NCBI RefSeq assembly: GCF_000002985.6 | Contig: NC_003283.11 | Location: 6,014,001 to 6,078,000 of the forward strand | DNA from: Caenorhabditis elegans | Taxonomy: Eukaryota > Nematoda > Chromadorea > Rhabditida > Rhabditidae | Direction: 5' to 3' | DNA length: 64,000 nucleotides | In this document: positions 1-64,000 of the stretch, piece after piece | Layout: every line of letters begins with the position of its first letter | How positions within the stretch are numbered: the stretch's first letter is position 1 | Notes under the pieces: model-generated | Databases searched by the model: none | The model's input: the letters and a program-made list of their open reading frames with translations, nothing else | Told to the model about the DNA's origin: nothing | Translations under genes and position numbers: made by a program

Positions 1-218
1 AATTTTAAATATTTCAGAAAACAGTTTTGGGCCTAGTTCCAAGAATTTAGTAGTTTTTATAATTAACTTTCAAACATTTTTTAACTTATAAATTCACTAT
101 GATTTGCAATATATTTCAGTTTCATTTTGAAAAAAAACCACACTTATAGGTTTTTTTAGACTTCAAAATAGGAAGTTTCAACATTGTATTAAAGATAAAT
201 TTCACGATCTATTTTCAG

Positions 219-1691
219 CAAGTAAATGACTTCAAAAATAGCAACGACAAAAAAATGGCGGAATGCAACAACATCCGAAATAAGCTCAACAGTCTCAAAA
301 ACTATTTGGAAACGCATGATTGTAAACTGAGTCGCGAAGAACGAACACATGAGATAAATCGATTGATAATCCCACCATCAACAGTTCCACCATCACAACC
401 ATATCTTCAACATTCGTTGAGAGTTCATCCACCACGTGCTGACTCTGTACCATATTCTATTCGATCAGGACATTCATCTTCATCGTCTGAACAACACTCA
501 CCAGTTGAGGACTATAAGCCTTCAATTGATCAATTACTTCTTCCTCCAATCTCATGTATTCAAAATATCAAAGATCGAAATATCAATTCTATGCCACCAC
601 CAGCTTTACCGGCAAGCACGAGTGCTGCTGGAATTCATGTTATCACTTCTATCCCGGTTTCGCATGCCAACTCATTACACGGTCGTTCGGAAAACGTTTT
701 CGCAGAACCGGAACGCAAAGTGAGTACATTCATTTTAATTTATTGAATCTTTTACATTACATTTTACTTCAGATTCCAAAAATCGAGTTGGACCAAACAC
801 TGACATCATTGACCATGCCAGACGACGTTGAACGTCCGTCAGCTCTTCCGACGCTTTCCAGAATCGTTGAAAATCAGCCGATCACTACTCCCAGCAGGCC
901 TTTCCGTCTCGGGGGGGAATATCAAAATCAAACACCGCAGAGTACAGGGAATGGACTATTCGGAGGCCCACCAGGTAGTTTATTTAATCGGATTGTAGCC
1001 AATGAATAAAAATTGTATTTTTTACAATATTGCAATTCTTAATCCTAAATCTGAGTCTCATCGCGAGCAAAACTTTTCAGCTACCGTACCCGAGCTCTTC
1101 TAGTTTCTACCAATATTTTCACGTGGTGTCAGTCTGTACCATCACGGGTTGATCTACAAAAAATTCGGGAATTTATTCCCTTAAAAAATGTGACGCCATC
1201 ACGTTCTTAACCATGCGATACTTGAAGTATGCGTCTAAATTCCCGCGATTCTCGGAGATCAAACCGATATAGGACACTCTGACACCACGTGTATTTTGAG
1301 ATATCAATATTGCAATAATCATACAAAAATTGGAATATTTTGAAAAAACTCAACGTTAAATATAAAAAATGTTAAAATTGGAACTACAATTGCGAGTACG
1401 GTAGCTGGAAAGTTGTTGGCGTGCCAAGACCCAGAAATTTGCATAATTTTAATTCAAATGCCGATATTTCTACAATATACGAAAATTTTCTTAAATTTTT
1501 CCAGTTTCATCCCGGGCTAAAAAGTGTTATTTTTATTTCTCAAAATATAATTAACGATTTTCATTCCAGGCCCATTCGACTTGCTTTCCTCCAACACTGG
1601 TCTGACACCTTCTGGTCAGCCAACAATGAACTTCGTTTCAACTCCAACCCCGATTCAACCACATCCGGATGCTGATCTCCGACCACTCTAG
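219..1691 (+). CDS. fos-1: fos-1, 3' exons (FOS-type bZIP transcription factor; 5' end lies outside the window)
   Basis: Three exons can be joined in one frame: 219-719, 773-974 and 1570-1691 (TAG stop). All borders are GT/AG and the phases agree. The first exon opens inside a leucine-zipper-like helix ending NKLNSLKNYLETHDCKL, which resembles the end of the FOS zipper (EKLEFILAAHRPACKI). It is followed by a Ser/Pro-rich low-complexity tail ending PIQPHPDADLRPL. The basic DNA-binding region and the start codon would be upstream of base 1. FOS proteins act in the nucleus as AP-1 dimers with JUN; in C. elegans fos-1 is known for anchor-cell invasion and reproductive functions. If the second exon's donor is not used, translation runs on to a stop at 1007-1009, giving a different short C-terminus. 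The family call rests on the zipper remnant and on the neighbours rpt-2, aps-1 and picc-1. Confidence 0.8.
1120..1291. repeat. Palindromic MITE-like element in the last fos-1 intron
   Basis: The element begins CACGTGGTGTCAG and ends CTGACACCACGTG, so the termini are perfect inverted repeats and the interior is partly self-complementary. It is flanked on both sides by TATTTT (1114-1119 and 1292-1297), which looks like a target-site duplication. A second, outer inverted pair (AGCTACCGTAC near 1080 and GTACGGTAGCT near 1396) nests around it. There is no coding capacity. It looks like one of the short foldback repeats common in worm introns; I do not assign a Repbase name. Confidence 0.75.
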
Positions 1692-2199
1692 ATTCCGATT
1701 CAAATCATTTTCTGTAGCGTGCATTTGTAATTTTCCCCGTCCAGCTCTCATTATTACAAAATTTCATACAATTTCCCGATTTTCTATCCAATTTCCATAT
1801 CTTTAAATTCAGCCAGTTCTCTCTTTTCTCATTATAGTTTCACTTTTAGCTACTGAAATTCCCCCAACTTTCCGTTTCCAATTATTGTGATAAGAAATAC
1901 ATTCAACTGTAACATCATTTTCTTATTCTTCGAAACCATCAACTTCTTCACTGGTAAATCTTCAAGTCGATTTTCTCCATTTTTTTCTTCTTCAGTTTCA
2001 TTAAATTCATGAACTTTCCTTACCAACCATCAATCCCAATGTCACATAAACGAATATTTTTCATCATGAATCATTTACCTCAATCAATCCAGATTTAAAA
2101 TTACATTAAATCGGTTTTTGTGCAACGGGACGTTCAAAAAGGGAATAAAATAAATTGGGAAAGAGAAAATACAAAAAAAATAAATAAAACGGGGCACAT

Positions 2200-3668
<1,469 letters not shown>

Positions 3669-3974
3669 TCTAGAAAATAATGATTTTATATGAAAAATAA
3701 TAAGTCCACGTTTGAAAAAGAAAACAATTGAAAGATATAAAATAAGTAGAACGAAGAATGATTTAAAAAAATACAGCGTTGATGATGACAATGCAAGCGC
3801 GCTCTGGTGAGAACTAAACAACGCGCGGTTTCGTATTTTCGGAGCTTCGTTGTTTTTATTGACGAAGCCACATGTCTGTTTTATTCAGAAAATCTAATTT
3901 TTCAATTGATTTTTAAGTATTTTCAGCGTTTTAAAGTTTGCAAACGATTGTTCATACTCTTGTTTTCAGTAAAC
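3669..3974. promoter_or_regulatory. Divergent promoter between rpt-2 and aps-1
   Basis: This 306-bp gap is the only spacer between two head-to-head housekeeping genes, so it must hold both promoters. Probable spliced-leader acceptors sit at each end: TTTTCTAG just before the rpt-2 ATG (minus strand) and TTTTCAG at 3963-3969 just before the aps-1 ATG. A GC-richer patch (AAGCGCGCTC, ACGCGCGG near 3793-3830) lies in the middle of otherwise AT-rich DNA. No TATA box was identified. Confidence 0.6.
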
Positions 3975-4750
3975 ATGATGCAATACATGCTTCTCTTCAG
4001 TCGCCAGGGCAAACTGCGGCTGCAGAAATGGTACACTGCTTACCCCGACAAGGTAAGTGTATTTCCTATTCATATGTGTAATTTCACACTCAATTTTCAG
4101 CAAAAGAAGAAAATTTGCCGCGAACTCATCACTCAAATTCTGGCGAGAAAACCGAAAATGTGTGCGTTCCTCGAATACAAGGATTTGAAAGTTGTCTACA
4201 AACGGTTCGTATTTTATATTCAAAAGTAACAACTCCCATTTCCTGTCATGCCTTAAAATTGTTCCTTCTGAAAATAACTTACAAGTTTATAATCAAAATT
4301 TCTTGAAAATTATAGTTACACACCTAAATCCGAAGTTATTACGTTTTTTATTCATGAAAAATATTTTGGCGTCAAATTTAGTTGTTTAATAGACATTTTT
4401 GTGATAAATGAAACAAAAACTTAACAATTCGTTCAATTTTTAATCTCAACAATTTCAGATACGCGTCTCTGTATTTCTGCTGCGCCATCGAACAAAACGA
4501 CAACGAGCTCATCACTTTGGAAGTCATTCATCGTTACGTAGAACTCCTCGACAAATATTTTGGAAGTGTTTGTGAGCTGGATATCATCTTCAACTTCGAA
4601 AAAGCTTACTTCATACTCGACGAATTTTTACTGGCTGGTGAAATCCAGGAAACCAGTAAAAAACAAGTTTTGAAGGCGATTGCTGCCCAAGATCTCATTC
4701 AAGAAGAAGAAACTCCACAAGGATTCTTCGAGGATCACGGTTTGGGATAA
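3975..4750 (+). CDS. aps-1: aps-1, AP-1 clathrin adaptor sigma subunit
   Basis: Exons 3975-4052, 4101-4204 and 4459-4750 join in phase to a 157-aa protein, the usual size of AP sigma subunits (about 158). It begins [20 protein letters not shown] and contains the family signature [46 protein letters not shown] (in part). Sigma1 is the small core subunit of the AP-1 complex, which sorts cargo between the trans-Golgi network and endosomes. The first of two adjacent ATGs is used as the start; the TTTTCAG six bases before it is a likely SL1 trans-splice site. The second intron (254 bp) is AT-rich with no other feature. Confidence 0.95.
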
Positions 4751-7700
4751 TGAAGATAATAGTAACATAATTTATTGACTTTGAAAGCTTCCGTAAATAC
4801 CAAATACTTCCACCTTACTTTATTTATCCTGGCTATGTGTCTGGTTGTGATAATATTCATGTGAATAAGAGAAGAAAACATTCATTTTTCAATCTTCCAT
4901 TATGTATTCTTTCTGTTAGGAAACTTCAATGCATGACTTGCATTATTTCTACACTTTTTTCAATTTTTTCTTTAAAGTTTTGAACTTTCTCAGGTTTCGA
5001 AGCGGATGATTATCACAACTCCGAGACGAGGTGAGCTAATGTGAATTTTGCCGAGTTTCCCGCACATGAGTGTAAAACACGAACAGGGGAAAGGTGGATT
5101 CAAGGATAATTCAACGGGGGGTAATATGCGAACGTTGGCAGTGTAACATGTCAGTTCGAACGGAATGAATGTAGGAATGATTGGCACCTCTGCCGGAATT
5201 GTCATTTGTTAGATTACAAAGCACAATGTTCACCTTCTTGTTGGTGTCGAATTTCAAAATATCATTTATCTGAAATTTCGATAAGTATGATTAAACTAGT
5301 CAAAATTGTTTCGATCACTTCCGTTTTCTCAAAGTTTAATCATTTTCGTACAGTAGATGTTTGTGTCCTCTTCATGTTTTCTGCCCAATACTTCTTCCTC
5401 TTCCCATCCACTATACTTTGCATTGTTTTTGGTTTTACATTGAACAAGGGCAGTGAAGGCGGAGACAGCGGGAAATGTTTCCGCGCGGATTCACTCATTC
5501 TCTCAAGTATCCATCAATTTGCTCCAGCACACACTTGTTCTTTCACCTAGTTTTTGAGTCGTAGTTAATTTTTGATCTAAAATCTTGGCAGAAAGCAGAA
5601 GTACGCATCACATTATTTGAATAAGTATTCGCATTTTCAATATTCGCAGTCCATGAGACCCTAGAAATCATAAACAAACCTCGCTATTTTTTTCAGTCTT
5701 GAAAATCAGCCAAAGAGTTGGTTCGAAATAACGCTTCCCAGTTGCTTTTAACTTTAGGAAAGAACGATTTCAAGTAATAACAATAAATGTATATAATTCA
5801 ACGGAACTCCATTTTTCACTTGGTAGATTTAAATTAGCTTTACGTGGTGCATTAAAAATAATCACATGTTGAAAATCGATAATAGTTTTTCCTAATAGCA
5901 ATGTACAAGTAATTGGTTTTTGTGGGTACGCAGAACTAAACCAGGTTTTGTTCTCGCAAGTTGCGACGAAAGTGTGAATGTTGGCACCCTGCCGTGTTCA
6001 CTTCTTGTTTCCCGCCAAACGACTTGCAATTTGAGGTCGTACTCTTACTGGCAAACCTTTATTTTGCAATTGATGACAGAACCAAGCATATTTGCAATTA
6101 CTATAATTCCAGTTCAAAATCGTAACCTTTTTTTTTTAGTTTTTTGGAAGTTTTCACACCTATCAATACTCTAAAAACAGATTAGACACTTAATTTTGCT
6201 ACACAGCTGCCCAGATGGTGCAACCAGTAAAAGGTGCGAACAGACTGAAACAGTCTTCCTATTGCATATACTTCCCGGAAACGTGACGGTGCCCTCATTT
6301 CCTAGTCAGAATACGTCTATTAACCAACGTCAATTATTTATCGTCATATGTGTTCTTCTGCAACGTTATTGTGCACACAATATTGCGCTGAATAAAATAG
6401 ACGTAATCCTCTCTCTATGTATCTATAAGATCAGATTAGTTGTGTGGGAACCTTTATCGAGATACCATCTCTTTTTCTTTCAGTTTTTACACTGTCTTTT
6501 TTTGTCTGTTGTTCCTCATGAAAGTATCGTCTAATCCACCTTTTCCTCTTTCATTCGGGGCATTAACTTCGACACCTAAATCGAACGAGACTATCCATTT
6601 TCATTTACTCAAAGTCAATCCCAATTCTACACAAATGCCTCCCACTTTTGTGGTAAATCGTATCTGACAGTTTTCACAGGAAGCCATTCCACGAAACTGG
6701 TACTGTACCACATAGTCATCTTTAATTTGTGTCACGTAACATGAGGTACAGGTGGTGGCATACCTTCTGTTCTACGTCTATAAATTTGATGCAACGTTCT
6801 TATTAACTACAGATATGCCATTAAATTGGAAAACTAGAAAAAGCATTTAGCTTAACCATTTTACCATGACACCGAAAGTTTGACCGCTTCAAAAATCTCA
6901 CGTCTAGTTTGTTCCGACTAAAGTTTTAGATTCAATACAAATTAGTACGTCTACTTGGTCTCCAATCCTACCTATTATTTTCATTGTCGTATTGGAATAA
7001 GTCGCCAGGTGAAAGTTTCAACTAGCCATGAGTAAATCGTACTATATAATTGTGTGGGCATTCTCTGGCTGTTTCGAAGATTGTCTTTTTTCCTCTTACC
7101 TTGACTGATGAGACTTCAGTAGTTTCTTTTTTACGCTTCATATTTCATTTTTCGAAATGCATATTCATTCCGCCGTTGTTGTTGTGCTCATCATCCATCA
7201 TTCATTCTGCACCTCCACCCGGCTGCGACCGCCATCAACTTCAGCTCCACCCACTTTTGCTCATTTGTCTTCTGTTGCGCTGTGCATCAGTTTTACAATG
7301 CGTTTGTCTGTTGTTCCGTGCGGTTTGAAACAACCTTATGTATGAATACAAATCATGATTCATATCAATGATTTGAAGTCTTGCATTTTCAAATTTTCCA
7401 CTTCCGCCGAAACCTTGTCGTACTTTCTTCTAAATAAGCACCTATCTGCATGCCATTCTGTCCTACTTCTTTCAAATAATCGTTAAGTGCCATTTCGGGT
7501 ACTTTTCGGTACACCGTTTTTCCGACACAATACATGTTGTCCTTTTCACTTGCTGCTTGCTCGATCTTTTGCGCGCTCATCCTCATGACCTTTCCCATTT
7601 CCTCATTTTTTTTCTTCTCTTCTCACTAGTCAGTTAGACTACCAGCTAGGACTATAAATCTCCTAGAAAGGCTGAATACAAAGAAATTGAAAAGAAGGAG

Positions 7701-9478
7701 GCACTCTCTCCTTTTTTCGTTCGTGCAACCCCATTGTTCCGTTTGTTTGTAATGATTTTTTAATGGTTTGGCGACTGTCGATAGGCCGACAGAAGCGAGG
7801 GCAACAGCTGCTGTTTTTTTCTAAATACTTCACGTATTCTAATCTAGGTAGACAACAGAAACTACGTCTATGTTTTTCTTACGATTCAAACTTTCATGAA
7901 TTGTTTTTGTGATAAAAGCTCTGGTTACTGTAGTCAAAACGTATCGATCTACTCGAATGTGTAACTCTCTTTTACCGCATCGTACGCTCTATTTCGCAGT
8001 CTCTTTCCTTGCTCGCTCGATAAAAACTTCATCCTTCGACGCCCAAAAATGGTAATTCATTGTCCGTCGCATTCGCCTTTTCATTGGTTTTTCATGTCCC
8101 ACGTCAAGGTTAAGAAGCCTCGTAGCACTAACATAGCGCTTCTCTTTCACTTCTCCGCCGTGTCAATGTCGGCTGGCCAAAGAATAGTTTTTTTTCAAGT
8201 AATTCGTGAAATCTTTTCACATGTTATGCATTCGGTGCCGACATTTTCTTCATGTGTGCATCACTTATCCTTAATGAACTTATGAACTATTGCGCCGAAG
8301 TCTTTGATCTCTCTTTGATGAAGTGTTGCGCATGTTCTCCCTGTATTCTAGGTGTAAATAGACCGAACTATATGACGCAACTGTGATTGTGACAAACGCC
8401 ACATGCTGTTATGCCAGAATGATAGTGAATTGCTGTTCTAGAATGTTTATTTGTTATTAATCATATCTCTGAACAATTTCTACGAGCCTATCATACGTTT
8501 TAAAAATTAAATGGAAAGTTATGTTCGTACAATTTATATACTATTGGCATACATTCCTCTGGGCAGTTTTCACCTGAAAGATGCTTCACAAAAAATTTTA
8601 CAGCGTTTTTTGTTCTTCACAAAATTGATCTTAAAATTGACAAAATTGATCTCTGTTCACAAAAATTTATAATTAATATTTTTCTTTCATCGTTTTGTCC
8701 TTGAACATCTGAGGCCGCTTTCATTGTTGTAATGATAAAAAACAAACGAATGGCTTGACCACACGCCGATATTATTCATTTGAACTGCAAGTAAGGTTCT
8801 CATCGAACAAAAAATTAACTTATTCTATCCATCTGTTTCTCGGTTTTTCTTTAAGTTTTGACCCCCCCCCCCCCGCTCCCCCATATGCTTTTTCTCCAGA
8901 GCAACAGTGATCCAGATGTGTATCCATCCTTATCCTTTCGAATTTCTTCCCCTCAAAAGATCCTTTTTGACTCTTACTTCTTCTTCCGAGTATTCTTCAA
9001 GTCTTCTCACATTTCTTATGCCTTCAAAAGTGATCAGCAAGGATGCGTTGCATGAGCTGTTGAGTAAACGCATTTCCGGACGGATTATCCGGCGTGTGCC
9101 GCCGCAACCTCGCCGTGTGTGTGAAAAAGCGCATCATAAACGCCGTTTAACTCTTGTGGAGTCATGTGCAAGTGTGTTATTTTATTTATTTCACACATAA
9201 TCCTTCTAGATCATCAACTATTTGCCCTTTGATAAGTCATCATGCCATTCCGCTCCAAGTTTCGTGAAACGATAGGTCGTAGTATCTTCTGCAGATGAAG
9301 TTTTTTTAAAAGTCGTATTAGGATACCTATTCAATGCCCAAAACTACCAAACAGTAATTTCCGGGCTTTGTTTTGAAAGTAAAACGTCTATGCTTACATC
9401 TCCTTTTTCTCTTTTGTTTCCCATATAAAACAACCATTGGCTTTATCATTCTGATAATGATCATGTGTTACAGCCAAC
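4751..9478. other. Intergenic / upstream region of picc-1 with no supported gene
   Basis: This 4.7-kb stretch separates aps-1 from the first recognised picc-1 exon. Open frames here are short, lack splice-consistent neighbours and match nothing I recognise. The sequence is of mixed composition, with patches of moderate GC such as 7200-7330 and 9030-9130. It probably holds the 3' UTR of aps-1 and extended promoter or alternative 5' exons of picc-1, but no exon can be defined by sequence alone. Confidence 0.5.
8862..8874. repeat. 13-bp poly-C (poly-G) tract
   Basis: There is an uninterrupted run of 13 C on the plus strand, followed by further short C runs. The G-rich strand could form a G-quadruplex. 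In C. elegans, monoG tracts are known sites of deletion in dog-1 (FANCJ helicase) mutants. It lies about 600 bp upstream of the picc-1 start. Confidence 0.9.
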
Positions 9479-12133
9479 ATGTCGTCGGAAAGCGGCAGTT
9501 CGGCATCTACAGTCCACTACGCCAAACCAGTACTTCGCCATGTTCCGATGCCCAGCAGCACTACTCCATCTTCAATAGGATCATCGTCGTCTTCATCATC
9601 CTCGTACGCATCGTCAACGAAACAGACACCACGTAAGTTATTCAACCTTAACTCTATAACAATTATTTTAAAAATATTTGCACAATTTTCCAATCAAGGT
9701 GTCTATTTTTTGGAATTTTCGATGTTTTTGAGAGAAAATCAAAAAAAAAAACGAAAAACGGAAGTTTTCGAATTAAAAAATTTAAAAAAAAAGTTCAGAA
9801 TATTAACCATAAAATATGATTTTTTTAAAATCTAATTTTGTTTATATTGATGAGAAAACACACAGAATTTTTTTTTTTCGAAAAAAGAAGAAAATTTGCC
9901 AAAATGTTAAAACAATTTTTAAAAATTCGAAAATTGTTTCGAACTATCGAAAAAACGAAAATTAGATTTTTTTTAAAAGAGTTTTTCGATATTTTGGATT
10001 TTTCGGTGTTTTTGAGAGATAATCAAAAAATCGAAAAACTAAAAAAAAGTTAATTTTTCAAAACAGTTTTAAAAAAAGTTCAGATTTTAAACAAAAATCT
10101 AATTTTGTTTATATTGATGAGAAAAAGCATGATAAAAATTTTAAAAAGGAAAAAAAGTTGTAATAATTTTTGAAAAATCGAAAATTGTTTCGAAATATCG
10201 AAAAAACGAAAATGTTTGATTTTTCGATTTTCAAAAAAGAAAAATTTAGAAAAAAAAATTTCCAGCTCGTTCCCCTGTGATTCGTTATCCTACTGTAGTT
10301 GTTAGCAAGAATTCGATTGCAACACCATCGTCATCTCTGACTCCACAGGGTACACCATCCTACGCTGTACCTGTTTCTAGAAATGTAGGTTACTGTAGGT
10401 TAGTTATAGTTCAGAATTTTAAAATGAATGGTTTCAGCAAATGCAATATTCGGCGTCGAAACTCCAATACGAGCACATGCGCCACAGATGTAAGATGCTT
10501 GACGATGAAAATCAGAAGTTGATGAGAATGCAATCGGACGTTGTGAACGATGCGAACCGAAGAGTTCAGGTTAGTGCCCACTTGACTCTTTTTTTGTTTT
10601 TCTTCATATCAATTTCTATCGCGCATCTTTTATTTGCTCTATGGAAGACCGGTTCACACATTTTGATGACCGGCTCTCAATTTATCAGAGTCTCTGCTTT
10701 ATACTCATAGGAATGTGTTCGTGGATTTTTGAAAATTTTCTGCAATCGGAGAAAAATCTTGTAAGTGATGAACATGTAGGTACTTCTTTGCTAAGTTAGG
10801 TTTTTTAGTTACAAATTTATGCATTATACTTTTCTTTCCAAAAACTCAATTTTAAAATTTTCAGATGCATGTCAATGAAATCCGAATGCTGAAAGAAGAT
10901 AACCGAAAATTAGCGATTAGCAATAAAGAACTCCGTGATTTGTCTTGTTTCCTTGATGACGATCGCCAGAAGACACGAAAATTGGCTCGGGAGTGGCAGA
11001 AATTTGGTCGCTACACAAGCAGTCTCATGAAACAAGAAGTTGATTCGTACCATCAAAAAATGGTGAGCATCGAAGAGAAGCTGTGCACGAAGGAGCGAGA
11101 AGTTGATGAACTTCGTCAATTGTGTATGTATCTTGATGAGCAGAGACAGAGCCTCATGTCCAATGCCGCTGCTAATGTTGATTGTGATAATGAGAGTGAA
11201 GATTTGGGGTGTGGAAGCAGTGAACAAAGTGGCGGTTCGGAAGGTCACAACGATGAAGAAAAGCATCACGAATTCAACAAATGTTTCAATAAACACAAGG
11301 AATCCACACTTCGACGTATCATGGCCACATCGATGTGCTCAGAACCATCAGAAGAAGAGGAGCGAAGAGAAGTTTCGAAAAGAGAACGATCACGACTTTT
11401 GGGATACATTCAATCGTTGGAAAATCGTATCAAACATCTCGAAATGTCTCAAAATCATGTAAGAATTATTAAAATGTGCGAAATATATTTATTAAAATAA
11501 GGTTTAGGAAAGCTTCTGGAACTCTTCATCCAACGTGGGCTCAGATTGTGACGAGAAGACGATCATTGAACGGGGATGGTTAGGCGAAGAAGTGATGAGT
11601 AATAGTGAAGATTGTCATTTGGAACTGAAACCAGTGATGACTACATCCTCGACATCCTCTTCTCATATTTTCGGAAATGATAAATGTCCGATGTTTGATT
11701 CGATGACAAGTAACATGACATCTTCCGGATGCACAACATATGCGAGTTCTGGAACTGATGGGGATAGTGTTTTTGTGATTGGAGATGAAATTGGTGAGTT
11801 CGAGTTGTTGAGGATTCTTTGTTTTATTTTAAAATTTCAGATATTGGCAATCTCGAAGTTCGTACACTGTCGCGAATTGACGAAGAAGCTACATCTGCCA
11901 GTGACACTCTCAAAGAAAGTGCTCGAATGCCTCCGAAAATCGCTCCGCCAATTTGTTCCTCATTAGTACTGACTAATTTTGATAATATGTCCGAAGACTG
12001 TGCTCCGAGACTTATGAGAAGTGCTTCTGAAACCTGCCGTCCCACAACAACCTTGATCTCTTCAACGCAACCCGCCCAAAGAAGTGTTTCCGTCGAAAAG
12101 AATAATAATAATAATGTACACACCCATAATTAA
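9479..12133 (+). CDS. picc-1: picc-1, CCDC85-family coiled-coil protein
   Basis: Six exons join in phase to 525 aa: 9479-9632, 10266-10384, 10438-10569, 10865-11458, 11508-11793 and 11841-12133. Residues 1-90 are Ser/Thr/Pro-rich. The CCDC85 signature lies at about 160-185 (DLSCFLDDDRQKTRKLAREW), continuing as a coiled coil with LRQLCMYLDEQRQSL at about 217-231. A further helical stretch lies at about 290-333, after an acidic/Ser-rich linker. The C-terminal third is low complexity and ends in an Asn run. CCDC85 proteins (DIPA and relatives) are junction-associated scaffolds; worm PICC-1 is known as a partner of the RhoGAP PAC-1 at cell contacts. Intron 1 (9633-10265) is extremely A-rich with repeated GAAAAATC-like words. 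Confidence 0.9.
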
Positions 12134-12512
12134 TCAAAAAACTAATATCCACTCTAGGTGGGAAACATTTACCAGTCACACGAAATTGTATCTCTTTTTT
12201 CTTTTTCCTTTTTTCTTTGTCACATTTTTCCATTTTGATACCAAATAACCATCTAGTCATGTCTTTAGACAATTTCCATCACATACCTTTACACAGTATC
12301 CTGAAAAAACATCAACCAATAAAATTACACAACATTTACAATGATTTATTTCAATTTTTCAAAATGTACAGTCAAACAATCTAGAGACGAGAACATTTGT
12401 AATCAAGATGAGAACGAAGCGGAACCGGTTTACGCATTTTATGCTAAACATCTGGAATGGTATTGGACTGAAAATCTAGCTGAAATTAGTTTTTGTACAG
12501 CAATTAGTACAT

Positions 12513-15500
12513 CTACAAGTATTCGTGGCAAAGTTCTTTCGAATAAGCCCAGAGGCGTTCCTGAAGCCGTTCATCGGTTGCGTCGGAGCCGCTTCTGAAA
12601 TTGATTGGTTTTAAAGGCTACGAGTACGGTACCAACCTCATCTGTTTACCACTTGGATCCAAATATTTTCCAGATATTTTTTCCAAACATGGGCCCTCGA
12701 TGAGTTGAGCCAGATTTCCAGCCTGGCGGCAAATGGATAATGTCGACATTGAAGAGGAGAGGGCAGATGTTGTTCGTCTCAAAATATAGGGTTTATAGAT
12801 TTAATTTTTAATGGGCTTTAAAGTTTAAAATCTATAGCTTTTCATTTTAAAAAAAACCAAATCATCTCAGCTTCATTATTATTAAAATACAGCCGAAAAT
12901 GGTTTTTTTCACGATTTTTCTTCGAAAGCATATTTTTATTTTCGCGTGGAACAAAAACAGTATCTTGGATCGTTATTTCTTTGTTGAAATCTCCAAAAAA
13001 TACTGTACCGGCTCTCGCAACGAACGAAACATTTTCAAACGACGCCAGTTTGAAAAAGGGATGCACCTTTAACTTTTACAGTAACCCATTGCCTGGGTTA
13101 CTATAGTTTTCAAAATTTTCCACGTTTTTTAAATTCAATAATTGAAATTTTATTTTTCATCAAAAAAAAAGCAACAAAATAATTTTTTTAGGGAAAAAAC
13201 ATTGAAAAATCAAAGAAAACTGTGAATTATTGAGGAGTGGGTTACTGTAGTTATTAAAGATGGGGTACCGCTAGTGGGAATTTTTTGTAAATACACTTAT
13301 AATTATCCAAAATGGCCAAATATCATAATAAAACATTCCAAAAATTTTTAGATTTTTTTTATAATTTCCGGTCAAAGTTTTGGCAAATTGCCAAAATTTT
13401 GAAAAATATGAGCTTTTGAGGAGATCCATTGCAATGTCGCATGTTCCGACTTCTACAATGTTTTAATACGAATTATTAAAATAAAATTAAAGTATAAAAA
13501 TGTAGGACTTTTTTTTGGTCGACTTCCAAAATTACGATTGGCTAAAACTGATTGTGAGTAATTGTCACGTTTTGACACTAAATGAAAAATTTCAAAGCAA
13601 TTTTGAAAAGTTTTATTATGATATTCGGCCATTTTGGCACAATTGAAGTAGTTTTAAACACTTTCCCCATGGTGCACTGGCGCTACCACAACTTTACATT
13701 TTTTGTTGAATCAGTAGAATGTACACAATATTTTTTACTCATGATTTTGTTTTTTTCATGGATTTCTCAAAAAACTCACAATTTTCCATTGTTATTCGGT
13801 TCCTTTTCTTTTCCCAATTCGATAATGTTCACATTTACATGTTGTCGAGCGATATTCATTCTGAAATTTGATCCGTTTCAATTACACTTTTCATTTTCTT
13901 TTCCCAACTGTTCTTTTACCTCCGATGAAGAGCAAATGCCATCAAATGACACATTAATTTAGATCGGGAGTACTGTAGATATTTCTCGTATTCTTTTGTA
14001 GCCATTACATCTGCCCAATCCAAAGATGGCCTGAAAAAAGAAGAGAAGATGAAATAATTAAATGAAATCAGTGGTTTTTGTTGTTCTGGGAGAAGGAAAA
14101 GCAATGCTTCCTATTACGGAAATTACATCACAGGGCTTTGTGGTTTTGGTGACGGATACAGAGGAGAGGGAAACAAGTATTAAAGTTTAATTGGAAAATT
14201 GAAGTGTCAGTGGGCCTATTAATTGTGAACTCATTAACATTTTTCCCAACACCGTGAAAATTTTTTGGCAGCCTTTTGGAAACTTATTAAAGAAAGAGGT
14301 TTTAAAAAAACTAAATATTTTCTAAAAATTAAAAAATTTGCTAATATTTTCAAGAAGCCGAGAACTTCAAATTTCTTATTTACTTTCTGTACTTCTATTT
14401 GGTTCAAAGATTCCTTTTGAGATTTTCAAAAATGCATCCAAAATGGCTCCTTATTTCTTCCTATTTCTTTTCATGCTTTTTTCCTTTCCACCATTCTTCG
14501 TGTTCCCCCCAGGGGAAATATCGGATGCAATTTCAAAAATTGACCCCCGAATTGTGCATTGTGCTATTTCCATTTTTCTTTGTTCTCGTCAACTCAATCT
14601 CCACAATTGGAGCTCTCAGAGCAACTCGAAGATTTATAAACAACACTGTTTTGGCAAAAAAAGCGACAATTAGGTTTTCCGGGGGGTCTTGTGAAATGTC
14701 ATGTTTTCAGTTTGACTCGTGGGTGGCTCTGTTTCTTAAGGAAAATATTTTTCTTTTAAAACACTGAAATTTCGAGAAAACAGAGTTTCAGAACGAGTTG
14801 AAAACGGAAACTTTCCACGAAAAAAACAAAAACATGACAGAATGGGCAAAGATCACCAGTTCCCAATTAAAAGCTGAAAAGTCAAAGTTCAAGCATACCA
14901 CGTATGAAGCACACTTCCAACTACAATCACATTTGATCGATTGTGGCTGAGCACTGGGAGGAGAAGATTGCACAGAAGGTAGTGAGCAAGATAGTTGACC
15001 TGAATTTGAAAATTTTTTTGAACGGCATTTCTCAACGCTGATATTAAAAACCTTTTTGCTACATTCTCCCAGTTTTTGAGTTTTTAATCTAACGAAAGCA
15101 TATTTATGCAAAACGGTCCCCAGTTACAACTTATACAGCTTGAGATCTCGTATTTTTGGCTTTTTCTAGTTCTTTTAAATAGTTTCTGCTTTTAACTAGA
15201 GTGAAAAACCAAGAGAAAGTAAAAAACCAGATTTAAAAAATTGTGATCTACAATTTTTTACGGTTAAAAAAATTTCCTGACTTACGATACTCCGATCAAA
15301 AAATGTTTTAGTCACACTACTAGCTATATATTCTAGATCTAGATAACCTACTTGAAATGTAGATTCCATTCCATCTTTGGTCTCCAATCTTCTTGGATAC
15401 AGTACTCCTGCATTACACAACAACACATTTAGCTCAGGAAACCGACGTTCGACCTCTTCTGCGATGATGGCGACCTTTAACACAAAAAATTCCGTTTTGG

Positions 15501-16375
15501 GTCAAAACATGTTTTCCAGCTTTTCCAGCTCTTTCAGCGTGCTCAAGTTTTCTCGGGAAAACACATATGAATCAAAAAACATGTTTTCTGTGGATTTAAA
15601 ATAAAAACTCACCTCTTTTAAAACTGCAAAATCTCCGGCAACATAATCAATGTTTGAACAATTCCCGTTTTCTTTTCCGATCCAGTCTTTGGTCGCCTGG
15701 AATTGAGCAATAATTTTGAAATTTAGAGAGAGCGAGTGAAGCAACGTCTAGCCCCATAAATAGTCATGGGAGAACATCTTCTTCTTGTTATTGGGAGATT
15801 CTAACTTGTTTTGGAAAATAACTTTATGAAAAAATAACTCTAGAAATGGAAATTGAATATAAAATTTGGGAGAAATTAAACATTTTTGTTTTTTTTTTCA
15901 ATTTGGGTTTCGACAAAAACATTTGGAATAAGGTCCTAGAAAAATATGTCTTTCGGTTGATATACCGAGTTTTCCACATAGTCACACAAATGCTTGCCTG
16001 CCTTCAAAACGACCTACGCCTGTTTTATGCCTACACATGTGCCTACCGCGAGAGATAACTGTGAGGTAACGTTTGTTTTACCAAATAACAAAACAAAACG
16101 TTTTTTATCCTCGACTTGTGAAGTTATGGGCTTCTAATACTATCGATGTTAAACTTTTCCGATTCCTCAAATATTTTGAAAACCTTCCAAACTGTTCAGT
16201 CAAATTATTTTTAAAATTCGAAGAAACAAAAACTTACAATGCATTTTTCCTCGGTTCTGCCATGAATAATCACAAAATTATCAGGATGAGCAGCCAAATC
16301 TAACGCCGTTTGTTTTCCAATTCCATCAGTTGCTCCAGTTATAAGAATTGTCCGTTTGTAGTTGATTGTGGTCAT
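12513..16375 (-). CDS. Short-chain dehydrogenase/reductase (retinol-dehydrogenase/WWOX-like class)
   Basis: Exons on the minus strand: 16375-16238, 15696-15613, 15474-15352, 14999-14899, 14030-13920, 12777-12637 and 12594-12513. All are GT/AG and phase-compatible, and sum to 259 aa. The Rossmann cofactor motif TGATDGIG is at residues 13-20 and the NNAG-equivalent CNAGVLYPRRLETKDGME in exon 3. The active-site YxxxK appears as YSRSK in exon 5, and the C-terminus has the typical SGKYLDPSG...RLWAYSKEL pattern. The enzyme presumably uses NAD(P)H; the substrate is unknown. The model is about 50-60 residues short of usual relatives. The VNxVxPG region expected between exons 5 and 6 is missing, so either an exon in the 1.1-kb intron was not found or the gene is damaged. 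The exon-6 acceptor (TTTTGAG) is unusual. Confidence 0.75.
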
Positions 16376-19300
16376 TATTTGACAAGTTCGACCTATAAGA
16401 TTTTGAAGTTTTAAAATTGCATGAAAACCTGAAGAGAGTAAGTTTTCACGTGGATCACCAGTTGTTGTGGTGGAGCATGTGTGTGTGTGTGTGGTCTTGA
16501 AAAAAAAAAGAAAACAGAGCTTGGCTCAAAATGCCAAGGAGCACCACACACACACGACCCGGGAGCAAGAAAAGAGCAAGATGGGGGACCACGCCCATTT
16601 TTCGAACATTTTTGAAGCGTCGAGCAACAACAGAAGATGAGCGACACGGAAGAGTAAGAGAGATAGAGAGGGAGAAGAGAGATAAAAGAGAAATAGAATA
16701 GGAACGGAAATGGTGGCGATGGGAAAGAAGGAGAAGATGAAGGGACACAGGAAGTGTGGGATGGACATTGTGGAAACACGAAGAAATTGCAAGTGTGCTC
16801 CAAGTGACAAGAGCTAAGAGATGAATAATCACACAAACATTTTTGAAACGTGCACGTCATTTTCTGGCATATCTCTCCTCCTGCTGAGGTATGCATACAA
16901 AGAGCAGATGATCGGCGTCTCATTTTTCTAAATTTCGGATCAAATGACCAACAATCTATATTAAACTAAAGAACACAGCAAAGACGATTTTTGTGTAAGA
17001 GCTTCCAACTGATAAATTAAGATTCTACGAGTTTACAATATTCTGCTTCAATTGAAATAATACTAGTAAACTCGAGGAATATAGTTAACTACAGTATGTC
17101 AAAAATAGTATACATATCTTCTCTATTAGTATTTCATCTGAAACATCTCTGAAAATAAGTATTGCATTCTCCATTAGTTTACTGTTACTGTTAATTTACT
17201 GTTAATTGATACTTAATTTTTTCGCTGCGAGACCGCTTAAATTATTGTTTAGAATGTAATTTTTTTTTTCAATTTCGTTCAGCAGGTCGAAATGAAAGAC
17301 ACTCATTACAACTAAAACAATTATATCACTTTAGTTAGATTTTTTATGTATTTTCCGCGGTTTTCTAAACCATAAGTATTTTGTTATTTTCAATTTTGGT
17401 TAAGTCAGAACAATATTTCGCTTGAAAATTAGTAAAACTAGAGGATCACTACTGAAAACCAAATCAAAATAGACAATTGAAAAATACTTTAAACTTAAAA
17501 TTGTTAGAACACATTTCTTCAATGAAAGAACGGTCGCTTAACTGAAAAAGTTTGGCTTTAGGCTTAGTAGTTGTTCACACTATTTTCTCAAGATTGCTCT
17601 TTTTACTCAAAACGAGGAAGCTTGCAAAAACGTGTTCAGAGAGACTGGGCGCCGGTTGAATTGGCCTTTGTCCTGACTCTGCAATTTTCTCAGTTGGAAA
17701 TACGACCACTTCCACATGTGACTTGCTGAGCTCACAGGACAAATGTTTGACTTCCGGAACCACGGCTTCCGACTTCCAGTCGACCGAAAATTGCTGTCAT
17801 GGGTTGCCAGCTGACTAGGAAGTTAGGAGATAATTTAAAAATAAACCTGTGCTTGTTGAGAACTATTAACTTTCTTTTTCTAAGAAAAAGTTGTCAGGTA
17901 GAATTTTACTTGAAGCACGATATGAAACTAAAAATAACACTAGCACTTTTAGGTTTTAGAAGTTCGGCCAAGTTTTGGCAAATTGGCAAATTTCCGGCAT
18001 ATTCGAAGCCCAACAAAATTTTAGATTACATAAACATGTTTAAAATTTGAATTCGTAGAAAAAACATTTTAGGTCGATTTCCAGATGGCAGGCCACTTTT
18101 CGACTGTAACTCTTAATTTTTCAGAGATATCGAAACACAAATTAGGTAGAAAAAATTACAATCCTACTTTTAGAAAAGAAATTAACTTGCTTAAGCAAGA
18201 TCGATAGTTAATCCCTGTTTTTCTGATGATTCTGAAAAAATCACAGTCGAAAGTGCACATATTTTAAAAGGAAAGATGGAAAACGACATGAAAAAATAAA
18301 TTAATGGGAGCAAAAGAAGACGAAGAAGAAAGGAGCCGCAAGACCAATTGGAAGAAAAAAGGAAGAAAACGACTAAGAAGAGGAAAAGAAATTCCTTTTT
18401 TTCTATTTCTTTATAGCTATTTTTGGTATTGATGGGTGGACAAGAAAAGATGAGGCCAAATGGAATGTTGAAAGAATAGGCGTAGGACGATGAAGAATGA
18501 CTTGTCTGCACAATAGGGAATATGAAGTTGGTCAGATACTTGTCGAACGAAATGTTGCATTGCTTGGTGGAGCATGAGTATGGATTCAGGAATAGTTTAT
18601 GTCGTAACATTTCTTAGAAATGTTCTTTGTGTCTAAAAACACTTGGCAAAAGTATGTGGGCGATTGCCATAGTCTGTGGAAATTTTCAAAACTCTAAAGA
18701 TTAGATCAAATAAAAAAGCTTTAAGCAGAACTTCATTTATAGATTTTAAAGGATTGGCTGAGTTGAAAGTTAACTAGAGTTTGGAATCAATAAATTCCCA
18801 AATTTTAAGAACCTCAAAACTCCGATATGAATTAACTTCGTATTAAAACAATACAGTTGCTAAATTAATTTTGGAAAAATGTGATCGAGAGTATGATTTT
18901 GTAAAAAAATGTTGTATTATAGAACTCCTTAGATTTAGAATATCTTTATAAAAAAATATTAACAATCTATTTCAATTTTAAGTTGATAATTTTTTGCGCA
19001 ACCAGTTTTTTTTCAAACGACGAATTTTGCCGCACCATGCGCAATTTTCCAAGCTAAAACATAAAATCTGTGATTTTTTTTTAATATCTAACATTGACAT
19101 TCGGAATCATGAACGAATTTAGAGGACACTCGGATTTCGATACGCTATCTGTACACTTTTATAGGTACATCAAGGTCTTCATGACGATCTAGGGCTGGAA
19201 GTGTGACTGAAATTTGAATATAAAAGTTCTGAAAAAAACACTTTACCAGTCTGCAGTTTCATGATTAAAGTTTTTTATTGCTGTAAAAGGAATGAGATAT

Positions 19301-20145
19301 AATTTCTCAAAATGGAGTAACTAGAAACAAAACTAGTTACGGAAAACGGTAACCTAATGTTAAATTTTTGAAAAAAAGTCCTTTTGATCTTTCTACTTTG
19401 AAATTCAAAAGTCAAATAAAACAGAATAACGAAAAAACAAAAAACAAAAACAGATAGACGTACTCCGAAAATGCAAGGGGACCCTAAACAAACGAAATTC
19501 GAGGAGATCGGAGGCATAAAAATGGGACTAGAAAAAAATAGGAAAGAAATGCCATTTATAGAAGCGGGAAAATAATGCATTTTATCCTTTTTTCTCCGTT
19601 TTTCTCTTGACAAAACAGAGAAATAAGTGTTGTTTTATTTAGAAAAGAAGAAAAGATAGAGACTGAGCAGTTGTTGGCACACGGCCAAATGACTCTTTTT
19701 TGAGTCTTTTTGACACACACACACACACAGATTTGGTCATGGGTTAGATGAAAAAATGAAGAAAAAGAAGAAAAAAGGAGTGCATAGAGAGTTCGAAGCG
19801 ACAAGTGTCACTGGGGACTTGTTGTCCCTTCCGGAACCACCACAAAATTGAGAAGAAATAAGAAATATGGAGAGAAGAAAAAGTTGATTTTTTGAAATAT
19901 AAACATGACATACTTTCACACAATAATTGTGTTTCTGTTTTGTTACTGATCTGGGATCTTTCCAGAGTTTTGACGGCGTGAGCGGGTGGGAGGTCAAACA
20001 TTCCAGCAGATGATCAACGCTTCCCCACATTTACTGAAGTTGTACACCACGAATGCACCCCCAGAACTAACCGGCCGTTGTACCATAAGATTTGTTTTCA
20101 CCAGACGCGATCTACGCGTAACTTGAAAGAGCTCTCACCTCTTAC
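16376..20145. other. Intergenic AT-rich region with simple repeats
   Basis: No gene is supported here. The stretch includes a short GT microsatellite (about 16480-16493), a purine-rich block of GAGA/GAAG character (16560-16750), an AGAAGA-rich block (18300-18400) and an AC microsatellite (about 19712-19728). The only frame with coding-like composition is a 62-codon minus-strand frame at 17575-17763, too isolated to call a gene. Confidence 0.5.
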
Positions 20146-21010
20146 AGATCGAACTGATTCATCCCGTCGATGACGATTCCATCCAAATCTCTGTCCTCGG
20201 GAAGCAACTGGAATACATTTCCAACGAAGCCTATTCATTGGCCATACAACTTCACCACAAGGTGATTGTTAAAATAGTTTTGTTCAAAGAGAGCTCTCCA
20301 TTTTGGGGGGCCCGACACATAATACAACTGAATGTAGAAGAAATACCGGCGGCAGGCTGGTACGCAAGATTCAAAGTTTGCAGCATAGCAACTGATTTTG
20401 GTATGATCGGCAAAGCTGAAAATCTGGATATTTGGGAGCTGAAGCATGATCACTCACCTCGCTGGAATTTCTAGACGTCCAAACTTCAGTGTTCTTTTAA
20501 AAGCTCCGGGTTTTACAGTTTTGAAGTCAAAATGAGTTGTGGATCCTCCCTATTGTTGCGAAATTATATTGTACCAGAAGATTCGGAAAATGCAATCATG
20601 ATGTGGTCAAATGTGATGTTAGCAGCCTGGATCAACGTACACATTCTCTTTGACAACTGGGACAATTCTAATCTGAAACATAACTTATTTCTTAAAATTC
20701 ATTCCAAGAAGCAAACTCACATTTTAACAGCGCCAAGAATTTTGAGAATGTTGGCGAAGGCTGGGGGAGGGAGCTGCAGGAGCCGTTCGAACGTCGGTTG
20801 TTCCTGCCTTTTTTTTCTACAAATTACAGACGAGACAACTGAGGGTTTCCATTGCACAGTTTGACTGGGTGAGTAGGAAAGAATGACAAATTTGATTGGA
20901 GGAGGAGGTTGAGTGGAGAGTGCATGGTCACTACGTTCTCCTAGGAAGAGGAGAGCGCGCGCGCGAACAATTCTTCTCATTTTTGAGGAGGATATTGTTT
21001 TTTTGGAAAT
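20146..21010 (-). pseudogene. FBA_2-type (F-box-associated) gene fragment with in-frame stop, copy A
   Basis: The minus-strand exon 20461-20146 (TTCCAG acceptor, GTAAGAG donor) is homologous to exon 2 of the neighbouring copy B. It has NFESCVPAC...YFNNHLVVKLYGQ where B has NYEDCLQPC...IFNKNLVVKLCGD. A TGA at 20237-20235 interrupts the frame, after which the matching protein resumes (GFVGNVFQLLPEDRDLDGIVIDG). Downstream exons present in B are not found here. About 400 bp upstream, at 20880-21010, lies a block nearly identical to the region 5' of copy B (AATGAGAAGAATTGTTCGCG). This is a nonsense-disrupted, truncated relic of a tandem duplication. Confidence 0.75.
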
Positions 21011-21396
21011 TATCGATTCTAGACTAGCGAGAACTCTGGAAGTTGTCATTTCGAAATGTTTTAGAAATGAATATGTTTTGCTATGGGGCTACCGTATCAC
21101 TACTAAATTCATCTAGTATAAATATCAAAATACACTTTTACAATTTAGGTTAATATCAAACTTGCCGCACACCTCTGTGCAGAGCTAAAGAACAATAATT
21201 TTTTATTGTTTTTATCAGAAAAATTCAAGTTTTTGTAAAAAATATGGTCTCAGTTCGCAGTTTTGGTTGAAAAAATTCTAGAAATTTTGGGAAAAAAAGT
21301 CTTCCAATTTTGTTCAATGTTATTGTGATGAACCAAATGTTTCAAAGAAATATTTTTTTTGAAAATAATTTTTAAAAAATGTATAAACGAAATAAC

Positions 21397-22672
21397 TTAG
21401 AAATTATCAGCAATAGGATCAGATCTAGTACGATAGTTAAGCTGAAGGGGAGGATCGGGCCAGACAATGAACCGAAATGTATCAGGTCTATTCACAATCG
21501 TTGCAAGCGTTCCGTCGGATTTAATCACATCGAGGTCTTTACGAGTGTCCAGGAGATAGGGATTTTCATGACTGTCCATTCTAAAAGTGTTAAAAATGAG
21601 TTTCGATATAGGAAATATGGTAGACTTACATATAACATCCATTTCTGAGATTTTTATTCCATTTCTTCACATTTAATCCCGATTTCAGCACTTCTAAATC
21701 AAATCCCCCACGACTAGTGTGTCGAATCTCGAATCTGTGCAATTGTAACCATTTTCCATCGAGCCAGAGCTTGATGAACTCGTTCACGTCTCTTTCTGTT
21801 AGCATGGAATTGTACAGTACGAGCCAAATAAATTTGAGCGACTTCAGATGGTAGAGAGTGACCCATTTTGCATCCATGATGGACACACGATTTCGGGTGA
21901 ACATCTGCAAAAAAAGTTTTCTTGGAACATTGTTGCAACAAACACAAAATCGACGATGTTTTTTTTTTCAAATTTCGACAGCGTACAAAAAGTAACCTAA
22001 ACAATTCAAACTGCATTCTCTATCCAAAATAAGATATCCCTTCTAATTTAGGTAGTTCCCACATCACGTTTCTGCTCAACTAGAATCAGAAACATTCGAC
22101 AAAAAATACCTTACCTCATACGGATCAAATTCCTCTTCAAGGAAATGAAAATCAGCGACGATTCCCTCCAAAAGCACATATTCAGGGTAAAAAGATTGCA
22201 GACTTCCGTTATTCGTCCCCAAATTTTGTACGTCTCCACATAATTTCACCACGAGGTTTTTGTTGAAAATTCTGTGAGCAGTGTGTTCTCTCACATTCAA
22301 GGAACATTCGTTCAAATTGACGATTGCAATTCCACCACGGCAACTGAAAATCGTGGCGAACAAGTCAAGACAGGGTTGTAAGCAGTCCTCATAGTTGTCC
22401 GTGGAGCAGGTGTAAGCGGTTTCCGGGTCGTATCTGGAAAATTTTGATTATTGAAAAATGAAAAAGTTATGTCCCACTCACTTTATCGGTAATCGTAGAT
22501 CTCCGAATTTTACAGATCTTTTGAAAATTGAAGATGTTGAATTGAAGTTGAAATTGAGTGCTGGAATCGTTTGCCAATTATTGCAAAATTTGATTGATTT
22601 CTTCTTTCTTGAAATGTTGACCTCAATGTGATCTCCCGGAACCGAGGAAACCGTCTCAATATAGGCGTCCAA
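21397..22672 (-). CDS. FBA_2 (F-box-associated) domain protein, copy B; 5' end unresolved
   Basis: Exons 22672-22482, 22433-22115, 21904-21630 and 21580-21397 join in phase to about 322 aa without a stop. The C-terminal half matches the worm FBA_2 pattern: MLTERDVNEFIKLWLDG near residue 200, then DLDVIKSDGTLATI and RFIVWPD near the end. Such proteins are usually F-box substrate adaptors of SCF ubiquitin ligases. No F-box and no ATG is visible at the 5' end: the first exon's frame opens with TTG and runs back to a TAA near 22737. So either an upstream F-box exon was missed or the gene has lost it. Copies A and C nearby are clear pseudogenes, and B may also be decaying. Confidence 0.6.
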
Positions 22673-22815
22673 CCAGGAATGACAAATTCGATTGGAGGAT
22701 GAGGGTGCGTGGAGAGGGTCAATGTGTTATCCTGGGAAGAGGAGAGAGCGCGCGCGAACAATTCTTCTCATTTTTGAGGTGAATATTGTTTTGTTGGAAA
22801 TTATCGATTCTATGT

Positions 22816-25800
22816 AGACCTACGGGGACTTTGGAAGGCACTCCTTCCAGGGCCCCTTCCGACCAAAACGTCATAAAGATTGGAGATGACAAAAACAACT
22901 ATGTATCAACTAGCGGGCCTGTGGTTATATATGGTAATATGTTGATAAATGACACATCACCATACTTGGTACATATTCAGGCATCTCTGTTGCTCTTTAA
23001 TGCTGTTTACAACTCTGTGAGTACGTGATAGGGGAAGCGATAGGTAGACCTGTTGCGGCCTATCGCCACCCTAGTATGTAATAGCACCTAGACATCTGTC
23101 AACTGGTTTGAGCAAAACAACTTGCACAAAAGATAAAGGGCGATGCCGACTCCTTGAAAAATTAGGTAGAAAAGACGGTGGTGTGTCTATGTTTTTCCAC
23201 TACCTGCTGGAGGCCACTCTCTTTCCAGGCAGATGGTATCTCCCCAGAACGGTGGCTCCGCCACTCTAACGATCAAATATACCAAGTAGTTCAAATTCAA
23301 GATAAAGTCCGAAAAGTAAATGTTAATAATATAGGAACTACCAGAATACCGTCCATGTCTGACAAACAAAATACGCCTAAAGATTTAAACCAAAAAGAAT
23401 TTATTTCGAAATTCGAAAATCCGGGAACATGTTCCTAGTAATTTGCGTGACGTTATTTCAAATCTTATAAATGTTTCGAGCGTTTTTAAAAATTTTAAGT
23501 TGTTTAAAATTCCTGAAAACTCACTCAGTTTCTGTAATAATTTGATAGTTGTTCAAAACTTCTTAAGTTTTTTGGCGGCTTTTGATAGTTTTGAAGACAT
23601 TCTGAAAAATGGTAACAGAATATTGTGATTATCAAAATAGTATAAAATAATTCAAAGCGTCATCAAAAAATTGTTTTGTTTTTCAAAATAGATATTATGT
23701 GTTTTTTCTATTTCTAACGGCTTGCACCATTCTGAAAACTTCATTCAGTTTCTGAAATAAGTAAAAAGGTTTCAAATCCCCAAACTGTATTTCAACATTT
23801 TTTTTGTTAAGATTTTTGTTGATTTCCGATAGTTTTGGAAACATTCTGAAAACTCGTAGTTGCTTAGCCAATTTAGAAATTTCCGATTCTCAAGGTATCA
23901 CAACAGAAATTGAAAAAAAGAACCACGGGCTGTAAAAGGGTACTTCTGTTCAAGACTGACAAAACTTTAGAACCACGAAACTTTAGGATTAGCTACAGAA
24001 ATTTAAAATATATTTTCTGAAAGTAAAATTAGAAAGGTTTTTGATATTTTTTCAACAAATGTTTTTTCTTTGAGATATAACAGTTTTCATATTATAAGTT
24101 TTATCAAAAGTCAAACTCAATTTTTCCAATTTTTTCGAAATTCTATTTGAGAAAATTGAGCAAAAAGTTGTTTCTGTCCGAATTTGTTCAAATGTGTCGA
24201 GTTAATTTATTTAACATAATTACTCTCGGAGCCTGTACTTAAAGCATTTCAAACTATTCGAAGAACTTTATAGAAATCAATGAAATTCAGTACTAATAGT
24301 AAATCAAAAAATCTTGATGAAATGAAAAGTGTCTAAATAAAACTATATCCAAAGATTTGTTTAATTGCTTAATTTATTTAATTGTTTAATTGTTTAATGC
24401 TAAAAAATCTTTTTGACTGTTTTCTTTCAGGAAATTAACTAAAAATATACTCGCTCGTTTTTGAGATTACGGCCAGGTACCCATTTACAGCCTGTGTGCG
24501 GTCGTCTCCCCCCTTCTTCCCTTCTTCCCACAGGTCCACAACGCCCCCTGCCTGCAGCCCTCTATAGGAGACGATCTGTAATGGTCTCACTCCTGTCTGC
24601 GTCTCCGCCTCTATCACGCTCTCTCCTTCTATGCTCAGGGGAAACGCCGGGTCTCCGTTCATCCAACCTCCCAATTGTTTTTCTGCCATTCACTCCTTTT
24701 GCTTATACCCCCTTCTTGTGAGTACATCCCACCCTGTAGATGTCCTCCTTGCTTGATAAACCAGGTCCGCAGTCCGATTTAGGGGCTCGTGTTCTGGAAC
24801 AGTTAAGGAAACCATGCTCTGTTGTATTTAGCTGGTTTCGCTACTCCTTTTTTGTCCTGAGTTGATCGTGTTTGAAGAAGATTTCCGATCTAAATTTGTA
24901 TAAATTAAAAAAACCTTTTCCAACAAAAAAAAAACAAAAAAAACTTTCAAAGAAAAGAGTTGAAATTCTTCGACTCTTCTCGACTTTTGCTCAATTTTCA
25001 CTCGACTTCAGACTCAACTTCTCGACTCGACTCGACTCGACTTCTAGAATAATTATTCTAGAAGAAGTACGCTTTCCAACTTTCCTTCTCTTTTTTCTCA
25101 TCCCAACCCCTTCCCAAATCCCTGCACCTGTTATGTTATGCATGCTCCCTTTGTCCCCCAACATGGACCGACGGATCGAACGATGGATGGATTCTCTGGA
25201 ACTGTTACTGGAACAGTCTCTCGTGCTTCGGACAATCAATGGACACTGCTACATCCCTCCCTCTTCCCCCTCCCCCTCTTTGTTGGAAAGTTAGTACGAA
25301 ACTTCTGAAATCAGAAGTTTCTCAATCATTTTCTCATTTAGTATCAAACTTCTAAAAATAGAAGTTCAACTTCTACAAACAGAAGTTTAAATATAACACC
25401 GCTAAGACAACTGTCTGAAACGGGAGATCGGAATTGAGGCTTAAACACATCATACACCGTACTCAGAGGTAGCGAATAAAGGCTAATGACCAACATCATG
25501 CTAGTACTTCTGTTCCTAACGAACAATGAGAACCGATGTTGGGCCCATACTGCGATACGATCGGGCGGTTCTTGCTCTATGGAATACTTGGGTGATGATG
25601 TGCAGTTCTTACGGTGTAGAGCATCACATGAAGAAGCAACTCCTATTCAAAGCTATCGTCACCACCTGCATAATCACCAAGCAACAGCAAGGATCAGCAA
25701 AAGGACGACCGTAAGACGTAAGATTTTGTTTTCAAAATCTTTAACATTTTTTATTCAAAAATTGGAAATGTAGTTCTCAAAAATCAAAGATTCCAAAATA

Positions 25801-25900
25801 TTGGAATCACTTTTTTTACCAAACCCGAATTTTTCTTTTTAAAAAATCCTGAATAAAAATTTCTGAAAATTCAGGATTTACAAAAAAGCCAAGAGCTAAA
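22816..25900. other. Intergenic, repeat-derived and AT-rich; no supported gene
   Basis: The first part (22810-23260) has GC-richer words (GATAGG...CCTATCGCC near 23028-23070) that look like eroded transposon ends. 23440-24430 is AT-rich and featureless. 24460-24860 and 25080-25290 are pyrimidine-rich and of higher GC, unlike their surroundings, with no recognisable protein. Around 25297-25392 the hairpin word ACTTCT(N)6-8AGAAGT recurs three times. 25500-25710 is an isolated GC-richer segment of unknown origin. Confidence 0.45.
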
Positions 25901-25914
25901 GATTTCAGTGGATT

Positions 25915-26069
25915 CATTCGGTCGGGTATTCCGGAATGGCTCCGGCCACAAAGCTGTACCTTACAAAACTGTGTTTTCCGCAACCATCACACGGTTTGGA
26001 AATGGAAAACATCGTTTTACAAGGCACGGTTTTGGAGGCACGGCCAATCCGGAATACCCCGACCGAATG
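25915..26069. repeat. Foldback (inverted-repeat) element
   Basis: The segment begins CATTCGGTCGGGTATTCCGG and ends with the near-complement (CCGGAATACCCCGACCGAATG, one extra C). Homology continues inwards for about 70 bp per arm with scattered mismatches (for example CCTTACAAAAC against CCTTGTAAAAC). It has no protein-coding logic. A transcript across it would form a long imperfect hairpin. It is probably a palindromic non-autonomous element. Confidence 0.75.
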
Positions 26070-26335
26070 AACCTCCTCCCGGCATTCTTCCCAGGAGGCC
26101 CAAAAGGCCTTCTGATGAAGTGGGGGGAGAGCTGACCGCGGGCTCTTCAACTTCCCAGGAGCACACTTTTCGAATATGCTTCCCCATGTGAAGAACTTTC
26201 TTCTCAGAATCATTATTTCCGGTAATTATAACAGTGCTTTTTTACAGAACAGAAGAAGAAGGAACGAACGACGACGGAAAGAAGACATGGACAAAAGGTG
26301 GCGATAGTATGGAGTTGAATTGGAACGAGATCTCA

Positions 26336-26775
26336 CTCAAAAGATCTCGAGCGACGATGGATCGGGATGGATCGGGGTGGAACGATAGATTCGAATGTGA
26401 CAATCGGGATCGGCGGACGGGATGGATTCGGGATGGATTCGGGATGGATTCGGGATGGATCGGGATGGATCGGGATGGATTGGGATGGATTGGGATGGAT
26501 CGGGATGGATCGGAATGGGTCGCGATGGATCGGGATGGATCGGGATGGGTCGGGAAGGATCGGGATGGCTCGGTATGGATTGAGATGGATGGAATCGGGT
26601 GAAGGCGAGAACAACGACGACGGCGACGACAACGACGACAACAACAAAGGATCGGGATGGATGAATCGAGAAAAAATTTAAACAATGCTTCAGATAATTT
26701 GATTTTTTACAGATCGACGAAGATTAGAATGGGTGGATCGGAATGGATCGGGATGGATCGGGATGGATTAGCATG
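26336..26775. repeat. 10-bp minisatellite, unit GATCGGGATG with variants
   Basis: Tandem copies of GGATCGGGAT / GGATTCGGGAT variants run through 26357-26590, and a second short block occurs at 26648-26775. The two are separated by an ACGACGACA-type trinucleotide tract. The open frames on both strands are by-products of the short period and the absence of stop words in the unit. I do not consider them genes. Confidence 0.85.
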
Positions 26776-26795
26776 ATTGGATGCAGCAAATTTTT

Positions 26796-27008
26796 CGGAA
26801 AAACTCGAACCGGCGGAAAAACTCGAACCGGCGGAAAAATCTACTTGCCGAAAAAATCGAACGGGCGGAAAAAAATCTACTTGCGGAAAAAATCGAACCG
26901 GCGGAAAAAAATCTACTTGCGGAAAAAATTTAACCGGCGGAAAAAATCTACTGCGGAAAAAGTTGAACCGGCGGAAACAGTCGTGAGTGAGTGAGTGAGT
27001 GAGTCGTG
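26796..27008. repeat. 36-bp minisatellite plus (GTGA)n
   Basis: Copies of CGAACCGGCGGAAAAA alternating with TCTACTTGCGGAAAAA occupy about 26805-26975. They are followed by a GTGA tetranucleotide tract at about 26983-27004. No gene is supported. Confidence 0.8.
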
Positions 27009-27264
27009 AGACGGAGAAAAAATAGAAACATCTGAAAACCCTGGTTTTAAGATCGAGATTTATTGTTTCACATTGAAATCAAGTGAAAAGAGTTTTTTTT
27101 ATTAAAATAAAGTGAAATTAAGAATAAAATGAAATATAAAATAAATTATTCTGTTGTATCCTGATTTCGTTCCGTTCCATCCTTCTTCGTCGTCTCTATT
27201 CTCTTTCCATCGTCCTCTCGTCTCGATCCTTTGGGCCTGATCCTACGTCGTCGTTTTCATCGTA

Positions 27265-27455
27265 GATCTGTAAAAAATCAGTTTAGCTGAAGCGTCATTT
27301 AAATCTTTCCTTACCATTTTCCGTGTTTCCGGACTCCCTCTTTCCATCGTCGTCTGGTCCCGATCTTCCCGGCACGATCCTCCTTCGTCGACTTGATCGT
27401 CGATCTGTAAAAAATCAGTTTAGCTGAAGCATAATTTAAATCTTTCCTTACGATG
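27265..27455. repeat. Direct duplication, two copies 137 bp apart
   Basis: A block starting GATCTGTAAAAAATCAGTTT at 27265 recurs at 27402, followed in both copies by AGCTGAAGC and AAATCTTTCCTTAC. The segments before each copy (CTCTTTCCATCGTC..., TCCTTCGTCG) are also related, so the duplication unit is about 137 bp. Function unknown. Confidence 0.7.
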
Positions 27456-27507
27456 AAGTGAGTGATACTATCCATTTTCAGGTTCCAACTATCTAAAAAT
27501 ATTCCAG

Positions 27508-28237
27508 ATATGACCCGAAAATGAGATATCACTGCTCCACGGACATCTATGAAGAGTGTCTACAACCCCGCCTCGATTTTTTTGCCACAATATTCAGTTG
27601 TCGTGGTGGAATCGCAGTGGTCAATATGGATGAATGTACTATGAGAGTGCGATAACACACTGATCATCCAATTTTCAACAAGAACCTCGTGGCGATATTG
27701 TCGGGAAATTTAAACCCGAACGAACACGTCAGTCTGCAGTCATCAATTTTCCCGGAATATGTGCTTTTGGAGGGAATCATCGTCGAGTTTCCCTTCTCCA
27801 TACCTCTCTTCGATCTGACTCAGGTGAGGGCTCTTTCTAAAAGCTTTGTCGTCAAAAGACTGTAATCACTAAAACGAGTACGGTTAGAAATTCTTTTTAG
27901 TTAATCAATCATTTTAGTAACAAGATTTTTCTATTTTCAACTAAATTTGTTTGAAATCTTTTTGGTTTTTCAAATCAAGTCAGTTAGTCAAATCAGTCAA
28001 ATCAAATCAAGTTTTAAGTTTTAAGCACAATTTTTGGATTCTTAAAAAGTTGCATAAAATTGACCATGGAATTTCGACTAAAAACTTAAAAGTTGAGAAA
28101 GTAGAAAACTCATTTTTTTGCAGATCTTTGACCTGAATCGTGTGTACATCATGGATGCAAGATATCGATTTTTGCATATTAGGGATATTGCCCTTTTTCA
28201 ATATAACTATCTTCCCGTTTCATTTGTATTCTTATAA
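27508..28237 (+). pseudogene. FBA_2-type gene fragment with in-frame stop, copy C (opposite orientation)
   Basis: A plus-strand exon 27508-27823 (ATTCCAG acceptor, GTGAGG donor) encodes a close relative of copy B exon 2: CSTDIYEECLQP, FFATIFSCRGGIAVVN, FPEYVLLEGIIVEF. An in-frame TAA at 27653-27655 interrupts it. The next exon begins at 28124 after TTTTTTTGCAG (FDLNRVYIMDARY against B's FTRNRVSIMDAKW) and stops at 28237. A hAT-like MITE follows 25 bp later, and the rest of the domain is absent. It is therefore a truncated, nonsense-broken copy. Confidence 0.8.
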
Positions 28238-28262
28238 TGCAAATAGGAAACGAAATACAAAC

Positions 28263-28669
28263 CAGGGGTGTGTGGCAAATCTCAAAATTTGCCGAGCTCG
28301 GCAAATTCGGCAAATCTCTTTTTCCAATATTTGCCGTACTTAACTAACTCCGAACAATTTGATATTTTTTGATGTTTTTTGGAGCACCAAAACTACTAAA
28401 TTTTTAGCACACATCTGGTTTCAGAACAAGTTCCGTGTAGTGTGTCTTCTTAAACATTAAAATAACTCAATATTGTGTCGTTTTACAAATTTTTTTGGGA
28501 AAAAATCAATAGTTTTGGTAAAAATTGTATTGTCAAATTTTTGATGTGTGCGGCAAATTTCAAAATTTGCCGAGGTCGGCAAATTTGGCAAATCTACTTT
28601 TTTGAAATTTGCCGTGCTCGGCAAATTCGGTAAATTCGGTAAATTTGGCAAATTTGCCGCACGCCCCTG
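28263..28669. mobile_element. hAT-like MITE with terminal inverted repeats and 8-bp target duplication
   Basis: The 407-bp element begins CAGGGGTGTGTGGCAAAT and ends ATTTGCCGCACGCCCCTG (TIRs match at 16 of 18 positions). It is flanked exactly by ATACAAAC (28255-28262) and ATGCAAAC (28670-28677), an 8-bp duplication with one difference, as expected for hAT transposons. The interior is full of TTTGCCGA/CGGCAAAT words that pair with each other. No transposase is encoded. Relics of the same TTGCCG sequence family are visible near 17960 and 21163. Confidence 0.85.
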
Positions 28670-28677
28670 ATGCAAAC

Positions 28678-30103
28678 GTATGATCTCTAGCCTCACATTG
28701 AATGCAATTTTTTCCAGACAGTTGTGTTTTCATTAACCAATCGACTGTTTCAAACTGTGCAGAAATCCTACCTGCCATTCGTATTTCTTGCTCAGCGGAT
28801 ATGAAACTTTTAATATTCCTAAATATATTTGAAATATGTTTGAAATGTATACTATTAGATTTCAGATTTAACAGTTTGTAACTCTTGCGACTATGAACTT
28901 CAAACCCACGTGCAATGTTAAAACAATAGCAATGTTAAAACTAATTTAAGATGATAAGTGCAAAAAGAGTACTGTAATTGTAGTTGTGAAAGTCGCGTTG
29001 AGTCTAATGATGATCAGGTTTCTATAAACAATGCATTCTACCTTCCATCATAAAGACTGCTAACAAGATGTTCATTTTGTTTAATCCTAGAACTTTTTTC
29101 CTAATTGTTCATTGGTTTGTGTCATGTGTTCATGCAGCTAATAATAAACATCCCGCAACATGCCGAGCGGACCCTCATTCTTCATTTTTCATGATGTATA
29201 CATCGGTTAGAACTTATGTTCTTATAGAACTTATGTTCTTATAAATCTTATCTAAAGGAAAGTTGAATTGATGTGCCTACAGTAATAAGTTTAATTCTTC
29301 ATTTTTGGAGAAGCCTTTAAATCGAGTTTTAAAAATTGATTTTAATGTTTAATCTTTATAAAATTAATTTTGTTTTTCTTAAACACTTATCACCACACTT
29401 AAGCTGAATTTTGAAATGTTTTTAATCACTTATTGAAATCGCCAAAAACTCGAATTTGAACACGCGCCAATTTGAGGTCAAGCACGCCGACTACAGACAA
29501 CACACCGAATTTTACGACTCTTTTATTTTTTAGTTTTTTTTGAGTTCCAGACGTTTTTTCCAGACTTCCAGTGTACCGTTATGTATTAGAATAGGATTTA
29601 GAATAGGATTTATAACTAAATTAATGTTACTAATTCTTTAAAAATAATTCATATCGATGTATTGTTTAACATTGTTATGAAATTAGCACTATCAGTTGGG
29701 ATTTCAACACAATAGCTTTGATAAGGAATATTTACACTTCTTGACCTCTTCATTCCGATAACATTGGCTGGACAAATTTTATTTCTTTTGCCATTGCCGG
29801 TATGAAAGTGTGCCCGTCTTACACTTTTTTACAATTTTCTGGCCAATTTCGTGGTTGTATTCTAGAAAATATTCTATTCCTATCCATATCACGCTTGTTT
29901 TATTGCTCTATGACCTGCTGAAATTCCAAATGTTTATTTTGTTCGTTGTTGTTGTGGTCTCTTACTGTTCATTTCACGTCACGCGTCTCCATTATTCCCG
30001 TTATGTCTCTCAATGTCTCCGCCTCTCATGAGTCACAACAACGAGATAGTGTTTACTTTAGAGAGACCACGTAACCGCGAAAGATCGATAAACAAGGCAC
30101 AAT
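28678..30103. other. Intergenic region upstream of cpi-2
   Basis: AT-rich, with no supported gene. The last 300 bp, with CACGTCACGCG near 29975 and GAGACCACGTAACCGCG near 30062, is the likely cpi-2 promoter. A small tandem duplication GAACTTATGTTCTTATA lies at about 29210-29245. Confidence 0.5.
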
Positions 30104-31539
30104 ATGAAAGCCATTCTCGTCTTCGCTCTCATTGCCATTTCGATAATTTCTGTGAACGCCGGTATGATGACTGGAGGATCTGTTGAACAAGATGCATCTC
30201 AAAAGGAGTATTCTGTGAGTTTTCAATTATTATTCATTAATTTGATTGAATTGTTCTGGTTTTTCATAATATAAGGAATGAAAAATTGCCAGCTTGGAAG
30301 TATAATTCGCCTTCAATTCATCATTTTTGCAGGACAAAGCCTGGAAGGCTGTGAAAGGCATCAACGATCAGGCATCCAACAACGGACCTTACTACTACGC
30401 CCCGATTAAGGTTTGTGATCCTTATGAAAGAGGCGCGGAAGACAGAACAGCTCTTGCCAATTTTAAGTGAACGAAACATTTTTTTTTAGTTGTTAAATAT
30501 TCTTCCTCGTCTGAAATTAATGGAAGAGCGAAAAAAAAAACGATTAAAAACTACTCTTTGAAATTTTTCGCGTGAGCTGACTGATATGTGACGATCTTAT
30601 TTTATTTATCAATCAACTTTATTGACAGCTTGGCTTTATACAAAAATTACTGTCCGTTGGTGGTTGTTGTGGTTGGAGCGGCAGTAGTGCTCGCAACGTC
30701 GTGATTATTGAGCACAATGATAAGGATTGAGCCTGCAAGCAGCGCTCCCCAAATTCCCCAGAACATCGCAATTGCAGTGTATCTGAAAATAGAGATTTAT
30801 TGATTTAAAAGAAATAGATTTTATCGAAATTACTCACCTGGCAACTCTCCATTTCGGTTCCTCCCTTTTAGCATTGAGCTCATCAAGACTGTACCCGATT
30901 TGTGGAACCTCGGCAACCTGAATATCAACTTTAAATTGCTTTCAACCCCACCTTGAACCTACTTTTCGTTGTTTGACGCAATCACAGCTACAATATGAAT
31001 ACTCACTGCTACAGCAGGAATCTGTCACAGAGTCGGTTCTCATTCTTTGAAAAAATAAAATCGAGAAATGAAAGTTGGAAAAGAGAAAATGATTAAAATT
31101 GTGATAGAGCGTGCGATCGATACTAAACTAGATAAGACGAAAAGCAAATATTTAAAACAAAACCATAACATGGGAAATGTTTTTGATCGAAAAGTGAATG
31201 CGACAAGAACGGCTAGACGGGATTATTTGGCTGCCAGTGAGAGAGAGAGTTGCGGGGGAATACATGATTTCCGTATTTTAAAATTGATTTTTTCAGGTCA
31301 CAAAGGCCTCAACCCAAGTTGTCGCTGGAATCAGCACCAAGCTCGAGGTGCTCGTCGGTGAATCGAACTGCAAGAAGGGAGAGTTGCAGGCTCACGAGAT
31401 CACTTCTTCCAACTGCCAAATCAAGGATGGTGGAAGCCGTGCTCTGTACCAAGTCACCATCTGGGAGAAGCCATGGGAGAACTTCGAGCAATTCACTGTG
31501 GAGAAGATCCGCGATGTTACCGCTGACGAGCAGTTCTAA
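30104..31539 (+). CDS. cpi-2: cpi-2, secreted cystatin (cysteine protease inhibitor)
   Basis: Exons 30104-30214, 30333-30410 and 31297-31539 join to 143 aa. Residues 1-20 are a signal peptide ([20 protein letters not shown]). The mature part has the conserved N-terminal Gly region and the first binding loop QVVAG at residues 70-74. The second hairpin loop Pro-Trp is at 122-123 (EKPWEN), and the Cys pair C88/C103 is present. These are the three inhibitory elements of type-2 cystatins, which block papain-like cathepsins. Worm CPI-2 is known for roles in oogenesis and fertilisation. Intron 2 is unusually long (886 bp) because it contains a complete gene on the other strand. Confidence 0.93.
30647..31043 (-). 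CDS. Nested gene: small single-pass membrane protein with SLC3A2_N-like motif
   Basis: Three minus-strand exons, 31043-30963, 30917-30838 and 30782-30647, join in phase to 98 aa, entirely inside cpi-2 intron 2. The N-terminus is Cys-rich ([14 protein letters not shown], a possible palmitoylation cluster). Next comes [20 protein letters not shown], a transmembrane segment at about residues 56-76 ([20 protein letters not shown]), and a Thr-rich short tail. The EPKW-x-R + FWxxWxxLLAGxIxIIV pattern is that of the N-terminal domain of amino-acid-transporter heavy chains (4F2hc/SLC3A2_N). No glycosidase-like ectodomain follows. Its function is unknown; it may be a stand-alone relative of that domain. 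Confidence 0.8.
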
Positions 31540-31838
31540 AATATCTTCGATAACTAAACACATTTCATTTTCCTTAACAACTCTTAACCACCGATTTTTC
31601 TGTATTTTGTGTATCTTACAATGCCTTTAACCATTCGAGTTGTACATAAAAAATTCATTCCTACAGAAAAATGGAACAGAAATTGCACAGAAAAAACCAG
31701 CAAAGGAGAATTGATTGCATAATGCCCTTTAAGGGAAATCACATGATAGATCGTACAAGAAGAAGCATAAAACAATGAGATAAAAAGGTATACAAGTAGA
31801 AAAAACAGATATTAATAGTATTAGTTATTAATGTAGGC

Positions 31839-33908
31839 TTATGCCATTTTCAGGACTGATCTCTTTCCTGAAGCAACATCTAGATCGTAATAGAGAGCTA
31901 GGAAGTCAGACCACCAGATTGGGATTGGAATTGTGGCGAGATGGAAGAGTGAATGCGAATCGAAAATCCAGAAAACCGGAGTAAAATCCAGAATTTCCAA
32001 AGCAGTTGACAGATTCGCCCAAATTATGAGACGAATTAGTACAATGTCCGACTCTTGCAAGGATCCGAGATTTCGTTTTCTGAAAAAAATAATCGTTAAC
32101 CTTTGATTTTATTTAGAAAGTATGTCTGACATTGGTTTTGTCGGCAACAGATTATTCAGTTATTTCAAGTATTGTAATTATTATATATACGTCTAAAAAT
32201 GAGAATATCCTGTGGTCTCGCCACGACGACAACAATTTACTGTAACTCATGCCAACTTACGGGCCGCGATTGCAATTTAATTTATTTGAAAAACGTTTTT
32301 GAGTTTCAAAAATCTTTTTCAAATATTTTTTTAATCTGCGATGATCTTGCTGCAATTTGCGGCCCATAAGTTGACACGAGTTACAGTAACTGGTTGTCAG
32401 CGTGGCGGGACCTCATTTACGAATTTTTGCTTCAAAATAACGGTATCTGATCTCGAGGCGATTTAGGAGTACTGTAGTTGTTCTCACCTCGTTGTTGCGG
32501 AATTTTTATTGATTCCTAATTTTGCTGTTCATTCGTCATAATAAAATTTATTTTTATATATTAAAGTAACGGGTGAAAACTAAATTTTAAAAATCCCGCA
32601 ATTACAGTACTCCTTAAAGACGCACGCTCTTTTGAATCTACAAAAATCAGTCGCTTTGAAACCGGTTACCGTATTTTTGAGTCAAAAATCGCAATAATCC
32701 GGATCTGGGTAGTAGCATATTTTATACCTGTAATATAGATGGTGAACGTAGAGGCATGTAGTTATTAGTGAGAATACAATGCAGCAAGTCATATTGTATC
32801 CATAATCGAAGTTTTGCTGAAATTGAATTTTATTTTATTCAATTAAATAATTTCCTATAAACCACCTACCATCATTTTCATAAAATGATTTAGATACACG
32901 AGAGCAAACAGAATTTGTATATATTTCGGTCCACCTCTTCCCAAAAATTGTAGTTGTTTTGTGAATATCACCGAGACGTAGAGAGCGAATAAAACAAATG
33001 AATATGCTCCAAAATAGTCCATTTTCTCAGTGAAATCACAATCAAACATGTGAAAAAGTGATGAAGAAATCCAGGTGAACATTCCAACATGTGCATATAC
33101 AAGCCACATTGTTCGATTCGGAAGATTCTGCATTTTCTTGAATCGACGAAGCATTTTGTATACAGTGAAGAGATTGAGAAGAGAGAATATCATTGATGCA
33201 GGTTCTTGAATAATGAATCCAAATGGAAGAGGAATTGCTAAAAACGGCCATTTTCCATGGAATTGTGGAACAACACCGAAGTTACTGTAATACTTTTAAG
33301 AATTGTTTTAAGAATATTCATTTAGTATCTCTAACCTATCAAAATGTCCAATTGTATCCCACATACAGTCATATCGGCACCAAAAACAATCTCCGCGAGC
33401 CCAATCTAATGTCCCGAATTTTGTGGAGCAATTGTATTTTGATATGCACACTTGTGTACATTCTTGATACCAAATACTTCTGGAATTAACAAAAATTCAT
33501 TAATTATATTATACAGGTACTAAAAATTGAGACTATTGCGTTAGAAATACGGTACCCGGTCTCGACACGACAGTTTTCGTTAATTTCGAATATACACGCG
33601 TCTTTAAAGAGTACTGTAATTTCAAAATTTTGTCAATGTGGAGTTTTCTCACGATTTTGTTGTTTCGAAAATAAATATGTATTGTTTAAAAAACTTTTAA
33701 AAATCGCAAGAAAACTATACAAAAACGAAATTTTGATATTACAGTACTCTTTGTCGCGTGTCGAGACCGGCGCAAAAACTGCAAAGTTTCGCGTATATGC
33801 AATAGTAAAAAAAGCCGATAAAATCAAGTCTAACCTATCTCCTGGAGAAGCTTCTAGTTGCACGAAACACGTTATTAAAAGGCACCCGACCACCCATTTT
33901 ATATACAT
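31839..33908 (-). CDS. PGAP3/PER1 homologue, GPI-anchor lipid-remodelling protein
   Basis: Exons 33908-33835, 33479-33336, 33284-32870, 32816-32728 and 32079-31839 give 320 aa, the same length as human PGAP3. A signal peptide (residues 1-21) is followed by SPGDR, then a Cys-rich lumenal segment (ECTQVCISKYNC, CFWCRYDCMW). The hallmark PQFHGKWPF is followed by seven hydrophobic helices, with SSLFHMFDCDFTEKMDYF and DSHSLFHLATIPIP carrying the conserved His/Asp residues of the CREST/PER1 superfamily. PGAP3 removes the sn-2 acyl chain of GPI anchors in the Golgi. It lies 652 bp downstream of jamp-1 in the same orientation and converges with cpi-2 (300 bp between stops). Introns 1 and 4 contain palindromic repeats. 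Confidence 0.93.
32213..32414. repeat. Palindromic repeat in PGAP3-homologue intron 4
   Basis: The left arm (GGTCTCGCCACG...ACTGTAACTC...GGGCCGC) is the imperfect reverse complement of the right arm (GCGGCCC...GAGTTACAGT...CGTGGCGGGACC), with a spacer of about 70 bp. It is a typical non-coding worm foldback repeat. Confidence 0.75.
33553..33770. repeat. Palindromic repeat in PGAP3-homologue intron 1
   Basis: The left end GGTCTCGACACG with AAAGAGTACTGTAAT is mirrored by ATTACAGTACTCTTT and CGTGTCGAGACC at the right end. It appears to belong to the same broad class of GTACTGTA-containing palindromes seen elsewhere in the window. Confidence 0.75.
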
Positions 33909-34560
33909 TAGTCTGAAAATCTTTGTTCTTTTAAATGTGATATTAATGTTAGAAGGTATATAACAGTAGGCGATCCCATTTCAAGCTATAGCCTACAAGA
34001 AGGAATAAATTGAAACAATAGTTCATGAATTTCAGATAAATTTTTACAGGAAAAAAAACGTTCTAAAAATAACAATTGAATGGAATATCGAACGGGTGAC
34101 CCGTTGGGCTTGTGGTGGGATGGATAAAGATTTTGTCATTAGAAAAAGAGAGTCGCTTTCCGAAAAATGAAAGTAGGAGTGAAGAGATTTGGGAATAGGG
34201 ATTCTTTGGAAATTCGGGTGACAGGTTTTGGGAGATGGCAATATATATTGTGATCACGAAAAAACGAGCACAAACGGGGAGAAATGATGGAGAGGAAAGT
34301 AGAAGAAAGACCGGAAAATGTGAATAAGGAAAAAAAGAGAGAGAGAAGGAAATTTAAAACAGCTACATTTCTAACTGAACCAAGAAAGTGCATTTTCTTG
34401 AATGATGATGATGTTTCACTGGAAAAACTGAAATTTAATTATTTTACATGAAATGACTACAAATTTGATCGATATCACTATAAAGACAGGGATGAAGAGT
34501 ATCACATTCTATTATTATGATTTGGAGCATAAATTCATAAAAAACGTCTAATTCTACACA

Positions 34561-37231
34561 TCAACTGAGACGCATCGTCGTCGTCGGATTGCTAAACGGA
34601 ATTGTTGCCATATAGAAGATGAACGGGACCGGTACTATACAAAGGAATGACCAACGGTATGGGATGTCTCTGGAATTATACTTGAATCGGTAATTGGCAT
34701 GTCGTTGTATGTGTGTGTATAATAATTATTATTTGCCCAGATAAATAGAAAAATATTGATAAAAACATAAAATTGATAATGTAGATTAGTATATTTTAAC
34801 CTCTACGATTCAAAGTCCATCTGTAATAGAATTCATAGAGGTCAAACTGAGAGTAAAGGAAATTGGAAAATGTTTGACTTACAGTGGAGCAATGATAGCA
34901 ATAACACCGAATGAGAGCATCAACATCGTTATCGATAAGAATATCAAATGTGTTGGAGAAGTGGCAATACGAACTGAAAATTGGCATATTTTCGTAAATA
35001 GTACGTTTTAGTAAAAAAAAATTTTTTCGATTTTTTGGTGAAGCGAAAAATTGGAAATTTTCGTTGACATTTAAGATTTTTTTTCGATTTTTCAAAAATT
35101 TCATGAAATTTTGGCTGCATTTTCAAACATCAAAATTATCTTAAAACCGGAAAACGAAAATTTTTGATTTTTTCAAAATCAAAAATTGTTCGTTTTTCCG
35201 ATATTTCGAACAAAAATTTCGATTTTTCGGCCGAAAATCAAGAAAATATCTTGAAATTTGGGTTCTTCTTCTTTTTAGCATTGATTTATAGGTTTTCTAA
35301 TTCATCAAACAAAAACGAAATTTGATAAAAATAAAATTTGATGGCTGATTTTCTGAATTTTTTCGATTTTTCGGTTTTCTAACATTTTCCGATTTTCTCT
35401 GAAAAAATCGAAAAAATTGTACAAATAGAAAAAACGACGTGAAAATATTTCAAATTGTTTGTTAAATTTTTAATTAATTTATTTAGATTTTCCGGAAAAT
35501 CATACCAATCATTTCCTTCAATGGTCGTTTTCCTTCTAAAGCCAAATGGAAGCACATTGCCCAAAGTGACCCGATGAGGAGAATGTACGGAAATGTGTAG
35601 AAGACAACGCCAGACTGCAAAAAGAAAACATTAATTACAATTATGATGCTTTCTCAATTTCTTACGAGAACTGCATGAATCACAGCCAGGATAGGAACCG
35701 AGACGATTGCTGCGTAGAATGGTTTTCCGTTGTATGTTTTGTAGAGCAAAACGCAGTAGAGTGTTGAACGGAGTACCAGAATCGAGCCGATTAATATCAA
35801 ATGATGAATGAACGTGATTGAATATCTGGAATATGATAAAAAAATAGTTTTAATTAATTATTTTACAGAAAATTCTAAAATTATCAGTTTTTAGAACTTT
35901 AAATACAGTTTTCTAACGGAAATTTTTTTTTCGAATCTTTTTTATTAGTTTTGGTGCAAATGTTCAGTTCCTTTTGAAATTGATATTAAATTATTAATAG
36001 GTAATTCAGATTTTAAGTTATAATGGAAAATATATGAGCGACTAATTTTATTGGTAAAAGTTTGGCCACTTCAGAACGATAATAAATCATAAATTATTGT
36101 GAAAGTGAAGATAATATTTGATTGATTGAGAATGAATGTTTGTTTTTGTGTAAAAGCACGAAAGTAAAATTGTAAAACTGGGCAAAACTTGTCATTTACC
36201 GAAAAATTTCAAATATATATTTACCTATATTTTTACATGTTTTTTATTCAAAAAATTGTGAAAAAATAGCATTTTTTGTAGATTTACCAATAATATTCAC
36301 CGTACATCTCTATTCAAGATGTGTAATAACTAATGAGCTTTTTAGAAAGAAAATCTTACAATGGAAATACAACTTCATAAGTGCATCTCATTGTTTTCGT
36401 ATATCCTATCCTTGGATTATAGCACGCTGGATACCTGAAATTTCAATTTTAAAGATTTTTAGACCAATTTATTTGAAAAATACCATTCTTTAATGTCAGT
36501 CTTCGAGCACCCGTTAAGAAAAAATGTGAATCTCGGTGGATAGATGAGCACGGCAATGACACAGGCGATGACGTTCTCCAGAATAACGCACAAGTATTCG
36601 GAGACTTCGTAGTAGCGTGTTCGGCAGCTGAAACGAGATAAATTTTATAAGGCTATTTTTAAAAATAATTATCTTGAGACTAGCGATTATCGTTTTATTA
36701 CGGGAGCACAAAATTTCTGAGAAAGCATGCTGCGCAACAAATTTGACGCGCAAAGTATCTCGTAGCGAAAACTACAGTAATACCTTTATTGACTACTGTA
36801 GCGATTTACGGGCTCAATTTTCTAAATGAATTAATTTATTTATTTATCGATAGAATACTAAAGAAACGTCTTTTTTGAATACCTAATACTTAAAGTCACA
36901 CAATTTATTCAGTGTTTTTATTGAAGAAAATCACTTACTACTTTCTGGCTATTCTGATAAATTGCATATGCAGAAGCAATGGGAGTAAGGCGATAAACAA
37001 AAGGTACATCCAATCGTATGGTTGTAGTGGAGTATCACATGATTCGCATATTGACATGGCATTGTTTCGATATCCAAATGAACATGGTCCACATCTTGAC
37101 AACGACGTGGATCCGGCCGCCGTCGTCGTCGCCTCCACGTCTTCAGAATAGTTGCCGACGAGGACGGTTCGACCGCAGAATCCGAGACATGATGGCTGAA
37201 TTGTGGACGCGTGGCCAGACAATGATGACAT
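34561..37231 (-). CDS. jamp-1: jamp-1, JNK1/MAPK8-associated membrane protein homologue (ERAD factor)
   Basis: Seven exons: 37231-36939, 36627-36484, 36434-36360, 35825-35666, 35614-35506, 34973-34883 and 34669-34561. They join in phase to 326 aa (human JAMP 311). The N-terminal lumenal part has IQPSCLGFCGRTVL and a CGPCSFGYRNNAMSICESC cluster, both characteristic of JAMP, then YDWMYLLFIALLPLLLH. Six further hydrophobic helices follow, and the end matches JAMP's ...P-x-PALFYLF-type segment (CIVPVPFIFYMATIPF). JAMP sits in the ER membrane, recruits proteasomes for ER-associated degradation and binds JNK. It starts 271 bp after the seip-1 stop, with TTTATTCTTTCAG just before the leader as a probable trans-splice acceptor, so it is likely a downstream operon gene. 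Confidence 0.93.
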
Positions 37232-37502
37232 GGCGGCGCTGACATTACCACATACTAAACTGAAAGAATAAATTTTATAATAATGGGGAAATAAATTGAA
37301 AAATAAACATTATCAGATAGAAAACATGGCTGAACAACCAGTAATATAGCACATTCACAATAGTTTAAGAAAATCTATTCGAAAAATCGTTTATAAAAAA
37401 TTATAAAGGCAAAGTAGAAAATGACCAGCGAGGTAGGTATACCGGCAAGACTATGTGTTTAAAATTATTGAAATTGAGTATTAAATGTTGAATCGAAAAG
37501 CA

Positions 37503-39533
37503 CTATTTTCTTTTTCTAAGATCCAAAAGTCCGGGTTCTTCTTTTTTGATCTCTTTTTTCACTTCTTTTTCCGAGCTTCTGGGAGACAATTCTTCTTTTT
37601 CTTTTTCCAAAATTGCTCGTGTTCTCGCTGTGTATTCCTGATATCCAATCTTGGTCATAATCAGAAAAACTCCGATTACAAACGTTGATACAAATATTGT
37701 TGCATATGACGTTGTTGGCCAGTAGTAAAGAAGATGTCGTATCAAGCCAAAACGAGCAGTCACGATTAACTCGGCTTCTTCGATCTGGAAATAGAGAAAT
37801 AATTAGAGTTGGACAAATAATAGTGGATTTGTACAGTTTCAGAAAGTATATTACATCTTATTCTACCTTGAGTACGTATTTATATTGAAAAGTGCTTGAA
37901 AGTTGACAATATATATATATATTTAATAATTTTTAATAACAAACCGAAACCAAAAAGCACTAATTGAAATCTTTTTCAAACTTCTAAACAATAATGAATA
38001 CTATTTTTAAATGGATAGAATCTTTTCTGCATGTCCGTATTAATTTTTTTGAAAAAGTTTGATTATCCAATTGAATTTAACAATTTTCCCCGGATGCCGG
38101 ATGGAATTTTCTGTAATTTAATACGGCAAAACATCATATTTCTGGTAAAAGATTTTTCTATTTAAATATATTTCTATAAGGAAATTCCTCAAATTACATT
38201 ATATATTCACTAAAAAATCTATAAAATTTTTATTCGATAATTTGAAACACCTACATTTGCAAATTTGTCCTGAACAACGAAAACCAACTTCGTAGACGGC
38301 GAATCGATTCCTTCCAGGTAATCCGCACTCATCGGAATTGCTAACGTGCTGTAATCGTGGAAGAATCCCAGAAAGTAGAAGGGAAATAGGAATAAGTGCA
38401 TAGCCTGAAATTTTTGAATAAATTTTAAGAATAAAAAATCCAAATGAACCTTCTGAATCAATCCAGCTTCTTTGACATACGCCGATTTTGTATATTGCTT
38501 CAAAATCTTCTGATTTTCATCGGTAATAGTGATGACATTTTGAAAGAGGCCAAGCTTATTCGTATTGATTACATCTGCGAATTTCAGTCGAACATTCAAA
38601 TAATAGGCAACATTCGGAGAGAATAACGAGTTCTGAAAGTAGTATTTATTGAGAATAAAGGAGACGAAAAGCGACGAAAGAGACCAACCTTTTCGTACTC
38701 CAGCGTGGCGGCGGGAAATGAGCAGACGCTGTGCAAGTCATGATCGCATGTTTGAAAGACAATATTGAGCTGGTATTGATGATGAACTGACGACGGAAGA
38801 AGGCAATAACTGAAAAAAATTTAATTTATTGATTAGAGAGGGTGAATAAAAGAGAGAGAATAGAGTTTAAAAAGCGAAGTTTAATCGATTTGAAAACACT
38901 GTGAGTAGCTATTATAAAAATAATTTGCGGCCTTCTCGAGTTTCACCTGCTCATTCAGCTGTCTTTTCTGCACTTATGAATATTAGTGCGAGAATAGGAA
39001 AACAAATATTGTTAAAAAATTTACGGCCACATATTCACGGTTACCATGAAAGCAGGTCCCTTGAAAGGGCAAAGTATTCATTTCAAAATGCTAAACGAAA
39101 CAAAAACGAACCGAATTAGCAACGGCGTGACAGCAGCGATGAAAATGGCGACAGAAAGCTCAACGAGAGTCGACAAAAAGCAGTCTTTTCCGAACCTCAT
39201 GGCATTGTAGCTTTTGGTAACTTTTCCCGTTCCAGTCTGTTAATAAATGTGATAATATAAAATAATATTTCATCATTTTTGAAGCAGCCGCGGGTGCCAC
39301 GAGAGAAGTTTGAATATAATTAACTGTCATGGGAGCGGTAACAGTGATTAAAGACGAGAAGAAGACGAAGAAGAAGACGAAGAGAACGATGATTGAGATG
39401 GAAAAGCAGAAGAGAAATAGAGAAATTAGTAGAGCAGAGATTATGAGATGAATAGAGACGCGGAGATGTGCACACAAACACTCACCGGAAGGCGATGAAA
39501 TATTTTGGAGAGTGCGGTGGAGCGTAGATGCAT
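37503..39533 (-). CDS. seip-1: seip-1, seipin (ER lipid-droplet assembly protein)
   Basis: Exons 39533-39486, 39236-39112, 38809-38689, 38632-38450, 38404-38255 and 37784-37503 join in phase to 302 aa. A first membrane helix (ELSVAIFIAAVTPLLI) is followed by the lumenal seipin domain: CDHDLHSVCSFPAATLEY, the Y-x-V-x-L strand and the membrane-facing AMHLFLFPFYFLGFF helix. A second membrane helix (ATIFVSTFVIGVFLIMT) leads to a charged cytosolic tail. Seipin forms ring oligomers at ER-lipid droplet contacts. The first ATG (MHLRSTALSKIFHRLP) lies inside a 46-bp perfect palindrome; a later start at MRFGKDCF in exon 2 is possible. It heads a row of three co-oriented ER/secretory membrane-protein genes. 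Confidence 0.92.
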
Positions 39534-39573
39534 TCATCAATGCGAGACCATGGTCTCGCATTGATGAATGCAT
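39528..39573. repeat. 46-bp perfect palindrome over the seip-1 start codon
   Basis: The half-site CATTCATCAATGCGAGACCA is followed without a spacer by its exact reverse complement, and three further bases pair on each side. The seip-1 ATG (39533-39531) lies in one arm. In an unspliced leader it would form a 20+ bp hairpin and present several out-of-frame ATGs. Confidence 0.9.
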
Positions 39574-41128
39574 GATTTATTATGAAACGATTTATTTAAA
39601 AACGTGGGCGATGAAATTTCAATTGAAATTCATAACATTTTCAAAAAATCGAAAGAAAACTAATCAGAAAACCAAAATAAGTTAATTTTCTGACTGATAT
39701 TGGTAATTTTTACCGATTTGAAACGATTTTTTTATTTAAGTTATAAAAGTTCTTACTGTAGTTTTCGCTAAGAGATATCGCGCGTCAAATAAAATGCTCC
39801 ACGTACGCATTCTCATGATTTATTGTTCCCTTAATATTCAGGGGAAGAAGAAACATTTGACTTGTTGAGGTTCAGGAAGAATAGAGTTTACACATATTGG
39901 GATAGTGGTGAAAATGACACTAGAAGAAGGAACAGGTAGGGTTATCATTTGTTACTTTGTCCTTTGACACGAGCACTAACGCCGTTCGGATTCATATCAA
40001 CTCCGAGCAAATAATTATTCAATTAATTGAAGCGGCATATGGTATCCTTTGCAAAATCAAACCAGAATAAAATATTTTACTTTACATATCAGTTGAAATT
40101 TTCAGAGTCATTCTTCGAATAAAAGAGAATTCGAATAAAGAGAATAACATCCGTGAGTTTTTGACCTAGATATTAGATTTTATGGGTTAAGGCAAGTAGA
40201 GAGGTATGATCTGGGTACTGTAGTAGTACGATGAGGGTAATGTAGGACTATTATAGAGTAAGAACACTGAAGAATCGCTGTGAGACCGATCGTGGAGAAA
40301 CCCCAAAACAATTTGATATACAAAAGTTTTTCGGTTAATTTTCAAAGGGAATTCAAAATTATTTAAATGTGGAGTTCCAAAATCCGAGAAATATTTTTTA
40401 AATGACTCCAAAGTAGATATAAAAATCATGTGAAAACCAGCAAACTTCGAAAAGTCTCAAGGTTTCAACTGAAAAGTTTTGAATAGCGGACTGCAAGATA
40501 TTTGAAAAGAAATCCGTTTCGTATATGTTCAAAACCAAAATAAAAATCGAAAAAGTAGAGAATTAATGAGAACGAAACGCGTTCCGTCAGGCGTCACGCC
40601 ACGTCACGCCGGAAACGGAGAAAACTCCGAGAGGACTACACGGTCGAGGGTTTTTCGTCGTCCGCGATTGTGTTAGGCCATTTTCTGAATTTGCAAAATT
40701 GCTTGCAAACGGAGTTTTCTAGTCCCCAGAAAGTTAATTTAGACCAGCGAGCGAACACGTGATGAACATTTTAAGGCCGATTTGACAAACGGTATTTCCA
40801 AGCATGAAAATCAAACAGATTAGCCTAAAAGAGCTGAAATTTCGAAAAAAAAATAGAAAGAACCAAAAAAGTGAGAAAAGACACGTGTTGTTGTCGATGT
40901 GAACGGGGCATCGTGGCGGGTGACGCGAACAGGATTCCTTCCTCATTGTATGCACTGAGTGAAAGTTCACGTTTTCAAGTTACTGTTCTTTTTTCACATT
41001 GGCTAAGCGGTTATTCCTTGAGCAATGGAGAGCAATTGGTGTTTCAGGGTCGTTACGCGAAAATATGTTCCTTGTAAGTACTCTGGGTGTTTTAGTGCAA
41101 TCTGATAGAACCGTGTTGGGCTGGGAGA
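39574..41128. other. Intergenic region between seip-1 and the srd receptor
   Basis: No gene is supported. A GC-richer island at about 40570-40670 contains the direct repeat GCGTCACGCC/ACGTCACGCC (CRE-like TGACG on the other strand). Another GTACTGTAG/GCGAAAAC-type repeat relic lies at about 39750-39790, resembling one at about 36750-36830. Confidence 0.45.
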
Positions 41129-41512
41129 ATATTTTTATGTATGAAAATTACAAAAATTCGGTCGATTTCAAAATAAATATTTCGTAGATTTTTATAGACT
41201 TTTATAGATTGTTGTAAGATGAAATTCATCAATTATTTTTGCATAAAATTTCGTTCAAGCAAAACACCTTGCACTGATCAACACCATTTGTTTTGGTTAA
41301 ATAACTAAACACTTCTGGGTAATGGTACAGTGACGAACTCTTCGTTGAATTCTTGATATTTAAAAATGTTTTTCTTTTACTCAATTGATGAGAAAACAAA
41401 TTAGTTCCACATTCATTCCTTACAAGGTGCAATATAAAGTATCAACAAAATAATTCCGTCTAATTAATTTGTAATATTTTTTGTAGTGATATCTGCCTGC
41501 AGTTTTTGCGTA
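41129..41512. repeat. Direct duplication flanking the srd gene, left copy
   Basis: This segment (starting GAATATTTTTATGTATGA and including CTTGCACTGATCAACACCAT and GAACTCTTCGTTGAATTC) recurs at 42899-43275 in the same orientation with scattered substitutions and small indels. The left copy lies immediately upstream of the intact srd gene. Confidence 0.85.
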
Positions 41513-41588
41513 AATAAAGAATGAGAGCGACAAAAATTCCAGAATTGCGGTTTTCGTTTATTCCAGTCATTTCATCAACATTTCCAAA

Positions 41589-42743
41589 ATGATAATTTTC
41601 TTTGAAATTTGGCACTGGGCGTGGGCTCTTCTGGGTTGCTATTTGAACGTACTTCTTGCCTACTTGGCAATATTCAAGTCACCGAAGGCAATTAAATCAT
41701 ACGCCACATTGATTATAAATTTTGCTGCAACTGACTTCGTGGAATGTGCATTAGATAGTTTCCTACAAACCAGGTACGGTAATATATTATTTTTTCGATT
41801 AGAATGATCATTTCAGATTGATGGCAGTGCCTGGTGAAGCTAAACTTATATACATATTCAATGGACCTTGTAAATATACTGGTTCCTTATCATGCGAAGT
41901 AGGATTCAGCTTCTTACTTCACTGCCTTACACATTCTGTTTGGTCTTTGCTGATATCTTTCGGATACCGATTTTACATATTGCACAATCCAGCACTGTCT
42001 CGCTTAACTTTACTGAAGATTAGCATAATGTTCTACATACTGTCCCTGGTTCAAGCAGTGAGTTTTGCACAAAGACTCATTTTACACTTCTATAAATTTT
42101 CAGCTAACTTATTGGACATTATTTGTCCCTCGAAAAGAAATTATCCTGCACGCCAAACAATGGTTTCCCTACTATGATCTTGAAACTGAAACTGGGATTC
42201 TAACGGGTGTAATAGACCTTACAAATTTTCTTGCAGTCTATGCAGTTGCACATAGTTGCCTACCGTTTTTTCCAGTTTACATAACAATTTTCTTTTTACG
42301 CAAGAGAATTATAAAATACCTAAGCAGTCAATCTCAAATGATGTCTCCGGATACAAAAGCCGCTCATTCTCAATTACTCAGCGCACTTACTGCACAAGCA
42401 ATCATTCCAATGTTCTTAGGGATTGCTGTTCTTTTGTATTTTGCTTGTAAGTCGACTAAATTGAGTTATTCAATTTAAACAAAACATTTCAGCACAATCA
42501 GGACTATTTACATCACCAATTCTTGAATATTCGATATTTGCAATTTCTATTCTAATGCCCGCATTATCTCCCATCACTTATTTATATTTTGTTCGACCGT
42601 ATCGTCGAAAAGTGAAGAGCATTATCAGAAACCCATTCAAAATATTGTCAAGACCCCACGAGCGTGCAACATCGAACAGTGGTGTATTTTATTCACGGGA
42701 TCATCCGATACATTTCTCAAAATCTGTGATTACCGTTCACTAA
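41589..42743 (+). CDS. srd-family serpentine receptor (chemoreceptor GPCR)
   Basis: Exons 41589-41773, 41817-42057, 42104-42446 and 42493-42743 join in phase to 339 aa, the usual size for the family. Seven hydrophobic helices are visible. Class-D signatures include NVLLAYLAIFKSPKAIKSYA and FAATDFVECALD with FLQTRL in TM1-2, FNGPCKYTGSLSCEVGFSFLLH in TM3, then YRFYILHNP after TM3. The C-terminal PITYLYFVRPYRRKV resembles the NPxxY-equivalent end of TM7. Such receptors are typically expressed in chemosensory neurons; the ligand is unknown. The gene is bracketed by a direct duplication, suggesting it was once part of a tandem pair. Confidence 0.88.
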
Positions 42744-42898
42744 AACCCTCGATTATCTCAAAATTTTATTTTGCTCACATATTACAATTCAATTTACATT
42801 ACCACAATAAAATATCAATGATTATCAAACAAACTTTCGAGAACTTCCTGTTAATACACAGAAGCATGTACCTTGTGAATAAAACATTTTTGAAAGGA

Positions 42899-43275
42899 CG
42901 AATATTTTTATGTATGATTTCTCCATACATTCTATCGATTACAAATAATTGTGTTATAGATTTTTTTCAGATTGAGTAAGATAAAGTTCATCAATTAGTT
43001 TTTGCATAAAATTTTATTTAAGGAAAACAACTTGCACTGATCAACACCATTTGTTTTGGTTAAATAACTAAATACTTCTGGGTAATGGTATACCACGGTA
43101 CAGAGACGAACTCTTCGTTGAATTCTTGATATCTAAAAATGTGTGTCTTCTACTCGAATAATGAGAAAACAAATTAGTTCCTCATTCAATTCTCACAATG
43201 TGCAATATAAAGTATCAAAAAAAATCGAATTAATTCGTAGTATTTTTTGTAGTGATACCTATCTGCAGTATTCAT
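42899..43275. repeat. Direct duplication flanking the srd gene, right copy
   Basis: This is the counterpart of 41129-41512, including an extra CCACGGTA. In this copy the segment is not followed by an srd coding sequence, so the promoter-like duplicate is an orphan. Confidence 0.85.
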
Positions 43276-43575
43276 TCACGTCTCACCAAGAGCGTGATAA
43301 ATTAGATTTAATAGTGCTTTCGAACACTTATCAGGGGAGGCAAGCTATCTATTTATTTTTTCGTTAATTGTTTATTATTTATTCAAAAAGAAATAGCAAA
43401 AAACCTTTAAAAAATGATGATGAAAAGTCTAATAGTAAGCCCGTTATGCGGATTTTTTAAATCCACGTCAAATGAATTAGGGTTTCGATTATATACATAC
43501 AAAAATTCATAAATTAAAGCTTTCCATTGATTGTACTCCAGATCCTATACAATAGTGGGCTTGACCATGAACAAG

Positions 43576-46500
43576 CTATGACGTCAAAAATCGAGCTCCG
43601 TGGCACATTTCGCAGAATCTGAAGTAAAATTAAACTATGATTACCATTCCAAAACTTTAGTTAAGTTCTTACTTTTCTAAGTATCCCGCTAAACATCCAC
43701 TCTTAAGAGTATCTGACACGTATGGATAAGCTCTTTCGAAATTGTAATCATCATTGAAATTATGCTTGAACATGCCTAGTACGTTCACGAAGAACTGTAA
43801 TGTACCATTTTTCAGTTTTCAGGCTTGTTTTAAATTAAATTCCATTCACTTACATTTCCTAATCTATTAATTTTTTTCGGGAATGCCCTGACTCCAAATA
43901 TCAAGAACTCAATATATTCTTCAGTTCCATTTAATACTTTTTCATTCAAGTTATAGACGGATGTGTAATTTCTCTCCTCAATCCAAGTTGTCTCGTGCAT
44001 ACAACTATAGTTTGATAGAATATCTGACTCCATTTTGTCATATAATCGTTGTGCAATGGCAAATGTTCTAAAATGTTCATAGTTTGGCCTTTTAGTATTG
44101 TCTGTCAGAACTCACTGATTGTATTCCCTCTCAATATCCATCTTTCTATCCATACAAAGACAGAACTCATCGGCAATCGGAACGTGGTAGCATGTTCGGT
44201 TGCGTGGAATTAATGTTTGCCAAGGTGAAATTCCACGTACTGAAAACAATGATTTAGGCAATGAGCGGTCTAAATAAGGATTCACCATGTTTTCTCTTCC
44301 AATCCATAAAGTCATCAAGAACTGGAACTATCACTTGGTTTTTGGATAGTCTAGAGAAGCTTGTGAGAAGATCAAATACTTCCAAATGTGTGATTAGTCT
44401 GAAATGACATTAAATTCAATTCATATTGCTAATCTTTAATGAAATCCTCAAATTCAGCAGGACAAACCTGTTTTGATTGCTCTCCAAGTGGAAAACATGA
44501 TCAGAATAAAGTTTCTTGACTTTGTCCGGAATATGCGCCAGAAGAATTGGATTTCTTTCTTCAACTTTTCCAGTGTAACTGTTCCCGAATGTTCTGAAAT
44601 TTGAAATTTAGTAAAATCCTCTAACAAATGACCCTACCCGACAGGAATTCCTTCAGCAGAAACTACAACCACCAAGGTATTCTTGAAAACTTCATTCAGT
44701 TGAAATTGATTCATTACCGAGCTGAAAAATTTTTGCTTTTAATTTAAATTTTATTTTTGGTTGTTTTGCTTAACGCTATTAAATCCCCTCCAAATCAACA
44801 TTCTAGATTTATTTTTTTCAGAAATCTCTGTAGATTCCTTATTTCAGTGATCAGTCACCAAACCTCAATGTGTCGTCCAGCGATTTCGACCAGATTGTGT
44901 TGTTTACGAATATGTGGGAAAGATAGCAATGATCTGTGTTGTGGATTGAAAACTGGGCCCATTGTTCAATTAGACGCTCAGATACACTCTGAAAATTCAG
45001 ATTTCAATACTTATTTGATTCCTCAGTTAACTCACGTCATCATCAGAACATGAGTCAGATTTCAAACTGTGAGCCCAATTTGAGATATCATAATCTGATG
45101 GAACTCCAGAAAGATTTGTGTTACTGAATACCTTACAGAATCTTTCATCTGCAATTATAAAAATAATAGACTAAAATTCAAACAACTTCACAAACTTTTC
45201 ATATACTCTCCAACAGTGTGTCGCACGTCTTTATGCCAAAAAGTTCCGTTGACAATATCAGTAATATTATCAGAAATCTTATTGAACATTGCAAAGTCGT
45301 AAAATCCAAATTTTCGAGAAGCCTTCACAGTTTTCGGAAATTCACGTTGGAGTTGAGAATGAGACATGGATCTCAAGTAGAGAACAGCGATTGATGGGCT
45401 TGTCTGAAACAGACTGCGAATAAAAACTATAGGGATTGAAACTACTTTTCATCAGGCTTAATCTGCAGTAGTCTCAAATTTGGAAAGAAAATGTTGGGAA
45501 CACTATGTATTTTAGAGCATTTTTAAATTGTTAAACCCTTTTTATTTGAATTTCGTGAAACTTTTAAAAATCAAATTTTGAGAACCCACCCAAAAAATTC
45601 TGATAGTGAGTAGTCTCTAAGGCTTGAGTACTGTAGAAAACCTCAACCCTAACAAAGTATTTCTAGTCTCAGACATGTGTGTTTTCTTTTCTCACTGGAT
45701 CAACTTTGAACAAAACAAAACCAACCATTGGCTAATCTTTACTCAAATAACTGTAAATTTCAATGTTATACAGCCCAAAAAGTTTACTGCTAAGATTTAT
45801 TTATATTTTAAATTTTTTGCTTAGGTTTTGGATAAAAAGTTGAATTTCTCTTACAGGAGTAGATTCCATTGCTTCTACTGGTTTCTCTGCTTGATCCTTT
45901 TTATAGTTATAGAACGATTTTCTATAAATTCTCTTCCCATTCTGCTCGCATTCCACTGCAAAGTTAGTGTATGGAATCTCCAATGGAAAATCGGCTTCAA
46001 GTTTTATCGCTGGCGAGACAAAGACATCTTCGTTAGCGGAGAAACCGCTCAAATCCGACGCGACGCAACTATAAACACTTTCTATTTGCTGCCATTGTCC
46101 AACAAATTCTTGACCCACCTCATCACATTAGCCGACTTCAATGTGATTTGAATCTTTGAATCCAGCCATTCCACTTCCACGTCTGGAGACGAGCGACATG
46201 CAAGTCGGCGGCTGAAAAGGATGTTCTTACATTTTTTAACAATTCCGTGTCTTTTAAAGCGCCCAATAAATTAGAATTGGAAATTGTGAAGAAATCGATG
46301 TCATTCATCAATTCCTATCACCTCAGACTTTTTCGAAAAGCTTGTTATAATTGTTATGGCTTGCGGCTTGCTATTTCTATGATCAGAACTTATCGCATGC
46401 TATGTTAGTGATTACGATAGGCTTGAAAAAGAATGAGGAAGAAGTTTCGAGGGCCAAAATGAGAAACAAAAACAGGAAAATATATGTAACAGATGTATTC

Positions 46501-49425
46501 TAATACGAAAACGTTCAATATGTTAAAGGAACGTTGCATGTAGTCTAGGGTAATTGATTAGACAACATTTTTAAATGTTATATTTGATATTTGAATATAT
46601 TTGCAATTTTTTAATGGAAATAAGAATATTTATTCAACTTCGTGAATTTCGTGACGTCCATCTACATATTTCTGGCATGCCGGGGCGCTGCTTCTCCGCC
46701 ACTTCACATGAAAAAGTGTCCGGAATTCACAATCTGTTAGTATTACATGCCATAATAATTTTTTTGGATTTTTTTTGAAATGTTACTTTTACCACTTCTA
46801 CTTGTATGTCTATTGAGCATGCCAGTAAAAAAGTTCAAAAAAATCCGAAAAACCCAAGATTTGGGCGTGGCTTATTGTGAATATTTTGTGCATCGTTTTC
46901 ACTGTTCTGTTTTGACCTTCTTATAGGATTTGTTTCATATTTTGCATTTGTATTTATTTTGATTTAGCGGTATTTTATGCTTTTATTTTTACTAAAAATG
47001 ACTGTGTAAAACATATACATAATAGGACAAAATCCGTAGATTTGTACTTTGAATTAAAATTTCACAAAATATATTTTACACAAAAGCCCTATTGCCAAAC
47101 TATTGCCATTAGATTAAAGAAGACAGAAAAAAGAAGAATTGATAAGATTTCAATCAACTATCACTAGAAGCTTGTATCTCCCCACGCAATCCAATCTCCG
47201 TACGAACAACACACAAACATGGAAAGTGATCAGATATGTCATCCGAATCTCCATAGCTTGTCCTTATCGGTGCAGAACAAGGTGAAAATTTTTCATGTGT
47301 ATTTCAAACCGAAGGAAAGAGACAAAAAAACTGGAAATGATGGTATCAAAATCTCACACCACAACACACGCTAAGTTTCCTTGATGGGAAACGAAGAGGG
47401 ATGCATGTAATTGACCTACTTCTTCACATAGTATGGCAATTATTTGTTTAATCTGAAAAAACTTGAACTCGAGAAATTTTACTATTGGTTTGCTTTTTTT
47501 TTACCGAGTTGGCTCAAAACTAACAAGAAAATTTAAAATCTTTGATTCGAGAAAGTCAAAATTACTTTAAAAAATCCGAAATTTTTTCTATCACCATTTG
47601 AGTGTCACATTTTGAATTTAAATGTTTGGTATGTTGAAAGTTACTTAAATTTGTTAGCATTATTTTTTCATTAGAAAATCAAGAAGCAAACACATTTTAA
47701 ATTACATTTCAAAAAAACTTTTTAAACTATGTTGGTACATCATATTTTTAATCAAAACTAAAATGTAGAGATCGGGCAGAAACATGATAAATTACAATGT
47801 TTAGAAACTACCGTCAATTAAAAGACCATTGTTGATAACATAAAATCACAGTTTAAAAAAATCAACAAAAAAATAATAAACTTTAACCCGGATCTAATTC
47901 TTTCCCTAATACTACGTGAGAAGCGTGGGATTTCGAAATACGTAAAATTGAATCTGCTGTGGACGGGTTTGTATTGATCTGCCCAGATATAAAGTGAAAG
48001 ATAGATTTCGAAACGTAGATGCCAAAAAGAGATTCACAAAAAAACTTGGGTTTGAGAAAAATGTTGGAGATTACTTGATTGAAATCCATCCGCTTGACAC
48101 ACATATCAATTTTAATTGCGCGAAATCCAGAGATCTACGAAAGTAACGTTGAAATGTTTTATATAAATTATCAACTTTTTAGGTAATAGCAGTCTCGTTT
48201 CTCTCCCAACGTTGCGATAATTGAAACGCAACAAAAACACAAGTTGCATCGTTTTCCAGTTTCATTTCTTTTCATCTCATATCTCATCATGATCTCACAG
48301 TCATCATTATCCAGAATCCCAATCCACTTTTTCTTACTTTTCTCTAGCCAACAAGTTCATTGTATTTTGGATGCAATCTAGGATGTGAAGGATCATTGAA
48401 TTGCTGGAGGAGACGAGACGATGGCTAGACCTTACAGTTGATGCGGTTTTTATGGGATAAAGGGGAAGAATATTTGAAACGATGCGACGTGATAGAAGGA
48501 ACAGAGACTGTGTTTTGTGCGGCGTTTGATATTTTAATCTCATATTAATCTTGAAAATTCTTACTTTCGTTTTTTGATATACTTCAGAATATCCGGCTCG
48601 TATGGATCCAGTATTGGCCAAGTGCATTCATTGTAGAGAATTGGGTGTGCGTCTGAAAAGTTTCAGGTTAAAGATAAAAAAAATATATAATTGTTTCGGA
48701 AATTAACAGTTACCGTACTTCATGTTGTAAATAACATTTGCTTTCTTTTCAACATCTGACTATCAGTAAAATAGAACAAACTCCAGAACAATGTTATGTC
48801 CAAAAACGTTTCCAAAAAGTGTTGGAACTTTTTGAATTCATTCAGATAATCCTGCAGTTGGCTGAGAAAACTATATGACTTGCCAAGATGGTTTTATCAA
48901 AATGGACTTATTGTTTCAACAGGCTATGATTCTAAATAAAATGAAGTTAAAAATGGTTAAATCACCATTAGTCTATCTATCCCTCAGTTATGGCACAGTT
49001 TTTTCATATAGAAAATTTTATAAATCGTATTCAGTTTTGAACACTGAAATAAAGTACCGTACTTTTTCTACACAGATATTTTTTGCTAGAATGTTTGTTT
49101 TCGTTGCCTTTTATGAAAAAATCACTGAGAGAAAAACTGTTGAGCATTTTATGCATTCTTCAACTTCATAGGTCTAATTTTTACTTACACAAAACCTGAT
49201 AAAAGATTTTATAAGTTTGGAATGTTTTTATTACAGATAATAATATTTAAGGTGGCCCTAAATGTGATTTCTATTTCTATCAGTGAACTTACTGTAATTG
49301 GGTAGAATAACATCTCCTCTATCGATATCATCTAATGTTTGCACATATGACCATTCCTTATTGTGCTGCCAATAATATACAGAAGCTCCAAGTACCGATG
49401 CCAGCAAAAGTACAGCTTGAATCAT
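43576..49425 (-). CDS. DUF229 family protein (alkaline-phosphatase/sulfatase-like superfamily), probably catalytically degenerate
   Basis: Exons: 49425-49293, 48652-48565, 46211-45855, 45403-45196, 45148-45036, 44988-44864, 44721-44638, 44593-44468, 44398-44286, 44239-44116, 44067-43854, 43794-43673 and 43618-43576. The total is about 603 aa if a 38-nt intron (46126-46089) is removed from exon 3; read straight through, the frame shifts there. A signal anchor (MIQAVLLLASVLGASVYYW) is followed by CTWPILDPYEPDILKYI, IPYTNFAVEC, SHSQLQREFPKT, GKVEERNPILLAHIPD and CYHVPIADEFCLC, all DUF229 landmarks. Family metal/nucleophile positions look lost: the LDSxSRS-type site reads LRSMSHS and the SDHG-type site reads SAEG. 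It is probably a membrane-anchored lumenal or extracellular pseudoenzyme. Intron 2 is 2.35 kb and AT-rich with no recognised gene. Confidence 0.75.
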
Positions 49426-51506
49426 TTTTGCTGTAAGTTAAAATGTTTTGCAAATTCTGCTAATGAAGAGAATGAAGTGAACATGTGGAAATATAAAGGA
49501 AAATTTGGAAGGAGTGTTGTTTAAGCGGTACGGTTTAACAGGAAAAGATACGCATCGAATCTATTCTGAACTCGGTAAAAAACTGTGAAAGTGTAGAAAA
49601 AGAACTGAATTGGGAGGATGAAACTAAAAAGAGGTGAAGGAATAGACATGAGAGGACAGTAGGCGGGCTTATCAAAAAGTCTAGGAAAAATGAGGAGAAG
49701 CCCAAATAAGAGACGGCATAAAAGTGCAGAGAATAGGATGAAAGACGGAGAGGATAGGGATATGGACAAATGTAGAAGACACAGAGGATCGCGTTTTATG
49801 CGATGGAGAAGTTGTGCGACGAGACGTGTTATTGTATTGGAAGAGAGGCAGAAAGATACGTTCGTCAGGCTTTCTTTCCGATAATGAATTTCTTCTCGCT
49901 TTTCCAGATTTTTAGATTTTCAAGATTGGGAGTTGAAACTGCGTACGTGAAGGAGGCTATATTCGAAAAGACTTATAACTCCGATTTTTGACCATTTAGA
50001 AATTCAAGAAATTTAAATTTAACCTGGTATTCTTACATTTTAGAAAAGTTAAATTTTTTATTTGAGTTAATTTTCTGAATGATTAAAAAATCTTCTTTGA
50101 TGGAAATACTAAAATGGCGCAAAAAGTTTATCAATCGCAACATTTGCAATTCTAACTTTAATAATTGGATTTTCCAATTAATTTTTGGCGGTAATTCTCA
50201 GCGATATTAGAAGTTTTGAGGAAGTAAACATTAAATCAACTTTTTCGAGAAAATTTCACATAACTGTAATTCTGAAATTTCCGAAATATAATTTTTCAAA
50301 TCACCATTGTCTGAAACTACAAAAGTTGTGTGTTTCATCGATTTCCGTATTTCCTACTAGTCTTGAAATTGCACCCAAAATGCATAGAATAAATTTGAAG
50401 TATACTATTTGATTTCTAATTTTTGTTTTTCTCGGTGATTTCTTCAAAGTTTACAACTTTTCTGATTATTTGGTCGTTTTTCCTATCCTCTATTAGAGCT
50501 AATGCTCATGAAACTCCCCACTTTTCTTGTTCACAATATCTAAATTTTTTAAACACGAATTCATGAATTTCTGAACTCTTTGGTATACGTTAAAAATTGG
50601 TTTTTATGATGAATACAGAATACTTTGACAATTTGATTATGATTTTTGTTTAAAGTATTTCGTTCTGATCACAGACCGGTTTTAGCAATTCTGACTTCCT
50701 TGAGTGAGATTGTAACTATTTGATTACATTTGGCACATGTGTGTTTCGAATTAATCTTAAACATAAAACATATTTTCTGAGCTTCTGATTTTTTTGTTGG
50801 ATTTATTGCTGTTTAACAAGGCTAAATAGATTTCAAAAAACTACGAAATATAGCATTTTTCTATTAGTAATTCTTCCAAGTTCGTGTTCAAATAAGGGCG
50901 TAAATGTACAACGTTTGAAGCATTTAAAAGTTGGAGTTATAAATTCTCTATAAGTTTTTAGTATTGTTTCATGAGTTTGTAATATTTTAGTGTTGAATTT
51001 ATTGATGCTTAGCAAAGTGTAAAGTTCATATCTAGTGTCAAACTTAAACCCAAAGTTCTTTCGTGTTCAAAACTTGGATAGGGCATTGGATCACACCAAG
51101 AATTGCCTAACTTTTGCCTAATCTTTGTCAAATTCAAGAGTTTTGAAAATTTCGGGCCACTTTGGCAAGAAGTTGGTGGCTAGATAGCATTTATAAAAAA
51201 TAAATCATTATAATAATGAAAATTGCTGCGAGAATGTTCAAAGTGTAAACTATTCATTCGAACCACTGCGAGCAAATATTATTGGGTCAATTTTGATCTA
51301 CATGTCCGGAAATTGCTTCTTTGTAGGTGCTGAACATACACAAACATGAAAATCTGTTTATTTTTTCTTCGCTGAACAATTCTGAACATAATAACGACAA
51401 ACTTGCATTTCCCTTCCAACAAAGCACACCCAATTATGAACATGATGGAGGGGAGCGATTTGTTTTTTGCAAGAGTAACTGCTCATTAAAAATGTTGTTT
51501 CCAATT
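49426..51506. other. Intergenic, no supported gene
   Basis: There is a purine-rich strand asymmetry at 49600-49870 (AGAGGA/GGAGAA words) and otherwise AT-rich sequence. Open frames are short and unsupported. Confidence 0.5.
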
Positions 51507-53140
51507 CTAGCCTCCATTTACAGCACTACTCTGGTGCCTCGATTGACTGCTTGAGAGGAAAGACACGTCACGAATCGACATATTTCGTGGAAAGAAAATT
51601 GAGTGAAGCTTTGATCTAGCGAAATTGAGCAACGGTCGGGTGAACACAATCATCGCCAGTGTGCTCATTGCTCCATGAAGAGAAGCTAGCACGATTGCCA
51701 CGTAGCCAACATCTGTAGTCTGAACATTTGATTTGAATCAGAAAATAATTATTACCATTTCCATCAAAATGAAAAACTATTGAAGTCATATAAACAAACA
51801 ATGGGAATCCTAACATAACTCCATGTACTCCAATTTGACAGAATAAACTAATCAGAAATCCTCTGTGCATCGAAATTGTCCTCAACGATGAACTGCATTC
51901 TCTAACCATTTCTCGAAGAGCCAATAACGATACCGATCCCATTGTTGCACAAAGAATACTTCCAACAATTATTGACACAAAAACAGAGGCATTAAATAAG
52001 TGAATAGGTTTAATATCTGTTGAAGATTTCGGAAGTGTTACAGCCGACGTACAGGTTAATTCGGGAAATTCGTTGATGATCTGAAGCATGAGAGAAGAGT
52101 TAAAATTGCTGACATCATGGTTTTTCACAGTATTTGTGCTAAAAATTTTAGTGACGTCTAAAGATTCCTAATTTTTCAGAGCTTTATACCCATTTGATAG
52201 AAAGTTGTTTGAATTTTACTTTTTTCCGATTTCAACAAAAGAAATTGAGCTGTAAAATTTCTAATTTTTGTAATTACCCCTAGCTGAATTATTATTTTGT
52301 TGGTATAAATTCAAAGAAGAGAGCTACACATAGAGTTACGAGAGTTTTTGTTATATCATACGCCTGGGTCTCACCACGCAGAAAACGAGAGACTGTATGT
52401 AGATTCTCATGTAGCTTCCTAACTATGCGCATGGCGAGACCTTCCATTAGGATATGGAGAATCGTCTCATTCTTACTATTAGAAGTGCGTAATAGCAACT
52501 TTAATATGAATCGATAATTCAAATGGAAATTATTTACTTATTTTATTACCTCTAATTTCTCTTTATGAGCAGTTTGATCAAACATTCCTGTAATACCAAG
52601 CAACAGGAAACAAAACGTGCAAGAAGAGAAAACTATCAGAATTCGTCGTACATTTTTAACGAAAACTGAACTTTTTGCAATCCAAATTGAAGTTACTGTA
52701 TTACTTGAAATTAATTTGAATCGAAAATATAAAAGCTCAAGAATGGACCATCCAGTTGAGGCGATAAAAAGATACATAATACAAAATGAAATAAAACCAT
52801 TGATATAAGTTAGAAAAAATGCACCAGAAAATCGAATTACTGGGTACGGTAGGTAGAGAACTGGCTTCATTACAACAGAAAGATGAAATTCAAACAAAAA
52901 GTTGCTAATAACATGAGTTGCCAAGTATCGCTTATAAATTTTGAAGTTTTGAGATTTTTCAGCGTATAATGTGTAAAATGCCATAATATAAATCGGAAGA
53001 GCAATTAAATGTGCCATAGCCAAACCCATACTGTAACAGATTGGTGCTGGTTTTTTACATATCTCTCTGTTATCATAGATAAGGTCCATCCATTCTTGAA
53101 AAGAACGTGAAAATATAGATATTTCAGGGAAGAATCCCAT
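51507..53140 (-). CDS. Serpentine receptor of the Str superfamily, srh/sri-like
   Basis: Exons 53140-52550, 52080-51778 and 51719-51507 join in phase to 368 aa. Seven hydrophobic segments are visible. TM1 is AMAHLIALPIYIMAFYTLY, the second segment ends VVMKPVLYLPYPVIRFSG, and the last extracellular loop/TM7 is VAIVLASLHGAMSTLAMIVFTRP. This matches the LHG-x-x-ST-x-x-MI-x-x-x-x-P ending of srh/sri receptors. The exon-2 donor was chosen at GTTTTTC so that the SLHG frame is entered; a GTAATA donor 22 bp further 3' would put exon 3 out of frame. It is presumably a chemosensory GPCR; sri and srh cannot be separated by eye. Intron 1 (469 bp) holds no gene. Confidence 0.82.
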
Positions 53141-53815
53141 TTTAAAAATAAATATGATCTTTTAGATACCTCTAAGAGTACATGGAAGTTTATGACAGCG
53201 ATCAAACTGAATTATAAATGGCGGGTTGCACAAAATTTAATTCCAATCCTTCGAATGTTTTATTCGGCGAAAACTCTTAGGAGTCAAAGATTAAAATTTT
53301 CAAGAATTCATTCGGAGAAAAGATGATTTTATTTTAATATCATGCTTCGTTGATGTTGATTTTCCAGTTATACTGATAAGGAAGGCGCATTTTGAAATAC
53401 ATAATATAAAAACAAAAGATCAGAGTTCAAAATCTACTTGGAAGCTCTTAAAACGCCTGGTGTGGCATAAAATATAGAACATTTTGTGCTGAAATACTCG
53501 CATTTCAACTGAATCAATTTTCATTGATGTTCTTTTTTCTTTTAATTAAAAAATTGAATTGTTGTAGTGATAACTATTTATTGGCTCAAAATGTCTATAC
53601 TGCACCGGCGTTCTTCTTATTAATTTAAAGCAAATTTTCTAAAATTTTGATTAATTTTTCAGTCAGCTGACAAAGATACGGTCAAATGCTTCTGAGAACT
53701 CTGTGAATGAACATTGTCAGTTTGGAATGCGATTCATTGAAATACGATTTATTTCTTGAGCACGAGACAATGAAATAATCACAAAAGTTCACATTTTCCT
53801 TTTTGGAATCTTATT
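53141..53815. other. Intergenic gap between the receptor and the F-box gene
   Basis: 675 bp of AT-rich sequence with no supported gene. It contains the promoter of the receptor and the 3' end of the F-box gene, both on the minus strand. Confidence 0.5.
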
Positions 53816-56068
53816 TCAATAAAAGCTTATTGGCATCTTATTTCGCAGCTTTTTGATCTTCAAGTATTTTTGACAGACGACTACGATGAATTCGTCCTCG
53901 TTAGTATGCAAACTAGCTTTGTAAATAGCATTGTCGTTTGATTCATCGGAGTTATCTTCATCTTCTTCATTATCTTCCGCCAAAAAATCCATATCAATTC
54001 CAACGTCGAAATCAATGGCAAGATTACTACCAACGTCTGAAGCTCCAGAATGTACACTAGTTTGGCCAAAGATACCGGCGATTTCACTCGGGTTTGGAAT
54101 GGCTGCTCGGATCATGCCCATTCTCAAGGTTGAAGAGTTCACAATAGCCTGTAATTATAGTTAAGATTATCAATTGGGCTCCACGTAATAGGAGCGCGCT
54201 TGCACTTATACTCGAACACATATTATATTCTAGTGTTTAAGCCAATATGTCAACTCTTTGTTCACTTACATCGTGTATTTTCATAGCACCAGTGGTTGTA
54301 AGTTTCTCTACCGGTATATCGAAATGTGTCAAATGAATGATATTATCGATCGGCACAGAAAGATGATATGGTGCTTTTACTTTAACAATCTTCAATTGTT
54401 TCCAATGATCCGTTTTCATAATATACGAAAGTTGCGAATCGACGATATTGGCGTATAGATCGCTCAGTATTCCAGGTGTGAATGATTGCATCATCGTAGC
54501 AATTTCCTTGTTCAAAAATCCAGCAAACGAGACTGTGCAAATTCTACTGTTCTTCATCTTCTTGAAAGAGGTTTCGAGCAAATTCCAATTTGAATTTCTG
54601 ATCTCTTCATCACGTACAAGTTTTAATTGAATGTAATCCACCTGATTATTGGGATTGTTGAACAATAATTCGACCTCTCTCATAGCAACCTCCAAATGGC
54701 TCGCTTCCTCTTTCCTTGACTTTCTATTTTTCGCAGATGTTGGGAATTGGTAGACGATACCATTTTCATCCGAGTAATCAATATAGAATACTTCGCTCTG
54801 TGCAATGGTACCGGTGTCAAAAATATCCAGGGCAATGGAACCCGTCTTCAAATCAAAATTGTCCACAAGGTCTCGGATACCAGTTGAAGTATTTCGCAGA
54901 ATCGTCCTAAAATGTAAACTTCAATAAGTTTAGGACATTTAATTTTAAAGAGAAGTGAATGACCAGAAATTACTGAAACTCAAAGTTTGGGTACCTGGCA
55001 GGGATGTAAATCAAGAACATGGTCAAGTTTTCAAGCACCCTTCAAAGTTCAAGAAATGAACGAAAATGTTTGTTTTTTTTTCTAAAAAATATTGAGTTGG
55101 ATTTGAGTTGGAGCAGAAACCTTTAAGCCTTTTCAAATCATCAAACAGAAAAGTTTCAAGCTTTTAAGCGCTTCGAGCTTCAATCGTTTACACCCCCGGC
55201 TCCTAGACTAACCTATATAACAAAGGAAACACGAGAAAACTTGTAGAAAGGGAGAAAACCACAGTTAAGTTTACTCACATTTTTTCATAATCCAGATTTC
55301 CAATGATTTTCTTCACAAGATCTATGGGAACATCAGACAGTTGGCGGGTTTTCTGGTCGAACCTGAAATATCTAGATGTAATTTTATATATTTTAATATC
55401 GAATGCAATTGTACTTTTCTGTGATCTTTTCAAGAGTTCTCTAATAACGATTCATTATGTGCTGATTCATTATGGGCTACATTTCTCATTAAAAAAAATT
55501 AACTCGCAAACTTGCGATAATCTTGCCCATTAAATAATCAAAAAGAATGTATATTTCTTGGAAAATTTGGAAATTTCTCCTCCGTAAGTATACAAGCTTC
55601 ATAAATGGGCACTTTACCGTCTTAAAAGTTTAATTATAATAGATTTTAAAAGAAGGGACTTTAAGGATTCTCACATTTACGCTTGTAAATCGCAACAAGT
55701 TAGGCCTAACACCTTGATTGGCCAGAAGCAAAACATCAGTGCATGACTGACAGAGACTATAATCAAAATACTTGAACGAACTGCTTTGGTGCGCTATTTT
55801 TGAACATTTCATGGTAACTAGATTTTCGGCAGTGTCTGGAGTCACTTACTTGATTCCAGATTGTACGTTATCATTATTCAAATGATAATATAAGTAATCA
55901 TATTCTCGATAGTCCATTGTTTCACATTCAAAAACTTTGCAAAACTTTTGATATGCTTCGTAAACTGGAGTATCGCAGATTTTCTCGTAGAGAATGTGCT
56001 CGTGTCTAAAATTTTTACGTTTAAGAGCATGAACTAGTATTTAAAACTTACAAGATACTAGAATTCAT
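53816..56068 (-). CDS. F-box protein with FTH (DUF38) domain, fbxa-like
   Basis: Exons 56068-56052, 56005-55850, 55362-55279, 54906-54270 and 54148-53816 join in phase to 408 aa. An N-terminal helix-turn-helix-like segment (HEHILYEKICDTPVYEAYQ...YREYDYLYYHL) precedes the F-box at about residues 60-105 (LSDVPIDLVKKIIGNLDY...LRNTSTGIRDLVDNF). The FTH/DUF38 region spans about 120-290 (LFNNPNNQVDYIQLKL, IVKVKAPYHLSVPIDNIIHLTHFDI). The tail carries an acidic run (EDNEEDEDNSDE) at about 350. This is the architecture of worm F-box A proteins, thought to be substrate receptors of SCF (Cullin-RING) ubiquitin ligases. The start codon lies about 20 bp from a satellite array, so its promoter must be in or beyond that array. 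Confidence 0.85.
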
Positions 56069-56086
56069 TGTCTGCCACCAAATATG

Positions 56087-57528
56087 CAAAAATAAAAAAA
56101 TGCGCACTAAAAGGTAGGGCTGAAAATGTACTATTTCTGTAACTACGTGAAGCTTCTTGTACCTACTGAAATATTGTTAATATATTCTGAAAGAGCTTAA
56201 AATTTACTACAAAGTTTCTGAAAGACATTTCAAAAAAAAAATACTTTGAAGAGATTTATGAATTTTCAAAATTTGAAAAATTCACCTATTTTTGCCTATT
56301 GATGGTAGTTTTCATTAAATAATAAAATACGCACTAAAAGGTGGGGCTGAAATGTACTATTTCTGTAACTACGTAAAGCTTCTTGTACCTACTGGAATAT
56401 TGTTAATATATTCTGAAAGAGCTTAAAATTTACTACAAAGTTTTTGAAAGACATTTCAAAAAAAACTACTTTGAAGAGATTTATGAATTTTCAAAGTTTG
56501 GAAAATCCATCTATTTTTGCCTATTAATGGTAGTTTTCATTAACTAATAAAATACGCACTAAAAGGTAGGGCTGAAAATGTACTATTTCAGTAACTACGT
56601 AAAGCTTCTTGTACCTACTGAAATATTGTTGGTAAATTCTGAATGAGCTTAAAATTTACTACAAAGTTTCTGAAAGACATTTCAAAAAAAAATTACTTTG
56701 AAGAGATTTATGAATTTTCAAAGTTTGGAAAATCCACCTATTTTGCTAATAAATGGTAGTTTTTTTGAATAATAAAATACCCACTAAAAGGTGGGGCTGA
56801 AAATGTACTATTTCTGTAACTACGTGAAGCTTCTTGTACCTACTGAAATATTGTTAATATATTCTGAAAGAGCTTAAAATTTACTACAAAGTTTCTGAAA
56901 GACATTTCAAAAAAAATTACTTTGAAGAGATTTATGAATTTTCAAAGTTTGAAAAATCCACCTATTTTTGACTATTGATGGTAGTTTTCATTAACTAATA
57001 AAATACGCACTAAAAGGTGGGGCTGAAAATGTACTATTTCAGTAACTACGTAAAGCTTCTTGTACCTACTGAAATATTGTTGGTAAATTCTAAATGAGCT
57101 TAAAATTTACTACAAAGTTTCTGAAAGACATTTCAAAAAAAATTACTTTGAAGAGATTTATGAATTTTCAAAATTTGAAAAATTCACCTATTTTTGCCTA
57201 TTGATGGTAGTTTTCATTAAATAATAAAATACGCACTAAAAGGTGGGGCTGAAAATGTACTATTTCTGTAACTAAGTGAAGCTTCTTGTACCTACTGAAA
57301 TATTGTTAATATATTCTGAAAGAGCTTAAAATTTACTACAAAGTTTCTGAAAGACATTTCAAAAAAAATTACTTTGAAGAGATTTATGAATTTTCAAAAT
57401 TTGAAAAATTCACCTATTTTTGCCTATTGATGGTAGTTTTCATTAAATAATAAAATACGCACTAAAAGGTGGGGCTGAAAATGTACTATTTCTGTAACTA
57501 CGTGAAGCTTCTTGTACCTACTGAAATA
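56087..57528. repeat. 226-bp satellite array, left part (about 6 units)
   Basis: The word AAGCTTCTTGTACCTACTG recurs at 56151, 56377, 56603, 56828, 57053, 57280 and 57506, giving a period of 225-227 bp. Each unit contains GCACTAAAAGGTGGGGCTGA and TAACTACGTGAAGC. Units differ by a few substitutions. No open frame is conserved. The array continues after the Helitron at 59275. Confidence 0.97.
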
Positions 57529-57651
57529 TCATTACTTATATATAAAAAAATAATTCCGTTTGTTCCATAGTTTGTAGTCTATGTAGTCTTTGTAGTCTGT
57601 GACGTCACACCCAAAGTCACTGAGAATTGTGGGCGGGGTCTGTCATCCTTC

Positions 57652-57991
57652 GCGGTGAGACCCATCGTGGCGAGACCCATCGTGGTGAGACCCATCGTGG
57701 CGAGACCCATCGTGGTGAGACCCATCGTGGTGAGACCCGTCGTGGCGAGACCCATCGTGGTGAGACCCATCGTGGCGAGACCCTTCGTGGTGAGACCCGT
57801 CGTGGTGAGACCCATCGTGGTGAGACCCGTCGTGGCGAGACCCATCGTGGTGAGACCCATCGTGGTGAGACCCGTCGTGGTGAGACCCATCGTGGTAAAA
57901 CCCATCGTGGCGAGACCCATCGTGGTGAGACCCATCGTGGTGAGACCCGTCGTGGTGAGACCCATCGTGGTGAGACCCGTCGTGGTAAGAC
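57652..57991. repeat. 15-bp array inside the Helitron, unit GTGAGACCCATCGTG
   Basis: About 22 copies alternate irregularly between GGTGAGACCC and GGCGAGACCC and between CATCGTGG and CGTCGTGG. The period is a multiple of three with no stop words, so every frame on both strands is open; this is not evidence of coding. Confidence 0.95.
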
Positions 57992-57996
57992 CCAAA

Positions 57997-58280
57997 ATTT
58001 TGGCGGGAAATTTAAATTTTCTGTGAAAAATATTTTGGCGGGAAATTTAAATTTTCTGTGAAAAATATTTTGGCGGGAAATTTTAATTTTCTGTGAAAAA
58101 TATTTTGGCGGGAAATTCAAATTTTCTGAGAAAAATATTTTGGCGGGAAATTTAAATTTTCTGTGAAAAATATTTTGGCGGGAAATTTAAATTTTCTGTG
58201 AAAAATATTTTGGCGGGAAATTCAAATTTTCTGAGAAAAATATTTTGGCGGGAAATTTAAATTTTCTGTGAAAAATATTT
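57997..58280. promoter_or_regulatory. 35-bp array with perfect E2F-type sites (8 copies) inside the Helitron
   Basis: TTTGGCGGGAAA recurs eight times with 35-bp spacing (GGCGGG cores near 58002, 58037, 58072, 58107, 58142, 58177, 58212 and 58247), separated by TTTAAATTTTCTGTGAAAAATA-type linker (variants in TTTAAA/TTCAAA and CTGTG/CTGAG). The core is the E2F/DP consensus; in worms it would be read by EFL-1/DPL-1 and the DREAM complex. Binding is inferred from sequence only. Confidence 0.85.
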
Positions 58281-58850
58281 CCAGAACTTTCTAGAAAAAT
58301 TGGGAAAAGTCTGGAATGTTCCAGAACTTTCTAGAAAAATCGGGAAAATTCTGGAATGTTCCAGAACTTTCTAGAAAAATCGGGAAAATTCTGGAATGTT
58401 CCAGAACTTTCTAGAAAAATTGGGAAAAGTCTGGAATGTTCCAGAACTTTCTAGAAAAATCGGGAAAATTCTGGAATGTTCCAGAACTTTCTAGAAAAAT
58501 TGAGAAAATTCTGGAATGTTCCAGAACTTTCTAGAAAAATCGGGAAAATTCTGGAATGTTCCAGAACTTTCTAGAAAAATTGGGAAAATTCTGGAATGTT
58601 CCAGAACTTTCTAGAAAAATCGGGAAAATTCTGGAATGTTCCAGAACTTTCTAGAAAAATCGGGAAAATTCTGGAATGTTCCAGAACTTTCTAGAAAAAT
58701 CGAGAAAATTCTGGAATGTTCCAGAACTTTCTAGAAAAATCGAGAAAATTCTGGAATGTTCCAGAACTTTCTAGAAAAATCGAGAAAATTCTGGAATGTT
58801 CCAGAACTTTCTAGAAAAATTGGAAAATGTTTGGAATGTTCCGAAAAATT
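58281..58850. promoter_or_regulatory. 40-bp array of heat-shock elements (14 copies) inside the Helitron
   Basis: CCAGAACTTTCTAGAAAAAT begins every 40 bp from 58281 to 58801 (14 units). Across unit junctions the sequence TTCTGGAATGTTCCAGAAC runs into TTTCTAGAA, giving up to six alternating TTC/GAA pentamers at the canonical 2-nt spacing: a near-ideal HSF-1 site. Some units carry GTC instead of the first TTC (four-base variant GGGAAAAGTC), and the spacer alternates TGGG/CGGG/CGAG. HSE-bearing Helitrons are known from Caenorhabditis. Confidence 0.93.
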
Positions 58851-59274
58851 GAGCTTAGAGCTTTAGAAGAGGTAGTTATTTGGGAGTTGATGGGGGATCA
58901 AGTCAAGGTACTGTAGTGGTACTATAGGGGTACTGTCGGTATACGGTAGGGTTACTGTAGTTTTGGAAAAATCGGCATTTCGGCCTTTGAAGAGGTATTG
59001 GGTTAGGAGTCGGTGGAGGATAATGTCAAGGTACTGTAATGGTATTGTAAGGTTACTGTTGGTCAAAAAGTAACAGAAAGTTTTCATACTGTCTGTGAAT
59101 TTTTGAAAAATGCATGTCGTAGAAAAATACATACATGTAACAGTGCCAGTAAACCGCGTTTCAAGTTTTTTTTTTTTCATGATGAGAAATTTTTTGAGTG
59201 ATTGAAGGTATGTGTGTCAAATACTTTTAATGGTGCCAGTCGTTGCCCGCGCCGTAGGCGCGGTCAGCGGCTGG

Positions 59275-62200
59275 TTGTTAATATATTCTGAAAGAGCTTA
59301 AAATTTACTACAAAGTTTCTGAAAGACATTTCAAAAAAAATTACTTTGAAGAGATTTATGAATTTTCAAAGTTTGAAAAATCCACCTATTTTTGCCTATT
59401 GATGGTAGTTTTCATTAAATAATAAAATACGCACTAAAAGGTAGGGCTGAAAATGTACTATTTCTGTAACTACGTGAAGCTTCGTGTACCTACTGAAATA
59501 TTGTTAATATATTCTGAAAGAGCTTAAAATTTACTACAAAGTTTCTGAAAGACATTTCAAAAAAAATTACTTTGAAGAGATTTATGAATTTTCAAAGTTT
59601 GAAAAATCCATCTATTTTTCCTATTAATGGTAGTTTTCATTAACTAATAAAATACGCACTAAAAGGTAGGGCTGAAAATGTACTATTTCTGTAACTACGT
59701 GAAGCTTCTTGTACCTACTGAAATATTGTTAATATATTCTGAAAGAGCTTAAAAATTACTACAAAGTTTCTGAAAGACATTTCAAATAAAATTACTTTGA
59801 AGAGATTTATGAATTTTCAAAGTTTAAAAAATCCACCTATTTTTGCCTATTAGTGGTAGTTTTCATTAACTAATAAAATACGCACTAAAAGGTAGGGCTG
59901 AAAATGTACTATTTCTGTAACTACGTGAAGCTTCTTGTACCTACTGAAATATTGTTAATATATTCTGACAGAGCTTAAAATTTACTACAAAGTTTCTGAA
60001 AGACATTTCAAAAAAAATTACTTTGAAGAGATTTATGAATTTTCAAAGTTTGGAAAATCCATCTATTTTTGCCTATTAATGGTAGTTTTCATTAACTAAT
60101 AAAATACGCACTAAAAGGTAGGGCTGAAAATGTACTATTTCTGTAACTACGTGAAGCTTCTTGTACCTACTGAAATATTGTTAATATATTCTGAAAAAGC
60201 TTAAAATTTACTACAAAGTTTCTGAAAGACATTTCAAAAAAAATTACTTTGAAGAGATTTATGAATGGTCAAAATCTGAAAAATCCACCTATTTTTGCCT
60301 ATTGATGGTAGTTTTCATTAAATAATAAAATACGCACTAAAAGGTAGGGCTGAAAATGTACTATTTCTGTAACTAAGTGAAGCTTCTTGTACCTACTGAA
60401 ATATTGTTAATATATTCTGAAAGAGCTTAAAATTTACTACAAAGTTTCTGAAAGACATCTCAAAAAAAATTACTTTGAAGAGATTTATGAATTTTCAAAG
60501 TTTGGAAAATCCATCTATTTTTGCCTATTAATGGTAGTTTTCATTAACTAATAAAATACGCACTAAAAGGTGGGGCTGAAAATCTACTATTTCTGTAACT
60601 AAGTGAAGCTTCTTGTACCTACTGAAATATTGTTAATATATTCTGAAAGAGCTTAAAATTTACTACAAAGTTTCTGAAAGACATTTCAAAAAAAAAATAC
60701 TTTGAAGAGATTTATGAATTTTCAAAATTTGAAAAATTCACCTATTTTTGCCTATTGATGGTAGTTTTCATTAAATAATAAAATACGCACTAAAAGGTGG
60801 GGCTGAAAATGTACTATTTCTGTAACTACGTGAAGCTTCTTGTACCTACTGAAATATTGTTAATATATTCTGAAAGAGCTTAAAATTTACTACAAAGTTT
60901 CTGAAAGACATTTCAAATAAAATTACTTTGAAGAGATTTATGAATTTTCAAAGTTTAAAAAATCCACCTATTTTTGCCTATTGATGGTAGTTTTCATTAA
61001 CTAATAAAATACGCCTAAAAGGTGGGGCTGAAAATGTACTATTTCTGTAACTAAGTGAAGCTTCTTGTACCTACTGAAATATTGTTAATATATTCTGAAA
61101 GAGCTTAAAATTTACTACAAAGTTTCTGAAAGACATTTCAAAAAAAATTACTTTGAAGAGATTTATGAATTTTCAAAAATTGAAAAATCCACCTATTTTT
61201 GCCTATTGATGGTAGTTTTCATTAAATAATAAAATACGCACTAAAAGGTAGGGCTGAAAATGTACTATTTCTGTAACTACGTGAAGCTTCTTGTACCTAC
61301 TGAAATATTGTTAATATATTCTGAAAGAGCTTAAAATTTACTACAAAGTTTCTTAAAGTCATTTCAAAAAAAATTACTTTGAAGAGATTTATGAATTTTC
61401 AAAGTTTGAAAAATCCACCTATTTTTGCCTATTAATGGTAGTTTTCATTAACTAATAAAATACGCACTAAAAGGTAGGGCTGAAAATGTACTATTTCTGT
61501 AACTACGTGAAGCTTCTTGTACCTACTGAAATATTGTTAATATATTCTGAAAGAGCTTAAAATTTACTACAAAGTTTCTGAAAGACATTTCAAAAAAAAT
61601 TACTTTGAAGAGATTTATGAATTTTCAAAAATTGAAAAATCCACCTATTTTTGCCTATTGATGGTAGTTTTCATTAAATAATAAAATACGCACTAAAAGG
61701 TAGGGCTGAAAATGTACTATTTCAGTAACTACGTGAAGCTTCTTGTACCTACTGAAATATTGTTAATATATTCTGAAAGAGCTTAAAATTTACTACAAAG
61801 TTTCTTAAAGTCATTTCAAAAAAAATTACTTTGAAGAGATTTATGAATTTTCAAAGTTTGAAAAATCCACCTATTTTTGCCTATTAATGGTAGTTTTCAT
61901 TAACTAATAAAATACGCACTAAAAGGTAGGGCTGAAAATGTACTATTTTTGTAACTACGTGAAGCTTCTTGTACCTACTGGAATATTGTTAATATATTCT
62001 GAAAGAGCTTAAAATTTACTACAAAGTTTCTGAAAGACATTTCAAAAAAAATTACTTTGAAGAGATTTATGAATTTTCAAAATTTGAAAAATCCACCTAT
62101 TTTTGCCTATTGATGGTAGTTTTCATTAAATAATAAAATACGCACTAAAAGGTAGGGCTGAAAATGTACTATTTCTGTAACTACGTGAAGCTTCTTGTAC

Positions 62201-64000
62201 CTACTGAAATATTGTTAATATATTCTGAAAGAGCTTAAAATTTACTACAAAGTTTCTTAAAGTCATTTCAAAAAAAATTACTTTGAAGAGATTTATGAAT
62301 TTTCAAAGTTTGAGAAATCCACCTATTTTTGCCTATTAATGGTAGTTTTCATTAACTAATAAAATACGCACTAAAAGGTAGGGCTGAAAATGTACTATTT
62401 CTGTAACTACGTGAAGCTTCTTGTACCTACTGAAATATTGTTAATATATTCTGAAAAAGCTTAAAATTTACTACAAAGTTTCTGAAAGACATTTCAAAAA
62501 AAATTACTTTGAAGAGATTTATGAATTTTCAAAGTTTGAAAAATCCACCTATTTTTGCCTATTAATGGTAGTTTTCATTAACTAATAAAATACGCACTAA
62601 AAGGTGGGGCTGAAAAGTGTACTATTTCTGTAACTACGTGAGAGCTTCTTGTACCTACGGAAATATTGTTAATATAGTCTGAGAAGAGCTTAGAAGTTAG
62701 CTACAGAGTTTCTGAAAGACATTTCAAATAAAATTACTTTGAGAGAGATTTATGAATTTTCAAAGTTTAAAAAATCCACCTATTTTTGCCTATTAATGGT
62801 AGTTTTCATTAACTAATAAAATACGCACTAAAAGGTGGGGCTGAAAATGTACTATTTCTGTAACTAAGTGAAGCTTCTTGTACCTACTGAAATATTGTTA
62901 ATATATTCTGAAAGAGCTTAAAATTTACTACAAAGTTTCTGAAAGACATTTCAAAAAAAATTACTTTGAGGAGATCGAGCACGTTTCCGAGTTCGTGGAC
63001 TCCGCCGATTCCTGCCTAGTTGTTGGTAGCCGCCCTCAATTCCTCACATCCGCCCTGCCGGGTGCGGCTGGTGATGTGCCAGTTGTGCATCTACGGTGAG
63101 CTTCCTCACCCTACTGGCGTAGCGCTTCACAGCCCGCGATCGAGTCGAGAATCCAGTCGTGCGTGTCTGAAAGACATTTCAAAAAAAATTACTTTGAAGA
63201 GATTTATGAATTTTCAAAGTTTGGAAAATCCATCTATTTTTGCCTATTAATGGTAGTTTTCATTAACTAATAAAATACGCACTAAAAGGTGGGGCTGAAA
63301 ATGTACTATTTCTGTAACTACGTGAAGCTTCTTGTACCTACTGAAATATTGTTAATATATTCTGAAAGAACTTAAAATTTACTACAAAGTTTCTGAAAGA
63401 CATTTCAGATAAAATTACTTTGAAGAGATTTATGAATTTTCAAAGTTTGAAAAATCCACCTATTTTTGCCTATTGATGGTAGTTTTCATTAAATAATAAA
63501 ATACGCACTAAAAGGTAGGGCTGAACATGTACTATTCTTGTAACTACGTGAAGCTTCTTGTACCTACTGAAATATTGTTAATATATTCTGAAAGAGCTTA
63601 AAATTTACTACAAAGTTTCTGAAAGACATTTCAAAAAAATTACTTTGAAGAGATTTATGAATTTTCAAAGTTTGGAAAATCCACCTATTTTTGCCTATTG
63701 ATGGTAGTTTTCATTAAATAATAAAATACGCACTAAAAGGTAGGGCTGAAAATGTACTATTTCTGTAACTACGTGAAGCTTCTTGTACCTACTGAAATAT
63801 TGTTAATATATTCTGAAAGAACTTAAAATTTACTACAAAGTTTCTGAAAGACATTTCAAATAAAATTACTTTGAAGAGATTTATGAATTTTCAAAGTTTA
63901 AAAAATCCACCTATTTTTGCCTATTAATGGTAGTTTTCATTAACTAATAAAATACGCACTAAAAGGTGGGGCTGAAAATGTACTATTTCTGTAACTAAGT
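59275..64000. repeat. 226-bp satellite array, right part (about 21 units, continues past the window)
   Basis: The same unit as at 56087-57528 continues to the window end. Two subtypes can be told apart: type G (CTATTGATGGTAG...TTAAATAATAAA) and type A (CTATTAATGGTAG...TTAACTAATAAA). Between about 60.3 and 62.4 kb they mostly alternate. The private variant TCTTAAAGTCATTTC occurs at 61351, 61803 and 62255, exactly 452 bp apart, showing dimeric higher-order amplification. Confidence 0.97.
62971..63165. repeat. Aberrant GC-rich satellite unit
   Basis: This segment occupies the place of one unit and keeps the register (flanking AAGCTTC words at 62872 and 63326 are 454 bp apart, two units). It aligns with the normal unit almost without gaps: most G/C positions are retained (CTGCCTAGTTGTTGGTAG against TTGCCTATTAATGGTAG; CTACGGTGAGCTTC against CTACGTGAAGCTTC), whereas about half the A/T positions are changed, mostly to G or C. 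The preceding unit (62610-62745) also carries many extra G residues. Confidence 0.7.

Follow-up and report, generated by a model that had tools for sequence, protein, structure and literature searches.

Adjoining E2F-type and heat-shock-element arrays in a Caenorhabditis elegans Helitron: a possible regulatory module of the RepHel promoter

ONSEN, a heat-activated Arabidopsis retrotransposon, carries stress sites in its own promoter, and parvovirus-type S-phase promoters carry E2F sites in theirs. Both work in a manner like that considered here, but they belong to different element classes and to separate families. Much closer are the heat-responsive elements HelitronY4_CE and Helitron1_CE of Caenorhabditis elegans (Garrigues 2019, PMC6927752; Schreiner 2019, PMC6765114), which are of the same class as the element described below and carry tandem heat-shock elements (HSEs). 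These HSEs are reported to be bound by HSF-1 (PMC6927752), and RepHel mRNA is reported to rise on heat shock in an HSF-1-dependent manner (PMC6927752, PMC6765114). In the main texts of these two papers the term 'E2F' occurs once each, in the reference list, and 'EFL' not at all; 'DREAM' and 'LIN-35' do not occur in the main text of PMC6927752.

The repeats within such elements have been described separately. Satellite families of 11, 15, 34 and 40 bp were reported together in 2015 for a single HelitronY4_CE at I:7868158 (PMC4595182), and in 2023 complete Helitrons were described as having satellites of 15 and 32 nt next to their gene (PMC9918286). Both accounts are given without a transcription-factor reading, and neither main text contains 'E2F' or 'heat shock'. 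At least 20% of EFL-1 binding sites are reported to lie in transposable elements, a figure given in aggregate (Garrigues & Pasquinelli, 2022, PMC8896005), and in the accessible part of that paper we saw no pairing with HSEs. LIN-35, LIN-36 and LIN-15B have been reported at repeats (PMC8552245); LIN-35/DREAM peaks beyond promoters and enhancers are described as falling largely in repeats, many of them marked by H3K9me2. From the main text of a ChIP-seq study of worm Rb/E2F (PMC4053757) the terms 'repeat', 'repetitive' and 'transpos' are all absent, and neither this study nor PMC8572725, as far as the accessible text of each extends, contains anything on Helitrons. Plant transposons, Helitrons included, are reported to multiply E2F sites (Henaff 2014, cited via the review PMC12595863). 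The plant case differs in that mostly MITEs with 10-bp motifs are involved, and the accessible text of the review does not mention tandem arrays, HSEs or a transposase promoter (PMC12595863).

What is in print is piecemeal: HSE-bearing Helitrons with HSF-1, co-occurring satellites, EFL-1 in transposable elements and LIN-35 at repeats. In the literature within reach, which excluded most subscription papers and all supplements, we found no paper on E2F/DREAM sites and HSEs in one Helitron or on an E2F array in a RepHel promoter; the old repeat name RcS5 likewise led to no paper. Helitrons and EFL-1 are mentioned together in a single Caenorhabditis paper there (PMC8896005), and Helitrons and LIN-35 likewise in one (PMC5395297). 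Within the literature searched, a joint reading of the arrays as a RepHel promoter with two inputs and units of DREAM type appears to be new. The original prediction for this locus knew of no description of the pairing. Within the literature searched this holds for the transcription-factor reading, but the co-occurrence of the satellite families had been printed in 2015 (PMC4595182).

The element and its insertion site

The stretch of DNA analysed, referred to as the window, comprises 64,000 nucleotides of C. elegans chromosome V (V:6,014,001-6,078,000). The Helitron spans V:6,071,529-6,073,274 on the forward strand and is 1,746 bp in length (Table 1). Helitrons have a 5' TC and a 3' CTRR, and the termini read here are TC at 57529-57530 and CTGG with its last base at 59274. 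The CTGG is preceded by a hairpin; folding of the final 45 bases gives -31.6 kcal/mol. Insertion took place between A and T, without a target-site duplication, inside a satellite of 226-bp period. The two flanks, when joined, give an exact 40-mer with 16 occurrences in the flanking satellite, and this represents the empty site. The ends, the hairpin and the A|T insertion bear out the earlier identification of the element as a Helitron. A domain search listed no RepHel protein within the window copy.

The first 120 bases at the 5' end are 100% identical to a copy at I:7868166. The element at I:7868158 has been named HelitronY4_CE (PMC4595182), and through this 5'-end identity we infer that the window copy is of the HelitronY4_CE type. 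Internally, a 15-bp array is followed by an E2F-type array and an HSE array, after which the element passes directly into its 3' hairpin end. The 15-bp array of 23 copies, the two ends, the host satellite and the copies of the same layout elsewhere in the genome are features beyond those noted in the original prediction.

Table 1. Features of the Helitron and its surroundings (positions in the window)
Feature	Position	Strand	Basis or remark
F-box A2-like gene, HTH_48 and FTH exons, apparent ATG 56068	54237..56068	-	own gene model; ATG and splice sites read from sequence
226-bp satellite, left of insertion	56090..57528	+	repeat finding
Complete non-autonomous Helitron, HelitronY4_CE type (inferred)	57529..59274	+	ends, empty site, 5'-end identity
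Helitron 5' end, one TGACGTCA word at 57600	57529..57649	+	90% identical to 5' end of autonomous Helitron1_CE (L049)
23 tandem copies of a 15-bp unit with consensus TCGTGGTGAGACCCA	57650..57994	+	also in other copies
35-bp array, 8 units, TTTGGCGGGAAA in each (putative E2F/CDE word)	57997..58280	+	period 35, 8.1 copies, 95% match
40-bp tandem array, 14 units, almost unbroken HSE	58279..58842	+	period 40, 14.1 copies, 96% match
3' portion, through the terminal hairpin to the closing CTGG	58843..59274	+	fold and end motif
226-bp satellite, right of insertion, runs beyond window	59275..64000	+	repeat finding

The two arrays and their copies in the genome

The original prediction of eight evenly spaced E2F-type sites directly followed by 14 HSE units is confirmed. 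The word TTTGGCGGGAAA occurs eight times at 35-bp intervals, against 1.3e-5 occurrences expected from base composition, and GGCGGG is present in all eight units. Outside the Helitron, with both strands searched, the rest of the 64-kb window has only two occurrences of GGCGGGAA, and TTCnnGAAnnTTCnnGAA is absent from it. In the adjoining array 94 of 112 pentamers match nGAAn or nTTCn in a single phase, with mostly alternating orientation; the highest count among 1,000 shuffles was 13. Chance occurrence of the E2F and HSE words was considered and is ruled out by the composition expectation, the shuffles and the reversed controls given below. The HSE array was predicted to be of the HSF-1-responsive Helitron kind. 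The array is real and belongs to a kind reported to be HSF-1-bound (PMC6927752); in the window copy it is a putative HSF-1 site. The E2F word is likewise real, and for EFL-1 a share of at least 20% of sites in transposable elements is reported (PMC8896005).

The E2F-DP (CDE) word has been given as BSSSSS and the LIN-54 (CHR) word as TTYRAA (PMC5683655). In the window copy TTYRAA, a putative LIN-54/CHR word, follows GGCGGGAA in seven of the eight units. It does so in 105 of 120 cases in the regions L029-L048, which are 20 regions chosen by their Helitron 5' end with the window copy among them, and in 24 of 25 cases in L049, a region containing an autonomous Helitron1_CE. The gap between GGCGGGAA and TTYRAA is nearly always 0 or 1 base, and the spacer from GGCGGG to TTYRAA is mostly three bases in the Y4 type and two bases in Helitron1_CE. 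An E2F unit with an adjoining LIN-54-type word in most units suggests a candidate DREAM site, the recurrence of TTYRAA being weak evidence because it lies in an AT-rich linker of homologous units. A function of the array in E2F binding is putative.

The genome searched comprised 100,286,401 bases in seven contigs. Exact TTTGGCGGGAAA words number 2,704, against seven for a reversed control, and close pairs number 1,218 against none. A query of 376 bases spanning the E2F/HSE junction gave 389 matches, 40 of the 696 candidates being scored, and E2F words together with HSE cores were present at all 20 junction-query loci (18 distinct stretches, the window copy included). The exact letters of the junction occur at two places only, since the junction of other copies is slightly different. 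A junction query selects for both arrays, and hence copies were sampled separately by the 5' end alone, taking the best 20 of 40 listed matches (40 of 338 candidates scored; window copy included). Of these 5'-selected regions, 19 show the order 5' end, 15-bp array, E2F array and HSE array inside one element. The fusion, which had been thought unusual, is therefore the usual layout among the copies examined. A one-off fusion in a single element can be rejected, and the paired arrays appear to be characteristic of the family.

Some variation is seen among these regions. In one of the 19 (L047) three alternations of the 15-bp and E2F blocks precede the HSE array, and in another region (L043) the E2F array is built of the 32-bp unit type. 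The one region that departs from the common order, L038, has a 5' fragment truncated by inverted satellite, and the HSE array found there comes from another fragment. With 40 of 463 candidates scored, at least 22 near-full Helitron 3' ends were counted, that of the window copy among them. At seven of the first eight loci from the word search (six of seven distinct stretches, two loci overlapping) the E2F words have no HSE core within 1.5 kb. We also note that in L037 (V:7,915,300-7,925,200) the HSE array extends over at least 5.9 kb, with about 147 units of 40 bp.

Conservation of the E2F word was compared with that of its linker. In a doubled-unit profile the 12-base word deviates by 5.6%, compared with 10.7% elsewhere, and the core deviates less than the linker in 16 of 20 arrays. 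We rely on this version because the figures from the HMM depend on its phase: over all units the core deviates by 2.3, 2.6 or 1.4% and the linker by 5.7, 4.4 or 9.6%. With equal copy weights and the window copy omitted (19 copies), the 12 core columns deviate by 4.1% and the 23 others by 9.2% (permutation p = 0.041). A word no more conserved than its linker would have spoken against the prediction; the comparison does not refute it, but the margin is small. When the 12-base window is rotated, eight of 34 positions deviate less than the E2F core, A-rich stretches of the linker being conserved equally or better, and under most variants of the test the C of GGCGGG varies in 12-16% of cases. Conservation of the E2F word above the linker is accordingly modest. 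For the HSE array the triplets deviate by 11.3% and the spacers by 15.4% (p = 0.053, 18 copies).

These figures bear on a rival reading, in which a minisatellite gained at the Helitron end by replication slippage or rolling-circle errors carries the E2F-like word passively. The array would then have no E2F role, and the HSE array alone would matter. The modest core conservation and the well conserved A-rich linker stretches would fit such an origin, as would the adjoining of three unrelated arrays and the wide variation of unit numbers from copy to copy. Retention of the word at unit lengths of 32 and 35 bp, in autonomous and non-autonomous elements alike (chosen by the 5' end except for L049), argues against it, as does the reported presence of EFL-1 on transposable elements (PMC8896005). 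We consider a purely passive word unlikely.

Autonomous elements and the RepHel promoter

A near-complete Helitron_like_N domain, in two pieces, was found by domain search at six loci on chromosome II. Six complete Helitrons, all on chromosome II, have been reported, and ZK250.10, one of six RepHel genes, is counted as a pseudogene (PMC9918286). L049 covers one chromosome II Helitron1_CE from its 5' end into the RepHel gene. Its TC end is 90% identical to that of the window copy over 120 bases, and the 3' end of the window copy has no match to L049. On its own strand the order is TC end, 15-bp array, 32-bp array with 25 GGCGGGAA words (element coordinates 190-1015), HSE cores (1219-1830), TGACGTCA words (1393-1620, with a further one at 72), TATATAAGG and ATG; the TATA-like box TATATAA is at 1854 and the apparent start ATG at 1898.

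At all six chromosome II Rep domains, pairs of GGCGGGAATTCAAAT of the 32-bp type lie 1.8-3.1 kb upstream on the same strand; searches for such pairs, like those for close pairs, select on the word and cannot show its conservation. At nine places, all six RepHel loci among them, the block of L049 that follows the E2F array, with the HSEs, the TGACGTCA words and the TATA-like box, recurs with at least 99% identity. Five of the six RepHel loci have its full 851 bp, and at II:856217 the match covers 574 bases and lacks the TATA end. Since these copies are near-identical, the six RepHel loci amount to one evolutionary observation. In the 4 kb read upstream of a diverged RepHel relic with one stop (X:16948899-16949498) there is neither an E2F nor an HSE array, and the layout is therefore not universal to worm Helitrons.

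Two further observations concern L049. At 4336/4335 on the reverse strand two Helitron1_CE apparently lie head to tail, with hairpin and CTGG passing directly into TC, a pattern such as would arise from rolling-circle tandem transposition. The autonomous element carries five TGACGTCA words upstream (L049 2709-2943 and 4257-4264, reverse strand) and the window copy one, at 57600. We take TGACGTCA to be a CRE/bZIP-type motif, and these words are a possible third regulatory input.

We propose that the arrays form the regulatory, upstream half of the RepHel promoter and that non-autonomous copies of the HelitronY4_CE type have carried them along; we hold this to be narrowly probable. The HSE half of such a promoter is supported by the published HSF-1 work. 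Heat would fire the promoter through the HSE array, and DREAM occupancy would shut it in resting soma and allow expression in the germline, a tissue in which reproduction genes are reported to be promoted by LIN-54 and EFL-1/DPL-1 (PMC3093354). An S-phase timing would suit the rolling-circle replication of Helitrons. The 5' order shared with autonomous elements suggests that non-autonomous copies keep the module by descent from the promoter end; they would inherit the switch and incidentally deliver it near host genes. The pairing reads better as a transposase promoter than as a device of host genes.

In an alternative reading the E2F/DREAM array is chiefly a handle by which the host silences the element, with DREAM and synMuv B proteins nucleating H3K9me2, and the HSE array is the means by which the element bypasses this. 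HPL-2, LIN-13, LIN-61, MET-2 and H3K9me2 are reported to be strongly associated with Helitrons, many of which are upregulated in lin-13 mutants (PMC5395297), and Helitrons are enriched at the nuclear membrane. An element would gain nothing from multiplying its own silencing sites unless these also activated it in the germline, and Helitron families are not named in the accessible text of the DREAM paper. We regard a chiefly silencing role as somewhat doubtful.

The abundance of the sites would also permit them to act as decoys. The 2,704 exact E2F words and the more than 10,000 HSEs reported in five Helitron classes (PMC6927752) would supply these in number, and such a role has been suggested for sites in transposable elements generally (PMC8896005). 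Copies in heterochromatin may be unavailable to the factors, and we think a decoy role very improbable.

A wider form of the promoter reading is put forward tentatively. Here Helitron1 and Y4 elements would possess a two-key promoter, licensed by E2F and LIN-54 in cycling germ cells, off in resting soma and fired by heat through the HSEs, and promoter-only derivatives would have spread it genome-wide, so that part of the reported overlap between worm HSF-1 and E2F may be Helitron-borne. If this is true, an animal rolling-circle transposon would have its activity linked with the cell cycle or germline in addition to heat, and a concrete DNA target could be named for the reported presence of Rb/DREAM on H3K9me2-marked repeats. 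Co-occupancy of HSF-1 and E2F in the worm may then be confounded by repeats.

The neighbouring gene and satellite

The gene to the left of the insertion has an exon (55846-56040) matching Pfam HTH_48 (3e-6) and another (54237-54920) matching FTH (3.4e-16). The exon at 55275-55451 is F-box-like by eye and matched no Pfam family. We assign the gene, from its predicted domains, to the F-box A2 class, which has 30 members including fbxa-215 (PMC12062965). Only some 20 bp separate its apparent ATG from the 226-bp satellite, and the Helitron lies upstream. HSF-1-bound Helitrons upstream of fbxa-215 are reported to affect thermotolerance and fertility (PMC12062965).

It could be supposed that the window copy has been co-opted as an enhancer, placing this neighbour under joint heat and cell-cycle control. 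The Helitron begins 1.5 kb from the apparent ATG and its HSE array is about 2.2-2.8 kb away, and for fbxa-215, of the same class, tuning by HSF-1-bound Helitrons immediately upstream has been reported (PMC12062965). On the other side, 1.4 kb of satellite separates the Helitron from the gene, and fbxa-215 expression is reported to be lowered by heat and to be unchanged at 20 degrees after deletion of its Helitrons (PMC12062965). Co-option at this locus seems quite unlikely.

The 226-bp satellite extends from V:6,070,090 to about V:6,094,815 (6,078,601-6,087,999 not read), first in direct and then in inverted orientation. This satellite (L038 1-6815) may hold another Y4-type element, split into two pieces with about 2 kb between them. 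One piece, at 819-1682, consists of HSEs and the 3' half, and the other, at 3488-4105, of the 5' end, the 15-bp array and two E2F words. Further to the left in the window, at 51616-53161 on the reverse strand, is an srh-family chemoreceptor gene in which Pfam 7TM_GPCR_Srh is matched in two exons.
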